From: Oerskovia rustica
GTDB lineage: Bacteria > Actinomycetota > Actinomycetes > Actinomycetales > Cellulomonadaceae
NCBI RefSeq assembly: GCF_014836555.1
Contig: NZ_JACSQQ010000010.1
Location: forward strand, 7,245 to 71,244
Reading direction: 5' to 3'
Length of the DNA: 64,000 nt
Positions within the stretch are counted from its first letter, which is position 1. Every line of letters begins with the position of its first letter. A model generated the notes under the pieces. The model saw only the letters and a program-made list of their open reading frames with translations, did not search any database and was not told the origin of the DNA. A program made the translations under genes and the position numbers. Positions 1-64,000 of the stretch are shown piece after piece.

Positions 1-2814
1 CGGGCCCCGGACCCGGTCTGCAGCGGCCCGCACGACCGCGCGAGCTCGCGGCTCGACGGTCGGCGCGGGCGGTGTGGGCGCCCCGTCGGCCACGCCCCCG
101 TCCGCGCCGGTGCCGTCGGCCCCCGGCTCCCCACGCGGCCACTCGGCCTCGTGGACCAGCTCGTCGCGCGGGTTGGTCTCGTCCTTGTCGGGCATGCCGG
201 CCCAGTCGGCCGCGCTGATGATCCCGGCCTCGGCGAGCTCGACGAGGAACGGCGAGGGCGTGCGCGGCTTGGTCGCGTCACGCCACCAGGACCCGGCGAG
301 CAGGAGCTCGGCGCGGGCGCGCGTGAACGCCACGTAGGCGAGGCGACGCTCCTCGTCGACCTGGTGCTCGCCGCTCGCCGCGAGGAACTCCTTGCGACGA
401 CCGTCGAGGTCCTTGGCGTCCTCGGCGACCTCGTGATGGAAGACGGGCAGGTCCTCGGCGTCGCCGCGCAAGGGGTACGGCAGGTTGCCCAGCCCGGTGA
501 ACCAACCGCTGTCGGTCGGCCCCTTGTCGCCCACGGCCGTGTTGGGGAAGATCCCGTCGACCATGCCGGGCACGGCGACGACGTCCCACTCCAGGCCCTT
601 CGAGGCGTGCACCGTGATGATCTGCACCGCGTCGGGGTCGGGCTCGCGCACGGGCAGGTCGAGGCCGCGCTCCTGCGACCCGGCCGTGCCGAGCCACGCG
701 AGGAACGCGCCGAGCGTGGGCAGGTCCGCGGACTGCGAGAACGTCGCAGCGACGTCACGGAACGCGTCGAGGTGCGCGCGGCCCCGGTCGCCGACCTCCT
801 CGCCGTACCCGCCCGCGGCGAGCGTCGCCGCGGTGGTCACCTCGATGTCGAGACCGAGCGCCCGCTCGGCCTGGGTCACGAGCTCCGGGAGCGACAGGTA
901 CGTCTGACCGCGGAGGTCGCGCAGCACCCTGGACAGCGCGACGAGCCGCGAGTGCCCGGCCTCGGTGAGCACGCGGCCGTCCCGCGCGGGGTGCCCCGGG
1001 GCGGGCAGGTCGTCGAGCGCGTCGACGATCGACCGGTGGTCGACGACGTCGCCCTCGACCACGGTGAGCGTCCCGTCCGCGGCGACGCCGGGCAGCTCGG
1101 CGTCGCCCGGCGCGCCCGCACCCGACGGCCCGGCGGGCGCTCCGCCGTCGGGCGGGCCAACGGGAGAGGAGTCGGCAGACGGGCGGCGCGCTGCGTCCCG
1201 GCGCGCCAGGTCCGCCGCCCAGCTGCTCAGCGCGTGCAGGTCCGCCGCGCCCAGGTTGAGGCGCGGCCCCGTGAGGACGCGCATGAGCGAGTCCCCGCGC
1301 GACGGGTCGTGCGCAACCTCGAGGAGTGCCACGAGGTCGACGACCTCCGGGGTCGTGAGCAGGCCACCCAGCCCCACGACCTCGACCGGCAGCCCCTTGG
1401 CGCGCAGCGCGACCTCCATCGCGAGGAACTGCGAGCGCGCGCGGCACAGCACCGCAGCGGTCACGCGTTCCTGGCGGCGCGTGCGCGGACGCCACCGCTC
1501 GGCGACGAAGTCCGCGACCGCCGCGGCCTCCTCCTCGAGCGTCGCCGCGTACACACCGGTCACGACGCCGCGCCCCGCGCCGGGGCGCTCGTCGAGCTGC
1601 GGCACGGGCACGCGCGTAGCTCCCTCGCGCAGCGGCGCCGCCGTGACGTTGGCCGCGGCCAGGACGGCCCGGTCGTTGCGCCACGAGGTGCTGAGGTACT
1701 GCACGTCGGCCGGCGCGCCCGTGCTGCCGGGGCCCGTCGCGCGGAACCGCTCGGGGAACCGCGCCAGGCCCGACGCGCTCGCGCCGCGCCAGCCGTAGAT
1801 CGACTGGTTCGGGTCGCCGACCGCCGTGACCGGGTGCCCGCCGAACAGCGCGCACAGGAGCTCGACCTGCGCGTAGGACGTGTCCTGGTACTCGTCGAGC
1901 AGCACGACGCCGTACCGGGCCCGCTCCCCCGCGCCCACCGCGGGCACGGTCCGGGCGAGTCGGGCCGCGATCGCGACCTGGTCCCCGAAGTCGAGCGAGT
2001 CGGACGTCCGCTTGCGCTCCTGATAGGTCTCGACGACGTCGAGCAGCCGGTGGCGTTCCCCGAGCGAGCCGAGGAGCCTCTTGACCTCGGCGTAGTGCTC
2101 GGTGCGCCTGCCGCCGAGCGGCGTCGCCAGGATCGTGTCGACGATGCCCGTGATGCCCGCGCGGGCCTCGTCCGGGCTCAGCAGGTGCTCGCTCAGCGCC
2201 CCGGACAGCGACAGGACCGCGCCGACGACCGTCGAGAACGCGGCGTCGGTCTGGAGGTCGCCGGCCCAGCTCTCGACGACCTCCGCCGCGAGCTGCCACT
2301 GGCTGGCCTCCGAGAGCAGCCGGGCGCCCGGCTCGATGCCGATGCGCAGCGCGTGGTCCCCCACGAGCGAGGCCGCGTACGAGTTGTAGGTCGAGATCGC
2401 GGGCCGGTCCAGCATCGACAGCGCCGCACCGTCCTTGCCCAGGGCACGGTCGAGCTGCACGAGGCGCGACTGCACGCGCTCGGCGAGCTCGCCCGCCGCC
2501 TTGCGCGTGAACGTCAGGCCGAGCACGGCCTCCTTGGCGACCCACTCGTTCGCGATGAGCCACACGACGCGCGCGGCCATGGTCTCAGTCTTGCCCGACC
2601 CGGCCCCGGCCACCACGAGCATCGGCGCCAGGGGCGCCTCGATCACGGCGACCTGCTCGTCGGTGGGCCGCGGACGCCCCAGCATCTCCGCGATGCGCAC
2701 GGCCGAGAACCGCGGCTCGGGCAGCTCCCGCGTGCCCGCCGCCGCGCCGCCGGCCCCGGCCGGGAGACCGACCACCCCGAGGTCGACGTCGTCGAACAGC
2801 GACTCGGCGCTCAT
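1..2814 (-). CDS. adnB: AdnB-like UvrD/RecB-family DNA helicase (3' end outside the window)
   Basis: Superfamily 1A helicase, probably one subunit of the AdnAB helicase-nuclease that resects double-strand breaks in actinobacteria. The start is an ATG at 2814 whose last bases overlap the stop of the upstream adnA-like gene (ATGA), so the two are translationally coupled. The reading frame is open to the left window edge: 938 codons are visible and the C-terminus is missing. The Walker A motif GAGSGKT lies at about residues 70-76, followed by the LTFTRKAA motif, the Walker B-like motif LLDEYQDT and the motifs GDPNQSIYGWRGA and VHASKGLEWD. The C-terminal nuclease domain expected for AdnB would lie outside the window. 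The helicase call is certain; the AdnB name rests on pairing with the neighbour. Confidence 0.85.
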   Translation of the reverse strand, partial: MSAESLFDDVDLGVVGLPAGAGGAAAGTRELPEPRFSAVRIAEMLGRPRPTDEQVAVIEAPLAPMLVVAGAGSGKTETMAARVVWLIANEWVAKEAVLGLTFTRKAAGELAERVQSRLVQLDRALGKDGAALSMLDRPAISTYNSYAASLVGDHALRIGIEPGARLLSEASQWQLAAEVVESWAGDLQTDAAFSTVVGAVLSLSGALSEHLLSPDEARAGITGIVDTILATPLGGRRTEHYAEVKRLLGSLGERHRLLDVVETYQERKRTSDSLDFGDQVAIAARLARTVPAVGAGERARYGVVLLDEYQDTSYAQVELLCALFGGHPVTAVGDPNQSIYGWRGASASGLARFPERFRATGPGSTGAPADVQYLSTSWRNDRAVLAAANVTAAPLREGATRVPVPQLDERPGAGRGVVTGVYAATLEEEAAAVADFVAERWRPRTRRQERVTAAVLCRARSQFLAMEVALRAKGLPVEVVGLGGLLTTPEVVDLVALLEVAHDPSRGDSLMRVLTGPRLNLGAADLHALSSWAADLARRDAARRPSADSSPVGPPDGGAPAGPSGAGAPGDAELPGVAADGTLTVVEGDVVDHRSIVDALDDLPAPGHPARDGRVLTEAGHSRLVALSRVLRDLRGQTYLSLPELVTQAERALGLDIEVTTAATLAAGGYGEEVGDRGRAHLDAFRDVAATFSQSADLPTLGAFLAWLGTAGSQERGLDLPVREPDPDAVQIITVHASKGLEWDVVAVPGMVDGIFPNTAVGDKGPTDSGWFTGLGNLPYPLRGDAEDLPVFHHEVAEDAKDLDGRRKEFLAASGEHQVDEERRLAYVAFTRARAELLLAGSWWRDATKPRTPSPFLVELAEAGIISAADWAGMPDKDETNPRDELVHEAEWPRGEPGADGTGADGGVADGAPTPPAPTVEPRARAVVRAAADRVRGP

Positions 2815-5800
2815 GCGATCACCTGGCGGCCTTCCGTCATGAGGGGGCAGGAGCGGCGCACGGGGCACACCGAGCACAGCTTGTTCTCGCGGGCCGTGAA
2901 CACCGAGTCGGCCATGGTGTCCGCGACGTCCTCGACGAGCTCGCGCGCCCAGCTCGACCCGTCGGGCTCGGGCTCCAGCGCGGGCTGCGTCCGCAGGCCC
3001 GCGTCCTTGCCGTCACCCACGAACACGAGCTGAGCGCCCGCGCTCCGGGTGCCTTCGGGCAGGTCGAGCACCCCGCCCTCGACCGCGAGCTGGTAGGTGC
3101 CGAGCTGGGGGTTCGTCACGGCCTCCGTGACCGACGGCTTGGTCTTGCCCGTCTTGAGGTCCGCGACGCGCACCGCGCCGTCCCCGGCGTCCTCGACCCG
3201 GTCGATGACCCCGCGCAGCACGGCCCGACCGATCTCGAGCTCGAACGGCGCCTCGACGAGCAGCGGCTCGCCCGAGGACTGCAGGTACCCCGCGAGCCGG
3301 CCGATCATGTCCTCGGCCTTGTGGCGCGTCTGGGTCGCGGGCCAGCCCGGCGTGAGCGCGAGCTCGGGCCAGCGGCGGTCCAGCTCAGCAGCGAGCTCCG
3401 AGCGCGTCCCGCGCGGCGCTTCCTGGGCGATCGAGTGCACCAGGTTGCCCAGCGACTGCGCGGTCGCGTCGGGAGCCGTGCCGCCCGCGCTCTCGACCGC
3501 CCAGCGCAGCGCGCACCGGCTCACCGACTCGACCTTGGACGGCGAGATCAGGACGGTGTCCTCGGAACCCCACAGGGGCTCGGTGCTCGAGACCGGGTTC
3601 ACGCCGTACCAGGACTCGGGCCGGGCCTCGCCGACGCCTGCGAGCGCCAGGTCGGCCAACAGCTCGGCGAGGGCATCGGCGCGCTCGGGGTCCGGGACGT
3701 CCGTCCGGTCCCGTCGCCCCCCCCGCGCGGCCCGGCGCCCGGCGGCCGACGACGTCACGGGCACCTCCCGCACGACCTGCTCGACGAGCAGGCTGCGGGC
3801 CGAGGCGACGAGCCCGCGCAGGTCGAGCGGCTGCCCCACCTCGACGCGACGCGGGTCGCGCTCCTCGTCGGGTGCCACCGGTCCGTCGCCGTCGTCCGGC
3901 GTCCCGCTCGCGGTGGGCGCGTCGTCGTCGGGTCCGGCGGGCGGGCACACGAGGTCGACGAACGGCGAGGGGACCTCGTCGACGTCGCTCACGGCCGTCA
4001 CGAGCAGGCGCCGCGTCGCGCGCGAGGTCGCGACCGCGAAGGACCGCAGCTCGTCGGTGAGGACGGTCCGCCGGGCGTCCGGCCCCAGGCCGTGCGCGTC
4101 CTGCGAGCGCCCCGCGAGGAGCTCGACGAGCGCCTCCGAGCCGAGCAGCGAGTCGCGCAGCCGCAGGTCCGGCCACACGCCGTCCTGGACCCCGGCCACG
4201 ACCACGACGTCCCACTCGCGTCCGGCCGCGCCCGCCGGCGTGAGGGCGGCGACCGAGTCCGTGCCCGTGGCGCGGGCCGCGAGCGAGTCGGCGGGCAGGT
4301 CCTGGGACTCGAGATACTCCACGAACGCCGACGGCGGAGCCCCCGGCATGCGGTCGACGAAGGTCTCCGCGGCGCGGAAGAGCGCGAGGACCGCGTCGAG
4401 GTCGCGGTCGGCACGGGCACCGACGGCCCCTCCGCCCAGGGCTGCGTCGCGCCACCGGTCCGACAGGCCGGTCGCGCTCCAGATCGCCCAGAGCACGGTC
4501 TGCGCGGTCGCGTCGGGGGCGCGGGTGGACTCGCGTCCGGCGGCGATCACCCGGGCCACGGACACGGCGCCGCGCCGCACGCTCGTGGGCAGCGTCGCGG
4601 CACGCGACTCGTCGAGCAGGACCTCGACGAGGAGCGCGTCCGAGGTGCGCCCGCCGCCCGAGCCGAGCTCCTCGGCGCGCAACGCCCGGCGCAGCCGTCG
4701 CAGCGCGACCACGTCGAGGCCTCCCACGGGGGAGGTCACGAGCGCGGCCGCCGTCACGGGGTCCAGCTCGTCGAAGCCCGACGGGTCGTCCGACGCGGCG
4801 GGCTCGCGCTCGATCAGCGTCTCGGCGGGATCGCCCACGTCGCGGGTCACGGCGTCGTCGATCCCGGCCGCGCCGCGCACGCCGTCCAGACCCCGCGAGT
4901 ACCCGGCCGGGGGCAGACCGACCGCGACGCGCATGATCGCGAGCAGCGGCGTGACCGCGGGCTCCTCGCGCAGCGGCACGTCCGAGCCGAGGATGCCGAC
5001 GGGCACCGAGGCCGCGACGAGCGCGCGGCGCAGCGTCGCGAGCTGGGCCCCGGCGCGGCAGACCACGGCCATGCGCCCCCAGGGGGTGCCGTGCAGCAGG
5101 TGCTCGGCGCGCAGCTCGCGGGCCACGTACGCGGCCTCCTCCGCGCCGCTGCCGAGCAGCGCGACCGAGGCGCCGCGCGGCGGTCCGTCCTCCGGGACGT
5201 GGACAGGCGACGCCGCCGCCCCGCGGTGGACCGCGCCCGCGACCGTGCCGATCTGGGTCGTCACGGTCCGCGTGACCGCGCGGAGGTCGCCCTCCTGCCG
5301 CCAGGCGGTGCCGAGGACCTCGACCCGCGCGTCGAACTCGCCCGTCGCGGCACGCCGTCGCACGGGCGCCGCCGCCCGCCCGACCAGGGCAGGGCTCGCA
5401 CCGCGGAAGGTCTGGACGGCCGTGTCCGGGTCCGCGAGCAGGACGAGGCGGGCGCCGTCGTCGTGCACCACGCGCAGGAAGCGCGCCGTCGCGATCGTGG
5501 CCTCCTGGTAGTCGTCGACCACGACCAGGTCCCACCCGGGTCGGGGCGCGCCCGTGACCTCGTCCTCCCAGGCGAGCAGGGCCTCGGCGGCCTCGTCGAC
5601 CACGACCGCCGGGTCGTAGCGCGAGCCCAGGTCCGGGGTCCCGACCCGCAGCGCCGTCACGTCGAGGTACTCCTGGTAGACCTGCGCTGCGGTCCGCCAC
5701 TCGGGGCGGTCGTGCTGCGCGCCCAGGTCGTCGAGGTCCGCGGGGGTCAGGCCGCGCTCGGCCGCACGCATCAGGAGGTCACGCAGCTCCTGGCGCAGGC

Positions 5801-6293
5801 CGCGCAGGGCCAGCACCTCCTCCGGCAGTCCGTCCGGCAGGCGCAGCGGCACGCCCTCGCCGTCGAGGTGACCCGCGAGCAGCTCGGCGAGGAGGAGGTC
5901 CTGCTCGGGGCCGGAGATGAGGGTGGGCGGCGGCTCACCGGTCGCCGCGGCCCGTGCCCGCAGGACCGCGAACGCGGCGGCGGCGGCCGTGCGGACCATG
6001 GGGGCGCTCACCGTGCGGTCCGCGCGCGCCGACAACCTGTCGCGCACCTCCGCCGCGGACCGCCTCGATGCCGCGACCACCAGGATCCGGGCCGGGTCCA
6101 CGCCCTCGCTCAGCGCCTGTGCGGCCACCTCGATGGCGACGGTCGTCTTGCCCGTCCCGGGGGCCCCGACGACGAGCGTCGCAGGCTCCGTGCGCGCCGC
6201 GTCGAGCGCGGCCCGCTGGGTCTCGTCGAGCCGGACGGGGCCCGCGGAGGCGGTGTCCGGCAGGACGAGGCGGAGGTCGGGAAGGTGCAGCAC
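2811..6293 (-). CDS. adnA: AdnA-like helicase-nuclease with C-terminal PD-(D/E)XK Fe-S nuclease
   Basis: A 1160-residue protein with an N-terminal UvrD-like ATPase (Walker A GAPGTGKT near residue 43, VVDDYQEAT as Walker B) and a C-terminal RecB/AddB-type nuclease. The nuclease shows a GVIDRVED segment, a VADLKTGK active-site strand and an LGTYQLA (QxxxY-like) helix. Four cysteines can form the [4Fe-4S] cluster typical of this nuclease class: one near residue 927 (SRCALRW) and three at about 1140, 1143 and 1149 (CSVCPVRRSC). This fits AdnA, the partner of AdnB in mycobacterial end resection. Start is a GTG; 64 bases separate it from the DUF3152 gene upstream on the same strand. The aberrant DEAD-like box (VVDDY) is seen; a weak ATPase role for this subunit is known for AdnA but only inferred here. 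Confidence 0.85.
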   Translation of the reverse strand: MLHLPDLRLVLPDTASAGPVRLDETQRAALDAARTEPATLVVGAPGTGKTTVAIEVAAQALSEGVDPARILVVAASRRSAAEVRDRLSARADRTVSAPMVRTAAAAAFAVLRARAAATGEPPPTLISGPEQDLLLAELLAGHLDGEGVPLRLPDGLPEEVLALRGLRQELRDLLMRAAERGLTPADLDDLGAQHDRPEWRTAAQVYQEYLDVTALRVGTPDLGSRYDPAVVVDEAAEALLAWEDEVTGAPRPGWDLVVVDDYQEATIATARFLRVVHDDGARLVLLADPDTAVQTFRGASPALVGRAAAPVRRRAATGEFDARVEVLGTAWRQEGDLRAVTRTVTTQIGTVAGAVHRGAAASPVHVPEDGPPRGASVALLGSGAEEAAYVARELRAEHLLHGTPWGRMAVVCRAGAQLATLRRALVAASVPVGILGSDVPLREEPAVTPLLAIMRVAVGLPPAGYSRGLDGVRGAAGIDDAVTRDVGDPAETLIEREPAASDDPSGFDELDPVTAAALVTSPVGGLDVVALRRLRRALRAEELGSGGGRTSDALLVEVLLDESRAATLPTSVRRGAVSVARVIAAGRESTRAPDATAQTVLWAIWSATGLSDRWRDAALGGGAVGARADRDLDAVLALFRAAETFVDRMPGAPPSAFVEYLESQDLPADSLAARATGTDSVAALTPAGAAGREWDVVVVAGVQDGVWPDLRLRDSLLGSEALVELLAGRSQDAHGLGPDARRTVLTDELRSFAVATSRATRRLLVTAVSDVDEVPSPFVDLVCPPAGPDDDAPTASGTPDDGDGPVAPDEERDPRRVEVGQPLDLRGLVASARSLLVEQVVREVPVTSSAAGRRAARGGRRDRTDVPDPERADALAELLADLALAGVGEARPESWYGVNPVSSTEPLWGSEDTVLISPSKVESVSRCALRWAVESAGGTAPDATAQSLGNLVHSIAQEAPRGTRSELAAELDRRWPELALTPGWPATQTRHKAEDMIGRLAGYLQSSGEPLLVEAPFELEIGRAVLRGVIDRVEDAGDGAVRVADLKTGKTKPSVTEAVTNPQLGTYQLAVEGGVLDLPEGTRSAGAQLVFVGDGKDAGLRTQPALEPEPDGSSWARELVEDVADTMADSVFTARENKLCSVCPVRRSCPLMTEGRQVIA

Positions 6294-6357
6294 CCGAAGA
6301 TCTCATCACGAGGCACCCACATCGCCGGGTCACCACGGCCACCCGGCACGGGCACCG

Positions 6358-7407
6358 CTAGAGCGTCGGCCACCCGTTCGGCAGGCAGCCCTCGGTCGAC
6401 ATGGACTGCTGGACCATGACGGGGGCGAGCGCACCCGGCGCCGGGCAGCTGACATGCCGGTGCCCCAGCACGTGCCCGACCTCGTGGTTCACCAGGTACT
6501 GCCGGTACAGCGGCAGGTCCTGCCCGAAGTCCGCGGCACCGTTCACCCAGCGGGAGAAGTTGAGGATCGCGGCGCCCGTCGTCCCGCACGAGTACTCGCC
6601 GATCGTCTTGAGCGGGGCGCACAGCCGGTCGGTCGTGGCCGGGCTCGCGAGGACCACGCGGATGTCCGCGTCGCCCCCGGTCCGTGCGAACGTCACGCCG
6701 TCCACCGCGCTCCAGCCCCGCGGGTCGTTGAGCGTCGTGAGCACGGCGGCCGCGAACGTCTCGCCGTCCACGGGCAGCCCCTGCTCGACCTCGACGCGCA
6801 CGCGCTTGACGGTCCCCGCCCCGGGGGCGGGCACCTCGGCCGGCACGACCACCAGCGCCCCGCCGAGGTCCGGCACGACCTCCCTGCCGACCAGCCCCGA
6901 CCCCTCCTCGACGACCCGCTCGAGAGGCAGCGGCAGCGCCCCCGGGCCGTCGAGACCGAGCTGCGGGTCGCGCACGGAGCGGCTCGCGGTGTCCTCCGAG
7001 CGCACGTCCGTCGCACCGTCCGTGCCGGCGGTCCCGCTCGCCGCGGCGCCGGCCGTCGCCTCGGGCGCAGCCCCCTCCTGCCCGACGGCGTCGCCCCCCG
7101 GGCCGTCCGTCGCACCGGAGGCCGCAGGCACCACGGGACCCGCGGGGGCGCCGGGGACCAGCGACCCCACCCCCAGGACGCCGGCCCCGAGCCCGCCCAG
7201 GACCCCGACCACGACGAACGCTGCCGCCGGACCGCGCCGCATCCCGCGCCGACGGGCGTCCCCGAGCCGTGCCCGGGTGCGCGCCCCACGCGGCGTGCGC
7301 GGCGCCGTCGGGCCCGGGAAAGGGGCCTGACCTGGGACTTCACCCTCCACCGGACGATCCCCCAGGGGTCCCCTCCAACCGTCGACGGGCGCTCCTGGTG
7401 CATTCAC
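6358..7407 (-). CDS. DUF3152 membrane-anchored metallopeptidase-like protein
   Basis: A 349-residue protein with a short cytoplasmic arginine-rich head, one membrane segment at about residues 63-84 (AAAFVVVGVLGGLGAGVLGV), a low-complexity Ala/Gly/Thr linker and a C-terminal extracellular domain. That domain contains HEVGHVLGHRH at residues 308-318, the zinc motif HExxHxxGxxH of metzincin-type peptidases, and several cysteines likely to form disulfides. The family is annotated as DUF3152 in actinobacteria; protease activity is inferred from the motif and I know of no substrate. A GTG start at 7407 is chosen because a weak -10 element (GATCAT) lies six bases before it. It is followed on the same strand by the adnA-like gene. 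Confidence 0.8.
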   Translation of the reverse strand: MNAPGAPVDGWRGPLGDRPVEGEVPGQAPFPGPTAPRTPRGARTRARLGDARRRGMRRGPAAAFVVVGVLGGLGAGVLGVGSLVPGAPAGPVVPAASGATDGPGGDAVGQEGAAPEATAGAAASGTAGTDGATDVRSEDTASRSVRDPQLGLDGPGALPLPLERVVEEGSGLVGREVVPDLGGALVVVPAEVPAPGAGTVKRVRVEVEQGLPVDGETFAAAVLTTLNDPRGWSAVDGVTFARTGGDADIRVVLASPATTDRLCAPLKTIGEYSCGTTGAAILNFSRWVNGAADFGQDLPLYRQYLVNHEVGHVLGHRHVSCPAPGALAPVMVQQSMSTEGCLPNGWPTL

Positions 7408-7464
7408 GTGTCCATGATCTCATCGCCCGCCGCACCACCTCTGCGCTGCCCGTACTATCGCGGC

Positions 7465-8148
7465 ATGTCGGGGGTCGCAGAGAAGCAGAGAATGCCCGGT
7501 TCCGTCCGCGCACGCATGCCCAAGGACGAACGGCGCGTGCAGCTGCTCACCATCGCCGAACGCCTGTTCTCCGACCACGGCTACCACCACATCACGATGG
7601 ACGACATCGCCGACGGCGCCGGGGTCAGCAAGCCCGTCCTCTACCGGCACTTCCCGTCCAAGCTCGACCTGTACCTCGCGCTCGTCGACCAGCAGGGCGT
7701 GGCCCTCGTGGACTCGGTCCGCACCGTCCTCGCGCCGTTCCGGTCCGCGCCACCGGGCACCTCCCCCGCCGACGTCGACGCCCTCGCCGTGGACGGGCTC
7801 GCCGTGATCGAAGCCATCGTGCGGGCGTACGTCGACTACGCGAGGACCGCCGGGCCCTCCGCAGGCCTCCTGTTCGAGTCCGACGTCATGCGCGACCCCG
7901 GCGTCCGGGCCCGCGTGCTCGAGCCGGACGAGGTCAACGCCCGCGAGTTCGCCCTCGTCCTCGGGCGACTGACGTCCCTCACCGAGCACGAGGCGCTCGT
8001 CGTGGCCCGCACCTGCACCGCGATCGCGCGCAACGCCGCGGGCGAGGCAGCACGCGCCGGCACCGACGTGACGAGCGAGGAGCTCACGCGCCTCGTGCCC
8101 GCGCTCGCGTGGCGCGGGGTCCACGGGATGCTCCGCCGCGACCGCTGA
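7465..8148 (+). CDS. TetR/AcrR-family transcriptional regulator
   Basis: A 227-residue one-component regulator. The N-terminal helix-turn-helix is clear at about residues 24-70 (IAERLFSDHGYHHITMDDIADGAGVSKPVLYRHFPSK in two blocks), followed by an all-helical ligand domain of typical length. The ATG at 7465 is chosen because a consensus -10 hexamer TACTAT (7453-7458) ends exactly six bases before it, which predicts a leaderless mRNA; there is no Shine-Dalgarno sequence. It is divergent from the DUF3152 gene (58 bases between starts). Ligand and targets are unknown; the conserved position next to DUF3107 and the helicases is typical of actinobacteria. Confidence 0.9.
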   Translation: MSGVAEKQRMPGSVRARMPKDERRVQLLTIAERLFSDHGYHHITMDDIADGAGVSKPVLYRHFPSKLDLYLALVDQQGVALVDSVRTVLAPFRSAPPGTSPADVDALAVDGLAVIEAIVRAYVDYARTAGPSAGLLFESDVMRDPGVRARVLEPDEVNAREFALVLGRLTSLTEHEALVVARTCTAIARNAAGEAARAGTDVTSEELTRLVPALAWRGVHGMLRRDR

Positions 8149-8284
8149 CACCGGCCCGGCCGCTCACCCGTCGCCACCAGCGCGGGGGCGTCCGAGACGT
8201 CCGGGAATCTCGTTAGTATCGGAGGAGTTGTCGACCAGTAGCCGGCGGGATCACCCGCGGGCGACGCTCGCGAAGGAGAATCAC

Positions 8285-8509
8285 GTGGAAGTCACCATCG
8301 GTGTGCAGAACTTGGCCCGCGAGCTCGTGATCGAGACGGAGGAGACCACCGAGGCCGTGGCCGCCGCCGTCTCCGCCGCTCTGGCCGGCGGTCCGGCCCT
8401 CGAGCTGCTCGACTCGCGCGGACGCCGCGTCATCGTCCCGACGGCGTCGATCGGCTACGTCGAGATCGGCACCGAGGAGCAGCGTCGGGTGGGCTTCGGC
8501 TCGCTCTGA
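8285..8509 (+). CDS. DUF3107 small conserved actinobacterial protein
   Basis: A 74-residue acidic protein of the DUF3107 family, recognised by its opening strand-helix pattern (VTIGVQNLARELVIETEET) and the ending YVEIG...RRVGFG. Function is not known to me. GTG 8285 is the start: an AAGGAG ribosome binding site ends six bases upstream (8273-8278), and the family begins with this residue; an ATG 57 bases earlier would add residues without coding character. A TAGTAT hexamer at 8214-8219 is a possible -10 box. A long GC hairpin follows directly, so the gene is probably a single-gene unit. Confidence 0.88.
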   Translation: MEVTIGVQNLARELVIETEETTEAVAAAVSAALAGGPALELLDSRGRRVIVPTASIGYVEIGTEEQRRVGFGSL

Positions 8510-8532
8510 CTCGCGTCCGACGCGCGCAGCGC

Positions 8533-8577
8533 ACGAGAGCGGGGCCCTGGCTGACTCAGCCGGGGCCCCGCTCTCGT
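8533..8577. terminator. Bidirectional GC-hairpin terminator
   Basis: Perfect 15-bp stem (8533-8547 with 8563-8577) whose loop is itself a 6-bp stem (8549-8554 with 8556-8561). It lies between two convergent genes and has no long T tract, as is usual for terminators in this window. Confidence 0.85.
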
Positions 8578-8588
8578 CGTCTCGGTGC

Positions 8589-8686
8589 GCTCAGGCCGCG
8601 AGGCCGTACCAGACCGCTCAGGCCGCGAGGCCGTACCAGACCGCTCAGGCCGCGAGGCCGTACCAGACCGCTCAGGCCGCGAGGCC
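8589..8686. repeat. 27-bp tandem repeat, three copies plus 17 bp, containing in-frame stop codons
   Basis: Three identical 27-bp units (8589-8615, 8616-8642, 8643-8669) and a 17-base partial copy (8670-8686). The partial copy is the true 3' end of the ferritin-like gene on the minus strand; the full copies lie just beyond its stop. Because 27 is divisible by three, every copy carries a TGA in the frame of that gene (8672-8674, 8645-8647, 8618-8620, 8591-8593). Each unit also holds GGCC-GCGA-GGCC, a small stem with a GNRA-type loop. Confidence 0.95.
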
Positions 8687-9409
8687 CAACCGCCCCATGC
8701 GGCGCGTGTGCTCCGCCGTGAGCTGGGAGAAGACCCAGGCCTGGCGGTCGGCGGCCGTGCCCGTCACGTCGGCCGCCCCGGGCGTGCCGGCCTCGGTGCG
8801 GTGCCCCGCGCCGTCCGCCAGGAGGCGACTGAGCCCCTCGCGCTCGGCGAGCAGGGACTGCACCAGCCCGAGGGCCTCGCCCACGAGGCGGCGCCCCCAC
8901 AGCGCGAGGCGCGACGCGAGCACGGGGTCCGCCGCTGCGGCGTCGGCGATGACGGTCGCGGAGCGCTCGGAGTCGACGCCGTCCGAGAGGATCTCCAGGA
9001 CCAGGTCGCGCGACTGGTCGTCGAGCCCGTCCGCGGCGAGGCGGCAGAAGTCGTCGGCCACGCCGTGCCCCACGTACCCCTTGAGGACGCCCTCCCACCA
9101 CGTGCTCGACGGGGTGCGGCTCTCGAAGTCGTCGAAGATGCCGTCGAAGGCGCCCATCTCGGCCTCCGGGTCGCCGCCCAGGTCAGCGATGCGCTCCAGG
9201 ACGCGCTCGTGCCGCGCGAGCATCTTGCCCGCGTGCCGCGAGAGCTGGTGGCGCTGCGCGAGGGTCGGGGCGTTCGCCGCGTCGGCCGCCAGGCGCCCGA
9301 ACGTCGCGAGCTCGGTGTACGCGATGAGGCCCAGGAGGCCGATCACGTCGCGGTCGGTCGCGAGCCTCTCCGTACCGCCGGTCAGGTCGTGGTGCTGGGG
9401 CTCGCTCAT
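8672..9409 (-). CDS. Ferritin-like-fold protein (MiaE-like helical bundle)
   Basis: A 245-residue, mostly helical protein matching the actinobacterial ferritin-like family distantly related to tRNA hydroxylase MiaE (for example LLGLIAYTELATFGRLAADA and KMLARHERVLERIADLGG). Candidate metal-binding Glu and His residues occur in the helices, but a complete di-iron set cannot be shown by eye. The ATG at 9409 is chosen because a TATTCT -10 box ends six bases before it (leaderless). The last residues are GLAA, followed by a tandem repeat that duplicates this tail and its stop codon. It is convergent with DUF3107 and divergent from the DEAD-box helicase. Function is not established. Confidence 0.8.
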   Translation of the reverse strand: MSEPQHHDLTGGTERLATDRDVIGLLGLIAYTELATFGRLAADAANAPTLAQRHQLSRHAGKMLARHERVLERIADLGGDPEAEMGAFDGIFDDFESRTPSSTWWEGVLKGYVGHGVADDFCRLAADGLDDQSRDLVLEILSDGVDSERSATVIADAAAADPVLASRLALWGRRLVGEALGLVQSLLAEREGLSRLLADGAGHRTEAGTPGAADVTGTAADRQAWVFSQLTAEHTRRMGRLGLAA

Positions 9410-9829
9410 CCGGTCAGAATAGTCGAGCGCCCTCCACCGGCCGCGACATGAAACGTGACAACACGGGTGATGACGGCTCCAGCGGGAGCAGTCCGATACT
9501 ATGGGTGGGTACATCGGTTGCCCGGTCGTCCGAATCCCCCGGCCCCCGGTGGGTGCTCCTGAGCCCCACCCCGTGCCGAAAGACTTGCGAACGACACTGC
9601 ACGACGCCGACCTCGGTCGGTGCGCGCGGGCGGAACCGGGGTTCGCGCCTCACGGCCGACGACCCCCGACGACGTCTTCGCGGCGAATACCCACGATCGG
9701 CTGCCGGCCACTAGGCGCGAGAGACCGTACCTGCCTGGGACTTCCCGGAGCATCGTGGACCCGCCGAACCGTCGGGTCGATCACGCACGTGCGGCGCCTC
9801 GCGCCAGACATCAGAACCACGAGGCACCA
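9410..9829 (+). promoter_or_regulatory. 420-base gene-free region: promoter and long 5' leader of the DEAD-box helicase gene
   Basis: A TACTAT -10 hexamer at 9497-9502 predicts transcription from about 9509, giving a leader of some 320 bases before the GTG at 9830. The leader contains small inverted repeats, for example CCGAC at 9607-9611 pairing with GTCGG at 9616-9620. No convincing coding sequence lies in it: an in-frame upstream ATG at 9620 would add about 70 residues of arginine- and proline-rich, non-conserved sequence. The left end also holds the promoter of the divergent ferritin-like gene. Confidence 0.55.
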
Positions 9830-11548
9830 GTGACCACCACCGAAACTCCCGTCGAGCCCACCGAGCTCGACCTCCCCTCTGCCGAGACCCCTGCCGACGA
9901 CGTCCAGGGCACGCTCTCGTCGAGCGTCCAGGCCAAGGACGTCTCCTTTGCGGACTTCGGCGTCCGCCCGGAGATCGTCGAGGCGCTGGCCGACGCCGGC
10001 ATCACCCACCCGTTCCCCATCCAGGCCATGACGCTGCCGGTCGCGATGTCGGGCCACGACATCATCGGCCAGGCCAAGACCGGCACCGGCAAGACGCTCG
10101 GCTTCGGCGTGCCGCTGCTGCACCGCGTCGTCGCTCCGGGCGAGGAGGGCTTCGACCAGCTTCCCGCCCCGGGCAAGCCGCAGGCGCTCGTCATCGTCCC
10201 GACGCGTGAGCTCGCCGTCCAGGTCGCCGGCGACCTCGAGGCCGCGTCGGCCAAGCGCAGCGTCCGCATCATCCAGCTCTACGGCGGCCGTGCGTACGAG
10301 CCGCAGATCGCGACGCTCAACGCGGGCGTCGAGGTCGTCGTCGGCACCCCGGGCCGCATGATCGACCTCATGAACCAGGGGCACCTCAACCTCACGCGCG
10401 CCCGCTGCGTCGTGCTCGACGAGGCCGACGAGATGCTCGACCTGGGCTTCCTGCCCGACGTCGAGAAGCTCCTCTCGCGCACGCCCGCCGCCCGTCACAC
10501 CATGCTGTTCTCGGCGACCATGCCGGGCGCGGTCGTCTCGATGGCGCGCCGCTACATGACGCAGCCGACGCACATCCGGGCCAACGACCCGGACGACGGC
10601 GGCCAGACCGTCAAGAACATCAAGCAGGTCGTCTACCGGGCGCACGCGCTCGACAAGGTCGAGGTCCTCGCGCGCATCCTCCAGTCCGAGGGCCGCGGCC
10701 TGACGATCGTGTTCGCGCGCACCAAGCGCACGGCCGCCAAGGTGGCCGACGAGCTCGCCGACCGCGGCTTCGCGTCGGGCGCTATCCACGGCGACCTGGG
10801 CCAGGGCGCCCGCGAGCAGGCGCTGCGCGCGTTCCGCTCGGGCAAGATCGACGTGCTCGTCGCGACCGACGTCGCGGCGCGAGGCATCGACGTCGACGAC
10901 GTCACGCACGTCGTGAACTACCAGTGCCCCGAGGACGAGAAGACCTACCTGCACCGCACGGGCCGTACGGGCCGCGCGGGCAACAAGGGCACGGCCGTCA
11001 CGTTCGTCGACTGGGACGACGTGCCGCGCTGGGGCCTGATCAACAAGGCCCTGGACCTGAACATCCCGGAGCCCGTCGAGACGTACTCGACGTCCCCGCA
11101 CCTGTACACGGACCTCAACATCCCCCAGGGCACCAAGGGTCGCCTGCCCAAGTCCGCGCAGACGCGCGCGGGCCTGGACGCCGAGAAGCTCGAGGACCTG
11201 GGCGAGACCGGCAAGCGTGGCGGTTCGCCGTCGCGCGCCGGCCGTGACGCAGGACGCGACGCGGGCCGCTCGGGCTCGCGCGACGCCGGCCGTTCGGGCA
11301 GCCGCGACAGCGGGCGCAGCGGCTCGCGTTCCGACGGCCGCGAGGGTGGCCGCAGCGGCGAGGGCGCGCAGCGCTCCCCGTCCACGGGCTCCACCGACGC
11401 GGCTCAGGCTCCGCGTACCGAGGCTCCGGCTGCGGGCGCCTCGGCCGAGGGCGCTCCCTCGCGTCCGCGTCGCCAGCGCAACCGCCGCCGCACGCACGGC
11501 GGCACGTCGGGTGCCGGGACGGCAGGGACGCCGGCTCCGGCCGAGTGA
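9830..11548 (+). CDS. DEAD-box ATP-dependent RNA helicase
   Basis: A 572-residue RNA helicase that remodels structured RNA, probably in ribosome assembly or mRNA decay. All family motifs are present: Q motif (ITHPFPIQ), AKTGTGKT, PTRELA, GTPGR, DEAD (about residue 196), SAT, ATDVAARGID and HRTGRTGR. The C-terminal tail from about residue 470 is a low-complexity Gly/Arg/Ser/Asp stretch with repeated GRSGSRD units, typical of RNA-binding tails. GTG 9830 is preferred over upstream in-frame starts because the protein then begins directly before the acidic linker and Q motif; the ribosome binding site is weak (GAGG). The long leader suggests post-transcriptional control, which is inference. Confidence 0.93.
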   Translation: MTTTETPVEPTELDLPSAETPADDVQGTLSSSVQAKDVSFADFGVRPEIVEALADAGITHPFPIQAMTLPVAMSGHDIIGQAKTGTGKTLGFGVPLLHRVVAPGEEGFDQLPAPGKPQALVIVPTRELAVQVAGDLEAASAKRSVRIIQLYGGRAYEPQIATLNAGVEVVVGTPGRMIDLMNQGHLNLTRARCVVLDEADEMLDLGFLPDVEKLLSRTPAARHTMLFSATMPGAVVSMARRYMTQPTHIRANDPDDGGQTVKNIKQVVYRAHALDKVEVLARILQSEGRGLTIVFARTKRTAAKVADELADRGFASGAIHGDLGQGAREQALRAFRSGKIDVLVATDVAARGIDVDDVTHVVNYQCPEDEKTYLHRTGRTGRAGNKGTAVTFVDWDDVPRWGLINKALDLNIPEPVETYSTSPHLYTDLNIPQGTKGRLPKSAQTRAGLDAEKLEDLGETGKRGGSPSRAGRDAGRDAGRSGSRDAGRSGSRDSGRSGSRSDGREGGRSGEGAQRSPSTGSTDAAQAPRTEAPAAGASAEGAPSRPRRQRNRRRTHGGTSGAGTAGTPAPAE

Positions 11549-11571
11549 TCCTCGACCGCTCGGCCTGACAT

Positions 11572-11608
11572 GACGGCGGGCCGTCGCTCCACGGAGCGGC
11601 CGCCCGTC
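11572..11608 (+). terminator. Probable terminator of the DEAD-box helicase gene
   Basis: Imperfect GC-rich inverted repeat starting 23 bases after the stop codon (arms GACGG...GCTCC and GGAGC...CCGTC). It has internal bulges and no T tract, so confidence is moderate. Confidence 0.5.
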
Positions 11609-11702
11609 GTCCCGTCCGGGAGCGGGCGGTCCCCGGCGAATCGGTCCGTCGCACGTCCGCCTCGTCGGGACGCGTTCCGCAGGACGGGTCTAGCGTGGGT
11701 CC

Positions 11703-12185
11703 ATGGAACCTCGCGTCAGTCTGATCACCCTGGGGGTGCGCGACGTCGCCCGGGCGCGCGCCTTCTATGTCGACGGCCTCGGGTGGGCACCGGTCACCGA
11801 GGTCCCGGGCGAGGTCGTGTTCCTCCAGGTCGGTCACGGCCTGCTGCTCTCGCTGTGGCGCCGCGCCGATCTCCTCGAAGAGGCCGGTCCCGGTGTCCAC
11901 GAGGCCCACCACTCCTCCGAGCATTCGCCGGGGCACGTCCTTCCCGTCGCGCTCGCGCACAACGTCGGCTCCCCTGCCGAGGTGGACGACGTCCTGGCGA
12001 GCGCGCTCGCCGCAGGAGGCTCCGTCGTCGTGCACGCGCAGGTGCGCGTGTGGGGCGGCTACTCGGGGTACTTCGCGGACCCGGACGGGTTCCGCTGGGA
12101 GGTCGCGCACAACCCGGGCCTCGTGGTGTCCGACGACGGACGGGTCACCTTCGTCGCGCCGGAACCCGACCCCGGGGCCTGGTAG
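11703..12185 (+). CDS. VOC (glyoxalase/bleomycin-resistance fold) protein
   Basis: A 160-residue protein with two beta-alpha-beta-beta-beta units of the vicinal oxygen chelate superfamily: the first begins VSLITLGVRDVARARAFYVDGLGW, the second ends GYSGYFADPDGFRWEVAHN. Members act as metal-dependent lyases, dioxygenases or antibiotic-binding proteins; the substrate cannot be told from sequence. The start is leaderless: TAGCGT at 11691-11696 lies six bases before the ATG. It is convergent with the GH20 gene, 18 bases away. Confidence 0.88.
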   Translation: MEPRVSLITLGVRDVARARAFYVDGLGWAPVTEVPGEVVFLQVGHGLLLSLWRRADLLEEAGPGVHEAHHSSEHSPGHVLPVALAHNVGSPAEVDDVLASALAAGGSVVVHAQVRVWGGYSGYFADPDGFRWEVAHNPGLVVSDDGRVTFVAPEPDPGAW

Positions 12186-12203
12186 GACCCGGGGTCGGTC
12201 TCC

Positions 12204-13985
12204 TCACGGGGTCCAGTCCACGTCCGAGACCTCGTTCCACCCGATGCCCGCCGCGGTCCAGCGGGAGGACACCTGGACGAGTCGGTCGCGGAAGTCCGGG
12301 TAGCTGCGGTCGGCCTGGTCGGACCACGCGACCTCGGCCGTCGCGGGCAGGCGCGGGAAGAGCATGAGGTCGGCGTACTGGTCGACGGGCACGAACTCGT
12401 CGAGGCTCTGCGGGACGTCGGTGAGGCTGTCGGGGTAGGAGCGGTCGGACCACAGCAGCACCTCGACGCCGGCCATGTCGGACTCGTCGGCCAGGACGCT
12501 CTTGCCGTCCGGCGAGGTGAGCTCGGTCGCGGGGTCCCAGTCGTACGCCTCCTCGAGCGTGATCTGCGCGGCCCACTCCAGGCCGAACGGGGTGTCCTGG
12601 TCGTACTTCATGTCGAGGTAGGTGCGGTCGGCCGGGGACATGATCAGCCGCGCGCCCAGGTCGAGGGCATCCTGCACGTCGACCAGGTCGGCGTTCGTCG
12701 CCTCCCCGCCGATGATCGGGCGCAGCCGCTCCCCCACCCCCCAGTACTGGATGAGCGTGCCCGGCGGCAGCGCCTCGGCTCCGCCCCACTGGTGCCAACC
12801 GATCACGGTCTTGCCGTGGCCGGTCGCGATCTCGTTCGCGGCCTCGGCGTAGTTCTCGTACCAGCCGGGCGGGCTGGGCGCCTCGTCGCCGCCCAGGTGC
12901 AGGTACGGTCCGGGGTTCTGCCCCGCGACGGACGCGAGGACGGTCTGGAGGAAGGCCCTGACGTTGCTCATGTTCTCGTCGCTCGAGCAGACCACGGGGT
13001 TGTTGACCTCGGGCCCCCAGTACTGCGCCGTGGGGACGCCGTCGCACGTCAGCGAGCCGAGCGACGCCTGGGCCGCGAGCGTGTGCCCCGGGCCGTCGAT
13101 CTCCGGGACGACCGTCATGAACTTCTCGCCCGCGTAGGCGACGATCTCCGCGTACTCCTCGGCGGTGTAGTACCAGCGTTCGCCCTCGCCGCTGCCCGGC
13201 TCCCACCACTCCTGCGTCGTGGAGCCGATCTCGGTGAGCTCGGGCAGGGCGTCGACGGCGATGCGCCAGCCCTGGTCGTCCGTCAGGTGCAGGTGCAGGG
13301 CGTTGAGCTTGTAGGTCGAGGCGTGGTCGATGAATCGCTTGACGGACTCGACCGGGTAGAAGCGGCGGGCCACGTCGAGCATCGCGCCGCGATAGGCGAA
13401 CCGGGGCTCGTCGGTGATCGTGACGGCCGGGGCGGTCCAGCCGCCCGCGGGGGCCTCCTGGACCGTGGCCGACTCGATCTCCGGCGGGAAGAGCTGGCGC
13501 AGCGTCTGGACGCCGCGGAACAGGCCGGGGGGCGCGGCCGCCTTCAGGACGACCTGGTCGTCGTCGACCGTGAGCTCGTACGCGTCGACCGCCGGGTCGT
13601 CGAGCAGCCCGTTCCTGTCCCAGGCGACCTCGGCGTCCGGGACGAGCTCGATCCGGATCTCGCCCGCCGCGCCGTCGACGGCGGGGCCGAGCGGCAGCTC
13701 GAAGCCCGTCGCCGTCCCGAGGTACGCGGCGAGCTCCTCGCCGACGTGGTGGACGTCAGGGGCCATGCCCTCGGGGGTGACCAGGGCAATCGTCGAGTCC
13801 GCGGTGAGGGCGAACGCCTCGCCCTCGTCGACGCTCACGTCGCTCGGCACCGGTACGAGCCCGAGGCCGAGCGACGGGACCGTGCCCTCCTCGGCCGTGC
13901 AGGCCGTGAGCAGCGTGGCAGCGAGGGCCGTGGCGACGATCCCCGCGGTGAGGGTGACCGGTCGACGGCGACCTGGCGAGTTCAT
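12204..13985 (-). CDS. Family GH20 beta-N-acetylhexosaminidase lipoprotein
   Basis: A 593-residue exo-glycosidase that would release N-acetylglucosamine or N-acetylgalactosamine from chitin oligomers, glycans or muropeptides at the cell surface. It has a lipoprotein signal peptide with lipobox LTAC (Cys29), a GH20 N-terminal alpha/beta domain, and a TIM barrel with the catalytic Asp-Glu pair in HLGGDEAP (D367, E368), the acid being Glu while Asp assists the substrate acetamido group. The barrel entry motif YRGAMLDVARRF is also present. The ATG at 13985 is chosen because AAGGAG precedes it by five bases; an upstream GTG at 14006 lacks support. It may supply the amino-sugar operon at 25725-30458, which is inference. 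Confidence 0.93.
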   Translation of the reverse strand: MNSPGRRRPVTLTAGIVATALAATLLTACTAEEGTVPSLGLGLVPVPSDVSVDEGEAFALTADSTIALVTPEGMAPDVHHVGEELAAYLGTATGFELPLGPAVDGAAGEIRIELVPDAEVAWDRNGLLDDPAVDAYELTVDDDQVVLKAAAPPGLFRGVQTLRQLFPPEIESATVQEAPAGGWTAPAVTITDEPRFAYRGAMLDVARRFYPVESVKRFIDHASTYKLNALHLHLTDDQGWRIAVDALPELTEIGSTTQEWWEPGSGEGERWYYTAEEYAEIVAYAGEKFMTVVPEIDGPGHTLAAQASLGSLTCDGVPTAQYWGPEVNNPVVCSSDENMSNVRAFLQTVLASVAGQNPGPYLHLGGDEAPSPPGWYENYAEAANEIATGHGKTVIGWHQWGGAEALPPGTLIQYWGVGERLRPIIGGEATNADLVDVQDALDLGARLIMSPADRTYLDMKYDQDTPFGLEWAAQITLEEAYDWDPATELTSPDGKSVLADESDMAGVEVLLWSDRSYPDSLTDVPQSLDEFVPVDQYADLMLFPRLPATAEVAWSDQADRSYPDFRDRLVQVSSRWTAAGIGWNEVSDVDWTP

Positions 13986-14039
13986 CAGCACTCCTTCGTA
14001 ACTCATGACCGGAGAAGGCCACGCCCGCTCCTGACGTCC

Positions 14040-14045
14040 ACCCTA
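14040..14045 (-). promoter_or_regulatory. Candidate -10 box of the GH20 gene
   Basis: TAGGGT on the minus strand, about 55 bases upstream of the start, resembling other -10 boxes in this window. No good -35 element is seen. An inverted repeat TGGGA-TCGG-TCCCA lies farther upstream (about 14102-14115) and could bind a regulator. Confidence 0.4.
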
Positions 14046-14173
14046 GGGGCGGCCAGGGGTGCGACGAGGCGGGTCGGCCGTCTCGATGAGGTAACGAATC
14101 CGGTGGGATCGGTCCCATGGCGTCCGGCAGACCGTACCGCTGCCGGAGCGCGCCCCGCGGCCCGACAGCACGA

Positions 14174-14203
14174 CGCCCGCGAGACCCGAAGGTCTCGCGG
14201 GCG
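14174..14203 (-). terminator. Terminator of the PHP-MarC operon
   Basis: Perfect 13-bp stem (14174-14186 with 14191-14203) closed by the tetraloop CGAA, 25 bases beyond the marC stop codon. Confidence 0.85.
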
Positions 14204-14227
14204 CCGGAGCCGCGACGAGTACGAGCG

Positions 14228-14854
14228 TCAACCCGCCATCTGCACGAACGCCGTGACGGCGTCCGCGACGAGCTGCACCGCGATGGCCGCGAGCAGCAGG
14301 CCCGCGATGCGGGTCACGAGGATCGTGCCCGAGTCCCCCAGGACGCGGTGGATGACGTTCGCGAAGCGCATCGCCAGGAACAGCGTGAGGTGCACGGCGA
14401 CGACGCCGGCCGCGATCGCGACCCAGTCGGCCGCGGACCCGTCGGCGCGCTGGACGAAGACCATGGTCGCGACGATCGCACCGGGCCCTGCCAGGAGCGG
14501 GGTGCCGAGCGGGACGAGGGCGACGTTGACTCCCTTGTTGCCCGACGGCGTCGGCTCCTCCATCTTTCCGGTCAGCAGCTCCATCGCGACCAGCAGGAGC
14601 AGGAGGCCACCGGACGCCTTGAGCGCCGGGAGCGAGATGCCCATGTAGTTGAGGATCTGCTGGCCGAAGACCGCGAACGACACGATCACGCCGAACGCGA
14701 CGAGGATCGCCGTCCGGGCGGCCTGGTTGCGTTGCTTGGCGCCCATGGCGCTGGTCAGTCCCAGGAAGATGGGGACCGTCCCGGGAGGGTCCATGATCAC
14801 GAACAGCGTGATGAACACCTCGGTGAAGAGGCGCAGGTCCATGATGTCGTTCAC
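14228..14854 (-). CDS. MarC-family integral membrane protein
   Basis: A 208-residue protein with about six membrane segments and the MarC/UPF0056 signature (FVIMDPPGTVPIFLGLT near the N-terminus, LPALKASGGLLLLLVAMELL in the middle). The family was once linked to multiple-antibiotic resistance, but its transport role is unproven. The start is taken as GTG 14854, 19 bases after the PHP-domain gene; an ATG four codons later is also possible, and neither has a strong ribosome binding site. The short spacing and shared terminator indicate one operon with the PHP gene. Confidence 0.88.
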   Translation of the reverse strand: MNDIMDLRLFTEVFITLFVIMDPPGTVPIFLGLTSAMGAKQRNQAARTAILVAFGVIVSFAVFGQQILNYMGISLPALKASGGLLLLLVAMELLTGKMEEPTPSGNKGVNVALVPLGTPLLAGPGAIVATMVFVQRADGSAADWVAIAAGVVAVHLTLFLAMRFANVIHRVLGDSGTILVTRIAGLLLAAIAVQLVADAVTAFVQMAG

Positions 14855-14873
14855 GACACCACCGCCCGCGCCG

Positions 14874-15713
14874 TCATCGGATCACGTCCAACGTGCCTAG
14901 CTCCTCGATCGTCTCCAGCACTCGTGGTGCTGTCGTGTTCTCGCCGAGCCGGTTCGGTTTGCCGGCCCCGTGGTAGTCGCTCGAACCCGTCACGAGGAGG
15001 CCCAGGGTGTGGGCGATGTCCTCGAGGCGGGCAACCTGCCGTGCGCTGTGGTCGCGGTGGTGCACCTCGAGCCCCAGCAGTCCTGCGTCGGTCATCTGCT
15101 CGATGACCACGTCCGGCACCACGCGTCCTCGTCCGTCGGCGCCCGGGTGGGCGAAGACGGGCACGCCGCCCGCCGCGCGCACCGCGCGCACGGCGTCCAG
15201 GACGTCGGGTGCGTAGTGCGGCACGTAGTAGCCGGTGCCGGGGTGCAGGATCGTGGCGAATGCCGCCGAGCGGTCGCTGACGTGGCCGGTGGCCACCAGG
15301 GCGTCCGCGATGTGCGGCCGCCCGATCGTGGTCCCCTCCTCCGTCTGCGACAGGACATCTTCCCACGTGAGCGGGTAGTCCTCGCCGATCCGCTCGACCA
15401 TGCGCCGGGCGCGCGAGACGCGGTCCTCGCGCGTGCGCTCGGTCTCGGCCCGGAGGTCGGGGTGGGTGGGGTCGTGCAGGTAGCTCAGGAGGTGCACGGA
15501 GACGTGCCCGGAGCGGGCGGAGATCTCGGCGCCGCGCACCAGGGCGATGCCGTGGCGCCGTGCGGACTCGGCGGCGTCGGCCCAGCCGGCGGTCGTGTCG
15601 TGGTCGGTCAGGGCGACGACGTCGAGCCCTGCGGCGGCTGCGTCCGCCACGACCCGCGCCGGGGCGTCGGTCCCGTCTGACGCCGTGGAGTGGGTGTGGA
15701 GGTCGATGCGCAC
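14874..15713 (-). CDS. PHP-domain phosphoesterase (RNase AM/YciV type)
   Basis: A 279-residue metal-dependent phosphoesterase. The PHP metal ligands are visible: HTHST at residues 5-9, ALTDHDT near 36, HLLSYL, the central H residues of VFAHPGADG and the final SDYHGAGK motif. Relatives hydrolyse 3',5'-bisphosphonucleotides and act as 5'-3' exonucleases on short RNA, so RNA processing is the likeliest role. The GTG at 15713 is leaderless: TATCCT lies six bases before it. The MarC gene follows 19 bases downstream. Substrate assignment is inference. Confidence 0.87.
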   Translation of the reverse strand: MRIDLHTHSTASDGTDAPARVVADAAAAGLDVVALTDHDTTAGWADAAESARRHGIALVRGAEISARSGHVSVHLLSYLHDPTHPDLRAETERTREDRVSRARRMVERIGEDYPLTWEDVLSQTEEGTTIGRPHIADALVATGHVSDRSAAFATILHPGTGYYVPHYAPDVLDAVRAVRAAGGVPVFAHPGADGRGRVVPDVVIEQMTDAGLLGLEVHHRDHSARQVARLEDIAHTLGLLVTGSSDYHGAGKPNRLGENTTAPRVLETIEELGTLDVIR

Positions 15714-15770
15714 CGTCTCAGGATAGTGAGGGCGCGCGTCGCGGCCCGTCGTGCCGGGCGGCGCGAGCGC

Positions 15771-16223
15771 CTACAGCGGCAGCGCCCTGTCCTCGACGAC
15801 GCTCTTCATGACGAGGGTCGAGCTGAGGCGCATCACGCCGGGCAGGGTCGAGAGCCGCTCGTCGTAGAGCACCTGGAAGCCCTGGAGGTCGCTCGCGACG
15901 ACGCGCAGCAGGTAGTCGGGGTCGCCGAAGAGTCGCTGGGCCTGCAGGACGTTGGGGACCTCGACGACCGCGGTCTCGAAGGCCTCGAGCGTGTCCCGGG
16001 TCGCGGACTGCATGGTCACGAACAGGAGCGCCTCGAAGGTCAGCCCGACCGAGGCTGCGTCGAGGTGCGCGCGGTAGCCGCTGATGACCCCGGAGCGTTC
16101 GAGCGCCCGGAGCCGACGGTGGCACGGCGAGACGCTGAGGCGGACCCGTTCGGCGAGCTCGGTGAGCGTGAGGCGACCGTCCTGCTGCAGCTCGGCAAGG
16201 ATCTGCCGGTCGATGTCGTCCAT
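15771..16223 (-). CDS. Lrp/AsnC-family transcriptional regulator
   Basis: A 150-residue regulator with an N-terminal helix-turn-helix (MDDIDRQILAELQQDGR, then LAERVRLSVSPCHRRLRALE) and a C-terminal RAM domain that binds amino acids and oligomerises. The ATG at 16223 matches the usual family start, with GGAAGG nine bases upstream. It is divergent from a LysE-type exporter, 118 bases away, which strongly suggests that it senses an amino acid and controls that exporter and itself. An inverted repeat in the shared region is the likely operator. Confidence 0.92.
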   Translation of the reverse strand: MDDIDRQILAELQQDGRLTLTELAERVRLSVSPCHRRLRALERSGVISGYRAHLDAASVGLTFEALLFVTMQSATRDTLEAFETAVVEVPNVLQAQRLFGDPDYLLRVVASDLQGFQVLYDERLSTLPGVMRLSSTLVMKSVVEDRALPL

Positions 16224-16262
16224 GCGCAAGATCCTTCCACCCGGGCGTGATCCGGGGCAAGA

Positions 16263-16297
16263 AGTTGGAAGCACCTTTGGCCGCTTCCGACCTAACG
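16263..16297. promoter_or_regulatory. Probable Lrp-type operator and lysE promoter
   Basis: GGAAGC (16266-16271) and GCTTCC (16282-16287) form a perfect inverted repeat with a 10-base spacer. The match extends to nine bases on each side with one mismatch (16263-16271, 16282-16290). A TAACGT -10-like hexamer follows at 16292-16297. Lrp-family dimers typically bind such sites; the link to the neighbouring regulator is inferred. Confidence 0.6.
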
Positions 16298-16341
16298 TTT
16301 CTCTCGCGCCGGACGTCGGCGCCCACGCCCCGGGAGGAAGC

Positions 16342-16959
16342 ATGTCCGTCGCCACGATCGCCGCGTTCTGGGCGGTGTCGCTGCTCTTCGTCGTGACCCC
16401 CGGCGCCGACTGGGCGTACGCGATCACGGCCGGCCTGCGGCACCGGTCCGTCCTGCCCGCGGTGGGCGGGATGCTGGTCGGCCACCTCGCGACCGCGCTC
16501 GTGGTCGCGGCGGGGGTCGGGGTGCTGGTGTCCCGTTCGCCGACCCTCCTCACGGTCCTGACGTTGCTGGGCGCGGCGTACATCGGGTGGCTCGGCGTGA
16601 CCATGCTCGCCCGTCCGGGCGGTCCCGTCACGGCGGGGGACGACGTCGCCGGGTCGTGGGTGCGTCAGGCCGCGAAGGGGCTCGGGACGAGCGGGCTCAA
16701 CCCCAAGGTCCTCCTGCTGTTCCTGGCGCTGCTGCCGCAGTTCACCGACCCGGCGGGTCGCTGGCCGGTCGGCGCTCAGATCGCGGTGCTGGGCGCCGTG
16801 CACATGGTCGGCTGCACGGTGGTCTACCTGCTCGTGGCGTTCGGGGCGCGGCGCGTCCTGCGCTCCCGACCGGACGCCTCGCGGGTCGTCACGCGGTTCT
16901 CGGGCGTCGCGATGATCCTCATCGGCGCCGCGCTGGTCCTCGAGCAGGTGGTGGGATGA
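16342..16959 (+). CDS. LysE/RhtB-family amino-acid exporter
   Basis: A 205-residue inner-membrane protein with six predicted helices, opening with the family pattern FWAVSLLFVVTPGADWAYAI and containing GLGTSGLNPKVLLLFLALLPQF. It exports amino acids or derivatives. The ATG at 16342 has GGGAGGA five bases upstream; longer upstream extensions have no coding character. It is divergent from an Lrp-type regulator, the standard arrangement for this exporter class, in which intracellular amino-acid excess turns the exporter on. The specific substrate cannot be deduced. Confidence 0.9.
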   Translation: MSVATIAAFWAVSLLFVVTPGADWAYAITAGLRHRSVLPAVGGMLVGHLATALVVAAGVGVLVSRSPTLLTVLTLLGAAYIGWLGVTMLARPGGPVTAGDDVAGSWVRQAAKGLGTSGLNPKVLLLFLALLPQFTDPAGRWPVGAQIAVLGAVHMVGCTVVYLLVAFGARRVLRSRPDASRVVTRFSGVAMILIGAALVLEQVVG

Positions 16960-16989
16960 CCCGACGGCGCCGCGCGCCCCGCGCGTGAC

Positions 16990-17020
16990 CCCTCGCCCGG
17001 GTGCACAACCCGGGCGAGGG
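16990..17020. terminator. Bidirectional terminator between lysE-type gene and aldo-keto reductase gene
   Basis: Perfect 13-bp GC stem (16990-17002 with 17008-17020) and a five-base loop GCACA between convergent genes. Confidence 0.88.
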
Positions 17021-17033
17021 TGGGCACCACGGG

Positions 17034-18108
<1,075 letters not shown>

Positions 18109-18259
18109 CGACGACCCGCCGCAGGCAGGGTCCAGCAGTACCTTCCTCGGCAGGTCACCCCGCGGCGGCCGACCGTCCCCAAGGCCCGCACAGGACGTTC
18201 ACGTGAGCAGCGCCGGGCTTTCGCAGTGCTCCCAGGTGGCGCTGGCAGCATCCGAAGAG

Positions 18260-19165
18260 ATGCGTAAGAGCCAGCCCGCCCTCCGGGCAACCGCCGTCCC
18301 GTCCGCCCCGTCGATCGACCTCCTCCCGAGCCTCGCGCAGGCGTCCGCGGCGGGGTCGCCTGCCGCCGTCGTGTTCGTGCACGGGGTGCGCACGTCGAAC
18401 GCGATCTGGGGTCGTCAGCTCGCCCACGTGCGCGAGGCGGGACACCTCGCGGTCGCGGTCGACCTGCCGGGGCACGGCGAGCGCAGCGGCGAGCGGTTCA
18501 CGCTCGTACGGGCCTTCGAGATCCTGGACGACGCGGTCGCGTCCTTCCCCGACGACGTCCCGGTCGTCGTGGTGGGCATGTCGCTCGGCGGGTACACGTC
18601 GCTCGCGTACGCGGCGAGCCACCCCGAGCGCCTGGCCGGGGTCGTGGCGTGCGCGTGCAGCGCCGACCCGCGCGGGAAGCCGGTCGCGCTGTTCCGCGAG
18701 GCTGCCGCCCTCGTGGACGCCGCAGGCGCCGCGACCCGCCGCGCCCTGGGGCGTGTGCAGGGCGTGCTGCGCGCCGGGCGTTCGCTGCCCGGCGGCGCCC
18801 GGGCCTCGGCACAGCTCACGGGCGCCGGGTCGTTCGCGGACCCGCAGCTCCCCGGCAGGCCGGCGTGGCAGGTCGTGACCGACGTGCTGCACGAGCTCGC
18901 GGGCCGCTCGTCGCGCGCGGACCTGAGCTCCGCGAAGGTGCCGGTGTGGCTCATCAACGGTCAGCGCGACCACCTGCGCGTCGACGAGAAGCGCTACCTC
19001 GACACGGCGCCGGGCACCGCGCTCGTGGTCGTGCCGCGGGCCGGCCACGACGTGAACCTGGACGCCCCCGACGCCTTCAACGCCGCGCTGACCCGAGCGC
19101 TCGGAGACCTCACGAGCCGCTGGTCCCCCGCGCGCGAGCAGACGCTCGTCGGCGCGGCCGCCTGA
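18260..19165 (+). CDS. Alpha/beta-hydrolase
   Basis: A 301-residue serine hydrolase. Seen are the oxyanion loop VFVHGVR, the nucleophile elbow GMSLGG, an acid-loop candidate NGQRDHLRV and the catalytic histidine in RAGHDVNLD, with an alpha-helical lid between. The ATG at 18260 is the first start with coding character downstream of the divergent promoter region; no clear ribosome binding site supports it, so the N-terminus is uncertain. Such proteins act as esterases, lipases or lactonases; no substrate can be assigned. Confidence 0.85.
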   Translation: MRKSQPALRATAVPSAPSIDLLPSLAQASAAGSPAAVVFVHGVRTSNAIWGRQLAHVREAGHLAVAVDLPGHGERSGERFTLVRAFEILDDAVASFPDDVPVVVVGMSLGGYTSLAYAASHPERLAGVVACACSADPRGKPVALFREAAALVDAAGAATRRALGRVQGVLRAGRSLPGGARASAQLTGAGSFADPQLPGRPAWQVVTDVLHELAGRSSRADLSSAKVPVWLINGQRDHLRVDEKRYLDTAPGTALVVVPRAGHDVNLDAPDAFNAALTRALGDLTSRWSPAREQTLVGAAA

Positions 19166-19262
19166 CCGGGCGGCCACCCGCCCGCCGCGGCCGATGCCCG
19201 AGGGCGGGCGCCGCCGTCGGGCCGCACGCCCCTCCCCCGACACCGATGGGAGACTGGTACCC

Positions 19263-20804
19263 ATGAGCAACGACACCACCCCTGTCAGCGCGCCGGCCGC
19301 GGAGTCCGAGCAGGAGATCGCCGCCCGGAACGACAACCGGTCGCACCGGCCCGACTCCGAGGCCTTCAAGGCGTTCATCACGAGCGGCTGGGCGCCGCGC
19401 GCGAGCAGCGACGTCGAGGCCGGCGTCGCCGCGCCGTACACCGCGGCACGCCGCGCCGAGCTCTCCGCGGGCTTCCCCGGTGCACGCCTCGTGATCCCCG
19501 CCGGGCCGCTCAAGGTCCGCTCGAACGACACCGACTACCGGTTCCGCCCGCACTCGGCGTTCGCGCACCTCACGGGCTTCGGCACGGACCAGGAGCCCGA
19601 CGCCGTCCTGGTCCTGCACCCCGTCGAGCCCGGCACGGGCGACGACGGCTCGAACCACCACGCCGTCCTGTACGTGCGCCCCCTCGCGGCGCGCGACACC
19701 CAGGAGTTCTACGCCGACTCGCGCTACGGCGAGTTCTGGGTCGGCGCCCGCCCGAGCCTCGACGACGTCACCACCGTGACGGGCATCGAGGCCGCGCACA
19801 TCGACGAGCTGCGCGACGCGCTCGCCAAGGACGTCGGCGAGCACGTCGTCCTGCTGGTCGTCACGGGGGCCGACGAGAACATCGAGGCCCTGGTCGAGGC
19901 CATCCGCCTCGAGAACGGCCAGACCGACGACGCCGCGGCGGACGCCACGCTCGTCGAGGCCGCCTCGGAGCTGCGCCTCGTCAAGGACGCGCTCGAGATC
20001 GCGCACATGCGCGAGGCCGTCGACGCGACGATCGAGGGCTTCGCCGAGGTCGTGCGCAACCTTCCCCGTGCGACCGAGCACCGTCGCGGCGAGCGCGTCA
20101 TCGAGACGACGTTCGACGCGCACGCCCGCCTCGAGGGCAACACGGTCGGCTACGAGACCATCGCGGCCGCGGGCGAGCACGCCACGACGCTGCACTGGAT
20201 CCGCAACGACGGCCAGGTCCGCGCGGGCGAGCTCGTCCTGCTCGACGCGGGCGTCGAGGTCGACTCGCTCTACACGGCCGACGTCACGCGCACCCTGCCC
20301 GTCGACGGCACCTACACCGACGTCCAGCGCCGCATCTACACCGCGGTGCTCGACGCCGCCGACGCAGCCTTCGCGGTCGCCGTCCCGGGTGCCCGCTTCC
20401 GCGACATCCACGCCGCCGCGATGGAGGTCATCGCCGAGCGCCTCGCCGAGTGGGGCCTGCTGCCCGCGACGGCCGAGGAGTCCCTGGCGCCCGAGGGCCA
20501 GTTCCACCGCCGCTGGATGGTGCACGGCACGAGCCACCACCTGGGCCTCGACGTGCACGACTGCGCGCAGGCGCGGCGCGACCTCTACGTCGACGGCGTC
20601 CTGGAGCCCGGCATGGTCTTCACGATCGAGCCCGGCCTGTACTTCAAGAGCGACGACCTCACGGTCCCCGCGGAGTACCGAGGGATCGGCGTCCGCATCG
20701 AGGACGACGTCCTGATCACCCAGGACGGGAACGAGAACCTCTCGGCGGCGCTTCCCCGCCGCCCCGAGGACATCGAGGCCTGGATGGCGTCGCTGCGCGA
20801 CTGA
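19263..20804 (+). CDS. pepP: Xaa-Pro aminopeptidase (aminopeptidase P, family M24B)
   Basis: A 513-residue cytosolic peptidase that removes an N-terminal residue before proline. The N-terminal half is the AMP_N dimerisation domain (GARLVIPAGPLKVRSNDTDYRFRP), the C-terminal half a pita-bread metallopeptidase. Two-metal ligands are visible: Asp in LLDAGVEVDS and YTADVTRT, His in GTSHHLGLDVHD, Glu in TIEPGLY and in GVRIEDD. The ATG at 19263 is seven bases after a GAGACT hexamer that may be a -10 box, the same context as the stress-protein gene at 25578. A strong bidirectional terminator follows. Confidence 0.92.
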   Translation: MSNDTTPVSAPAAESEQEIAARNDNRSHRPDSEAFKAFITSGWAPRASSDVEAGVAAPYTAARRAELSAGFPGARLVIPAGPLKVRSNDTDYRFRPHSAFAHLTGFGTDQEPDAVLVLHPVEPGTGDDGSNHHAVLYVRPLAARDTQEFYADSRYGEFWVGARPSLDDVTTVTGIEAAHIDELRDALAKDVGEHVVLLVVTGADENIEALVEAIRLENGQTDDAAADATLVEAASELRLVKDALEIAHMREAVDATIEGFAEVVRNLPRATEHRRGERVIETTFDAHARLEGNTVGYETIAAAGEHATTLHWIRNDGQVRAGELVLLDAGVEVDSLYTADVTRTLPVDGTYTDVQRRIYTAVLDAADAAFAVAVPGARFRDIHAAAMEVIAERLAEWGLLPATAEESLAPEGQFHRRWMVHGTSHHLGLDVHDCAQARRDLYVDGVLEPGMVFTIEPGLYFKSDDLTVPAEYRGIGVRIEDDVLITQDGNENLSAALPRRPEDIEAWMASLRD

Positions 20805-20821
20805 CCAAGCCCCTCAGCACC

Positions 20822-20868
20822 ACGAAGGCGGCGGCCCCGAGGACACTCCTCGGGACCGCCGCCTTCGT
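20822..20868. terminator. Bidirectional terminator between pepP and methyltransferase gene
   Basis: Arms 20822-20842 and 20848-20868 pair over 21 positions with a single mismatch and a five-base loop; convergent genes lie on both sides. Confidence 0.9.
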
Positions 20869-20879
20869 CGTGCCCGGGG

Positions 20880-21653
20880 TCAGACGGCGCGCGCCACGAC
20901 GAGCAGCTCTCCGGCGCCCTCTCCCACGGGCTCGCACCTCCACCCGCCGAAGACCTGCTCGACGGCGAACCCCGCCGCCTCGACGCTCGCGCGCACCTCG
21001 TCCTCGGGGCGGAACCGGAGCGTCGCGGTGGACAAGAGCTCGTCCCCCTCGGGCATCTCGTAGCCGAGCGTGAAGTCGACGACGCCGTCGCGCTCACCCG
21101 TGATCTCGCACCAGGTCTGGACGACGCGCGCTTCGCCCGGCCGATCGCCCGGCGGGTCGCTCAGGACGACCGGGTCTCGCTCGTCGGGCGTGTGCCACGA
21201 CTCCCACGCACGGTCGCGGGGGTCGCGGGTGTCGAACACGAGGATCCCGCCGGGGACGAGGGCCGCGCGGAGGTCCGCGAGGACGCCCGCCCACTCGTCG
21301 TCGGCGACGAAGAACTGGGCGACGTGGCTCGTCATGAGGGCGACGTCGAACGCGCCTGCGGGCGCGTCGGCGGACGTCCCGTGGACCCAGGTCACGGCCT
21401 CGGCACCGGGCCGGCGCCGGGCCGCGTCGAGCGACGCGTCGGCTGGATCGATGCCCGTCACGTGGTGCCCCGCGGCGGCCAGCGCCACGGTCAGCCGTCC
21501 TGTGCCGCACCCGAGGTCGAGCACACGCGGGCCCGGCCCCTCGGTCGCGCGGGCGAGGAAGTAGTCGTCGTCGGGACCCCAGGTGTTCTGGGCGTCGTAG
21601 ACCTCGACGAGGCGGGCCTCACGGAACTCGGCCTGGTGCGTGGCGGTGTGCAT
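20880..21653 (-). CDS. Class I SAM-dependent methyltransferase
   Basis: A 257-residue Rossmann-fold methyltransferase with motif I VLDLGCGTGRL, motif II HHVTGIDPADASLD and later strands (VALMTSHVAQFF, GGILVFDTRDP). The best start is ATG 21653, seven bases after TAGCGT (21661-21666), which predicts a leaderless mRNA; an in-frame GTG three codons earlier lies inside that box and is less likely. It is divergent from the DrrAB-like exporter operon. The methyl acceptor is unknown. Confidence 0.87.
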   Translation of the reverse strand: MHTATHQAEFREARLVEVYDAQNTWGPDDDYFLARATEGPGPRVLDLGCGTGRLTVALAAAGHHVTGIDPADASLDAARRRPGAEAVTWVHGTSADAPAGAFDVALMTSHVAQFFVADDEWAGVLADLRAALVPGGILVFDTRDPRDRAWESWHTPDERDPVVLSDPPGDRPGEARVVQTWCEITGERDGVVDFTLGYEMPEGDELLSTATLRFRPEDEVRASVEAAGFAVEQVFGGWRCEPVGEGAGELLVVARAV

Positions 21654-21703
21654 GCCGGTCACGCTAACCGGCCACCTCGCGGGCGGTCACGAGAATTCCT
21701 CTC

Positions 21704-21745
21704 TTGCGTACGCCACACACAGTGCGTATGGTCTACACAGTGTAG
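21704..21745 (+). promoter_or_regulatory. Promoter and probable TetR operator of the DrrAB-like operon
   Basis: TTGCGT (21704-21709) and TATGGT (21727-21732) are separated by 17 bases. The perfect palindrome CTACAC-A-GTGTAG (21733-21745) begins right after the -10 box and covers the predicted transcription start. This is a classic repressor position; the TetR protein encoded downstream (23715-24707) is the obvious candidate. Confidence 0.75.
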
Positions 21746-21783
21746 GGAGTACACAACAGTCTGCGACGCACACGGAGGTAGCG

Positions 21784-22791
21784 ATGCCCGACCCCATGAT
21801 CGACGTCCGGGGGCTCACCAAGGCCTACGGATCCCACGCCGTCCTGCAGGGCGTGGACCTGACCGTCCGACGCGGCGAGATCTACGCGCTGCTCGGCCCC
21901 AACGGCGCGGGCAAGACCACCGCCGTCAACATCCTCACGACCCTCGTCCGGCCGGACGCCGGGACCGCGAGCATCGCGGGCCACGACGTCGTCCGCCAGG
22001 CCGCGAAGGTCCGCGAGGTCATCGCCCTGACCGGCCAGTACGCCTCGGTCGACGGGTTCCAGACGGGCGAGGAGAACCTCGCGATGATGGCCACGCTCGC
22101 CCACCTGCCCCGCGCCGTCGTCGCGGCCCGCACGGCCGAGCTGCTCGACCGCTTCGACCTGACCGACGCCGCCCGGCGCCGCGTCGAGACCTACTCGGGC
22201 GGCATGCGCCGCCGCCTCGACCTGGCGATCAGCCTCGTCGCGGACCCCCAGGTCCTGATCCTCGACGAGCCCACCACCGGCCTCGACCCGCAGTCGCGCA
22301 CCGAGCTGTGGGACGTCGTCCGCGAGCTCGCCGCCGACGGCATCACGGTCCTCCTCACGACCCAGTACCTCGAGGAGGCCGACCGGCTCGCCGACACCAT
22401 CGCGGTCCTCGACGGCGGGCGCATCGTGGCTCGTGGCACCGCGAGCGAGCTCAAGGCGCTCGTCCCCGGCCAGCACGTGCGGGTCGACGTCGAGGACCCC
22501 CGCGCCCTCGCAGCCGTCCAGGACCTCGGGCTCGAGATCTCCGGGATCGACCAGAAGGACCTCGCGGCCATGGTCCCCACGACCGACCCCCTCCGCACGG
22601 TCCGCGACGTCCTGGCGCTGGCCGACGAGCGCGGCATCCCCGTGACCGGGGTCAGCGTGGTCAAACCCTCGCTCGACGACGTCTTCCTCGCCCTCACGGG
22701 ATCACGTGGCTCCCGGGCCGCGACCCCGTCCACGGCCCCCGGGCCCACGACCCAGCACGTCCCCGCAACGACCGAGGCAGGCCACCGATGA
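21784..22791 (+). CDS. DrrA-like ABC transporter ATP-binding protein
   Basis: A 335-residue ATPase of the ABC-2 drug-export class. Walker A GPNGAGKT is at about residues 38-45, with the signature YSGGMRRRLD, Walker B LILDEPTTGLDP and the H-loop region TTQYLEEAD, in which Gln replaces the usual switch His, as in DrrA-type proteins. The C-terminal third matches the regulatory extension of daunorubicin-resistance ATPases (KPSLDDVFLALTG). The start has GGAGG five bases upstream. Its stop overlaps the permease start (ATGA). It probably exports a hydrophobic drug or lipid; substrate unknown. Confidence 0.92.
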   Translation: MPDPMIDVRGLTKAYGSHAVLQGVDLTVRRGEIYALLGPNGAGKTTAVNILTTLVRPDAGTASIAGHDVVRQAAKVREVIALTGQYASVDGFQTGEENLAMMATLAHLPRAVVAARTAELLDRFDLTDAARRRVETYSGGMRRRLDLAISLVADPQVLILDEPTTGLDPQSRTELWDVVRELAADGITVLLTTQYLEEADRLADTIAVLDGGRIVARGTASELKALVPGQHVRVDVEDPRALAAVQDLGLEISGIDQKDLAAMVPTTDPLRTVRDVLALADERGIPVTGVSVVKPSLDDVFLALTGSRGSRAATPSTAPGPTTQHVPATTEAGHR

Positions 22792-23633
22792 GCACCACCG
22801 CCCCCGAGACCGCACGGGCCGCGCGCCCCGCCCCCGGCCGGCGCACGACCGGCACCGCCCGCAGCGCCCGGCACTCCCCCGCGACCGCGCTGCGCGACGT
22901 CTCGGCCATGACCGGTCGTGAGCTCCGCCGCACGCTGCGCAGCGTCGACGGCCTGGTCACGGCCCTCATGCTGCCCGTCCTCATCATGCTCGTGTTCGTC
23001 GTCGTGTTCGGCGGGGCGATCGAGGACGACGGCAGCTACGTCGACTACGTCGTACCGGGCATCCTCGTGCTCTGCCTGGGCTTCGGCTCGGCGACGGCCG
23101 CGCTCTCGGTCGCGCAGGACATGACGAGCGGCACGATCAACCGGTTCAAGACCCTGCCGATCTTCGGCCCGTCGGTCCTGTGGGCCCACGTCCTGGCCAG
23201 CACGGTCCGCAACCTCGTCTCGGCGACCCTCGTCCTGCTCGTCGCGGTCGCGCTCGGCTTCAGCCCCGGCGCGGACCTGGGCGGCTGGGTGGGCGTCGCC
23301 GGCTACCTCGCGCTCATGGTCCTCGCGTTCACCTGGTTGAGCTGCCTCGCGGGCCTGGTCCTGAGCGTGGACGCCGCAGCGAGCTTCAACATGTTCTTCC
23401 TGTTCGTGCCGTACCTGTCGAGCGGGTTCGTCCAGGTCGAGACCATGCCGACCTGGTTGCACGGCTTCGCGGCGCACCAGCCGTTCACGCCCATCATCGA
23501 GACGTTGCGCGCGCTGCTCTCGGGCACCTCGACCGCGGGGAGCCTCGTGCCCGCGATCGCGTGGCTCGTCGGGATGTTCGCGGTCTCGTGCGCCCTGGCC
23601 TCGGTGCTGTACCGCCGCCGGACCGCTCACTGA
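22788..23633 (+). CDS. DrrB-like ABC-2 type permease
   Basis: A 281-residue permease with a Pro/Arg/Ala-rich cytoplasmic head followed by six membrane segments (first VTALMLPVLIMLVFVVVFGG). It carries the ABC-2 signature region SVAQDMTSGTINRFKTLPI and the late SGFVQVETMPTWLHGFAAHQPFTP loop of daunorubicin-type exporters. It is translationally coupled to the ATPase gene (ATGA overlap), and a TetR gene follows 81 bases downstream, completing a typical self-regulated efflux unit. Confidence 0.92.
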   Translation: MSTTAPETARAARPAPGRRTTGTARSARHSPATALRDVSAMTGRELRRTLRSVDGLVTALMLPVLIMLVFVVVFGGAIEDDGSYVDYVVPGILVLCLGFGSATAALSVAQDMTSGTINRFKTLPIFGPSVLWAHVLASTVRNLVSATLVLLVAVALGFSPGADLGGWVGVAGYLALMVLAFTWLSCLAGLVLSVDAAASFNMFFLFVPYLSSGFVQVETMPTWLHGFAAHQPFTPIIETLRALLSGTSTAGSLVPAIAWLVGMFAVSCALASVLYRRRTAH

Positions 23634-23714
23634 GCGCGCTCCCGAGAGGCGGTGCGACACGGTCGGTGCGACCCGTCCCGACATCTCCCCGACCGGACCC
23701 GCGATGATGTACCC

Positions 23715-24707
23715 ATGACGGACACCACCGATCCCGGCCTGCCCCACGCCATCGCCCTGGCGTGGGGCGTGGCCGAGAACCCGCAGCGCGGCCCGCGCCG
23801 CGAGCTGAGCATCGAGCGGATCGTCGAGCAGGCCATCGAGATCGCCGACGCCGAGGGGCTCGCGGCGCTCTCGATGAGCAAGCTCGCCACGGCCCTGGGG
23901 TACACGACCATGTCGCTGTACCGCTACGTCACGAGCAAGGACGACCTGCTGCTCCTCATGCAGGAGCAGGCGATCGACGTCGACCTCCCCTCGGGCGCCC
24001 GGGCCGACGTCGACGCGGTCATGGAGGGGCGGATCCCCGACGGCGGCGAGCCGACGTGGCGGCGCGGGCTGCGCGAGTTCGCCCTCGCGACGCTCGCGGT
24101 CTACGAGGCCCACCCGTGGTTCCTCGACGTCGCCGTCCAGGGCGTGCCGCTCACGCCCAACAACCTGCGGTTCGTCGACCTGGGCCTGCGCGCGATGCAC
24201 GGCACCTCGCTCACGGACGAGGACAAGCTCGCGATGATCATGCTCGTCACGAGCTACGCGCAGAGCGCGGCCCGGATCCAGCGCGAGCTGCGTGGCGCCC
24301 GGCAGGACCCCACGGGTCGCGACGTGAGCGGCGCCGCGTACGCCGAGGTCTTCGCCGAGCTCGTGACGCCCGAGCGCTTCCCGTTCCTGCACCCCGTCGT
24401 GGCGTCGGGGGCGTACCTGAGCGAGGACGACGGGGTCGACGACGTCGTGTTCGGCCTCGAGCGCGTGCTCGACGGGATCGGGGTCTACATCGACCGTTCG
24501 CCCGCCGAGCGCGCCGACTCGCCTCTCCCCGCGCCCGAGGACCGCGTGGCGGCCGAGCTCTACGCGCGCGACCCCCAGGTCAAGGAGGCGTCCAAGGCGC
24601 GCCGCGAGGCGGAGAAGGCGGTCCGGGAGGCCGAGAAGCGGCTCAAGGAGGCGCGCAAGCGCGAGCGCGACGCGGCGAAGGCCGCCACCGAGCGGGCGGG
24701 GCGCTGA
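23715..24707 (+). CDS. TetR-family regulator of the adjacent ABC exporter
   Basis: A 330-residue regulator, longer than most TetR proteins. The helix-turn-helix is at about residues 36-85 (AIEIADAEGLAALSMSKLA, then LGYTTMSLYRYVTSK). The middle is the actinobacterial TetR C-terminal ligand domain. The last 50 residues are a highly charged Lys/Glu/Arg/Ala helix, probably a coiled coil, not needed for the family fold. A GATGAT hexamer six bases before the ATG may be a weak -10 box. The likely operator is the palindrome in front of the exporter operon. Confidence 0.88.
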   Translation: MTDTTDPGLPHAIALAWGVAENPQRGPRRELSIERIVEQAIEIADAEGLAALSMSKLATALGYTTMSLYRYVTSKDDLLLLMQEQAIDVDLPSGARADVDAVMEGRIPDGGEPTWRRGLREFALATLAVYEAHPWFLDVAVQGVPLTPNNLRFVDLGLRAMHGTSLTDEDKLAMIMLVTSYAQSAARIQRELRGARQDPTGRDVSGAAYAEVFAELVTPERFPFLHPVVASGAYLSEDDGVDDVVFGLERVLDGIGVYIDRSPAERADSPLPAPEDRVAAELYARDPQVKEASKARREAEKAVREAEKRLKEARKRERDAAKAATERAGR

Positions 24708-24708
24708 C

Positions 24709-25578
24709 CTAGCGCGTGCCCGACGACGTCTCGTCGGCCGGGCCTTCGGCGGCGGCCTGGGCGTCGGCCGCCGGGGCGCCCTGTCCCTCGACCGGTGCAC
24801 CGTCGGCCGGGGCGGTCGGCGTGACGTCGCTGCGCATCGCGCCGTAGCGGGGCGCACCCGAGGGCGTGGTCCAGCGCGGGTCGGGCGTCCGGACCGGCGG
24901 CGCGGGCTGGGCCGGGGCGTCGGTCGGCTGGACCGGGCTCACGGCCGGAGCGGGCGCCTGCGGCTGCTGCGCCCCCCACGGCTGCCCCGGCTGTCCCTGC
25001 TGCTGTCCGGGCGCCTGGCCCGGCTGACCCCACGGGCCCGGCTGCGCGGGCTGCCCGGGCCGACCCGCGACCGGCGGGACCTGACGCGCGACGGCCGCGG
25101 CGCCGTCGGGCATCTGGGACAGGAGGCGACGCGCGTCGCCCGCCCGCTCCGCGAGGCACAGCAACGAGTACGACGACGCGACGATCTGGCTCGACGACGT
25201 GAAGTCACGCTTGCCGCCCGTGAGCGAGTACGACAGGACCGAGAACAGCAGGCCGAAGCCCGCACCCAGGCCGATCGCGGCGAGCATCAGCCCGCCACCG
25301 CTGTTGAACATGTACAGCAGCAGACCCACGAACAGGCCGAACCACGCACCGGACGCAAGGCCCGCGAGCGCCACCCGCCCGTACGTGAGGCGGCCCATGA
25401 CCCGCTCGACCATGCGCAGGTCGGTGCCGACGATGGTCACGTACTCGACGGCGAACTTGTTGTCGGAGAGGTAGTCGACGGCCTTCTGCGCCTCGAGGTA
25501 GGTCGCGTAGGACGCGACCTGCTCCCCGCTCGGCGGCGTCGGGACCTTGGGCGCGGAATTGGGACGAGTCATGCTCAT
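24709..25578 (-). CDS. General stress protein (YflT/17M-like domain) with Pro/Gln-rich tail
   Basis: A 289-residue protein. Residues about 15-75 form the general-stress YflT-like domain (SYATYLEAQKAVDYLSDNKFAVEYVTIVG), followed by two glycine-rich membrane hairpins (LAGLASGAWFGLFVGLLLYM and LMLAAIGLGAGFGLLFSVLS). The last 130 residues are a disordered Pro/Gln/Gly/Ala tail (QPGQPW-type repeats), presumably cytosolic. The ATG at 25578 lies six bases after GAGACT; a second ATG two codons on is possible. Stress-related membrane function is family knowledge; no partner is known. The stop is one base from the convergent TetR stop. Confidence 0.8.
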   Translation of the reverse strand: MSMTRPNSAPKVPTPPSGEQVASYATYLEAQKAVDYLSDNKFAVEYVTIVGTDLRMVERVMGRLTYGRVALAGLASGAWFGLFVGLLLYMFNSGGGLMLAAIGLGAGFGLLFSVLSYSLTGGKRDFTSSSQIVASSYSLLCLAERAGDARRLLSQMPDGAAAVARQVPPVAGRPGQPAQPGPWGQPGQAPGQQQGQPGQPWGAQQPQAPAPAVSPVQPTDAPAQPAPPVRTPDPRWTTPSGAPRYGAMRSDVTPTAPADGAPVEGQGAPAADAQAAAEGPADETSSGTR

Positions 25579-25658
25579 CTGCCCAGTCTCCCGTACATGT
25601 CGGTGTGAGGCGAGGGGGTTCGCTCAGGGGGGAGCGCCGCGAGATCGAGGGCCCTCGC

Positions 25659-25688
25659 CGAGGTAGAGGGTCAGGTCCCTCTACCTCG
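25659..25688 (-). terminator. Terminator of the sugar-phosphate operon
   Basis: Perfect 12-bp stem (25659-25670 with 25677-25688) and a six-base loop, 37 bases past the aldolase stop codon. Confidence 0.88.
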
Positions 25689-25724
25689 ACGACATCCCTC
25701 TGTCTCGCGGGCGGGCCGGCGTGC

Positions 25725-26561
25725 TCAGACCGCGTCGAGCACGGCCAGCAGGCGCACGACCTCGTCCCGCATCGCGTCCCGGCCCGCACCCAGGTACTTG
25801 CGGGGGTCGACGACGGTCGGGTGCTCGTCGAGGTAGGCCCGCAGCGCCTGCGTGAGCGTGTTGTTGAGGTGCGTCGAGACGTTGATCTTCGTCATGCCCT
25901 CCTTGACCGCGCGCGTGAGGTCGTGGTCGGCGACCCCCGACGAGCCGTGCAGCACCAGGGGGACGGGGACGGCGGCGCGCAGCTCGGCGATCCGCTCGAA
26001 GTCGAGCGACGCCGTCCGGTCCGTCATGGCGTGCGACGAGCCGACCGCGACCGCGAGCGCGTCGACCCCGGTCGCCGCGACGAACGCGACGGCCTCCGCG
26101 GGGTCGGTGCGCACCCCTGGCGCGTGCACGCCGTCCTTGCCCCCGACCTTGCCGAGCTCGGCCTCGACGAAGACCCCGCGGGCGTGCGCCTCGCGCACCA
26201 CGTCGGCCGTGGCCTCGACGTTCTGCTCGTAGTCGAGCGCAGACCCGTCGTACATGACCGAGGTGAACCCCAGACGGACGGCCTCGCTCACGAGGGCACG
26301 GTCCTCGGCGTGGTCCAGGTGGACGACGACCGGCGCGCTCGACGCCCGCGCGACGGCGAGCGTCGCGAGGGCGATCGGCTCGAGTCCGCCGTGGTACTTC
26401 GCGGCGTTCTGGCTGATCTGCAGGACGACGCCCGTGCCCGCGCGGGCGGCCGCGGCGACGAAGGCCTCGGCGTGCTCGACCTGGATCACGTTGAAGGCTC
26501 CGACCCCGCGGCTCTCGGCGCGGGCCCGGTCGACGAGCTGGTGGGCGGTGACGAGCGGCAT
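25725..26561 (-). CDS. Class II fructose/tagatose-bisphosphate aldolase
   Basis: A 278-residue zinc aldolase of the GatY/KbaY/FbaA family, cleaving a ketose 1,6-bisphosphate to glyceraldehyde 3-phosphate and dihydroxyacetone phosphate. The zinc ligands are visible in VVVHLDHAED and VLHGSSGV, with the active-site segment SVMYDGSALDYEQNV and the phosphate loop KINVSTHLN. It starts directly after the stop of the PfkB kinase gene (TGA then ATG, no gap), so it is the last gene of the operon. Together with that kinase, a tagatose-bisphosphate substrate is plausible but not proven. Confidence 0.9.
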   Translation of the reverse strand: MPLVTAHQLVDRARAESRGVGAFNVIQVEHAEAFVAAAARAGTGVVLQISQNAAKYHGGLEPIALATLAVARASSAPVVVHLDHAEDRALVSEAVRLGFTSVMYDGSALDYEQNVEATADVVREAHARGVFVEAELGKVGGKDGVHAPGVRTDPAEAVAFVAATGVDALAVAVGSSHAMTDRTASLDFERIAELRAAVPVPLVLHGSSGVADHDLTRAVKEGMTKINVSTHLNNTLTQALRAYLDEHPTVVDPRKYLGAGRDAMRDEVVRLLAVLDAV

Positions 26562-27533
26562 TCAGTCCTCCGTGGTTCTGGTGTCGGTCAGGTTCTCGGT
26601 GAGGACGCGGGCGCCGAGACGGCGCACGTCCTGGGGGTCGACCTCGCCCGCGACCGGCTGCAGCACCGCCGCGGCCGACGTGGCGACGGTCAGGGCCAGT
26701 CGCTCGGCCCAGGGCCTCCCGGCGCTCACCGCGAGCGCCGCCATGGCCGCGTCGCCCGCGCCCGTCGGGTTGCCCTGCACGGGGACGTCGAGCCGTGCGC
26801 GGGCTGCCGGGGTCGTGGACCCGGGCTCGAACGCCGCGAGGCCCTTCTCGCCGTCGGTCACGACGACGGCGCGAGCCCCGAGCCCCTGCAGCGCGGCCAC
26901 GCCCTCGGCGAGGCCCGGCACCCCGGTCGCCTCGGCGAGCTCGGCACGGTTGGGCTTGAGGAGGTCGGCGCCCGCCCGGGCGGCCCACAGCAGGCCTGGT
27001 CCCGAGGCGTCGACGTGGACCGGGCAGCCGGCCTCGCGCAGCGACCGCACCAGGTCGACGAACCGGTCCTGCGTCGTGCCCGCCGGCAGCGAGCCGGAGA
27101 TCGTCACGACCGTCCCGTCCCCCGCGAGCCCGACCGCGGTGCGCACGAACAGCGCCCACTCCTGTGCGGTGAGCGGTGCCCCGGGTTCGTTGAGGACCGT
27201 GGGGTGACCGCCGTCGTCGGGCCCCGCGTGCTCCGGGACCACCGCGCCCGCCGGCCGCCGCCCCCCCGCGCCGGGCACGCGCGGCGCGGGCGGCCCGGCG
27301 GCCTCGAGGTCCGCCGCGAACGCGGGCCCGAGGAGCCCGCCCACGGGGGCGACCGCGACCGAGTCGCCGCCCAGCGCCCGCACGACGCGGGCGACGTTGA
27401 CGCCCTTGCCGCCCGCACGGGCCGCGACCGAACGGACCCGCAGCGCCTCGCCCGGGTCCAGGCGGTCGACGCCGTAGGTCACGTCCCAGGCCGGGTTCGG
27501 CGTGAGGCACAGGACACGCCGGTCGCCCGTCAC
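26562..27533 (-). CDS. PfkB-family sugar-phosphate kinase (1-phosphofructokinase/tagatose-6-phosphate kinase type)
   Basis: A 323-residue kinase with the PfkB N-terminal signature (LCLTPNPAWDVTY, then AGGKGVNVARVVRALGG) and the C-terminal anion-hole motif GNPTGAGDAAMAALA containing the catalytic Asp. Position between the aldolase and ROK genes suggests it makes the aldolase substrate, most likely tagatose or fructose 1,6-bisphosphate. The start is GTG 27533, overlapping the ROK stop (GTGA). The segment around residues 78-98 is unusually Pro/Gly/Arg-rich and replaces the usual G-x-TR loop by GAGGRRPAG, close to a run of seven C at the DNA level. Confidence 0.85.
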   Translation of the reverse strand: MTGDRRVLCLTPNPAWDVTYGVDRLDPGEALRVRSVAARAGGKGVNVARVVRALGGDSVAVAPVGGLLGPAFAADLEAAGPPAPRVPGAGGRRPAGAVVPEHAGPDDGGHPTVLNEPGAPLTAQEWALFVRTAVGLAGDGTVVTISGSLPAGTTQDRFVDLVRSLREAGCPVHVDASGPGLLWAARAGADLLKPNRAELAEATGVPGLAEGVAALQGLGARAVVVTDGEKGLAAFEPGSTTPAARARLDVPVQGNPTGAGDAAMAALAVSAGRPWAERLALTVATSAAAVLQPVAGEVDPQDVRRLGARVLTENLTDTRTTED

Positions 27534-28606
27534 GTCGGCTCCAGGTCGCTCGTGGCCACCGCGTCCCACGCGAGGACCGTCGCGCCGTACGTGCCGGCGG
27601 CCGAGCCCAGCACGGCCGGGACCAGTCGCGGGGCCGGGTGGATCGTCAGGTAGGACCGCACCGCGGCGTCGAGGGGGACCATGAGGTCGTCGCCCGCGCG
27701 CACGAGCCCACCGCCGATCACGACGACCGGGAGGGCCAGGACGCGGACCATCGCGGCGACGAGCTCGCCGAGCCGGTCGACCGCGCGGTCCCACACCTCG
27801 CGAGCCACGTCGTCGCCGGCCTTCGCACGGGCCAGGACCTCGGCCGAGCCGGGCACCTCGTGGGCCGACGTGCCTGTGAGCTCGTGGTAGCTGCGCGCCA
27901 TGCCGGCGGCCGACGCGTAGGTCTCGGCGCACCCGCTGCCGCCGCAGGGGCACGACGTCCCGCCGCGCACTCCCCCGTGACCCAGCTCGCCCGCGAAGCC
28001 GCGCCCGGCGTAGACCTCGCCGCGCAGCACGATCGCCGCGGCGATGCCCGTCCCGACCGACACGTACGCGTGGTCGGGCTCGCCGCGGCCCGCGCCGAGC
28101 CGGGCCTCCGCGAGGCCGCCCGCGCGCACGTCGTGGCCGAACCCCACGGGCAGCCCCGTCGCGTCCGCGACGACCTGCCGCAGCGGCAGGTCCACCCAGT
28201 CGAGGTTCTCCGCGTTGAGCACGACGCCGGCGTCCTCGTCGACCGTGCCGGGCACCGCGAGGCCCACGCCGCGCACCTGGTAGCCCGCCGGGACCTCTGC
28301 CCGCAGCGCCTCGACCGCGGCCAGCACCGCGGCGACCGAGGCCTCGGGTCCCTGCGCGGCGCACGTGGGCACAACACGCTCGACGACGATCTCGTCGGGC
28401 GCGCCCGGGTGGTCGCCGCGCGCGACCAGCGCAGACTTGATGTCGGTCCCGCCGACGTCGAGCGCGATCACCGCCGGGCGGAGCCCCGCCCCCGCCGCCG
28501 CCCTGCCGTGCGACGACGACGAGGGCGACGCGGGCGACGGTGGCCGGGACGGCGACGCGGGCTCCTGGACGGCGGGGAAGGCTACCTGCTCCTCCCCGGG
28601 CCTCAT
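27530..28606 (-). CDS. ROK-family sugar kinase
   Basis: A 358-residue kinase. After a 45-residue Pro/Ser/Ala-rich, probably disordered N-terminus come the ATP-binding motif ALDVGGTDIKSAL, the catalytic Asp in FGHDVRAGG and the ROK zinc motif CPCGGSGCAE preceded by GELGHGGV. Zinc-containing ROK kinases phosphorylate glucose, N-acetylglucosamine, N-acetylgalactosamine or fructose. Lacking a helix-turn-helix, it is an enzyme, not a repressor. The ATG at 28606 overlaps the stop of the SIS gene (ATGA). It would supply the sugar phosphate for the SIS isomerase. Confidence 0.88.
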   Translation of the reverse strand: MRPGEEQVAFPAVQEPASPSRPPSPASPSSSSHGRAAAGAGLRPAVIALDVGGTDIKSALVARGDHPGAPDEIVVERVVPTCAAQGPEASVAAVLAAVEALRAEVPAGYQVRGVGLAVPGTVDEDAGVVLNAENLDWVDLPLRQVVADATGLPVGFGHDVRAGGLAEARLGAGRGEPDHAYVSVGTGIAAAIVLRGEVYAGRGFAGELGHGGVRGGTSCPCGGSGCAETYASAAGMARSYHELTGTSAHEVPGSAEVLARAKAGDDVAREVWDRAVDRLGELVAAMVRVLALPVVVIGGGLVRAGDDLMVPLDAAVRSYLTIHPAPRLVPAVLGSAAGTYGATVLAWDAVATSDLEPT

Positions 28607-29499
28607 GATGCGACGTCCTCCAGGATGATCGAGCGCGTCAGGTGGCGCGGGGCGTCGGGGTCCAGGCCCTTGCGCTCGGCGTTCGCGACCGCGAGGAGCT
28701 GGCAACGCACGAGCGTGATCTGCGCGTCCTCGTCGAAGCGGACCACCAGGGCGCCCGTCCGGGCGACGTCCTCGACCAGCCCCGGGACCTCGGCGCCGAG
28801 CAGGAACACCGCGCTCGTCTCGTCGGAGATGCTGATCGGGCCGTGGCGGTAGTCCATGGCCGGGTACGACTCGGCCCAGGCGAGCGAGGCCTCGCGCATC
28901 TTGAGCCCCGCCTCGTTCGCGAGCCCCACGGCCATGCCGCGGCCCAGGAACGTGAACTGGGTGCGAGCCAGGACCTCTTCGGGGACCTGCCACCCCACGA
29001 CGTCCTCGGCCGCTGCCGCGAGCGCCTCGACGTCGTCGCCGAGACCCGCGCGCAGGAGCGTGAGCGCGGCCGTCGCGAACCGGGTCTGGACCACCGACTG
29101 CTCGTCGGCGAAGGGCATCACGACCACGTCGTCCGCGGCCCGAGCCCCCGGGGACGTGGGGTCCCCCACGATCGCCAGGGTGCGCTGACGGCCGCCGAGC
29201 ACGTCGAGGAGGTGCAGGATCTCGGTCGTGGTCCCGGAGCGCGTGATCGCCACGACCCGGTCGTAGTCACGGTCCACCGGGTACTCGCTGCCCGCGAACG
29301 CGTCGGTGACGCCCTGGCCCAGCTCCTCGCGGCGGGCCGCGTAGGCCTGCGCGATGAACCAGGAGGTGCCGCAGCCGACGATCGCGACGCGCTCGCCCGG
29401 CTGCGGGAGGACCGCGGCGCGCTCGGCCGCGAGGCTCGCGGCCTCGCGCCAGACCTGGGGCTGGCTCGCGATCTCGACGCTGACGTGGGAGGTGCTCAT
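28603..29499 (-). CDS. SIS-domain sugar-phosphate isomerase/deaminase (AgaS- or GlmS-C-like)
   Basis: A 298-residue protein with two SIS domains: the first begins VAIVGCGTSWFIAQAYAARR with the phosphate-binding RSGTTTE loop, the second begins FTFLGRGMAVGLANEAGLKM and contains the catalytic Glu/His region DYRHGPIS. Such proteins convert amino-sugar 6-phosphates to ketose 6-phosphates. It is the first structural gene of the operon and carries an AGAAGGG ribosome binding site nine bases before the ATG. A galactosamine- or N-acetylgalactosamine-type pathway is inferred from the kinase and aldolase partners; no deacetylase gene is next to it. Confidence 0.85.
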   Translation of the reverse strand: MSTSHVSVEIASQPQVWREAASLAAERAAVLPQPGERVAIVGCGTSWFIAQAYAARREELGQGVTDAFAGSEYPVDRDYDRVVAITRSGTTTEILHLLDVLGGRQRTLAIVGDPTSPGARAADDVVVMPFADEQSVVQTRFATAALTLLRAGLGDDVEALAAAAEDVVGWQVPEEVLARTQFTFLGRGMAVGLANEAGLKMREASLAWAESYPAMDYRHGPISISDETSAVFLLGAEVPGLVEDVARTGALVVRFDEDAQITLVRCQLLAVANAERKGLDPDAPRHLTRSIILEDVAS

Positions 29500-29525
29500 G
29501 GTGTCAAACCCTTCTGGTGGGGCCA

Positions 29526-29552
29526 CCGGGCGCGCGGGCCGCGCGCGCCCGG
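29526..29552 (-). terminator. Stem-loop between the deoR gene and the SIS-ROK-PfkB-aldolase genes
   Basis: Perfect 11-bp GC stem (29526-29536 with 29542-29552), loop GGCCG, in the 59-base gap after the regulator stop. It may terminate most transcripts or lower expression of the downstream genes relative to the regulator. Confidence 0.6.
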
Positions 29553-29558
29553 CGTCCG

Positions 29559-30458
29559 TCATGGTGCGGACGTCGTGGACGGGACGGTGGGCGGTGCGGG
29601 AGGTGCCGTGGGGACGACGACGACCTCGATCCCTGCGTCCCGCAGGGGGGCGAGCTGCTCCTCGGTCGCGCCCGCGTCGGTGACGAGCGTGGTGACGGCG
29701 GACAGGTCGCAGATCTGTGCGAACGAGCGGACCCCGAGCTTGTCCGAGGTCCCGACGGCGATCACGGCACGCGAGTGCTCGACCAGGGCGGTCGTGACCC
29801 CCGCCTCGTCGGGGTCGGCGCACGTGAGCCCGGCGTGCTCGTCGATGCCCACCATCCCGACGACGAGGACGTCGAGCCACAGGCTCCGGGCCATCGTCAC
29901 GGCGAGGGGTCCGGTGAGCTCGTAGGACTGCGCACGGGCGGTGCCGCCCAGGCACACGGTCCGTACCTGCGGGCGCAGGACGAGGTCGGTCGCGATGTTG
30001 AGCGCGCTCGTGACGACCGTGTAGACGTGCTCGCCGTGCTGTGCCGCCTGCTCGGACGCCTGGTCGGAGATCTCGCCGAGCGCCTTCGCGACGAGGGTCG
30101 TGGTACGCCCGCCGTTGAAGCCGACGACGGGCTGGCCGGTGTGGCGCTCCGCGACCAGCCGCGCGGCGGCCTCTGCCACGAGCTGGCGGTCGTCGACCTG
30201 CCGGCCGTACCGACCGGGCAGGCCGTAGGCGACGGAGGCCGCGACGACGCCGCCGTGGGTGCGGTGCGCGAGGCGCCGGTCGGCCATCTGGTCGAAGTCC
30301 CGGCGCACGGTCGACTCGGAGATGCCGAACTGCTCGGACACCTCGGTCACGGACAGCCGCCGACGGTCGGCGAGCAGCGCGAGCATGCGTTCCCACCGGA
30401 CGGACTTGCTGAGCCCGCCGGGTGCGTCACCGACGGTCGGGTCCTCGTGGCGTGCCAT
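29559..30458 (-). CDS. DeoR-family repressor of the amino-sugar operon
   Basis: A 299-residue regulator. The winged helix-turn-helix is at about residues 20-75 (MLALLADRRRLSVTEVSEQFGISESTVRRDFDQMADR in two blocks); the C-terminal DeoR sensor domain contains VVGFNGGRTTTLVAKAL and VVTSALNIATDL, which bind phosphorylated sugars. The ATG at 30458 is chosen for its GGGAGAG ribosome binding site. It heads the SIS-ROK-PfkB-aldolase operon and probably represses it until a sugar-phosphate intermediate appears. Phased repeats upstream are its likely operator. Confidence 0.9.
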   Translation of the reverse strand: MARHEDPTVGDAPGGLSKSVRWERMLALLADRRRLSVTEVSEQFGISESTVRRDFDQMADRRLAHRTHGGVVAASVAYGLPGRYGRQVDDRQLVAEAAARLVAERHTGQPVVGFNGGRTTTLVAKALGEISDQASEQAAQHGEHVYTVVTSALNIATDLVLRPQVRTVCLGGTARAQSYELTGPLAVTMARSLWLDVLVVGMVGIDEHAGLTCADPDEAGVTTALVEHSRAVIAVGTSDKLGVRSFAQICDLSAVTTLVTDAGATEEQLAPLRDAGIEVVVVPTAPPAPPTVPSTTSAP

Positions 30459-30520
30459 GCGTCTCTCCCTGCCTCGGGGCCGCGGCGCCTGCGCTGCGAG
30501 CCGGACCACCTCGTGGACCG

Positions 30521-30575
30521 TCTGACTGATTCTGACGGATTCACGTCTGTTATTGCCAGATTCAAGCAGACAACG
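30521..30575 (-). promoter_or_regulatory. Phased repeats upstream of the deoR gene, probable DeoR operator
   Basis: Two adjacent 10-bp repeats (TCTGACTGAT, TCTGACGGAT; 9 of 10 identical) span 30521-30540. GATTC recurs at 30528, 30538 and 30559, spaced about one and two helical turns. An imperfect inverted pair GTCTGTT...AGCAGAC (30545-30571) follows. The stretch is more A+T-rich than its surroundings and lies 63 bases before the regulator start. Confidence 0.65.
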
Positions 30576-30707
30576 CCACGGGCGTCCAGCAGGCCACCAC
30601 CGCCCCGGCCGCTCGGCACACGGTCAGCACAGGGTCGGCACCTCCTCTCCGCCAGGTCCCCGGACGGTCGGGGCGCCACCGCACCGCGCGGTGCGTAGTC
30701 TTGCGAC

Positions 30708-32030
30708 GTGAGTGCAACTACCCGCGTCTTCGTCGCGCGCCTGGCCGGTACGGCGGTGTTCGACCCCCTCGGTGACCAGGTAGGACGCGTGCGTGACGTC
30801 GTCGTCCTCCTCCGCCCCAAGGGGGCCCCGCGCGCCGTCGGCCTCGTGGTCGAGGTACCCGGACGGCGACGCGTCTTCCTGCCCCTGACCCGCGTCACGA
30901 GCATCGACGCGGGGCAGGTCATCAGCACCGGCCTGGTGAACATGCGCCGCTTCGAGCAGCGCGCCATGGAGACCCTCGCGGTGAGCGAGCTCCTCGACCG
31001 GACCGTGCAGTTCGTCGACGGCTCGGGGTCCGCGACGGTCGAGGACCTCTCGATCGAGAAGCAGCGCACGGGCGACTGGCTCGTCAACCAGCTCTTCGTG
31101 CGCCGTCACACGACCCCCAACGCGCTGGGGATCCGGCGGCGCGGGGACGCGTTCGTCGTCGAGATCGGCGCGGTCACAGGCCTCGCCGGGACGCCCGAGA
31201 CCCAGGGCGCAGCTCGTCTGCTCGCGGCGTACGACGACCTCAAGCCCGCCGACCTCGCCGACGTCCTGCACGACCTCGGCGACACGCGCCGCCTCGAGGT
31301 CGCCACGGCCCTCGACAACGAACGCCTCGCCGACGTCCTCGAGGAGCTCCCCGAGGACGACCAGGTCGCGATCCTCTCGGGCCTCGACACCGACCGTGCG
31401 GCCGACGTCCTGGAGGCCATGCAGCCCGACGACGCCGCCGACCTCCTGCACGAGCTCCCCCAGGAGCAGGCGGCCGAGCTCCTCGAGCTCATGGAGCCCG
31501 AGGAGGCGCGCGACGTGCGCCGGCTCCTCGCGTACGACGAGGACACCGCGGGCGGACTCATGACGACCGAGCCCGTGGTCCTCGGCCCCGAGACCACGAT
31601 CGCCACGGCCCTCGCGCAGATCCGCCGGCAGGACCTGCCGCCCGCGCTCGCCGCGCTCGTGTTCGTCGTGCGCCCGCCGCTCGAGACGCCCACCGGACGC
31701 TTCCTCGGCGTCGTGCACTTCCAGAAGCTCCTGCGCGAGCCCCCGCACGTGTCGGTCGGGTCGGTGCTCGACTCCGACATCGAGTGGGTGCGCCCCGACG
31801 CGCCGCTCGGGCGCGTCACGCGCCTGCTCGCGGCGTACGACCTGCTGGCCCTGCCCGTGCTCGACGACGAGAAGCGTCTGCTGGGCGCCATCAGCGTCGA
31901 CGACGTGCTCGACCACATGCTGCCCGACGACTGGCGCGAGACCGACGACGACGCGGACGAGACGAGCCTCGGCACGCAGACCCCCGCGTCCTCCGCCTTC
32001 CCGATCCGCCGAGGAGGTCTCCGTGGCTGA
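30708..32030 (+). CDS. MgtE N-terminal and CBS domain protein without a channel domain
   Basis: A 440-residue soluble protein: a PRC-barrel-like start (residues 1-100), a MgtE N-terminal superhelix (LKPADLADVLHDLG, repeated ALDNERLADVLEELP and ADVLEAMQPDDAADLL) and two CBS domains (MTTEPVVLGPETTI... and IEWVRPDAPLGRVTRLL). In MgtE these domains sense Mg2+ and gate a membrane pore, but no membrane helices exist here. The leaderless GTG is preceded by TAGTCT at exactly six bases. It overlaps the DUF1003 gene by eight bases. A magnesium- or nucleotide-sensing role is inference. Confidence 0.88.
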   Translation: MSATTRVFVARLAGTAVFDPLGDQVGRVRDVVVLLRPKGAPRAVGLVVEVPGRRRVFLPLTRVTSIDAGQVISTGLVNMRRFEQRAMETLAVSELLDRTVQFVDGSGSATVEDLSIEKQRTGDWLVNQLFVRRHTTPNALGIRRRGDAFVVEIGAVTGLAGTPETQGAARLLAAYDDLKPADLADVLHDLGDTRRLEVATALDNERLADVLEELPEDDQVAILSGLDTDRAADVLEAMQPDDAADLLHELPQEQAAELLELMEPEEARDVRRLLAYDEDTAGGLMTTEPVVLGPETTIATALAQIRRQDLPPALAALVFVVRPPLETPTGRFLGVVHFQKLLREPPHVSVGSVLDSDIEWVRPDAPLGRVTRLLAAYDLLALPVLDDEKRLLGAISVDDVLDHMLPDDWRETDDDADETSLGTQTPASSAFPIRRGGLRG

Positions 32031-32679
32031 GCGCCTCGACACGCCCAAGGCCGCGCGTCGCACCCTCCTGCCGCGCGTCCGCGTCGAGCAGGACGCGTTC
32101 GGCAAGATCTCCGAGGGCATCGCCCGCTTCATGGGCACCCCGCGGTTCCTGCTCTACATGACCGTGTTCTGCCTCCTGTGGCTGGGCTTCAACACGTGGG
32201 GCCCGGAGTCGCTGCGCTTCGACTCAGCGGCCCTGGGCTTCACGGCCCTGACGCTCATGCTCTCGCTCCAGGCGTCGTACTCGGCCCCGCTCATCCTGCT
32301 CGCGCAGAACCGCCAGACGGACCGCGACCGCGTGAGCGCCGAGCAGGACCGCCAGCGCGGCGAGCGCAACCTCGCCGACACCGAGTACCTCGCGCGGGAG
32401 ATGGCCGCGCTGCGCATCGCGCTCAACGAGGTCGCGACGCGCGACTTCGTGCGCTCCGAGATCCGCAACCTGCTCGAGGAGCTCGACGAGAAGGAGTCGG
32501 AGCGCGCGGCCGAGGCCGCCGACGCCGGCCGCGCGGGGACCGCTGGCTCGTCGGGCTCGGCCCCCGGACGAGCCGGGCTCGACTCCCCGCTGCCGCGTTC
32601 CTCCGGTCGCGGCGCGAACCGCGACGGGCGCCGCGCGACCACGGGGCGCCGCGGGCCGGACTCGTCGGCCGAGCAGTAG
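32023..32679 (+). CDS. DUF1003 membrane protein
   Basis: A 218-residue protein with two adjacent membrane helices (FLLYMTVFCLLWLGFNTW and ALGFTALTLMLSLQASYSAPLIL), then the DUF1003 signature QNRQTDRDRVSAEQDRQ, a charged coiled-coil segment and a disordered Gly/Arg/Ser tail. The GTG start lies within the end of the MgtE-N/CBS gene (eight-base overlap), with GAGGAGG eight bases upstream, so the two are coupled. The family partners with MgtE-N/CBS proteins in many actinobacteria; a shared membrane sensor or cation-handling function is possible but unknown. Confidence 0.88.
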   Translation: MAERLDTPKAARRTLLPRVRVEQDAFGKISEGIARFMGTPRFLLYMTVFCLLWLGFNTWGPESLRFDSAALGFTALTLMLSLQASYSAPLILLAQNRQTDRDRVSAEQDRQRGERNLADTEYLAREMAALRIALNEVATRDFVRSEIRNLLEELDEKESERAAEAADAGRAGTAGSSGSAPGRAGLDSPLPRSSGRGANRDGRRATTGRRGPDSSAEQ

Positions 32680-32701
32680 GGCGGGTCCGGTCGGGCGGCG
32701 G

Positions 32702-33499
32702 CTACTGCATCCCGTCGCTCGCGACGGCCCGCAGCCGGTCCACGAGCGCCGGGTCGCCGTGCACCGTCAGCCCCTGCCGGTCCGCCCTGCCCCACAGCCA
32801 CAGGTCCAGCGCCCACGCCGGGCCCGAGACCTGGGCCGTCGTGGAGCCGGGCAGGTCCACGACCTGGGCCGAGTCGAGGTCGTACGCCGTGCCGGACTCG
32901 GGGCCGACCCCCGTGAGCCGCCCGAACGCGAGCTCCCACGACCGCGGCGTCTCCCCCGGCCCGTCCACCGCGACCGAGACCGTGCTCCCGTCGGGCGTGA
33001 AGGTCCCCCAGGCGGGGATCCCGTCGACCAGCACACGCAGGACCTCGTCGACCCCGTCCGCCGCGACCTGAGGGTCCGCGCCCGTCACGTCGCGCCCCGC
33101 GGTCTGCTCGGCGTCGACCCGGTGCACCAGGGCCTCGTGGGCCTGGCGCCGGGCGACCCACCCCACGCTGCGCCCCGCGTCGTGCCAGGACCAGCACGGT
33201 TCGGACGGGTCGCGGCCCGTGAGGGCTGCGAGCAGGCGTGCCGTGACGGTCGCGGCGAGGTCGGGCAGCGCCGCGTCGTGCGCTGGGCGCGCGAGGGGGG
33301 CGACGTCGTCGGCGTCGAGGCCCTCGCCTGCCGCCGGCCCGACGACGGCGCTCCAGAAGGCCTGCACCTCGGCCAGGTGGTACGTCAGGTCCGCCACGCC
33401 CCACTCGGGGCAGGCCGGGACCCGCGCCCCCGGCGGCGCCGCACGCATCGCGTCGAGGAAGAGAGCCGAGTCACGCGCGATCGAGGCCAGGGCGTCCAT
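32702..33499 (-). CDS. Mycothiol-dependent maleylpyruvate isomerase-family protein
   Basis: A 265-residue protein of the DinB-like metal-binding fold used by mycothiol-dependent enzymes. Candidate metal ligands are His in ADLTYHLAEV and the pair in RRQAHEALVHRVDAE. The C-terminal half is the MDMPI-type domain (LWLWGRADRQGLTVHGDPALVDRL). Members serve as mycothiol S-transferases or isomerases; the substrate is unknown. The ATG is leaderless, six bases after TAGCGT, and stands only 34 bases from the divergent mrp start. Confidence 0.83.
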   Translation of the reverse strand: MDALASIARDSALFLDAMRAAPPGARVPACPEWGVADLTYHLAEVQAFWSAVVGPAAGEGLDADDVAPLARPAHDAALPDLAATVTARLLAALTGRDPSEPCWSWHDAGRSVGWVARRQAHEALVHRVDAEQTAGRDVTGADPQVAADGVDEVLRVLVDGIPAWGTFTPDGSTVSVAVDGPGETPRSWELAFGRLTGVGPESGTAYDLDSAQVVDLPGSTTAQVSGPAWALDLWLWGRADRQGLTVHGDPALVDRLRAVASDGMQ

Positions 33500-33505
33500 C
33501 CTCGA

Positions 33506-33527
33506 ACGCTAACCGGCCGCTTAGGAT
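33506..33527. promoter_or_regulatory. Back-to-back -10 boxes for two divergent leaderless genes
   Basis: TAGCGT on the minus strand (33506-33511) and TAGGAT on the plus strand (33522-33527), each exactly six bases from its start codon and ten bases from each other. Any -35 contact for either gene would fall at or inside the other gene's start. Confidence 0.75.
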
Positions 33528-33533
33528 GGGGCC

Positions 33534-34697
33534 ATGGCTGGCGGCTCTGCAACACCCACGACCGACGTACTCGAGGACCTCGTCCGGACGGCTCTGACGC
33601 AGGTGATGGACCCGGAGATCCGGCGTCCCATCACCGAGCTCGGGATGGTCCGGTCGGTCGAGGTGACGGGCGGTACCGGGGGCGGCGCGCGCGTCGTCGT
33701 CGGCGTCGACCTGACCGTGGCGGGCTGCCCCATGAAGTCGACCCTCGTCAAGGACGTCACGGCCGCGGCGCAGACCGTGCCGGGCGTGGACGAGGTGAGC
33801 GTCGACCTCGGCGTCATGAGCGCCGAGCAGCGCACCGAGCTGCGCACCATGCTGCGCGGCGGCGTCGGCGAGCCCGAGATCCCCTTCGCGAAGCCCGGCT
33901 CGCTGACCAAGGTGTACGCGATCGCGTCGGGCAAGGGCGGCGTCGGCAAGTCCTCCGTGACCGCGAACCTCGCGGTCGCGCTGGCCGCCGACGGGCTCAG
34001 CGTGGGCGTGGTCGACGCCGACATCTACGGCTTCTCGATCCCCCGCATGCTCGGCGTGGACCGCCAGCCCACGCGCGTCGACAACATGCTCCTGCCGCCC
34101 GTCGCGCACGGGGTCAAGGTCGTCTCGATCGGCATGTTCGTGCCGCAGGGCCAGCCCGTGATCTGGCGCGGCCCCATGCTCCACCGCGCGCTCCAGCAGT
34201 TCCTCGCGGACGTGTACTGGGGCGACCTCGACGTCCTGCTGCTCGACCTGCCGCCCGGCACGGGCGACATCGCGATCTCGGTCGCGCAGCTCCTGCCGAC
34301 CAGCGAGATCCTCGTCGTGACGACCCCGCAGGTCGCGGCCGCCGAGGTCGCGGAGCGCGCCGGCTCGATCGCGACGCAGACCCAGCAGGGCGTCGTCGGC
34401 GTCGTCGAGAACATGTCGTGGCTCGAGCAGCCCGACGGGTCGCGGCTCGAGCTGTTCGGCGCCGGTGGCGGGGCGAAGGTCGCGGAGAACCTCACGGCCG
34501 CGACGGGCGGACCGGTCGACCTGCTCGGGCAGGTCCCCCTCGACATGTCGCTGCGCGAGGCCGGGGACGCGGGCACACCCGTGACGCTCTCCGACCCCGA
34601 CTCCCCCGCGGCCGTCGCCCTGCGCGGCGTCGCACGGAGCCTCGCCGCCCGCAGCCGCGGCCTCGCGGGTCGACGGCTGGGCCTGTCGCCCGTCTGA
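33534..34697 (+). CDS. mrp: Mrp/ApbC-type P-loop ATPase for Fe-S cluster transfer
   Basis: A 387-residue protein. The N-terminal DUF59/MIP18-like domain (TQVMDPEIRRPITELGMV, with GCPMKST) is followed by a deviant Walker A GKGGVGKS at about residues 133-140, VVDADIYGFSIPRML, LLLDLPPGTGD and the VENMSW segment. It belongs to the Fe-S cluster carrier family. The C-terminal CxxC that bridges the cluster in Escherichia coli ApbC is absent here: the segment after VENMSW reads LEQPDGSRLELFG. The leaderless ATG follows TAGGAT by six bases. A strong terminator follows. Confidence 0.9.
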   Translation: MAGGSATPTTDVLEDLVRTALTQVMDPEIRRPITELGMVRSVEVTGGTGGGARVVVGVDLTVAGCPMKSTLVKDVTAAAQTVPGVDEVSVDLGVMSAEQRTELRTMLRGGVGEPEIPFAKPGSLTKVYAIASGKGGVGKSSVTANLAVALAADGLSVGVVDADIYGFSIPRMLGVDRQPTRVDNMLLPPVAHGVKVVSIGMFVPQGQPVIWRGPMLHRALQQFLADVYWGDLDVLLLDLPPGTGDIAISVAQLLPTSEILVVTTPQVAAAEVAERAGSIATQTQQGVVGVVENMSWLEQPDGSRLELFGAGGGAKVAENLTAATGGPVDLLGQVPLDMSLREAGDAGTPVTLSDPDSPAAVALRGVARSLAARSRGLAGRRLGLSPV

Positions 34698-34725
34698 CGC
34701 GCGACGCCTCGCTGCCTGGGCGTCC

Positions 34726-34759
34726 ACGAGGGCCCGCCCCCGCAAGGGCGGGCCCTCGT
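34726..34759 (+). terminator. Terminator of mrp
   Basis: Perfect 14-bp GC stem (34726-34739 with 34746-34759), six-base loop, 28 bases after the stop codon. Confidence 0.9.
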
Positions 34760-34854
34760 CGCGTCCGGCGACGGAGCCCCGGCACGGCCGGTGCCCGGGC
34801 GTGACCGTGCCCGGAGGCGAGCCTGGAGGTCCCGTGCCGTCCGGTGAACCTGGC

Positions 34855-35028
34855 ACACCCGTCCCGGGTGTAGTGTGCCCTCATCGTTCGTCAGAAGCGC
34901 GACCAGTGCCGGTCGCCCAGGGGGGCATCGACAACGCATCACGGCAGGAACCACACCTGATCGTGATCTTCTGCGCAGACATCTCATACCTGAGGTGGAT
35001 ACGCGGGCCGAATCGGCCCCCCTAGGCT
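34855..35028 (+). promoter_or_regulatory. Control region of the first adaptor-ATPase-permease module
   Basis: This 390-base gene-free interval (34698-35087) holds the mrp terminator and two possible promoters. TAGTGT at 34871-34876 is overlapped by the inverted repeat ACACCCG-TCC-CGGGTGT (34855-34871). TAGGCT at 35023-35028 is preceded by GGGCCG-AAT-CGGCCC (35005-35019). Either repeat could be an operator. No RNA gene or credible small protein was seen between them. Confidence 0.5.
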
Positions 35029-35087
35029 TCCCGGAGCATGCCAAGACCTTGAGCTTCCTGCTCATCGGATTCACCTGGAGACCTGCC

Positions 35088-36113
35088 GTGGGCGTCACCC
35101 GCCGGATCATCTTCCCAGCCCTTCGTATCGTGATCTGGGCGGTGATCGCCGTCACCCTCGTCGTGATCGCCTTCAAGTCCGCCCCACAGGCCGAGGGCGA
35201 CACCGAGTCCCCCTCGGCAGTGGTGACGTTGCCGCAGGTGGCCGTGGCCAAGGGGTCCATCACCAACACCGTGACCCTCACCGGCCAGGTCGTCGCGGAC
35301 GCTGCGAGCGCAGAGAAGGTCACGCAGCTCGGCAAGGTCACGGCGGTGCACGCCAAGGCCGGCGACGTCGTCGAGGTCGGCGCCCCGCTGCTCGAGGTCA
35401 CCCTCGAGACGCCGCAGGAGCCGCTCGTCACCACGAACAAGGAGACGGGCGAGGAGAAGGTGACCGAGCGCAAGCCCAAGGTCACCAAGACCACCATGAA
35501 GGCCACCACGGCCGGGACGGTCGCGACGTTCACCGCGATCAAGGACCAGGAGGTCGCGGTCGGCGACACGTTCGCGACGATCTCCCCCGGCACGCTGTCC
35601 GTGTCCGCCTCGATGCTTCCCGAGCAGCAGTTCCGTCTCCTGACGATCCCCACCGAGGCGACGGTGACGGTCACCGGCGGACCGGCTCCCTTCACGTGCA
35701 CCGGTCTGCGCATGGGGACGGCCGCCGCGGCACCCGCGGAGGGTGCAGACCCGACGGGCGCCGAGCCCGGCGCGACGCCGTCCGCGTCGATCACGTGCGC
35801 CGTCCCTGGGGACGTCACGGTCTTCGCGGGGCTCGCGGCCAAGCTCGAGGTCACCGCAGGTTCTGCCGAGGACGCGCTGCTCGTCCCCATCACCGCGGTC
35901 CAGGGCTCGGTCGAGACGGGCAACGTCTGGCTCGCGGGCGAGGAGGGCGGCGAGCCCGTCGAGACGGCCGTGAAGCTCGGCATCACCGACGGCACCCAGG
36001 TGCAGATCGTCGAGGGCGTCGCCGAGGGCGACCTCGTCCTCCAGTTCGTTCCTGGCCAGGACGTCGCCCCGGTCGACGAGGGCATGACGATGTACGGGGG
36101 CTCGGTCGGATGA
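35088..36113 (+). CDS. MacA/YknX-like membrane-fusion (HlyD-type) adaptor, module 1
   Basis: A 341-residue adaptor with one N-terminal membrane anchor (LRIVIWAVIAVTLVVIAFKS) and an extracellular part. The two halves of a lipoyl-like domain (VTAVHAKAGDVVEVGAPLLEV and MKATTAGTVATFTAIKDQEV) flank only a short Lys/Thr-rich insert, so the usual coiled-coil hairpin is missing; beta-barrel and membrane-proximal regions follow. Two cysteines (FTCTG, SITCAV) may form a disulfide. GTG 35088 has GGAG seven bases upstream. It overlaps the ATPase gene (ATGA). In a Gram-positive cell it would stabilise or stimulate the ABC permease. Confidence 0.82.
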   Translation: MGVTRRIIFPALRIVIWAVIAVTLVVIAFKSAPQAEGDTESPSAVVTLPQVAVAKGSITNTVTLTGQVVADAASAEKVTQLGKVTAVHAKAGDVVEVGAPLLEVTLETPQEPLVTTNKETGEEKVTERKPKVTKTTMKATTAGTVATFTAIKDQEVAVGDTFATISPGTLSVSASMLPEQQFRLLTIPTEATVTVTGGPAPFTCTGLRMGTAAAAPAEGADPTGAEPGATPSASITCAVPGDVTVFAGLAAKLEVTAGSAEDALLVPITAVQGSVETGNVWLAGEEGGEPVETAVKLGITDGTQVQIVEGVAEGDLVLQFVPGQDVAPVDEGMTMYGGSVG

Positions 36114-36997
36114 GCCTGCTCGAGCTGCACGGTGTGACCCGGTCGGTCCGCCTGCCCGACGACCGGATCCTGGAGATCCTGCGCGGGATCGACCTCACGG
36201 TCGACGCGGGCGAGCACGTCTCGATCGTCGGCCGGTCCGGGACCGGCAAGTCCACCCTGCTCAACATCCTGGGACTGCTCGACACCCCCACGGCGGGCGA
36301 CTTCCTGCTCGACGGCGTGCCCATCGGCCGCCTCTCGGGGCGGGTGCGCGCGCGCCGACGTGGCGCGGACTTCGGCTTCGTGTTCCAGCAGTTCAACCTG
36401 CTCCAGGCGCGCACGGCCCTCGAGAACGTCGCCGCTCCCCTGCTCTACGCCCAGGGCAAGCAGTTCTGGGCCCGCAAGCGCCTCGCGGCGGAGATGCTCG
36501 AGCGCGTCGGCCTCGGCGACCGCCTCGACACCATGCCGGAGAAACTCTCGGGCGGCGAGCAGCAGCGCGTCGCGATCGCTCGAGCACTGGTCCGCGGGCC
36601 GCGCGTCATCCTCGCCGACGAGCCCACGGGGGCCCTCGACGTCGACACGGGTGGCGAGGTCATGGACCTGCTCGACACGATCGCCCAGGAGAACGGGTCC
36701 GCCCTGATCGCCATCACGCACGACCTCGCGGTCGCCTCGCGCGCCAAGCGTCACTTCCGGCTCGCCGAGGGCGTCCTCACGCCCATCGCGATCGGTGCCC
36801 GCAGCGCGGGCTCGCTCGACGGCCTGGGCTCCCGCGTGGAGCACGTGCCCGACGGCGAGGACCACCAGGCCGAGCACGTCGCCGTCACGCTGGGCGCGGT
36901 CGCGTCCGCTTCCTCGGCAGCGGCCGAGCCGGTCGGCGCACCTCGCCCCGGCACCGGGGTGGACGGGCTCTTCGGCGACTCGGTGGTGGCCTCGTGA
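36110..36997 (+). CDS. MacB/LolD-like ABC ATPase, module 1
   Basis: A 295-residue ATPase with Walker A GRSGTGKST, Q-loop FVFQQFNLL, signature LSGGEQQRVAIARAL, Walker B VILADEPTGALD and switch ITHD. It has the mechanotransmission-type family features of LolD/MacB/YknY proteins, followed by an unusual 60-residue Ala/Gly/Val/Pro C-terminal extension. It is coupled to adaptor and permease by ATGA and GTGA overlaps. It powers the downstream permease. Confidence 0.92.
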   Translation: MSLLELHGVTRSVRLPDDRILEILRGIDLTVDAGEHVSIVGRSGTGKSTLLNILGLLDTPTAGDFLLDGVPIGRLSGRVRARRRGADFGFVFQQFNLLQARTALENVAAPLLYAQGKQFWARKRLAAEMLERVGLGDRLDTMPEKLSGGEQQRVAIARALVRGPRVILADEPTGALDVDTGGEVMDLLDTIAQENGSALIAITHDLAVASRAKRHFRLAEGVLTPIAIGARSAGSLDGLGSRVEHVPDGEDHQAEHVAVTLGAVASASSAAAEPVGAPRPGTGVDGLFGDSVVAS

Positions 36998-38193
36998 CCG
37001 GCTTCTTCGGCGCCCTGGCCGAGGCGTGGGACGAGCTGCGGGTCCACAAGCTCCGGGTGCTGCTCGCGCTCATCGGGGTGGCCGTGGCGGTCTGCGCGAT
37101 CACCACCATCACCGCGGCGGGCGACATGCTGCGCCAGGTGTCGGCCGAGGCCAACGAACGCTGGAGCGGCCGCCCCGCGACGCTCAGCGTCTCGGCGTAC
37201 CCGACGGGTCAGGAGATCCCGGGCGTCGAGGAGTACGTCGCTGCCTACGAGGACATCACGGCCCGCTACGAGGTCGAGTACTCGTCCATGGTCATGTGGT
37301 CCGAGACGACCTTCCGGTTCCCCGGCGGGACCATGCCGACGCAGACGAACGCGGTCAGCGCCGACTGGGCCACCATGCACCGCTTCGTGGTGGACGGCGG
37401 CCGGTGGTTCACCGAGAGCGACGCCGACAACCTCTCTCCCGCGCTCGTCGTCAACCAGGCGTTCCTCGACGCGCTCGGCCAGCGCATCGAGGACCATCCG
37501 ACGATCACGATCGGCGGCGAGAACCCGGTCGAGGCGACGGTCATCGGCTCCTACGCCAACACCTGGCCGGGCGAGCCGCCGGCCGCGTACATGCTCGTCG
37601 AGTCCAAGCTGCGATGGAGCACCCCCGAGTCGCTCATGAACACGGGCCCGCCGTCGCTCGAGCTCTGGGTCCCGACCGACACGGTCGACGCGCTCACCGA
37701 CGCGGTCCGCCGTGACCTGTCCGGTGCCATCGCCGGGGCGCAGGTCGACGTGTCCCGCATGGACAGCCCGGACATGAACATGATCGACGGGGCGACCAAG
37801 TGGGTCATCCTGGGCGTGAGCGCGGTCGCGCTCCTGCTGGGCGGCCTCGGGCTCGTCAACATCGCGCTCGTCACGGTGCGCTACCGGATCCGGGAGATCG
37901 GCATCCGCCGCAGCTTCGGCGCGTCCTCGGGGCGGGTCTTCTTCTCGGTGCTCATGGAGAGCGTCGTCGCGACCGTCGTGGCCGGCGTCGTCGGGGTCTC
38001 GCTCGCGATCGTGATCCTGCACAACGTCCCGCTCGACACGATGATGGGCTCGCCCGTCCAGGACCGGCCGGGCTTCCCGGTCTCCGCAGCCGTGACCGGC
38101 ATGGTCGCGGCGGTCAGCGTGGGAGCCCTCGCCGGTCTGATCCCCGCGCTCGTGGCGGTCCGGGTCAAGGTGATCGACGCCATCCGGTACTGA
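36994..38193 (+). CDS. MacB/FtsX-type ABC permease, module 1
   Basis: A 399-residue permease with the four-helix MacB topology: one N-terminal membrane helix (VLLALIGVAVAVCAITTI), a large extracellular domain of about 230 residues, then three helices (WVILGVSAVALLLGGLGLVNIALV onward). The conserved cytoplasmic motif YRIREIGIRRSFGAS and the C-terminal PALVAVRVKVIDAIRY are present. In Gram-positive bacteria such units (YknXYZ) protect against peptides or export amphiphiles. GTG start overlaps the ATPase stop. Confidence 0.9.
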   Translation: MTGFFGALAEAWDELRVHKLRVLLALIGVAVAVCAITTITAAGDMLRQVSAEANERWSGRPATLSVSAYPTGQEIPGVEEYVAAYEDITARYEVEYSSMVMWSETTFRFPGGTMPTQTNAVSADWATMHRFVVDGGRWFTESDADNLSPALVVNQAFLDALGQRIEDHPTITIGGENPVEATVIGSYANTWPGEPPAAYMLVESKLRWSTPESLMNTGPPSLELWVPTDTVDALTDAVRRDLSGAIAGAQVDVSRMDSPDMNMIDGATKWVILGVSAVALLLGGLGLVNIALVTVRYRIREIGIRRSFGASSGRVFFSVLMESVVATVVAGVVGVSLAIVILHNVPLDTMMGSPVQDRPGFPVSAAVTGMVAAVSVGALAGLIPALVAVRVKVIDAIRY

Positions 38194-38199
38194 TCCGAC

Positions 38200-38246
38200 G
38201 CTCCTGGGAGGGCGTGCCGCGCCGCTGCGCACGTCCACCCAGGAGC
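38200..38246 (+). terminator. Stem-loop after module 1
   Basis: GCTCCTGGG (38200-38208) pairs with CCCAGGAGC (38238-38246), with a further inner CGTGC/GCACG stem. It may terminate or attenuate transcription between the modules. Confidence 0.55.
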
Positions 38247-38278
38247 CCGGCGAAACACCGCGGGTGAGACCGCGCGCA

Positions 38279-38309
38279 GTGTCGACACGAATGTCCTAGG
38301 GGGGACACC
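38279..38309 (+). promoter_or_regulatory. Possible operator region before module 2
   Basis: The perfect palindrome GTGTCGACAC (38279-38288) is followed by TGTCC (38292-38296) and GGACA, a second inverted pair around TAGGGG. These GTGTC/GGACA elements lie just before the small gene at 38312. No consensus promoter is clear. Confidence 0.35.
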
Positions 38310-38311
38310 GC

Positions 38312-38656
38312 ATGGACCGACCGTCATCCACCCGACCGTACGGGCGCGAGTGCGCCCGTCGAGCGCCCGCGAGGGCACCGCAGACCTCCCTGGCGCCGAT
38401 CGAGGTCCGGATCGACCCGCTGCTCGCGGCCGCCCACGAACAGCGGTCCGACGGCATGTCCGACACCGGGATCGTCGGCTTCAGCCACCCCGACGACGCG
38501 CCGCAGTCGGTCATCTCCGGGCTCGAGGCGGACTTCTCGACCGTCGAGAGCACACCCCTGGACCGCGAGACGGACCTCCTTGCGTGGAAGCACGAGCTCG
38601 TCGAGCAGGCGGTCACCCGGTTCGGGAAGGTCTCGGGACGGACCTCCGCGCCGTGA
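38312..38656 (+). CDS. Unrecognised small protein between the two ABC modules
   Basis: A 114-residue reading frame. The strong G/C bias of its third codon positions, especially from residue 30 on, supports real coding. A purine-rich GGGGGGA stretch stands eight bases before the ATG. No signal peptide, membrane segment or known domain is seen. The N-terminal 25 residues are Arg/Pro/Ala-rich, the rest is acidic and probably helical (DLLAWKHELVEQAVTRFGKV). A later start, for example the ATG at 38456, is possible. Context suggests a link to the ABC system, as accessory factor or cargo, but no function can be assigned. Confidence 0.5.
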   Translation: MDRPSSTRPYGRECARRAPARAPQTSLAPIEVRIDPLLAAAHEQRSDGMSDTGIVGFSHPDDAPQSVISGLEADFSTVESTPLDRETDLLAWKHELVEQAVTRFGKVSGRTSAP

Positions 38657-38736
38657 GCGCGTCCGACGGACCGCCTCCGGGCTCGCCGCTCCTCTCACGT
38701 CATTCCGCCCCTCCCCACCGAACGAAGGAAAGCACC

Positions 38737-39714
38737 ATGCGTCGACCCTCGACACGGCCCGCCGCGATCACAGCACTGAGCCTCACCGGAATGCTCCTGC
38801 TCACCGCCTGCGGGGGCGGCACCGACGCGCCCTCTGCCGACGAGGACAGCCCGCTCACCGCGTTCTACGAGTCCATCAGCGGCGACCTCGACTCGGAGGC
38901 GCAGCAGAAGAAGTGGGAGGAGCAGAACCGCAAGACCGAGGAGCTCACGGCCGCCTGCATGGTCGAGCAGGGCTTCGAGTACATCCCGGTCGACCAGAGC
39001 GGCGGCATGGTCACCTTCGACGAGGAGGAGCACGACCCGGAGAAGTACGCCGCGGAGTACGGCTACGGCATGACCATCTACCAGGAACCGACCGAGGAGC
39101 AGCAGGCCGAGATGGACTCGTACGTCGACCCCAACCAGGCGTACGTGGAAGCGATGTCCGAGACCGAGATGAACGCCTACTACGAGGCCCTCTACGGTGC
39201 CATGAACTCGGCCGAGCCCGACGAGAACGGCGAGTTGCCGCAGTTCGCTCCCGAGGAGATGGGCTGTCAGGGAATCGCCCAGAACGAGGCGAGCGGTGGC
39301 GAGCAGGAACTCTGGGAGTCCGAGGAGATGACCGCGTTCAACGACGCCATCACCACGCTGTACGAGGACGTCGAGAAGTCGCCGAAGCTGACCGAGGTCG
39401 CCGCGAAGTGGTCCGACTGCATGGCTGAGGCGGGACTGGACCACACCACTCCGCAGGCAGCCATGGACTACTTCATGGAGGCGTCCAACGCCCTGTACGA
39501 CAACGAGACCGGCGAAGGCCCCGGCGAGGACGAGCTGACCGCGCTCCAGGAGGAGGAGAAGAGCACGGCCGTGGCCGACCACGCCTGCCAGGAGAAGGTG
39601 GGCTACCAGGACGTCCACCGCACGGTCCAGTTCGAGCTCGAGAAGACGTTCGTCGACGAGAACAAGGACCTCCTGGACCGCGTGGCCGCCGCCTACAAGG
39701 AGCTCGAGAAGTGA
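38737..39714 (+). CDS. Acidic secreted lipoprotein with four conserved-looking cysteines
   Basis: A 325-residue lipoprotein: signal peptide with lipobox LTAC (about residue 26), then a very acidic, Glu/Gln/Met/Tyr-rich helical protein. Four cysteines occur in two similar contexts (TAACMVEQGF and WSDCMAEAGL, each later followed by GCQG or HACQEK), suggesting an internally duplicated domain with two disulfides. GAAGGAAA precedes the ATG. Its stop overlaps the adaptor start (GTGA), so it is translated with module 2 and probably acts with it outside the membrane, perhaps as a substrate-binding or capture protein. I do not recognise the family. Confidence 0.8.
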   Translation: MRRPSTRPAAITALSLTGMLLLTACGGGTDAPSADEDSPLTAFYESISGDLDSEAQQKKWEEQNRKTEELTAACMVEQGFEYIPVDQSGGMVTFDEEEHDPEKYAAEYGYGMTIYQEPTEEQQAEMDSYVDPNQAYVEAMSETEMNAYYEALYGAMNSAEPDENGELPQFAPEEMGCQGIAQNEASGGEQELWESEEMTAFNDAITTLYEDVEKSPKLTEVAAKWSDCMAEAGLDHTTPQAAMDYFMEASNALYDNETGEGPGEDELTALQEEEKSTAVADHACQEKVGYQDVHRTVQFELEKTFVDENKDLLDRVAAAYKELEK

Positions 39715-41363
39715 AGTTCTCTCGCTCCCGGGGGGACCGCGCCAGCGGCACCCCGGCGACCGACGTCGAGGGTGCGCAGGCGGGTGGGGCGGCCGCCACC
39801 GCACCGACGCCGGGGACCGGGCTGCGGGGCCACCGCCTCATCTGGCTCGTCGCGGGGATCGCCGTGCTGAGCCTCCTGGCGGGCATCGTCGTGAGTCGCC
39901 TGGTCGTCTCGCCCGCCCAGGCCGCCGCCGACGCGAAGGCACCCGCGGCCGGGCTCATCACCGTCCCCGTCGAGAAGAAGGTCATCGCGAACGACGTGAC
40001 GCTGCGCGGGGACGTCAAGTACGACGACGCCGTCCAGGTGAAGGTCGAGACCGCCGACCTCGGCGGCCCCGCGGTCGTGACCGGGCAGGTCCCCGAGCTC
40101 GGGGCCGAGCTCGGTCAGACCTCGATCGCGCTGGAGGTCTCGGGGCGTCCGGTCATCGTCCTCCCCGGCGACCTCCCTGCGTACCGGACCCTGCGGGTCG
40201 GGGTCTCCGGACCGGACGTCGCCCAGCTCAAGGCAGCGCTCACCGCTGTCGGGATCAACCCGGGCAACGGCGGCAGCGACGTCTACGACGCCGCGACGGC
40301 GACCGCCGTCGACAAGCTCTACGCCAACGTCGGGTACCCGTCGCCGACGAGCGGTGACGATGCGAAGGACGGCGTGGAGTCGGCAGCACGCGGGGTCAGG
40401 GACGCCGAGGAGGCGCTCACCTCGGCCCGTGCGGAGCTCTCTGCCTCGAAGGGGGGCGCGACCGAGGTCGAGAAGCTGACGGCGGACAACGCCGTGCGAG
40501 AGGCCGAACGGAACCTGGCCGCCGCGCAGGCCGGCACGCCGGACCCCGCGGCCGAGCCTGGGGCCGCGCCCCAGCCCGGGGACGTCGCGGGCGCCCAGGA
40601 CGCGCTCACGCTCGCGCGCGCGGAGCGAGCCGCGCTCGACAAGCCGAAGGACGTCGCGGCACAGACGGCCGCGGTCACGAACGCGCAGCGTCAGCTCGAC
40701 GACGCCAAGAAGGCCCTGGGCGAGGCCCGCACGGAGACGCTGACCGCGCTGCCGGCGAGCGAGGTGCTCTTCCTCTCCAGCCTGCCGCGACGCGTCGACG
40801 AGGTGCTCGTGGAACGTGGCGCGACCGTCTCGGGACCCGTCATGGCGGTCTCCGGAGCGACTCTCGTCATCGAGGCGTCGGCCGGTTCGTCCGACGCCGA
40901 GCTCCTCGCCCCCGGGGCCAAGGCGACCTTCGTGCTGCCGGACGACTCGCAAGGGGCGGCGACCGTGACCTCCGTCGAGGCCCGCAAGGTCGACGCCGAG
41001 GGCGGAGAGTCGAACGCCGACGCGAAGAAGGGCGCCCGCTTCACGGTCTCGCTCGCACCGGACGCACTGACGCCGGAGCAGATCACCCTCCTGCAGGGGA
41101 GCAACGTTCGCCTCACGATCCCTGTGAGCTCGACGGCCGGAGAGGTGCTCGCCGTGCCGCTCGCGGCACTGACCGCCGGACCTGGTGGCGAGTCACGGGT
41201 CGAGGTCCTGCGCGGCGACCCCCGTGCGGAGAGCACCGGCAAGAAGGACCGGGCGACCGACCTCGTGCCGGTGAAGACCGGCCTCGCTGCCGGCGGGTTC
41301 GTCGAGATCGTCTCGTCCGACGATCCCCTCGAGCCCGGTGACAAGGTGGTGGTCGGCAAGTGA
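39711..41363 (+). CDS. Membrane-fusion adaptor with peptidoglycan-binding domain, module 2
   Basis: A 550-residue adaptor with one membrane anchor (RLIWLVAGIAVLSLLAGIVVS, about residues 43-63). A peptidoglycan-binding type 1 domain (LRVGVSGPDVAQLKAALTAVGI, then YDAATATAVDKLYANVGY) is inserted before a long Ala/Glu/Lys-rich helical hairpin (about residues 220-345). A beta-barrel region and a final domain follow (VPVKTGLAAGGFVEIVSSDDPLEPGDKVVVGK). The design suggests an adaptor that spans from membrane to cell wall. GTG start overlaps the lipoprotein stop; its own stop overlaps the ATPase start. Confidence 0.85.
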   Translation: MKFSRSRGDRASGTPATDVEGAQAGGAAATAPTPGTGLRGHRLIWLVAGIAVLSLLAGIVVSRLVVSPAQAAADAKAPAAGLITVPVEKKVIANDVTLRGDVKYDDAVQVKVETADLGGPAVVTGQVPELGAELGQTSIALEVSGRPVIVLPGDLPAYRTLRVGVSGPDVAQLKAALTAVGINPGNGGSDVYDAATATAVDKLYANVGYPSPTSGDDAKDGVESAARGVRDAEEALTSARAELSASKGGATEVEKLTADNAVREAERNLAAAQAGTPDPAAEPGAAPQPGDVAGAQDALTLARAERAALDKPKDVAAQTAAVTNAQRQLDDAKKALGEARTETLTALPASEVLFLSSLPRRVDEVLVERGATVSGPVMAVSGATLVIEASAGSSDAELLAPGAKATFVLPDDSQGAATVTSVEARKVDAEGGESNADAKKGARFTVSLAPDALTPEQITLLQGSNVRLTIPVSSTAGEVLAVPLAALTAGPGGESRVEVLRGDPRAESTGKKDRATDLVPVKTGLAAGGFVEIVSSDDPLEPGDKVVVGK

Positions 41364-42172
41364 CCGGGGACATCGACTGGCTCGGTCTGAACGGGTCGGG
41401 CGGTCCACCCTCGTCCGTCCTCGACGACCCCCCGGACGCGCTCACGACACCGGACGAGGAGGAAGGCACGGGGCCAGGTGCGGCGGCCGGGGCCCCGCCC
41501 GCGGTCGTCGAGCTCGTGGACGTGACCCGGAGCTTTCCCGGTCCCCCCGTGGTGGACGCCCTGACCTCGGTCAACCTGCGGATCGACCCGGGCGACTACG
41601 TGTCGATCATCGGACCGTCCGGGTCCGGCAAGTCGACGCTCCTGAACCTCCTGGGGCTCCTGGACCGCCCCACCTCCGGGGACTACCTGCTGGACGGCGT
41701 GGCGACCGGGCGCGCGTCCGAGTCGGTGCGCTCTGCCCTGCGGGGCGGCCGGATCGGCTTCGTCTTCCAGTCGTTCCACCTGCTCCCGCACCGCACGGTG
41801 CTCGACAACGTCCTCCTCGCGACGCTGTACAGCGGCGTGCCCCGGGGGGAACGGCAGGAGCGTGCGCGGGCGGCGCTCGATCGCGTCCACCTCTCGCACC
41901 GGGTCGACTTCACGCCGACCACGCTCTCGGGTGGCGAGCGTCAGCGTGTGGCGGTCGCCCGTGCCGTGGTCGCGGGCCCTCACCTGCTCCTCGCCGACGA
42001 GCCGACGGGCAACCTGGACTCGACCAACTCTGTCGAGATCATGGAGCTGTTCGACGAGCTGCACGCCGACGGGCTCACGCTCGTCGTCATCACCCACGAC
42101 CCGGCGGTCTCCGCCCGGGCACAGCGCCGGGTGCGGATCGCCGACGGCCGGCTCACGGAGCTCGACCGATGA
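41360..42172 (+). CDS. MacB/LolD-like ABC ATPase, module 2
   Basis: A 270-residue ATPase with an extra 45-residue acidic/Gly/Pro-rich N-terminus, then Walker A GPSGSGKST, Q-loop FVFQSFHLLPH, signature LSGGERQRVAVARAV, Walker B LLLADEPTGNLD and switch ITHD. It is coupled by GTGA to the adaptor and ATGA to the permease. It is clearly related to, but not a recent copy of, the module 1 ATPase. Confidence 0.92.
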   Translation: MTGDIDWLGLNGSGGPPSSVLDDPPDALTTPDEEEGTGPGAAAGAPPAVVELVDVTRSFPGPPVVDALTSVNLRIDPGDYVSIIGPSGSGKSTLLNLLGLLDRPTSGDYLLDGVATGRASESVRSALRGGRIGFVFQSFHLLPHRTVLDNVLLATLYSGVPRGERQERARAALDRVHLSHRVDFTPTTLSGGERQRVAVARAVVAGPHLLLADEPTGNLDSTNSVEIMELFDELHADGLTLVVITHDPAVSARAQRRVRIADGRLTELDR

Positions 42173-43458
42173 GGGCGTTCGACGCGTTGAAGACCCGTCT
42201 GCCTGGTCGGGCGGCGAACGAGCGGATCCACCGTGGCCGGGCTCGCGACCGGTTCAACACCCGCGACCTCTTCGCCGAGGCAGCGCACGGGATCGGCGCC
42301 CGCCCCGGGCGCCTGGTCCTGACGATCCTCGGCACGGTCCTCGGCATCGCGTCGGTCGTGATCACGGTCGGGCTCGCACAGACCGCCGCGGGCCAGATCA
42401 GCCGCCAGTTCGACGCCGTCGCCGCGACCCAGGTCGTCATCACCCCGGCGAAGGCCGGCACCGGGGACGAGGCGCGCCCCAAGGGGCGCATCCCGTGGGA
42501 CGGCGCGGACCGCGTCGCCCAGGTCAACGGGGTCGTCGCGGCCGGGCTCGTCGCCCCGGTCGACATCGAGGACCGGCGGGTCACCGCCGTCCCGGTCAAC
42601 GACCCCTCGGTCGCCGAGAAGGCCAGCCCCGTGGTGGTCGCGGGCTCAGACGGTCTGCTCGACGCCGTGCGGGGGCAGGTCGTGGCAGGGCGCTTCTTCG
42701 ACAGCGGCCACGACGCGCGCAGCGACCGGGTCGTGGTGCTGGGCGAGCGCGCCGCCGCGCAGCTCGGCATCAACCGAGTCGACAGCCAGCCGTCGATCTT
42801 CATCGGCGAGGACGCGTACACCGTCATCGGGATCTTCGGCGACGTGAAGCGACGGGCAGACCTTCTCGACGCCGTGGTGCTCCCGGTCGGCACCGCGCGG
42901 CAGGACTTCGCCGTGGGGGCGCCCGAAGAGCTCCAGATCCACATCGAGACCGGCGCCGGTTCCCTGGTCGCGGAGCAGGGTCCCGTCGCTCTCGACCCCA
43001 ACGCGCCCGAGTCCTTCAAGGCCCAGGCACCGGCGAGCGGCTCTGCGCTCCAGGAGAACGTCCAGGCGGACATCAACGCGATCTTCCTGGCGCTGGGCGG
43101 GATCGCCCTGCTCGTGGGTGGCCTCGGGATCGCGAACGTCACGCTGCTCTCGGTGATGGAACGGGTCGGAGAGATCGGTCTGCGTCGCGCCCTCGGCGCG
43201 ACCAAGCGGGACATCGCCGGGCAGTTCGTCGTGGAGTCCGTGGTCATCGGGCTGCTCGGGGGCCTGGTCGGTGCGTCGCTGGGGGTGTTCACGGTGGTGA
43301 TCGTCTCGGTCGCCCAGGAGTGGACCCCCATCCTCGACATCCGCATGGCGATCGGCTCGGCCCTCCTGGGCGGCGTGATCGGCCTGCTCGCGGGAACCTA
43401 TCCCGCGCTCAAGGCCGCGGCGATCGAGCCGATCGCCGCGCTGCGCGGGGGCATCTGA
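42169..43458 (+). CDS. MacB/FtsX-type ABC permease, module 2
   Basis: A 429-residue permease with an N-terminal helix after a basic cytoplasmic lead (RLVLTILGTVLGIASVVITVGL), a large extracellular domain and three C-terminal helices (AIFLALGGIALLVGGLGIANVTLLSV onward). The MacB motifs ERVGEIGLRRALGATKRDI and YPALKAAAIEPIAALRGG are intact. It is the last gene of the second module and is followed by a hairpin. Confidence 0.92.
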   Translation: MRAFDALKTRLPGRAANERIHRGRARDRFNTRDLFAEAAHGIGARPGRLVLTILGTVLGIASVVITVGLAQTAAGQISRQFDAVAATQVVITPAKAGTGDEARPKGRIPWDGADRVAQVNGVVAAGLVAPVDIEDRRVTAVPVNDPSVAEKASPVVVAGSDGLLDAVRGQVVAGRFFDSGHDARSDRVVVLGERAAAQLGINRVDSQPSIFIGEDAYTVIGIFGDVKRRADLLDAVVLPVGTARQDFAVGAPEELQIHIETGAGSLVAEQGPVALDPNAPESFKAQAPASGSALQENVQADINAIFLALGGIALLVGGLGIANVTLLSVMERVGEIGLRRALGATKRDIAGQFVVESVVIGLLGGLVGASLGVFTVVIVSVAQEWTPILDIRMAIGSALLGGVIGLLAGTYPALKAAAIEPIAALRGGI

Positions 43459-43478
43459 CCCCACGGCGCGCCAGCTGG

Positions 43479-43507
43479 CGGTCGGTCCCCGTACGGGTGA
43501 CCGACCG
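43479..43507 (+). terminator. Terminator after module 2
   Basis: CGGTCGGT (43479-43486) pairs with ACCGACCG (43500-43507), with an inner CCCGTACGGG self-complementary core. Confidence 0.65.
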
Positions 43508-43572
43508 TCGTCGTTCGCCGGGGCGGGGACGGTCCGCGTCCGTCACCCGGAAGCAGGCACCCGACACCCCCA

Positions 43573-43597
43573 TGTTCAACCTTGTTCGTTTCTGTTC
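43573..43597 (+). promoter_or_regulatory. Three TGTTC repeats at exact 10-bp spacing, probable GalR-like DeoR operator
   Basis: TGTTC begins at 43573, 43583 and 43593, one helical turn apart, 20 bases before the regulator start at 43618. The stretch is markedly A+T-rich for this genome. A weak CACCAT hexamer six bases before the ATG may be the -10 box, so bound repressor would block the promoter. Confidence 0.7.
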
Positions 43598-43617
43598 GAA
43601 TGTGTCACCATGGCTGC

Positions 43618-44472
43618 ATGCTCGCCTCCCAGCGCCACGAACGCATCCTCGCGGGCCTCCGCGACCACGGTGCCGTCCGGATCGCCGACCTCACCCAGGA
43701 GCTCGGCGTCTCCGACATGACGGTCCGCCGCGACCTGCTCGAGCTCGCCGACCAGGGTCTGCTCCGCAAGGTCCACGGTGGCGCGGTCTCGCCGCAGGCC
43801 ACGTCGCACGAGCCTGGGTTCGAGGCCAAGAGCACGCTCGCGCTCGACGAGAAGCGAGCGATCGCGCGCACCGCCGCGCGCCTCGTCTCCCCCGGGTCCT
43901 CGATCGCCCTGTCCGCAGGCACCACGACGCACCTCCTCGCCGTGGAGATCGCGGCGGACACCGCCCTGCGGCCGCTGACCGTCGTGACGAACTCGCTCCC
44001 CGTCGCCGAGGCCCTGCACCGTGCGGGCGACCCCCGGCTCGAGACCGTGCTCGCGGGAGGCTCCCGGACGCCGTCGGACGCCCTGGTCGGGCCCCTCACC
44101 GAGGCCGCGCTCGCGAGCCTGCGCGTCGACCAGACCTTCCTGGGCGCGCACGGCGTGAGCGTCGAGGCCGGGCTGACGACGCCAAACCTGGACGAGGCCG
44201 CGACCAACCGCGCGCTCGTCGCGATCGCCGGCCGGACGGTCGTCCTGGCCGACCACTCCAAGTGGAGCACCACGGGCCTGAGCGTCTTCGCCCGGCTCGA
44301 CCAGGTCGACGTCCTCGTGACCGACGACGCCCTCCCGGCCCCCGACCAGGAGGCGGTGCGCGACGTCGTCGAGCAGCTCCTGGTCGCCTCGCGCGACGAG
44401 GCGCCTCACCCGACCCGGCCCACCCCGAACCCATCCATCCCCGCACCCCAGGACGGTCGTACCTCCCGATGA
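43618..44472 (+). CDS. DeoR/GlpR-family repressor of the galactose operon
   Basis: A 284-residue regulator with the canonical DeoR start (SQRHERILAGLRDHGAVRIADLTQELGVSDMTVRRDLLELADQG in several blocks) and the sugar-phosphate sensor domain (SAGTTTHLLAVEI, VVTNSLPVAEAL, ADHSKWSTTGLSVFARL). The ATG at 43618 matches the family's normal start. Its stop overlaps the galTK start (ATGA), so it heads the operon and probably responds to a galactose-derived phosphate; the inducer is inferred. Confidence 0.92.
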   Translation: MLASQRHERILAGLRDHGAVRIADLTQELGVSDMTVRRDLLELADQGLLRKVHGGAVSPQATSHEPGFEAKSTLALDEKRAIARTAARLVSPGSSIALSAGTTTHLLAVEIAADTALRPLTVVTNSLPVAEALHRAGDPRLETVLAGGSRTPSDALVGPLTEAALASLRVDQTFLGAHGVSVEAGLTTPNLDEAATNRALVAIAGRTVVLADHSKWSTTGLSVFARLDQVDVLVTDDALPAPDQEAVRDVVEQLLVASRDEAPHPTRPTPNPSIPAPQDGRTSR

Positions 44473-46964
44473 ACCAGCACCTGCGCCGCACCCCGACCCG
44501 CCTGGCCGACGGCCGCGAGCTCGTCTACTTCGACGACTCGTCCGCGTACGTCTCGGGCGAGCTCACGCGTCGGCTCGACGACCCGCGCCCGCTGGGCGAC
44601 CGGTTCGCCCCCGTGACCGGCCCCGACGGTCACGAGCACCCGTACACCGGTCCCGAGATGCGCCTCGACCCGCTCTCGGGCGACTGGATCCCGATGGCCG
44701 CGCACCGCATGAACCGCACGTTCCTGCCCGCGGCGGACTCGTGCCCGCTGTGCCCGGCCCGCCCCGGCGCGGCCTACTCGGACGGCGAGGTCCCCGACAC
44801 CGACTACGACGTCGTGGTCTTCGAGAACCGCTTCCCGTCCCTGCAGCTCGTGCCCGGCGTCACTGACGGCACAGGCGCGCCGGACGGCTTCTTCGGTGGC
44901 GAGGGCACGCTCGAGACCCGTGCGCCGGCGTCGGGCCGCTGCGAGGTCATCGTCTTCTCGAGCGACCACTCCTCCTCGTTCGGCGCGCTGCCCCCGCAGC
45001 GCGTGCGCACCATCATCGACGCGTGGGCGGACCGCACGGAGGCCCTCGGGCGTGAGCCGGGCGTCGAGCAGGTCTTCTGCTTCGAGAACCGGGGCCAGGA
45101 GATCGGGGTCACGCTCCATCACCCGCACGGCCAGATCTACGGCTACCCGTACCTCACGCCCAAGACCCGCGCGATGCTCGCCCAGGCCCGCGCGCACCAC
45201 GAGCGCACGGGCGGCAACCTGCTGCGCGACGTCCTCGACGCCGAGCTCGCCGACGGCCGTCGCATCGTCCTGGAGACCGAGCACTGGGTCGCCTACGTCC
45301 CGTTCGCGGCCCGCTGGCCCGTCGAGGTGCACCTCGCGCCGCGCCGCGACGTCCCCGACCTGCCCGCGCTCACCGACGCCGAGCGCGACGACCTCGCGGT
45401 CACCTACCTCGAGCTCCTGCGTCGCCTCGACCTGTTCTTCGAGGGGCCGGGTGGCACGCCCGTCCCCTTGCCCTACATCGCGGCCTGGCACCAGGCCCCG
45501 GTGCGCGAGGGGCGCGACCTGTCGCGCCTGCACCTGCAGGTCTTCTCGGTCCTGCGCGCGCCGGGCAAGCTCAAGTACCTCGCGGGCTCGGAGTCCGGCA
45601 TGGGCGCATGGGTCAGCGACACCACACCCGAGCGGATCGCCGCGCGCCTGCAGGCCCTCGCCCCGGCCCCGGCCGTGCAGTGGGTCGAGTCCTGGCCCGA
45701 CGACGTCGGCGCGGACCGTGTCCGGCGGGCCTTCGCGGAGGCGTTCCCGGCCAAGGACGCAGGGGACGTCCACGTCTACGCGGCCCCCGGCCGCGTCAAC
45801 GTCATCGGCGAGCACACCGACTACAACGCCGGGCTGTGCCTGCCCGTCGCGCTCCCCCACCGCACGTACGTCGCGCTGCGTCCCCGGACCGACTCGGTCG
45901 TGCGCCTCGCCTCGGCCCAGGAGCCGGGTGCTGCGTGGACCGGGCGGCTCGAGGACGTCGCACCGGGGGCCGTGACCGGCTGGGCCGCATACGTGGCCGG
46001 CGTCGCGTGGGCGCTCGGGCAGCACCTCGAGGCGACGGGCGGGTCCGCGACGCAGGTCCCCGGCTTCGACGCCGTGGTCGACTCGTGCGTGCCCTACGGT
46101 GCGGGCGTGTCGTCGTCGGCCGCGCTCGAGTGCTCGGTCGCGGTGGGCATCGACGACGTCGCAGGCCTGGGACTCGCGGCCACGGACGCCGGGCGTGCGA
46201 CCCTCGCGGCCGCCGCGATCCGCGCCGAGAACGAGATCGCAGGCGCGCCGACGGGCGGCATGGACCAGTCGGCGTCGTTGCGCTGCGCCCCGGGGCACGC
46301 TCTGCTGCTCGACTGCCGCCCGGGGCTCGACCCGGCCCGCGCCGTCGAGCAGATCCCGTTCGACCTCGCGGCCGAGGGGCTTGCGCTGCTCGTGATCGAC
46401 ACCCGGGCCGAGCACGCGCTGGTCGACGGCCAGTACGCGCAGCGACGGGCGGCGTGCGAGGCGGCCGCCGCGACCCTGGGCCTCGCGAACCTGCGCGAGC
46501 TCGCGGACTCGGTCATCGCTGCTGCGGCTGGAACCCCGAGGGGCGACGCGGCGTTCGCCGAGGCCCTCGGTGCGGCGCTCGACCGCCTGCCCGACGACGT
46601 CTCGCGCCGCCGCGTCCGGCACGTGGTGACCGAGATCGCCCGGACCCAGGACCTGGTGTCGCTGCTGCGCGCCGGGCGAGCCTCCGACGTCGGGCCGCTG
46701 CTCGACGCTTCCCACGCGTCCCTGCGCGACGACTACGAGGTCTCCGCGACCGAGCTCGACGTCGCGGTCGAGGCCGCGCGCGACGCGGGCGCCCTGGGAG
46801 CCCGCATGACGGGCGGCGGGTTCGGCGGGTCGGCCATCGCGCTCGTCCCTGCCGACCGTGCCGACGCCGTCGCGGTCGCCGTGGCCGCGGCCTTCTCCCG
46901 CGCAGGGCTCGGCGCGCCCGGGTTCCTGCTGGCCGTGCCGTCAGCCCCGGCGGGCGCCTGCTGA
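44469..46964 (+). CDS. galTK: Bifunctional galactose-1-phosphate uridylyltransferase-galactokinase fusion
   Basis: One uninterrupted 831-residue frame encodes both Leloir enzymes. Residues 1 to about 395 are class I GalT, with zinc cysteines C92 and C95 (SCPLCP) and the active-site H218-P-H220 of HHPHGQIYGYPY. Residues about 410-831 are GalK, with the signature APGRVNVIGEHTDYN (439-453), the ATP loop PYGAGVSSSAAL and catalytic D599 in GGMDQS. Neither domain lacks a key residue. The junction (395-415) is a short Ala/Pro stretch without stop or ribosome binding site; the only internal start nearby is an unsupported GTG at 45675. The order is reversed relative to the reactions (GalK makes the GalT substrate). 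The operon contains no galE. Confidence 0.95.
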   Translation: MNQHLRRTPTRLADGRELVYFDDSSAYVSGELTRRLDDPRPLGDRFAPVTGPDGHEHPYTGPEMRLDPLSGDWIPMAAHRMNRTFLPAADSCPLCPARPGAAYSDGEVPDTDYDVVVFENRFPSLQLVPGVTDGTGAPDGFFGGEGTLETRAPASGRCEVIVFSSDHSSSFGALPPQRVRTIIDAWADRTEALGREPGVEQVFCFENRGQEIGVTLHHPHGQIYGYPYLTPKTRAMLAQARAHHERTGGNLLRDVLDAELADGRRIVLETEHWVAYVPFAARWPVEVHLAPRRDVPDLPALTDAERDDLAVTYLELLRRLDLFFEGPGGTPVPLPYIAAWHQAPVREGRDLSRLHLQVFSVLRAPGKLKYLAGSESGMGAWVSDTTPERIAARLQALAPAPAVQWVESWPDDVGADRVRRAFAEAFPAKDAGDVHVYAAPGRVNVIGEHTDYNAGLCLPVALPHRTYVALRPRTDSVVRLASAQEPGAAWTGRLEDVAPGAVTGWAAYVAGVAWALGQHLEATGGSATQVPGFDAVVDSCVPYGAGVSSSAALECSVAVGIDDVAGLGLAATDAGRATLAAAAIRAENEIAGAPTGGMDQSASLRCAPGHALLLDCRPGLDPARAVEQIPFDLAAEGLALLVIDTRAEHALVDGQYAQRRAACEAAAATLGLANLRELADSVIAAAAGTPRGDAAFAEALGAALDRLPDDVSRRRVRHVVTEIARTQDLVSLLRAGRASDVGPLLDASHASLRDDYEVSATELDVAVEAARDAGALGARMTGGGFGGSAIALVPADRADAVAVAVAAAFSRAGLGAPGFLLAVPSAPAGAC

Positions 46965-49130
46965 CGTCCCGCTGCCCACGAGGGTGCGCGGCGAGGACTC
47001 CTGGCCGCGCACCTCGTCCGGCCCGACGCCGCGACCGGGGCGCGGGCGCCCGCCCGGGAACCACCAGTTCCAGCGGCCCAGGAGCGACATCGAGGCGGGG
47101 AGGAGCAGCCCGCGGACGATCGTGACGTCGAGCAGGACAGCGACCGCCATCCCCACCCCGATCTCCTTCATGGCCACGAGGTCGCCCAGCGCGAACCCCG
47201 CGAACACGATCCCGATCGACACGGCCGCCACCGTGATGACGGGGCCAGACGCCACGATGCCTGCGAGGACCGCACGGTCGTTCGCGCGGCGGTCGTCCCC
47301 CGTCCGACGGCGCCACTCCTCGGCGATGCGCGCGAGGAGGAAGACCTCGTAGTCCATCGACAGGCCGAACAGGAAGACGAACAGCAGCGCGGGGCTCGTG
47401 GCGTCGATCGTGCCCGTGGGTTCGAAGCCCAGCAGCCTCGCACCCCAGCCCCACTGGAAGACCGCGACCAGCACGCCCAACGACGCGGTCAGGGCGAGCA
47501 GGTTCAGGACCAGCGCCTTGAGCGGGACCACGATCGACCGGGTGAGCCAGCCCAGCAGGAGCATCGCCGGCAGCACGACCACGGCGAACGCCCAGGGCAG
47601 CCGGTCGCGCGACTGCTGGGTCGCGTCGACGAGCTCGGCCGCGGGGCCCGCGACCTGCATCGAGAACGGGACGTCCATCGCCTGGACGTGCCGGACCACG
47701 GCCTGCGCCGCCTCACCCGTCGCAGTGCCCGCCGGGGTGACCTCGGCGACCGTCACGTCGGGCGGGAAGTCGGTGAGGTGCTCGACGTCCTCGACGCCGG
47801 GCAACGCGTAGACCGCGTCGAGGAACGACTGGACCTCGGAATCCTCGACGGGCGCCCCCAGCACGAGCTCGACCGGCTGGACGCCCAGGATCTCGAAGTC
47901 CTGCTCGATCCTCTCCTGCGCGACCCGCTCGGGCGTACCCGGCGGCAGGGACCGCGCGTCCGAGGCACCCAGCGCGAGCGACGCCAGGGGCGCGCTGAGG
48001 AGCAGGAGGACCGCGGTCGACCCGAGCGTCACGGCCACGGGGCGCCGCTGGGCGAACGCCGCGGACCGCGCGAGCAGACCGGGGCCGTGACCAGTGCGGC
48101 GGCGGGCCCAGGTCCGGGTCCGCGGGGCAGGGATCGACGCGTGCAGCACGGCGACCAGAGCCGGCACGAGCGTGAGCCCGGCGAGCGTCGTGAGCCCGAC
48201 CACGAGCAGGCCGCCCAGCGCCATGCTCGCGAGCAGAGGGTCCGCCAGGACGAGCAGCCCGCCGAGCGCCGACGCGACCGCGAGCCCTGAGACGAGGACC
48301 GCCCGGCCCGCGGTCGACACGGTCCGGGCCAGCAGCTCGTCGAGAGCGGCCCCCGGCGCCGCCTCGCGTTCCTGCCGGAACCGTACGATCACCAGGAGGC
48401 TGTAGTCGACGGCCAGGCCGAGCCCCAGGAGCGTCACGACGTTGACCGCGAACTCGCTCACGGGCACCGCGCCGGCGAGCGCGCTCAGCGCGAGGAGGGA
48501 GGCAGCGATCGACGCGAGCGCGGCGACGATCGGCGCCAGCCCGGCCCGCAGGCCGCCCAGCACGAGCACCAGGACGACGCACAGCACCACGAGGGCGACC
48601 GACTCCCCCACCACGGCATCGGCCGTCGCGATGTCGGCGAACGTCCGCTCGGCCATGAGCTCCCCGCCCACGACGACCTCGGGGGGGTCGATGGTCCGGC
48701 GGGCGGCCGCCACACGGGCACCGACCTCGCGCGCCTGCTCGTCCGTGCGGGCGGGGGCGCGCCCGACCACGACGAGCGAACCGAGCCCGTCGTCCGAGAT
48801 CAGGCCACCGGACGTGAAGGCGTCCGAGACCTCCAGCACGCCGGGGATCTCACGGACCTCGTGCATCACGCGGCTCCCGCTCTCGACGAGCGAGGGCGTG
48901 AAGAAGTCGACCCCGCCGACGACTGCCGTGAGCGTCTCGCCCTGCGGGTCGAGCTCGTCGAGCACGGCCTGCGCCCGGGCCGACGGCGCGCCCGGCGGCA
49001 GGCTGTCGACCGTGGTCGTGCGGTCGAAGACTCCGCCACCGATCACCGCGCCCAGCAGAGCGAGCGAGCCCCACACGGCGAGGACGGCGATGCGGTGCCG
49101 GGCCATGACCCGTCCCAGGTGCGCGAGCAT
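46941..49130 (-). CDS. MMPL-family (RND-type) membrane transporter
   Basis: A 729-residue transporter with two repeats, each an extracellular porter-like domain followed by six membrane helices. The proton-relay region of the first repeat reads GLGLAVDYSLLVIVRFR, that of the second FLFGLSMDYEVFLLARI, both keeping the MMPL-type DY pair. Actinobacterial members export lipids, siderophores or drugs. ATG 49130 is used; upstream codons lack coding character. The last 24 bases overlap the 3' end of galTK on the opposite strand. No adjacent lipid or siderophore genes point to a substrate. Confidence 0.9.
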   Translation of the reverse strand: MLAHLGRVMARHRIAVLAVWGSLALLGAVIGGGVFDRTTTVDSLPPGAPSARAQAVLDELDPQGETLTAVVGGVDFFTPSLVESGSRVMHEVREIPGVLEVSDAFTSGGLISDDGLGSLVVVGRAPARTDEQAREVGARVAAARRTIDPPEVVVGGELMAERTFADIATADAVVGESVALVVLCVVLVLVLGGLRAGLAPIVAALASIAASLLALSALAGAVPVSEFAVNVVTLLGLGLAVDYSLLVIVRFRQEREAAPGAALDELLARTVSTAGRAVLVSGLAVASALGGLLVLADPLLASMALGGLLVVGLTTLAGLTLVPALVAVLHASIPAPRTRTWARRRTGHGPGLLARSAAFAQRRPVAVTLGSTAVLLLLSAPLASLALGASDARSLPPGTPERVAQERIEQDFEILGVQPVELVLGAPVEDSEVQSFLDAVYALPGVEDVEHLTDFPPDVTVAEVTPAGTATGEAAQAVVRHVQAMDVPFSMQVAGPAAELVDATQQSRDRLPWAFAVVVLPAMLLLGWLTRSIVVPLKALVLNLLALTASLGVLVAVFQWGWGARLLGFEPTGTIDATSPALLFVFLFGLSMDYEVFLLARIAEEWRRRTGDDRRANDRAVLAGIVASGPVITVAAVSIGIVFAGFALGDLVAMKEIGVGMAVAVLLDVTIVRGLLLPASMSLLGRWNWWFPGGRPRPGRGVGPDEVRGQESSPRTLVGSGTSAGARRG

Positions 49131-49237
49131 GGGTCGACTACCTCTCGACGACACGGTGGGACGTCGTCGTCGACGCCCCGGCAGATGGTGACAGACGCTG
49201 CACCGCCGCGGCAAACGAGGCTGCGCCTGTCGTGCGG

Positions 49238-49288
49238 GTGCGTGACTCGGCTGCGGCACGCCGGGCGTGCCGCAGCCGAATCATGCAC
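49238..49288 (-). terminator. Long inverted repeat, probable terminator of the secreted multidomain gene
   Basis: Arms 49238-49262 and 49264-49288 match at 23 of 25 positions around a single central base; the inner 16 bp are perfect. It lies 20 bases past the stop codon at 49308. Its length exceeds that of other terminators here, so it could also be a dispersed palindromic element. Confidence 0.65.
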
Positions 49289-49307
49289 TCAGCGAGGGGA
49301 TGTCGCG

Positions 49308-52300
49308 TCAGCCGCAGCTCGACGCGTCGTAGGCCGTCTCGACCACGACCTCCTTGTCCCCGGCGCTCGCCGTCACGGTCGCGGCCCCGGCCTCGACCGA
49401 GGTCGAGCGGGTCGCGAACGTCTGCTGAGCCGACTTGCCCGGCAGAACACCGGTCATGGTCTTCTTGCCGAACGGCGTGCTGAGCACGACGTCGACCGGC
49501 ACCGTGTCGTCGTTGACGGCACGGACGGTGAGCGTGACCTTGCCCGCCACGCACTTGGGCTGGACGGTCACCGACACCGCGAGCTCGGGCTCGGGCTCGG
49601 CCGCCAGGTCCTTGACGCGGATGTTGCGGTAGGAGACCGTCTCACCGGCGCCGTGGTTCTGGATGCCGATGAACCCGCTCGACAGGTCGCGCGCCGGGTC
49701 GGTGCTCGTGAAGTCGTTGACGAGCACGTCGTTGAGGTAGATCCGGATGCGGTCCCCCTCGACACGGATGTCGTACGCGTTCCACTGGCCCACGGGCTTG
49801 AGGGCCGCGCTCACGGCCGCCGCGTCGGCACCCTGGAACGTGTAGATCGCGCCCGTGGTGCGGTCCGCGGCGTCGCTCGCGTCGATCTGGATCTCGTATC
49901 CCTGGTTGACCGCGACCCAGGGGTCGTTGCCGGGGTTCGGGAAGCCGACGAACACGCCGCCGTTGTCGTCCTTGACGAGCTTCCAGTCGAGCTTGAGCGA
50001 GTACTCCTCGAGCTCCTCGGCCGTGTACCAGAGCAGACCCATGCCGCCGTTGGTGCGGATCGAGCAGTCGTCCTGACGACCGAACGTCCCGGAGCCCGCG
50101 AGCTTCCAGTCGGCGAGGCTCGCGAGGGTTCCGTCGAAGATGCCGCGGTAGCCGTCCTCGACCTCTGCCGGGGAGCAGATGTCGGGGTTCTGCCCGATCG
50201 ACAGCACGTCGAGGTTCACGTTGCCCTGGTCCCCCTGGTCGTACCTGAGGGTGATCGTGTTGTGCCCCGCCGCGAGGTCGACGTCACGCGTGATCGTGTC
50301 CCACACCTTCCAGTCGCCGGTCGTGGGCAGCGTCCACGGGCCGACCTTCTGGCCGTTGACGTAGAGCGAGACGTTCTTGGCGCGCAGCTCGGTGTACGGG
50401 TGGATGCCGTTCGCGTAGCGCAGGTTGAGCGGGTAGGTGCCGGCCTCGGGGACCGTCACCGCGAACGTGCGGCCCGAGCCGACGTTCTGCATCCCGGCGG
50501 CGAAGCCCGTGCCCGAGTAGTTGCTGTGGTCCGAGCCGAGGCTCGAGCCACCGAGCGGCTGCGCCTCCTCGGCCTCGTACCAGCCGCGGTCCGCCGGGGC
50601 GACGTAGCCCGGCAGCGAGTTGAGCGTGTACCAGGCCTCGGTGCTCAGGAGCTCGGCGCCCTCGTCCGAGGCGAACGGTCGCGGCGAGCGCAGGTGCACG
50701 ACGTGGCCGGGCTTGAGACCGTCGACCGTGAGCGTGACCGTGGTGCGGTCCTCGGAGACGGTGGCGTCCGTGACGAACAGCGGCGTCTCGTCGACCTTGG
50801 GTCCGCCGTACTGCTGGGTCGGCACGTAGCGCCACTGCGTGAGGCGGTAGGCGTCGGCCAGCTTCGCCACGACGGCGTCGGACACCGGCTCGGTGTACTC
50901 GATCTCGAACCCGCCCTCGACGACGCGCATCTCCTTCATGTCGAAGGAGTCCTCGTTGACCTTGGCGAGCTTCTGCAGGCCGAACCGCAGCTTGCCGGAC
51001 TCGCCCCAGTTGCCGCCCTCGCCCGTACCGCCGACGTACAGCGCGCCGTCGGGGCCGGTGATGACGCGGTTGGCGCCGACCTCGAGGCCTGCGGTGTGAC
51101 GGAAGACCGCCCCCTGGAACTCGCCGTCGACCTTCTCGAGGAACGCGCGCTGGAGACCGCCGTACGTGACGTCGCCGAGGAGCATCTGGCCGGCGAACTC
51201 GCCGTCCTCGACGAGGATCGGGTTGCCCGGGGAGTTGGCGATCTCGTTCTGCGGGAGCCACAGCGCGGGCTGGGACACCGGGTTCGCGTCGAACGGCCCG
51301 GCCGGGGTGGTGAAGTGGTTGAAGAACTTGTCCTGCTCGATGTGCACGAGCTTGTTCGCGGGCAGCCACGCGCCCTGGTTGTCCGTCCCGAAGATCTCGC
51401 CCTCGGGGCCGAAGCCGATGCCGTTCGGGGTGCGCAGGCCGCCCGCGACGTAGGTGACCTCGCCCGTCGCGCGGTCGATCTTGATCGACGTGCCACGGTT
51501 GGCGGCAGGCTGCGGGGTGGTCGTCGCGCCGCCGTTGTCGATCGCGACGGAGAGGTTGACGTAGAAGTAGTTCTCGTCGTGGATCAGGCCGAACGCGAAC
51601 TCGTGGAAGTTGCCGCCGTCGGGCCACCCGGCGATCTTGGTGTGCGTGTCGTAGAAACCGTCGCCGTCCGGGTCGGTGAGCTGCGTGAGCTGGTACCGCT
51701 CGGAGACGAAGATCGAGTCCTCGATGACCTCGATGCCCATCGGGTTGAGCAGCTTGTCCGCGACCTTCGTGACGGTGACGTCCTCGGGTCCGGTCGCGTC
51801 GATCACGCCGTCGAGGAGGTACACCTCACCGGTCGTCGGGTCGGGTCGCCAGCCGCCGGAGCTCACGTCGCCCGTGGTCACCACGGCCAGCTTCTCGTCC
51901 GGGGTGAACGCGAGGCCCGACACCTTGGGCTCGAAGCCCGCGGGGCGCAGGTCGACGAGCTCGTAGTTCGGGTTGACCGTGTCCAGGCGCAAGCCGTCGC
52001 CCGAGGTGTCCGTGGCCCCCTCGCAGTACTTGTTGCCGGGTGCGGTGACCCGCACGACGTTCGCCTCGGTGCTCAGGGCCGACGTCGGGACGACCTCGAA
52101 CGTCGAGGACCCCGGGGTCTTCCACGCGAGCGTCAGGCGCTGCTTGTCGGTGCCCTCGTAGTACTCGACCCGCAGGTCGTGCGCCCCTGCGGCGAGGGTG
52201 ATCGCCCCCTCGACCGAGGTCGAGTCGTTCGGGCCGTCGTTCTCGAGGAGGAGCTGGTCGTCGACGTAGACGAGCGCGCCGTCGTCGTTCGTCACGCGGA

Positions 52301-52619
52301 ACGTGTACTCGCCCTCGGTGGGGACCGTGAGCGTCGCGAGCGCGTGGGTGATGAAGCGGTCCGCTGCGCCGAACTGCTCGGGCGTGCTCCAGTCGATCGT
52401 CGGCATGAGCTTGTCGACGTTGGGCGTGGTGCCCGACTTGAGGGTGCACACGGACCCGGGGTCCTGGGCGAGCTGGAAGGTGCGCAGGGTGACGCCGGGC
52501 TCCATCTCGGTGTCGGCGGCCTGGGCCGACGGGAGTGCTCCGGCGAAGGCGAGGGGTACGAGCAGGGAAGCTCCGAGCAGGCCGGAGAGGCCTCTTCGAT
52601 GGCGCATTGAGGTTCGCAC
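49308..52619 (-). CDS. Secreted multidomain protein: PA14, sorbosone-dehydrogenase-like propeller, carbohydrate-binding module, DUF1080
   Basis: A 1103-residue exported protein. After a signal peptide (residues 1-34, cleavage near AQA) come a PA14 carbohydrate-binding domain (about 48-175), a beta-propeller like glucose/sorbosone dehydrogenases (about 210-560: LRPAGFEPKVSGLAFTPD, LNPMGIEVIEDSIFVSERY, LRTPNGIGFGPEGEIFGTDN), a CBM6/35-like module (about 690-835, starting YEAEEAQPLGG), a DUF1080 (3-keto-disaccharide hydrolase/concanavalin-like) domain (about 850-1010) and a final beta-domain. GTG 52619 is preferred, ten bases after AAGGAGG; an ATG at 52607 is the alternative. It likely binds and cleaves or oxidises a plant or microbial glycan. 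No wall anchor is seen. Confidence 0.85.
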   Translation of the reverse strand: MRTSMRHRRGLSGLLGASLLVPLAFAGALPSAQAADTEMEPGVTLRTFQLAQDPGSVCTLKSGTTPNVDKLMPTIDWSTPEQFGAADRFITHALATLTVPTEGEYTFRVTNDDGALVYVDDQLLLENDGPNDSTSVEGAITLAAGAHDLRVEYYEGTDKQRLTLAWKTPGSSTFEVVPTSALSTEANVVRVTAPGNKYCEGATDTSGDGLRLDTVNPNYELVDLRPAGFEPKVSGLAFTPDEKLAVVTTGDVSSGGWRPDPTTGEVYLLDGVIDATGPEDVTVTKVADKLLNPMGIEVIEDSIFVSERYQLTQLTDPDGDGFYDTHTKIAGWPDGGNFHEFAFGLIHDENYFYVNLSVAIDNGGATTTPQPAANRGTSIKIDRATGEVTYVAGGLRTPNGIGFGPEGEIFGTDNQGAWLPANKLVHIEQDKFFNHFTTPAGPFDANPVSQPALWLPQNEIANSPGNPILVEDGEFAGQMLLGDVTYGGLQRAFLEKVDGEFQGAVFRHTAGLEVGANRVITGPDGALYVGGTGEGGNWGESGKLRFGLQKLAKVNEDSFDMKEMRVVEGGFEIEYTEPVSDAVVAKLADAYRLTQWRYVPTQQYGGPKVDETPLFVTDATVSEDRTTVTLTVDGLKPGHVVHLRSPRPFASDEGAELLSTEAWYTLNSLPGYVAPADRGWYEAEEAQPLGGSSLGSDHSNYSGTGFAAGMQNVGSGRTFAVTVPEAGTYPLNLRYANGIHPYTELRAKNVSLYVNGQKVGPWTLPTTGDWKVWDTITRDVDLAAGHNTITLRYDQGDQGNVNLDVLSIGQNPDICSPAEVEDGYRGIFDGTLASLADWKLAGSGTFGRQDDCSIRTNGGMGLLWYTAEELEEYSLKLDWKLVKDDNGGVFVGFPNPGNDPWVAVNQGYEIQIDASDAADRTTGAIYTFQGADAAAVSAALKPVGQWNAYDIRVEGDRIRIYLNDVLVNDFTSTDPARDLSSGFIGIQNHGAGETVSYRNIRVKDLAAEPEPELAVSVTVQPKCVAGKVTLTVRAVNDDTVPVDVVLSTPFGKKTMTGVLPGKSAQQTFATRSTSVEAGAATVTASAGDKEVVVETAYDASSCG

Positions 52620-52664
52620 GAGTGTTCTTCCTCCTTGAAGACGGGTCGGCAGTGACCACGTCGG

Positions 52665-52700
52665 AGCCTAAGGAGGCTTTTGACTGCTGTCAACCAAAAG
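52665..52700 (-). promoter_or_regulatory. Promoter and palindromic operator of the secreted multidomain gene
   Basis: On the minus strand TTGACA (52688-52693) and TAGGCT (52665-52670) are separated by 17 bases, the best -35/-10 pair in the window. TTGAC-TGCT-GTCAA (52680-52693) is a perfect palindrome over the -35 box, flanked by CTTTTG (52677-52682) and CAAAAG (52695-52700). The 217-base gap around it holds nothing else recognised. Confidence 0.75.
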
Positions 52701-52836
52701 TCGCATGTCGGTCAACAGATTCCGCGACCGCTCGGGGGCGGATGTGGGCGGTCGAGAGGGGCCCGCCGGGTGCGCACGGCCAGGAGGGCCGCGCCGCGCG
52801 CACGGTCCGCCGGGAGGCCTCGGCCGGATCGTGCCC

Positions 52837-53457
52837 TCAGCGCAGGTCGCGGCTCGCGTCGTGGTGGATCGCGACGAACACCGACCACGGCTCGCCACCC
52901 GTCGCCGGTTCGCGCTGCCGGAAGTCCTCGAGGACCTCGTCGAGACGCTGCGACAGCTCCTCGCGCCCTGCGGCGTCGAGCCGCAGGCCGAGCCTGCCCA
53001 TGTCGACGGTCGCAGGATCGGCGACAGCCAGCTCCTCCAGGAACGCGTCGAGCAGGACCCGGTGACCTCCCGGTCCCAGGTCCGCGGTCCAGGACTTGCC
53101 CGTCGCGCGGTACGGCACCTCCCGCGCCCCCCTCGCCCCCACCCGCTCGGGCTGCGCCGCCAGGAACCCGCGGGCCACGAGCGTCCTGACGTGATGGAGC
53201 GTCGTCGCGGGGTTCTTGCCGAGCAGCTGGGCGATCTCCTTGTTGGTCCGCGCCTCGTCGAGGCAGATGCGCAGGATCCGCACCCGGAGCGTCGACGCGA
53301 GAGCGCGCGCGTCGGCGTCCCGCTCGGCGACCGAGCCGCCCGTCGTCGGCAGCTCCGCGGTCGGCGCGTGGACGCCAGCGCCTCGGGCGGGGGGCCGTGC
53401 GGGCGAGGGCTGCGCGGGCGAGGGCTGCGCGGGCGAGGCCGTGCGATCGGAGGTCAC
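52837..53457 (-). CDS. ArsR-like winged-helix regulator
   Basis: A 206-residue regulator. A disordered Pro/Ala-rich N-terminus (with two copies of a 15-bp DNA repeat giving AQPSP units) precedes a winged helix at about residues 50-105 (LRVRILRICLDEARTNKEIAQLLGKNPATTLHHVRTL in blocks) and a C-terminal helical region with LSQRLDEVLEDFRQRE. GTG 53457 is leaderless: TAGCCT (53464-53469) lies six bases before it. It is divergent from an MFS transporter and very likely represses it through the inverted repeat between them. The sensed ligand is unknown. Confidence 0.85.
   Translation of the reverse strand: MTSDRTASPAQPSPAQPSPARPPARGAGVHAPTAELPTTGGSVAERDADARALASTLRVRILRICLDEARTNKEIAQLLGKNPATTLHHVRTLVARGFLAAQPERVGARGAREVPYRATGKSWTADLGPGGHRVLLDAFLEELAVADPATVDMGRLGLRLDAAGREELSQRLDEVLEDFRQREPATGGEPWSVFVAIHHDASRDLR
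53401..53438. repeat. 15-bp tandem repeat inside the ArsR-like gene
   Basis: Two identical 15-bp units (53401-53415, 53416-53430) and an eight-base partial copy. They encode AQPSP repeats in the disordered N-terminus, so copy-number change would keep the frame. Confidence 0.85.
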
Positions 53458-53463
53458 CCCCAC

Positions 53464-53504
53464 AGGCTAACTGATTGACATTCCTCAATCGCTTGCAACA
53501 GGCT
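53464..53504. promoter_or_regulatory. Divergent ArsR/MFS promoters with ArsR-type operator
   Basis: GATTGA (53473-53478) and TCAATC (53485-53490) form a perfect inverted repeat with a six-base spacer. It overlaps the -35 box TTGACA (53475-53480) of the MFS gene, whose -10 box CAGGCT is at 53499-53504. The -10 box of the regulator (TAGCCT, minus strand, 53464-53469) is four bases away. Confidence 0.8.
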
Positions 53505-53510
53505 GACCCC

Positions 53511-54806
53511 ATGACGTCCGACGAGCCCGCGGTGAGCACAGCCGCTCCCCCGCGCAGCCTGGTCCATCACCGCGACTTCCGGCGCCTGTGGGGCGGTGAC
53601 GCGCTGGGCCAGCTCGGTGCCCAGCTCACGGGCTTCGTCCTGCCGATCTTCGCCGTGTCCCTCCTGCACGCGACCGAGTGGCAGATGGGCGCCCTCAACG
53701 CCGCCGAGACCGCGGCCTTCCTCCTGCTCAGCCTGCCCGCAGGGGCCTGGGTCGACCGGATGCGCAAGCGCCGGGTCCTCGTCGCTGCGGACCTCGCGCG
53801 CGCCGCGATCCTGTCGGTCGTGGTCGTCGCCGCCCTGACCGGGCACGCGAGCATGGGCCTGCTCATCGGCGCGGCCGTCGTCATCAGCACGTTCAGCCTC
53901 TTCTTCGACGTCGCGCACCAGAGCTACGTCCCCGGGCTCGTCGGGCTCGACCACGTCGTCGAAGGAAACTCCAAGCTCCAGGCGACCCAGTCCGTCGCGA
54001 TGATCGTCGGGCCCGCGATCGGCGGCGTCGCGCTGCGGGTCCTGTCCGCGCCCCTCGTCATGGTCGCGACCGTCGGCACCTACCTCGCGAGCGCGCTCGC
54101 CGTCTCACGGATCCGCCACCACGAGGACCTCCCCGACCCGGCTGCGCGACGCCCCCTGCGCACCGAGATCGCCGAGGGGCTCCGTTTCGTCGCGAGCGAG
54201 CCCCTGCTCCGCCGCATCCTCGCGTGCACGTCGCTCGCCAACCTGGGTGGCGCGATCGGCAACGCGGTCGTGGTGATCTTCGCGCTGCGCACGCTCGACG
54301 TCGGGACGGCGACCTACGGCGTCGTGCTGTCGGCGAGCGCGGCCGGCGGGCTGCTCGGTGCGGTCCTGGCCGACCGGGCGGCACGGTGGGTCGGCCCGGC
54401 GCGGGTCATCCCCGTCTCGGCAGTGTTCACCGGGGTCTCGTACGCGATCACGCCCGCGGCAGCCTGGGTGGCGACCACGGGCGCGGCGGACGCCCTCGTG
54501 CCGGTCGTCCTCGTCGTCGGGGGCTTCGTGTTCAACCTCACCGTCGTCGTCTACAACGTCGCGCAGGTGAGCTTCCGCCAGCGGCTGTGCCCGCCCGCGC
54601 TGCTGGGGCGCATGAACGCCTCGGCCCGGTTCCTCGTGTGGGGCCCGATCCCGATCGGCGGACTGCTCGGCGGGTGGATCGGGACCATGTGGGGCGTGGC
54701 GCCCGCCCTGTGGGTCGGAGCGCTCGTCATGTCGCTCGGGGCGCTGCCCGTGCTGCTGTCACCGTTGTCCCGCATGAGCGAGCTACCCGTCCCGGCCCGC
54801 GACTGA
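53511..54806 (+). CDS. Major facilitator superfamily exporter (MefA/enterobactin-exporter-like)
   Basis: A 431-residue transporter with 12 predicted helices. The N-terminal HHRDFRRLWGGDALGQLG and loop 2-3 motif GAWVDRMRKRRVLVAADL fit the macrolide-efflux/EntS branch. The ATG at 53511 is leaderless, six bases after CAGGCT, with TTGACA 18 bases farther upstream; an upstream start at 53475 would begin inside the -35 box. The divergent ArsR-like regulator is its probable repressor. It is probably a drug or toxic-metabolite exporter. Confidence 0.9.
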   Translation: MTSDEPAVSTAAPPRSLVHHRDFRRLWGGDALGQLGAQLTGFVLPIFAVSLLHATEWQMGALNAAETAAFLLLSLPAGAWVDRMRKRRVLVAADLARAAILSVVVVAALTGHASMGLLIGAAVVISTFSLFFDVAHQSYVPGLVGLDHVVEGNSKLQATQSVAMIVGPAIGGVALRVLSAPLVMVATVGTYLASALAVSRIRHHEDLPDPAARRPLRTEIAEGLRFVASEPLLRRILACTSLANLGGAIGNAVVVIFALRTLDVGTATYGVVLSASAAGGLLGAVLADRAARWVGPARVIPVSAVFTGVSYAITPAAAWVATTGAADALVPVVLVVGGFVFNLTVVVYNVAQVSFRQRLCPPALLGRMNASARFLVWGPIPIGGLLGGWIGTMWGVAPALWVGALVMSLGALPVLLSPLSRMSELPVPARD

Positions 54807-54844
54807 CGCCGGACGCCTGGCACCGGGCACGAGGCGCGGCGGAC

Positions 54845-54872
54845 GCCCTGGCCCCGCGCACCGGGCCAGGGC
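54845..54872. terminator. Bidirectional terminator between MFS and exonuclease III genes
   Basis: Perfect 10-bp GC stem (54845-54854 with 54863-54872) with an eight-base loop between convergent stops. Confidence 0.82.
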
Positions 54873-54878
54873 CTCCCG

Positions 54879-55682
54879 TCAGAGGTCGTACGTCGCGACC
54901 AGCGCGGCGTGGTCGCTCCAGCGGCTCTCGTAGTCGTCGGCGCGGTCGACCTCGACCTTGACCGCGCGCTCGGCGAGCGCGGGCGTCGCGAGCTGGTAGT
55001 CGATGCGCCACCCCGAGTCGTTGACGAACGCCTGCCCGCGCCACGACCACCAGGTGAACGGCCCGGGGCCCTCGCCGCCGTGCTTGCGGCCGAGGTCCAC
55101 CCAGCCGAGCTCGTCGAACCAGGTGTCCAGGTAGGCGCGCTCCTCGGGGAGGAAGCCAGCCGACTTCTGGTTGCCCTTCCAGTTCTTGATGTCGACGTTC
55201 TTGTGCGCGATGTTCACGTCGCCCGCGACGACCGCGAGGCCGCCCGCGGCCGAGAGCTCGCGCAGGCGCTCGGTGACCTTCTCGAGGTAGGCGTACTTCT
55301 CGTCCATCTTGGGCGTGCCCGCGGTGCCCGAGTGGATGTACGTCGAGACGACCGTGAGCCTCTCGCCCGACGGCAGCTCGAGGTCGGCCTCGACCCAGCG
55401 GCCCGTGTCGACCGGAGGCTCGGGCTCGCCCTTGCCCAGCCCGACGCGCACGGCCGTCACGGGAAGCCGCGACGCGACCGCGACCCCCGCACGGCCCTTG
55501 ATGTCGCACGCCTGGTGCGCGATGTGCCAGCCCTCGCCGACGAGCTCGTTCAGGATCTCGTCCGGGGCGCGGACCTCCTGCAGGAGCATGACGTCCGGGG
55601 TGCGGGACGCGACCCAGGCGTCCATCCCTCGGCGGTAGGCGGCGCGGATCCCGTTGACATTGGCTGTAGCGATCGTGAGCAC
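54879..55682 (-). CDS. xth: Exodeoxyribonuclease III (AP endonuclease)
   Basis: A 267-residue base-excision-repair nuclease of the Xth/APE1 family that cuts at abasic sites and digests 3' ends. Active-site motifs are complete: TANVNGIRA, LLQEVRAP (metal-binding Glu), VSTYIHSG, AGDVNIAH, RIDYQLAT and the terminal SDHAALVA. GTG 55682 is chosen because the family begins with the first beta-strand (LTIATANVNG); two upstream GTG codons would add residues not seen in relatives. No clear promoter was recognised in the 121-base gap upstream. Confidence 0.92.
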   Translation of the reverse strand: MLTIATANVNGIRAAYRRGMDAWVASRTPDVMLLQEVRAPDEILNELVGEGWHIAHQACDIKGRAGVAVASRLPVTAVRVGLGKGEPEPPVDTGRWVEADLELPSGERLTVVSTYIHSGTAGTPKMDEKYAYLEKVTERLRELSAAGGLAVVAGDVNIAHKNVDIKNWKGNQKSAGFLPEERAYLDTWFDELGWVDLGRKHGGEGPGPFTWWSWRGQAFVNDSGWRIDYQLATPALAERAVKVEVDRADDYESRWSDHAALVATYDL

Positions 55683-55803
55683 CTCGACATCAAACCCCAC
55701 GCAACCCACACGGGCGAAAACCGCGCGGCGAGACGCTGGTCACGGCCTGCCGCAGACGGTCCGCAGCCGCAGCACAGCCGTCAGAGCGAGCGAGGCTCCC
55801 GCA

Positions 55804-57252
55804 TCACGCTGGTTCTGACACGTCCACGGGCAGCGCCGCCTCGCGGAACCTCCCCGCGAGCAGCACCGTCGCGAGCGCGAGCACGGCCAGCACCCCGAAC
55901 CCTGCCCGCAGAGCGTCGGTGGTCGCGAACACCCCGGTCATCGCGCCGCCGAGCACCGCGCCGACGTACGTGAAGACGTTGAGCCGGGCGACCGCGCGGT
56001 CGGTCGCGGCCTCGACCGTCGGGAGGTCCGTGCCCGTCCCCCCGGCGCCGTCCGTCGCACGAGCCGCCGCGACGGCCTCCGCCGCCCGGTCGCCCGCGGC
56101 CGAGAACGCCATGGGCGCCACGACGCCGAGCCCCAGCCCGGTCGCGGCGAACCCCAGCACCGCGAGCGGCCACACGGGCGAGACCGCGACGAGGCCGAGC
56201 CCCACGACCCCCACGGCGCCTCCGAGCGCCACGACCCGCACGCGCCCGCAGCGTTCGACCGCCCGGTCCCCGAGCAGCCGCGAGCAGATCAGGGTCGCCT
56301 GGTAGGCGCCGAACCCCAGCGGCCCGACGACGGCGCTCGCCCCGAGCACGCCCTGCAGGAACGTCGCACCCCAGCTCGAGACCGCGGAGTCCGCGACGGG
56401 GAAGGCCAGCATCGCGACGCCCAGCACGATCACGGTCCCGGCGCCCACCATGCCCGTCACGCCACGAGCGCCGGCCGCAGCGGCACCTGGCCCCGCATCT
56501 CCCGGCCCGGCCACCGCGGACCCGCCGCCCGACCCTGCGGCGGGAGCGTCGCCGTCGGGCACCTGGCCCCCGCTCCCCGCCGGAGGAGTCCCGGAGGGCC
56601 CCGCGACCGCGACCGCCGCGGTCCGCGAGAGCAACCCCGACCGCAGCACGAGCACCGCCACCGCGACCACCCCCGCGACGAGCGCGAGCGACATGGGCAG
56701 CGCGAGTCCCAGGGCCGCGGCCCCCGAGACCGCGAGCGACCCCACGACCCCGCCCGCCGCGTTGGCCGCGAAGAACGCGGCGATGAGGCTGCGCCCGTAC
56801 GCGCGCTGCACGTCGATGCCCTGCATGGACGTCGACGCGTCGACCGACCCCAGCGCGAGGCCGTACACCGCGAACGCGAGGAAGAACGTCACGAGCAGCC
56901 CGGCACCCGCGCTCAGCCCGACCGCCAGGATGCCCGCGGCCGCCACGAGGAGCCCGCCGGTCACGACGCGCGCCGACCCGAACCGGGCCGCGAGCCACCC
57001 CGACAGCGCGCTGCCCGTCGCCGCGCACACGCAGACGCCGAGGATCACGAGCGTGATGACGTCGGGGCCGATGCCGAGATAGCGCTCGTAGGTCGGGACG
57101 TTGGTCAGCATCACGGCGAACCCGAAGCCCTGCGCCGCGTACGCGGCCGTGGCGCTGCGGCGGGCGCGCCGGACGGACGGGGGGACGGCGAGAGGCGCAG
57201 GGACGAGGGCCGCGATGCCGTCGTCTCCCCCTGCCCGGGACGCGGGGGTCAT
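55804..57252 (-). CDS. Major facilitator superfamily transporter (FucP/MdfA-distant, GC-rich linker)
   Basis: A 482-residue transporter with 12 predicted membrane helices and a long, very Gly/Ala/Pro-rich central cytoplasmic loop (about residues 220-275). The first half contains the MFS pattern GWLAARFGSARVVTGG. The ATG at 57252 is leaderless, six bases after TAGTGT (57259-57264). It is a stand-alone gene between folD and xth on the same strand. The substrate is unknown. Confidence 0.88.
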   Translation of the reverse strand: MTPASRAGGDDGIAALVPAPLAVPPSVRRARRSATAAYAAQGFGFAVMLTNVPTYERYLGIGPDVITLVILGVCVCAATGSALSGWLAARFGSARVVTGGLLVAAAGILAVGLSAGAGLLVTFFLAFAVYGLALGSVDASTSMQGIDVQRAYGRSLIAAFFAANAAGGVVGSLAVSGAAALGLALPMSLALVAGVVAVAVLVLRSGLLSRTAAVAVAGPSGTPPAGSGGQVPDGDAPAAGSGGGSAVAGPGDAGPGAAAAGARGVTGMVGAGTVIVLGVAMLAFPVADSAVSSWGATFLQGVLGASAVVGPLGFGAYQATLICSRLLGDRAVERCGRVRVVALGGAVGVVGLGLVAVSPVWPLAVLGFAATGLGLGVVAPMAFSAAGDRAAEAVAAARATDGAGGTGTDLPTVEAATDRAVARLNVFTYVGAVLGGAMTGVFATTDALRAGFGVLAVLALATVLLAGRFREAALPVDVSEPA

Positions 57253-57307
57253 GGCGGAACACTAGTCCTGCGCAGCACCACCGCACGACAGGACGTCAGG
57301 AACGACA

Positions 57308-57339
57308 GGACGGGCGCGACCCGTAGGTCACGCCCGTCC
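57308..57339 (-). terminator. Terminator of the glyA-folD operon
   Basis: Arms 57308-57321 and 57326-57339 pair at 13 of 14 positions with a CGTA tetraloop, 11 bases after the folD stop. Confidence 0.85.
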
Positions 57340-57349
57340 CGGGAACGGG

Positions 57350-58243
57350 TCAGACGCTGGCGATCCCCGCCGCGCGCTCGGCCGAGTCCACGACGTTCGC
57401 GAGGAGCATCGCGCGGGTCATGGGCCCGACCCCACCCGGGTTGGGCGAGATCCAGCCCGCGACCTCGGCCACGGCCGGGTCGGCATCGCCCACGACACGG
57501 CTCTTGCCGGTCTCCTCGTCGACCTCGCGCGAGACGCCCACGTCGATCACGACCGCGCCGGGCTTGACCATGTCGCGCGTGATGATGCCCTTGACGCCTG
57601 CGGCCGCGACGACGACGTCGGCCCGGCGGACGAGCGCAGCCAGGTCCTGCGTGCCCGTGTGCGTGAGCGTGACCGTGGCGTTGACCGCGCGGCGCGTGAG
57701 GAGCAGGCCGATCGAGCGGCCCACGGTCACCCCGCGGCCCACGACCACGACCTCCTTGCCCGCGAGCGAGACGCCGTGGCGCTCGATGAGCTCGATGATG
57801 CCCCGCGGGGTGCACGGCAGCGGCGAGGTGACGTCCTCGTTGACGCGCAGCACGAGGCGGCCGAGGTTGGTCGGGTGCAGGCCGTCGGCGTCCTTGTCGG
57901 GGTCGATGAGCTCGAGCACGCGGTTGGTGTCGATGCCCTTCGGGAGCGGGAGCTGCACGATGTACCCGGTGCACGCGGGGTCGTCGTTGAGGCGGCGGAC
58001 CGCGGCCTCGATCTCCTCCTGCGTGGCCTCTGCGGGCAGGTCCTCGCGGATCGAGGACAGCCCGATCTCGGCGCAGTCGCGGTGCTTGCCCGCGACGTAC
58101 CACTGCGAACCCGGGTCGTCGCCGACCAGGAGGGTGCCGAGTCCCGGCACGACGCCGTGCTCGGCGAGGGTCACGAGACGGGTCTTGAGCTCGGCCTTGA
58201 TGGCGGCGGCGGTGGCCTTGCCGTCCAGGATCTGCGCGGTCAT
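57350..58243 (-). CDS. folD: Methylenetetrahydrofolate dehydrogenase/methenyltetrahydrofolate cyclohydrolase
   Basis: A 297-residue bifunctional one-carbon enzyme. It shows the catalytic pair Y49 and K53 ([10 protein letters not shown]), the loop QLPLPKGID, the NADP-binding [14 protein letters not shown] and the C-terminal signature [16 protein letters not shown] 58243 has GAGGAG five bases upstream. It follows glyA on the same strand; SHMT makes the methylene-THF that FolD oxidises, so both belong to one pathway and one probable transcript under a ZTP riboswitch. Confidence 0.96.
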
Positions 58244-58277
58244 GGGGGCTCCTCGGGGTCTGGCGGGGACGAACAGA

Positions 58278-58342
58278 CCGCTGAGTGCGGAGTACTTGTC
58301 GTGGATCGGCCGGATCGGCGACAAGTACTCCGCACTCAGCGG
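58278..58342. repeat. Perfect 24-bp inverted repeat between glyA and folD
   Basis: Arms 58278-58301 and 58319-58342 are exactly complementary over 24 bp around a 17-base loop containing CGGCCG. The arms are less G+C-rich than the surroundings (GTACTTGTCG inside). It starts 12 bases after the glyA stop and ends 34 bases before folD. It could be an intercistronic RNA stem-loop or a copy of a dispersed palindromic element; both arms begin with CCGCTGAGTGCGG-type sequence unlike the simple GC terminators elsewhere. Confidence 0.9.
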
Positions 58343-58354
58343 GTCATGCGTGAG

Positions 58355-59638
58355 CTACTGCGACAGTCCCGGGTACAGCGGGAAGTCGGCCGTCAGCTTG
58401 CGCACGCGAGCGCTCAGGCCCTCGACGTCCGCGCCGGCGCCGGCCTTGAGGGCAGCCGCGATGATCTCGGCGACCTCCGTGAACTCGGCGTCCCCGAAGC
58501 CACGGGTCGCGAGCGCGGGCGTGCCGATGCGCAGGCCCGACGTGACGCGCGGGGGACGCGGGTCGAACGGCACGGCGTTGCGGTTCACCGTGATGCCCAC
58601 GGCGTGCAGGAGGTCCTCGGCCTGCTGGCCGTCGAGCTCCGAGTGACGCAGGTCCACGAGGACCAGGTGCACGTCGGTGCCACCCGTGAGGACCGAGACG
58701 CCCTTCTCCGCGACGTCGGGCTGGGCCAGACGGTCCGCGATGATGCTCGCGCCGCGCAGCGTGCGCTCCTGACGGTCCTTGAACTCGTCGGAGCCCGCGA
58801 TCTTGAACGACACGGCCTTCGCGGCCACGACGTGCATGAGCGGGCCGCCCTGCTGGCCCGGGAACACGGCGGAGTCGATCTTCTTGGCGTACTCCTCCTT
58901 GGAGAGGATGAAGCCCGAGCGCGGGCCGCCGATGGTCTTGTGGACCGTCGAGGACACGACGTCGGCGAAGGGCACCGGGGACGGGTGCAGGCCCGCGGCG
59001 ACAAGGCCCGCGAAGTGCGCCATGTCGACCCAGAGCTTGGCGCCGACCTCGTCCGCGATCTCGCGGAACGCCGCGAAGTCGATGTGGCGCGGGTACGCCG
59101 ACCAGCCGGCGATGATCACGTCGGGACGGGTCTCGAGGGCCGTCTTGCGGACCTCGTCCATCTCGATGCGGTACGACTGCGGGTCGACGCCGTACGCCGA
59201 GACGTCGTACAGCTTGCCCGAGAAGTTGATCTTCATGCCGTGCGTGAGGTGGCCGCCGTGCGCCAGCTCGAGGCCGAGGATCTTGTCGCCCTTGTTGATG
59301 AGGGCGTGCAGGACGGCCGCGTTGGCGGTCGCGCCCGAGTGCGGCTGGACGTTGACGTGCTCGGCACCGAACAGCGACTTGGCGCGCGCGATCGCGAGGT
59401 TCTCGGCGATGTCGACCTGCTCGCAGCCGCCGTAGTAGCGGCGGCCCGGGTAGCCCTCGGCGTACTTGTTCGTGAGGACGGAGCCCTGCGCCTGCAGGAC
59501 CGCGCGCGGCACGAAGTTCTCCGAGGCGATCATCTCGAGGGTGTCGCGCTGGCGCGCGAGCTCCCCGTCGAGGACCGCGGCGATCTCCGGGTCCACCTCG
59601 AGCAGGGACTGGTTCAGGACGTTCGGCTGAGCGCTCAT
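58355..59638 (-). CDS. glyA: Serine hydroxymethyltransferase
   Basis: A 427-residue pyridoxal-phosphate enzyme that interconverts serine and glycine and loads tetrahydrofolate with methylene groups. Family motifs are intact: [47 protein letters not shown] and the PLP lysine in [17 protein letters not shown] 59638 has AAGGAG four bases upstream. Its leader contains a ZTP riboswitch. folD follows after a gap occupied by a long inverted repeat. Confidence 0.97.
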
Positions 59639-59681
59639 GCGTCTCCTTGGGTGCGTCTGCGGATGACGGTCTCGCGGGAGG

Positions 59682-59702
59682 GCGTGCCCCGTCCGGGCAC
59701 GC
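59682..59702 (-). terminator. Hairpin between the ZTP aptamer and glyA, possible expression platform
   Basis: GCGTGCCC (59682-59689) pairs perfectly with GGGCACGC (59695-59702), five-base loop, 44 bases before the glyA start and about 20 bases past the aptamer. It is a plausible off-state terminator. Confidence 0.6.
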
Positions 59703-59723
59703 TCCCCACAGGGGGCGACCCGG

Positions 59724-59848
59724 GGCCCAGGCGAACGACCCGTCGTCTACACAGCATGCCGCTCCCCGGTGGTGATCCACCATTCCCGTCCGTCCCGCGG
59801 CCTCCCCGGGGGGCGGCGTGCGGGGCGCGGGTGCGCCAGTCGCGACGT
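59724..59848 (-). ncRNA. ZTP (pfl) riboswitch upstream of glyA
   Basis: Read on the minus strand, the leader contains the hallmark blocks of the pfl motif in order: GTCGCGACTGGCG (about 59846-59834), GGTGGATCACCACCGGGGAGC, and CGCCTGGGCC near 59733-59724. These match the known consensus GACUGGCG ... GUGGA-A/U-CACCACCGGGGAGC ... CGCCUGGGC that binds ZTP/ZMP and activates one-carbon and purine genes when 10-formyl-THF is low. An extra GC hairpin of about 40 bases sits between the first two blocks. A TAGGAT -10 box directly precedes it, so the transcript would begin at the aptamer edge. Confidence 0.9.
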
Positions 59849-59853
59849 GCACG

Positions 59854-59859
59854 ATCCTA
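59854..59859 (-). promoter_or_regulatory. -10 box of the glyA-folD transcript
   Basis: TAGGAT on the minus strand; predicted transcription start near 59847, at the first base of the ZTP aptamer, giving a leader of about 209 bases. Confidence 0.65.
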
Positions 59860-59908
59860 GCCCACGTCCGCGTGCCGCGGCAGTGGCGGCCGTCACGCTG
59901 GGCTTGCC

Positions 59909-59944
59909 CCCCTGCCCGACGGCGGAGCGCACGTCGGGCAGGGG
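59909..59944. terminator. GC hairpin in the glyA upstream region
   Basis: 13-bp perfect stem (59909-59921 with 59932-59944) and ten-base loop. It lies downstream of the sugar ABC operon and may be a backup terminator insulating glyA. Confidence 0.6.
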
Positions 59945-59987
59945 CGTCACCCTCGGCGGGGCCGGGCGTCACCCTCGGCGGGGCCGG
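59944..59987. repeat. 22-bp direct repeat, two copies
   Basis: Two adjacent identical 22-bp units (59944-59965, 59966-59987) rich in GGCGGGGCCGG, between two hairpins in the gene-free interval 59639-60093. No gene product is encoded. Confidence 0.85.
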
Positions 59988-59996
59988 GCACGACGC

Positions 59997-60034
59997 AGCG
60001 GGGCGCGCGCGGCCCCCACCGCGCGCACCCCGCT
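59997..60034 (-). terminator. Terminator of the monosaccharide ABC operon
   Basis: Arms 59997-60012 and 60019-60034 pair at 15 of 16 positions with a six-base loop, 60 bases past the permease stop. Confidence 0.85.
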
Positions 60035-60093
60035 GGTCCGTGACCTCGGGAGAGGGTGTGCGCCCTCCCCCGCGTCACCTCCTGATCGCCGGC

Positions 60094-61266
60094 TCAGGAG
60101 AGCGCGGCACGCCTCTTGCTCAGCAGGTCGAACGCGACCGCGAGGAGCAGGACGAGGCCCTTGATCGCCTGCTGCCAGGCGGCGTCGACGGCCATGATCG
60201 ACAGGCCCATGTTGAGCACGCCCATGATGAGCGCACCGATCATGGCGCCGGACACGCGGCCCACGCCGCCTGCGACCGCGGTGCCGCCGATGAAGCACGC
60301 GGCGATCGCGTCGAGCTCGTAGTTCATGCCCGCCGCGGCCACACCGGCACCGGCACGCGAGGTCGTGATGACGGCCGCGACCGCGGCCAGCACTCCCATG
60401 TTGACGAAGATGCCGAAGTCGACGCGGCGCGAGTTGACGCCCGACAGCACGGCCGCGTGGCGGTTGCCGCCGATCGCGTAGATGTGGCGGCCGAACACGC
60501 TGCGGTTCAGGACGAACGAGTACGCGATGATGAGGATGCCCACGATGAGCAGCACGATCGGCGTCCCGCCCGAGCTGAGCGACAGCCAGTACGTCACGAC
60601 CCCGATCAGGACCGCCGCCAGGACGATCTTGACGACGAACGCGGGCAGCGGCTCGACGGCGAGCTCGTGGCGACGCAGCGAGGTCCGCGAGCGCCACTGC
60701 GCCACGGCGAACGCCACGATGCCGATGCCGCCGATCGCGAGCGTCACGACGTCGAGGTTCCCGACGAACCCGAACCAGTTGGGCACCGACCCGTTGCTGA
60801 TCGCGATGAAGCCGCTGGGCAGGCCCGCGACCGTGGTGCCGACCAGGACGATCGCGAGACCGCGGAAGATGAGCATGCCCGCGAGCGTCACGATGAACGC
60901 CGGTATCCCGACGTAGGCGACCCAGAAGCCCTGCCACATCCCGACGAGCGCCCCGACCCCGAGGGACAGGACCACGGCGAGCAGCCACGGCAGCTCCCAC
61001 TGGCTCATCATGATGGCGCACAGCCCCCCGACGAACGCGACGACCGAACCGACCGACAGGTCGATGTGACCGGCGACGATCACCATGACCATGCCGATCG
61101 CGAGGATCATCACGTACGCGTTCTGCTGGATGAGGCTCGCGACGTTGTTGGGGTAGAGCAGGCGCCCGTCGGTGAGGACCTGGAAGAGCAGGACGATCAC
61201 GAGCAGTGCCGCGACGATGCCGTACTGGCGGACGTTGCGGCCGAGGTATTCCCTGACGGCGTTCAT
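60094..61266 (-). CDS. mmsB: Multiple-monosaccharide ABC transporter permease
   Basis: A 390-residue inner-membrane permease of the ribose/xylose/galactose (carbohydrate uptake 2) class with about ten helices. It contains the family segments [20 protein letters not shown] and [20 protein letters not shown] (the ATPase-coupling loop) and ends [23 protein letters not shown] 61266 overlaps the ATPase stop (ATGA). A single permease would form a homodimer. A hairpin downstream closes the operon. Confidence 0.95.
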
Positions 61267-62813
61267 CGGACGTCGACTCCCTTGTCCATGGTCATGTAGT
61301 GCATCAGTGCTTCTTGGGTGGCGTCGGCTCGCGCCACCTCGCCGGTGATCCGGCCCTGGCTCATCGCGTAGACACGGTCGCACAGGCCGATGAGCTCGGG
61401 GAGCTCGGAGGAGATGACGACGACGGCCTTGCCCGCGTCGGCGAGGGCGTTGATGATCGCGTAGATCTCGTACTTGGCACCCACGTCGATGCCGCGCGTG
61501 GGCTCGTCGAGGATGAGGACGTCCGGGTCCGAGTACACCCACTTCGACAGGACGACCTTCTGCTGGTTCCCGCCCGAGAGCTTGCCGGCGATCGCCTCGA
61601 CCGTGGGCGCCTTGATCCGGAAGTCCGTGCGGTAGCGCTCGGCGACCTGGGTCTCGGCCTGCGAGTCGACGACGCCCCAGCGGGACACCTTGCCGAGCGC
61701 GGAGGCGGAGATGTTCTCCCGGATGGTCTGGATGAGGTTGAGACCGTACCGCTTGCGGTCCTCGGTCGCGTACGCGAGCCCGTGGCCGATCGCCTCGGAG
61801 ACGCTGCGCGTCCTGATGGGCGCACCGTTCTTGTAGACGGTCCCGGAGATCTTCGCCCCGTAGGAGTGTCCGAACACGCTCATCGCGAGCTCGGTGCGTC
61901 CGGCCCCCATGAGCCCGGCCATGCCGACGATCTCGCCGGCGCGCACGTGCAGGTTCGCGTGGTCGACGACGACGCGCTCGGTGTCGATCGGGTGGTGCAC
62001 GGTCCAGTCCTCGATCCGCAGCACCTCCTCGCCGATGGTCGGCTCGTGCTCCGGGAAGCGGCTGTCGAGCGAGCGCCCGACCATGCTGCGGATGATGCGG
62101 TCCTCGGTCACGGGCTCGGCGCCCTGAAGGTCGAGGGTCTCGATCGTCGCGCCGTCGCGGATGATCGTCACGCGGTCGGCGATCGCGGCGATCTCGTTGA
62201 GCTTGTGGCTGATGATGATGCAGGTGATCCCGTGGCTGCGGAACTCGTCGATGAGCTTGAGCAGGTGGGCGCTGTCCTCGTCGTTGAGCGCCGCGGTGGG
62301 CTCGTCGAGGATGAGCAGGTCCACGCGCTTGGACAGCGCCTTGGCGATCTCGACGAGCTGCTGCTTGCCGACGCCGATGTCCATCGACTTGGTCGCGGGG
62401 TTCTCGGACAGGCCGACGCGCTCCAGCAGGGCCGCGGCCTCGCTCGTGGTGCGGTGCCAGTCGACGATCCCCGCGGAGGCCTTCTCGTTGCCGAGGAAGA
62501 TGTTCTCAGCGATCGACAGGTGCGGGACGAGCGCCAGCTCCTGGTGGATGATGACGATCCCGCGGGCCTCGCTGTCGCGGATGGTCCTGAACTCGCACGT
62601 CTCGCCGTCCATGACGATCGTGCCGTCGTAGGTACCGTGCGGGTAGACGCCCGACAGCACCTTCATCAGGGTCGACTTCCCGGCCCCGTTCTCCCCGCAG
62701 ATCGCGTGGACCTCGCCCCGGCGCACGTCCAGCGTGACGTCCTGCAGGGCCTTGACGCCGGGGAACTCCTTGGTGATCCCCCGCATCTCGAGGATGTTGC
62801 TCTCGCTGGCCAT
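61263..62813 (-). CDS. mmsA: Multiple-monosaccharide ABC transporter ATP-binding protein
   Basis: A 516-residue ATPase with two fused nucleotide-binding domains, as in MglA/XylG. The first has [24 protein letters not shown] and [11 protein letters not shown]; the second has the degenerate [25 protein letters not shown] and [14 protein letters not shown]. The start has GAGGAG eight bases upstream. It energises sugar import through MmsB with the ChvE-like binding protein encoded just upstream. Confidence 0.95.
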
Positions 62814-62904
62814 GGGTCAGCTCCTCACTCGTCCGTTCCGTGGCGGCCCGTCGCCGCGGCGGTGCCGCGGGTCGGGCGACCGTCTCGCCCGTCGTGCTGC
62901 GCGG

Positions 62905-62948
62905 ACCGTGCCCGGCCCCAGGACTGCTGCCCCGGGGCCGGGCACGGT
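62905..62948 (-). terminator. Stem-loop between binding-protein and ATPase genes
   Basis: Perfect 15-bp stem (62905-62919 with 62934-62948) and 14-base loop, eight bases after the binding-protein stop. Such intercistronic hairpins stabilise or partly terminate mRNA so that the binding protein is made in excess. Confidence 0.8.
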
Positions 62949-62956
62949 GCGTCCGG

Positions 62957-64000
62957 TCAGAGGCCGAGCTTGTCGGCCGTGTAGAAGCCGGAGTCGACGA
63001 GCGTCGTCTGGACGGTGTCGGCGGTCACGACCTGCGGGTCGAGGAGGAACGAGGGCACGACCTTCACGCCGTTGTCGTAGGTCTCGGTGTCGTTGACCTC
63101 GACCTCCTCGCCGTCGACGATCTGCTGGACCATCTTGGCCACCTGGTCGCCGAGCGTGCGGGTGTCCTTCCAGACCGTCATGGCCTGCTTGCCCGCGAGC
63201 ATGTTCTTGACGTTGGCCTCGTCGGCGTCCTGGCCCGTGACGAGCGGCCAGCCCTCACCGGCGGCGTAGCCGCTGCCCTCGAGCGCCTGCTCGATGCCGA
63301 GCGCGAGCGAGTCGTTGGGCGAGAGGACGACGTTCACCTTCTTGTCCGTGTAGAACGAGTTGAGGCGGTTCTCCATCTCGGACTGGGCCTTGGCGGACTC
63401 CCAGCCCTGGATGCCGATCGTGGTCCAGTCGTCGACCGTGGCGGGCGCCTTGCCCGAGGGCACGACGAGCTGGCCCGACTCGACGTAGGGGGTCAGGACG
63501 TCCCAGGCACCCTTGAAGAAGAAGCGGGCGTTGTTGTCGTCGGGCGACCCGGCGAAGGGCTCGAGGTTGAACGGTCCGGCGCCGCCCGCGAGGCCGAGCT
63601 GCTCGGCGATGAACTCGCCCTGGAGCGTGCCGACCTTCTCGTTGTCGAACGTCGCGTAGTAGTCGACGTGCTCCGAGTCGTTGATGAGACGGTCGTACGC
63701 GATGACCGGGATCTCCTCCTTGGCGGCCGCGTCGAGGACCGGGCCGAGCGCCGTGCCGTCGATCGAGGCGATGACCAGCACGTCGGCACCCTGGTTGATC
63801 ATGTTCTGGAGCTGGGTGATCTGCTGGTCGACCTTGTTGTCCGCGTACTGGAGCGTGGTCTCGTAGCCGGCGTCGCCGAGGAGCTCCTCGAGGTGGGCGC
63901 CGTCGTTGTTCCAGCGCTCGAGGCTGCGGGTCGGCATCGCGATGCCGATCAGGGGCGTGTCGCCTCCGCCGGTCTCGCCGCCGCCCGACTCGCTGCCCGC
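62957..64000 (-). CDS. chvE: ChvE-like sugar-binding lipoprotein (5' end outside the window)
   Basis: The C-terminal 347 residues of a periplasmic-binding-protein-type receptor for monosaccharides. The visible part starts in a Gly/Ser/Glu/Thr linker (GSESGGGETGGGD), typical after a lipobox, then IGIAMPTRSLERWNNDG, YADNKVDQQITQLQNMI, VIASIDGTALGPVLDAA and VIAYDRLI, which match ChvE/multiple-monosaccharide binding proteins. The signal peptide and start lie beyond the right edge. It delivers sugars to MmsAB. Confidence 0.93.
   Translation of the reverse strand, partial: AGSESGGGETGGGDTPLIGIAMPTRSLERWNNDGAHLEELLGDAGYETTLQYADNKVDQQITQLQNMINQGADVLVIASIDGTALGPVLDAAAKEEIPVIAYDRLINDSEHVDYYATFDNEKVGTLQGEFIAEQLGLAGGAGPFNLEPFAGSPDDNNARFFFKGAWDVLTPYVESGQLVVPSGKAPATVDDWTTIGIQGWESAKAQSEMENRLNSFYTDKKVNVVLSPNDSLALGIEQALEGSGYAAGEGWPLVTGQDADEANVKNMLAGKQAMTVWKDTRTLGDQVAKMVQQIVDGEEVEVNDTETYDNGVKVVPSFLLDPQVVTADTVQTTLVDSGFYTADKLGL

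Follow-up and report, generated by a model that had tools for sequence, protein, structure and literature searches.

A predicted ZMP/ZTP riboswitch with a peripheral hairpin arm in J1/2 in the glyA-folD leader of Oerskovia rustica

Both the ZMP/ZTP (pfl) riboswitch class (RF01750) and its target genes are already known. The gene logic, the ligand and the ON direction of the class have been described (PMC2864571, PMC7337938, PMC7266159), and in a ZMP riboswitch the joint J1/2 forms a pseudoknot with the loop of P3 (PMC7337938). The element in the glyA-folD leader of Oerskovia rustica has the same P1, GACUGGCG, P2, GGGGA, P3 with CGCCUGGGC, pseudoknot and glyA/folD targets as the class, but differs from it in that the 5' pseudoknot strand is joined to P2 by 52 nt, which carry a hairpin arm. 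Likewise, it shares the J1/2-P3 loop pseudoknot with the ZMP riboswitch of Thermosinus carboxydivorans, which ends in a rho-independent terminator (PMC7337938), whereas no terminator with a U-tract was found for the Oerskovia element. A description of an inserted J1/2 arm was not found in the open literature, a scope that does not extend to the founding ligand paper and one main structure paper.

On the minus strand of the window (the whole 64-kb stretch of O. rustica DNA that was analysed), positions 59851-59722 very probably form a canonical ZMP/ZTP (pfl) riboswitch with a peripheral J1/2 arm in the leader of glyA-folD, and we put the probability of this identity and anatomy, as judged from sequence comparisons, at roughly 0.93. 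The minus strand, to which all coordinates below refer, presents in order TAGGAT (59859-59854), GACTGGCG (59841-59834), GGTGGATCACCACCGGGGAGC (59781-59761) and CGCCTGGGCC (59733-59724). The corresponding series of segments is GTCGC-GACTGGCG (59846-59834), the 52-nt joint, GGTGGATCACCACCGGGGAGCGGC (59781-59758) and GGGTCGTTCGCCTGGGCCC (59741-59723), 3' of which follow a leader whose hairpins overlap, then AAGGAG and then glyA. The earlier note had placed the pfl blocks behind a TAGGAT -10 box and had proposed a ZTP riboswitch controlling glyA-folD. The coordinates of the blocks were confirmed, with 43.1 bits for RF01750 and 84.9 bits for R1, a covariance model built from an alignment (A1) of 25 sequences of other genera and no Oerskovia. 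Identity and gene positions were likewise supported (RF01750, R1 and the Pfam matches given below), and control of the two genes would follow by analogy with the class.

The -10 box (59854-59859) lies 7 nt 5' of the P1 5' core strand, and transcription probably starts near 59850-59846. A TAGGAT/TAGGCT-like hexamer at comparable spacing was also seen in the glyA leaders of other genera; no -35 consensus was found. Downstream of the aptamer, the Shine-Dalgarno sequence AAGGAG (59643-59648) precedes glyA, encoding serine hydroxymethyltransferase (58355-59638; PF00464, E 5e-150), which is followed by folD, encoding methylene-THF dehydrogenase/cyclohydrolase (57350-58243; PF02882 and PF00763), so that the leader belongs to one-carbon genes, as in the ZMP/ZTP class with its one-carbon and purine gene leaders. 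Between the two genes is a near-perfect inverted repeat (58278-58342) with 30-nt arms, 93% complementarity and a 5-nt loop; one of its arms has, at up to three mismatches, six matches at five other places in the genome, which makes it probable that this is a dispersed palindromic repeat.

The aptamer as a whole (59722-59851, P1 to P3 including the arm) opens with the P1 5' strand GUCGC (59842-59846), followed by the first conserved block GACUGGCG (59834-59841), which is invariant in alignment A1, an invariance to be read with the search patterns, which demanded ACTGGCG. The 5' strand of the pseudoknot, GGCG (59837-59834), lies within this block. Then come the 52-nt J1/2 joint (59782-59833), in which the predicted fold places the hairpin proper at about 59831-59785, the P2 hairpin GGUGG-AUCA-CCACC (59768-59781; sequence and A1), the binding-core GGGGA together with the P1 3' strand GCGGC (59758-59767, the latter at 59762-59758; sequence and alignment) and the P3 hairpin GGGUC-GUUCGCCUG-GGCCC (59723-59741), whose loop provides the pseudoknot 3' strand CGCC (59733-59730). 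The blocks of the class, GACUGGCG, GUGG-CCAC, GGGGAGC and CGCCUGGGC, are thus all present in order.

Among 80 distinct family sequences, P1 pairs 1-5 form in 79-80, and the P3 pairs are kept in 79-80 with C-G/G-C and A-U/G-C exchanges. P1 pair 4 alternates between U-A, U-G and C-G, and pairs 6 and 7 covary, forming in 56/80 and 62/80, where shuffles reached at most 40 and 44. Both helices show the pairing through change that marks the RF01750 class. Among the armed sequences alone, pairs 6-7 did not rise above shuffles, and P1 is therefore secure there for five pairs only. The pseudoknot strands GGCG and CGCC are complementary in 25/25 and invariant, which is complementarity only and gives no covariation to judge.

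The covariance search proposed in the earlier note returned a significant RF01750 match on the minus strand (43.1 bits; gathering score 39), the sole Rfam match in the window, although with its 5' half misplaced into the insert. The alignment covers 59808-59718, and the sequence that it treats as the first block is GACGGACGG, which lies within the joint. In contrast, R1 places the 5' half at GACTGGCG (59841-59834) with 84.9 bits and an E-value of 8.9e-13, the next best match in the window reaching 13.9 bits. The model gave 84.4-87.6 bits, with coordinates that span the upstream block, in O. flava and at all seven loci of the genus Oerskovia (set g1; seven species, among them O. enterophila, O. 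turbata, O. douganii and O. merdavium). In other genera, orthologues without the insert have the sequence TAGGAT...GTCGCGACTGGCG-CATCA-GGTGGATC / GGTGGATCACCACCGGGGAGCGAC (66.3 bits). We also note that the ZTP riboswitch of O. flava (L074 1490-1611), with a 44-nt joint, is not reported by Rfam at the gathering threshold and scores 86.3 bits with R1.

One alternative is that the two first blocks compete, the arm being a built-in alternative P1/J1/2 and thus a switch within the aptamer. The near-equal RF01750 scores in Oerskovia, 43.1 bits in the window and 42.0 bits for the opposite choice in O. merdavium, are consistent with this. However, among the arms listed GACGGACGG occurs in those of Oerskovia only. 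Furthermore, in O. merdavium, where the aptamer letters outside the insert are identical to those of the window, the look-alike P1 strand is altered while the upstream block is kept. We therefore regard such a competition as very improbable.

Still a little less probable is the compact aptamer as drawn by Rfam, in which GACGGACGG would provide the P1 strand and first block and the upstream GACTGGCG would be an unrelated leader. This is the alignment that RF01750 prefers in the window, and the model matches likewise over 89-91 nt in most Oerskovia species. We rejected it for four reasons. The GACGGACGG block departs from GACUGGCGG: it has a GG inserted, leaves mismatches in P1 and puts A opposite C in the pseudoknot. 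R1, free of Oerskovia, picks the upstream block at every Oerskovia locus. In O. merdavium, even RF01750 bridges the insert and settles on the upstream block, with a bias correction of 10.1 bits and hence 52.1 bits before correction; the uncorrected score of the compact alignment in the window is 45.0 bits. Finally, the upstream block stands at the same place behind the -10 box as in the compact orthologues. These comparisons, together with the conserved and covarying P1 that the upstream strand forms in the family sequences, show at the level of sequence that the upstream GACTGGCG is the true first block and that the choice of Rfam inside the insert is misplaced.

With the upstream block as the first block, the joint of the window (59833-59782) is 52 nt long, as against 2-8 nt in arm-less relatives, so that the insert amounts to roughly 45-50 nt. 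The GC arm between the first and second blocks that the earlier note had described, and had judged longer than the usual connectors, thus stands, its estimate of about 40 bases being a little low. In 221 Cellulomonadaceae genomes the joint lengths are bimodal: 104 genomes have joints of 2-8 nt and 42 have joints of 15-68 nt, and no joints of 9-14 nt were found among the pattern matches; since the joint was measured from ACTGGCG to GGTGGA and exact blocks were required, these counts are lower bounds, and one genome may be in both sets. Three loci (L101 3612-3691, L111 1615-1671 and L141 4141-4199) were excluded from the arm counts; in each of them two consecutive ACTGGCG copies precede a single P2, the nearer one being compatible with a compact aptamer.

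The arm is found well beyond the window. Arms at the same site occur throughout the genus Oerskovia and in many other genera, and they recur in the Actinomycetota and the Burkholderiales, the latter sampled solely through a pattern scan of the genomes of 84,980 species. The insert begins with the same 15 nt (CACCCGCGCCCCGCA) in Oerskovia and in O. flava (sister genus g12), which has a 44-nt joint, and the Oerskovia arm is therefore older than genus g1. Among 67 distinct long joints from the Cellulomonadaceae and the 84,980-species scan, 66 have a predicted hairpin whose closing pair is no more than 5 nt from either end, where 29.6 were expected from dinucleotide shuffles, and the mean stability z is -2.36. 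Each of the six standard types is represented among the basal pairs, and the 67 arms contain 37 different stems of four pairs. In the window, the predicted closing pair is at most 3 nt away from either joint end; this arm is by itself not stabler than its dinucleotide shuffles (z -0.8, p 0.23), so that the claim of folding for the Oerskovia RNA rests on the arms of its relatives. Most likely, as far as sequence comparison can tell, the arm is a peripheral addition to an intact binding core. The least probable alternative is a relic that has kept the aptamer shape and lost ligand binding through an overlong joint, for which it can be said that the joint adjoins the pseudoknot strand, but all core positions are kept in the seven Oerskovia species and the armed genera, P1 and P3 covary, and GGCG/CGCC is invariant.

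The presence of the arm tends to go with the regulated gene. In the family, counting loci in which the blocks are exact, 48 armed ones lie upstream of glyA and 1 upstream of purH, whereas the compact ones divide into 13 upstream of glyA and 33 upstream of purH, and in the 84,980-species scan the arms fell upstream of glyA in 48 cases and of purH in 1, with 5 unassigned; no deduplication of the loci was applied, and species that are related do not count as independent. There are also glyA switches of the compact form. The same genome has a purH ZTP riboswitch (L001; G000:C1:104868-104955, 49.5 bits), which has the same aptamer core and is compact (GACTGGCG-AG-GGTGG), unlike the armed glyA switch; it is located about 38 kb from the latter. 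A rather doubtful idea, to which we give a minor chance, is that the armed glyA riboswitches represent a functional subtype, in which an arm gained or rebuilt many times would adjust the kinetics of folding, the affinity for the ligand or the contact with a protein at glyA and not at purH.

By analogy with the class, the glyA-folD switch would bind ZMP/ZTP and act in the ON direction. P1, GACUGGCG, P2, the GGGGA core and P3 would form the standard two-part aptamer, closed by the GGCG-CGCC pseudoknot; when 10-formyl-folate is low, ZMP/ZTP would rise, and its binding would stabilize the pseudoknot and P3 and increase the expression of glyA-folD. With regard to the expression platform, no terminator-like site with a T run was found in 59600-60100. 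An intrinsic terminator overlapping the 3' end is common in ZTP riboswitches and is not a defining requirement. No conserved complement that could sequester the Shine-Dalgarno sequence was seen by eye in the leaders of the relatives. We also considered an anti-P3 helix, CUGGGC/GCCCGG, as the OFF state and rejected it because its fold is about 9 kcal/mol worse than the one containing P3.

Two overlapping hairpins follow the aptamer. The first, H1 (GGGUCGCCCC...GGGGAGCGUGCCC; 59695-59721), was matched in 25 distinct family glyA leaders, which were chosen by a sequence motif, and could serve as a stem against the second, the large hairpin T (59673-59710), which is without a U-tract. Pairing of the halves of T was compared with shuffles and gave a mean z of -1.7, with 15 of the 25 leaders below -1.5; as judged by eye, one pair of the T stem is U-G, U-A or C-G across the Oerskovia species. 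RNAalifold recovered P3 only in the post-aptamer stretch, probably because the variable hairpins fail to align. H1 and T are mutually exclusive, as would be expected of an expression platform, and it is our conjecture that P3 favors H1. In such a scheme, H1 (59721-59695) would be favored when P3 forms and would prevent formation of the larger hairpin T (59710-59673). As the link from P3 to expression, this step is possible, but we advance it tentatively and would not bet on it.

The RF01750 model accepts about 25 extra inserted nucleotides (L055 to L047) at a cost of about 2.5 bits before bias correction, and because the cost is so low, this suggests that the RF01750 seed already contains long inserts at the site of the arm. 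Our findings indicate that the ZTP aptamer apparently tolerates hairpins of 15-68 nt right beside the pseudoknot strand, and that automatic annotation can misplace the 5' half of the aptamer or, as for the copy in O. flava, miss the aptamer altogether. Since a switch tends to be armed or compact according to the gene that it regulates, the two forms allow the influence of peripheral arms on the co-transcriptional folding of a well-studied switch to be tested in a natural setting.
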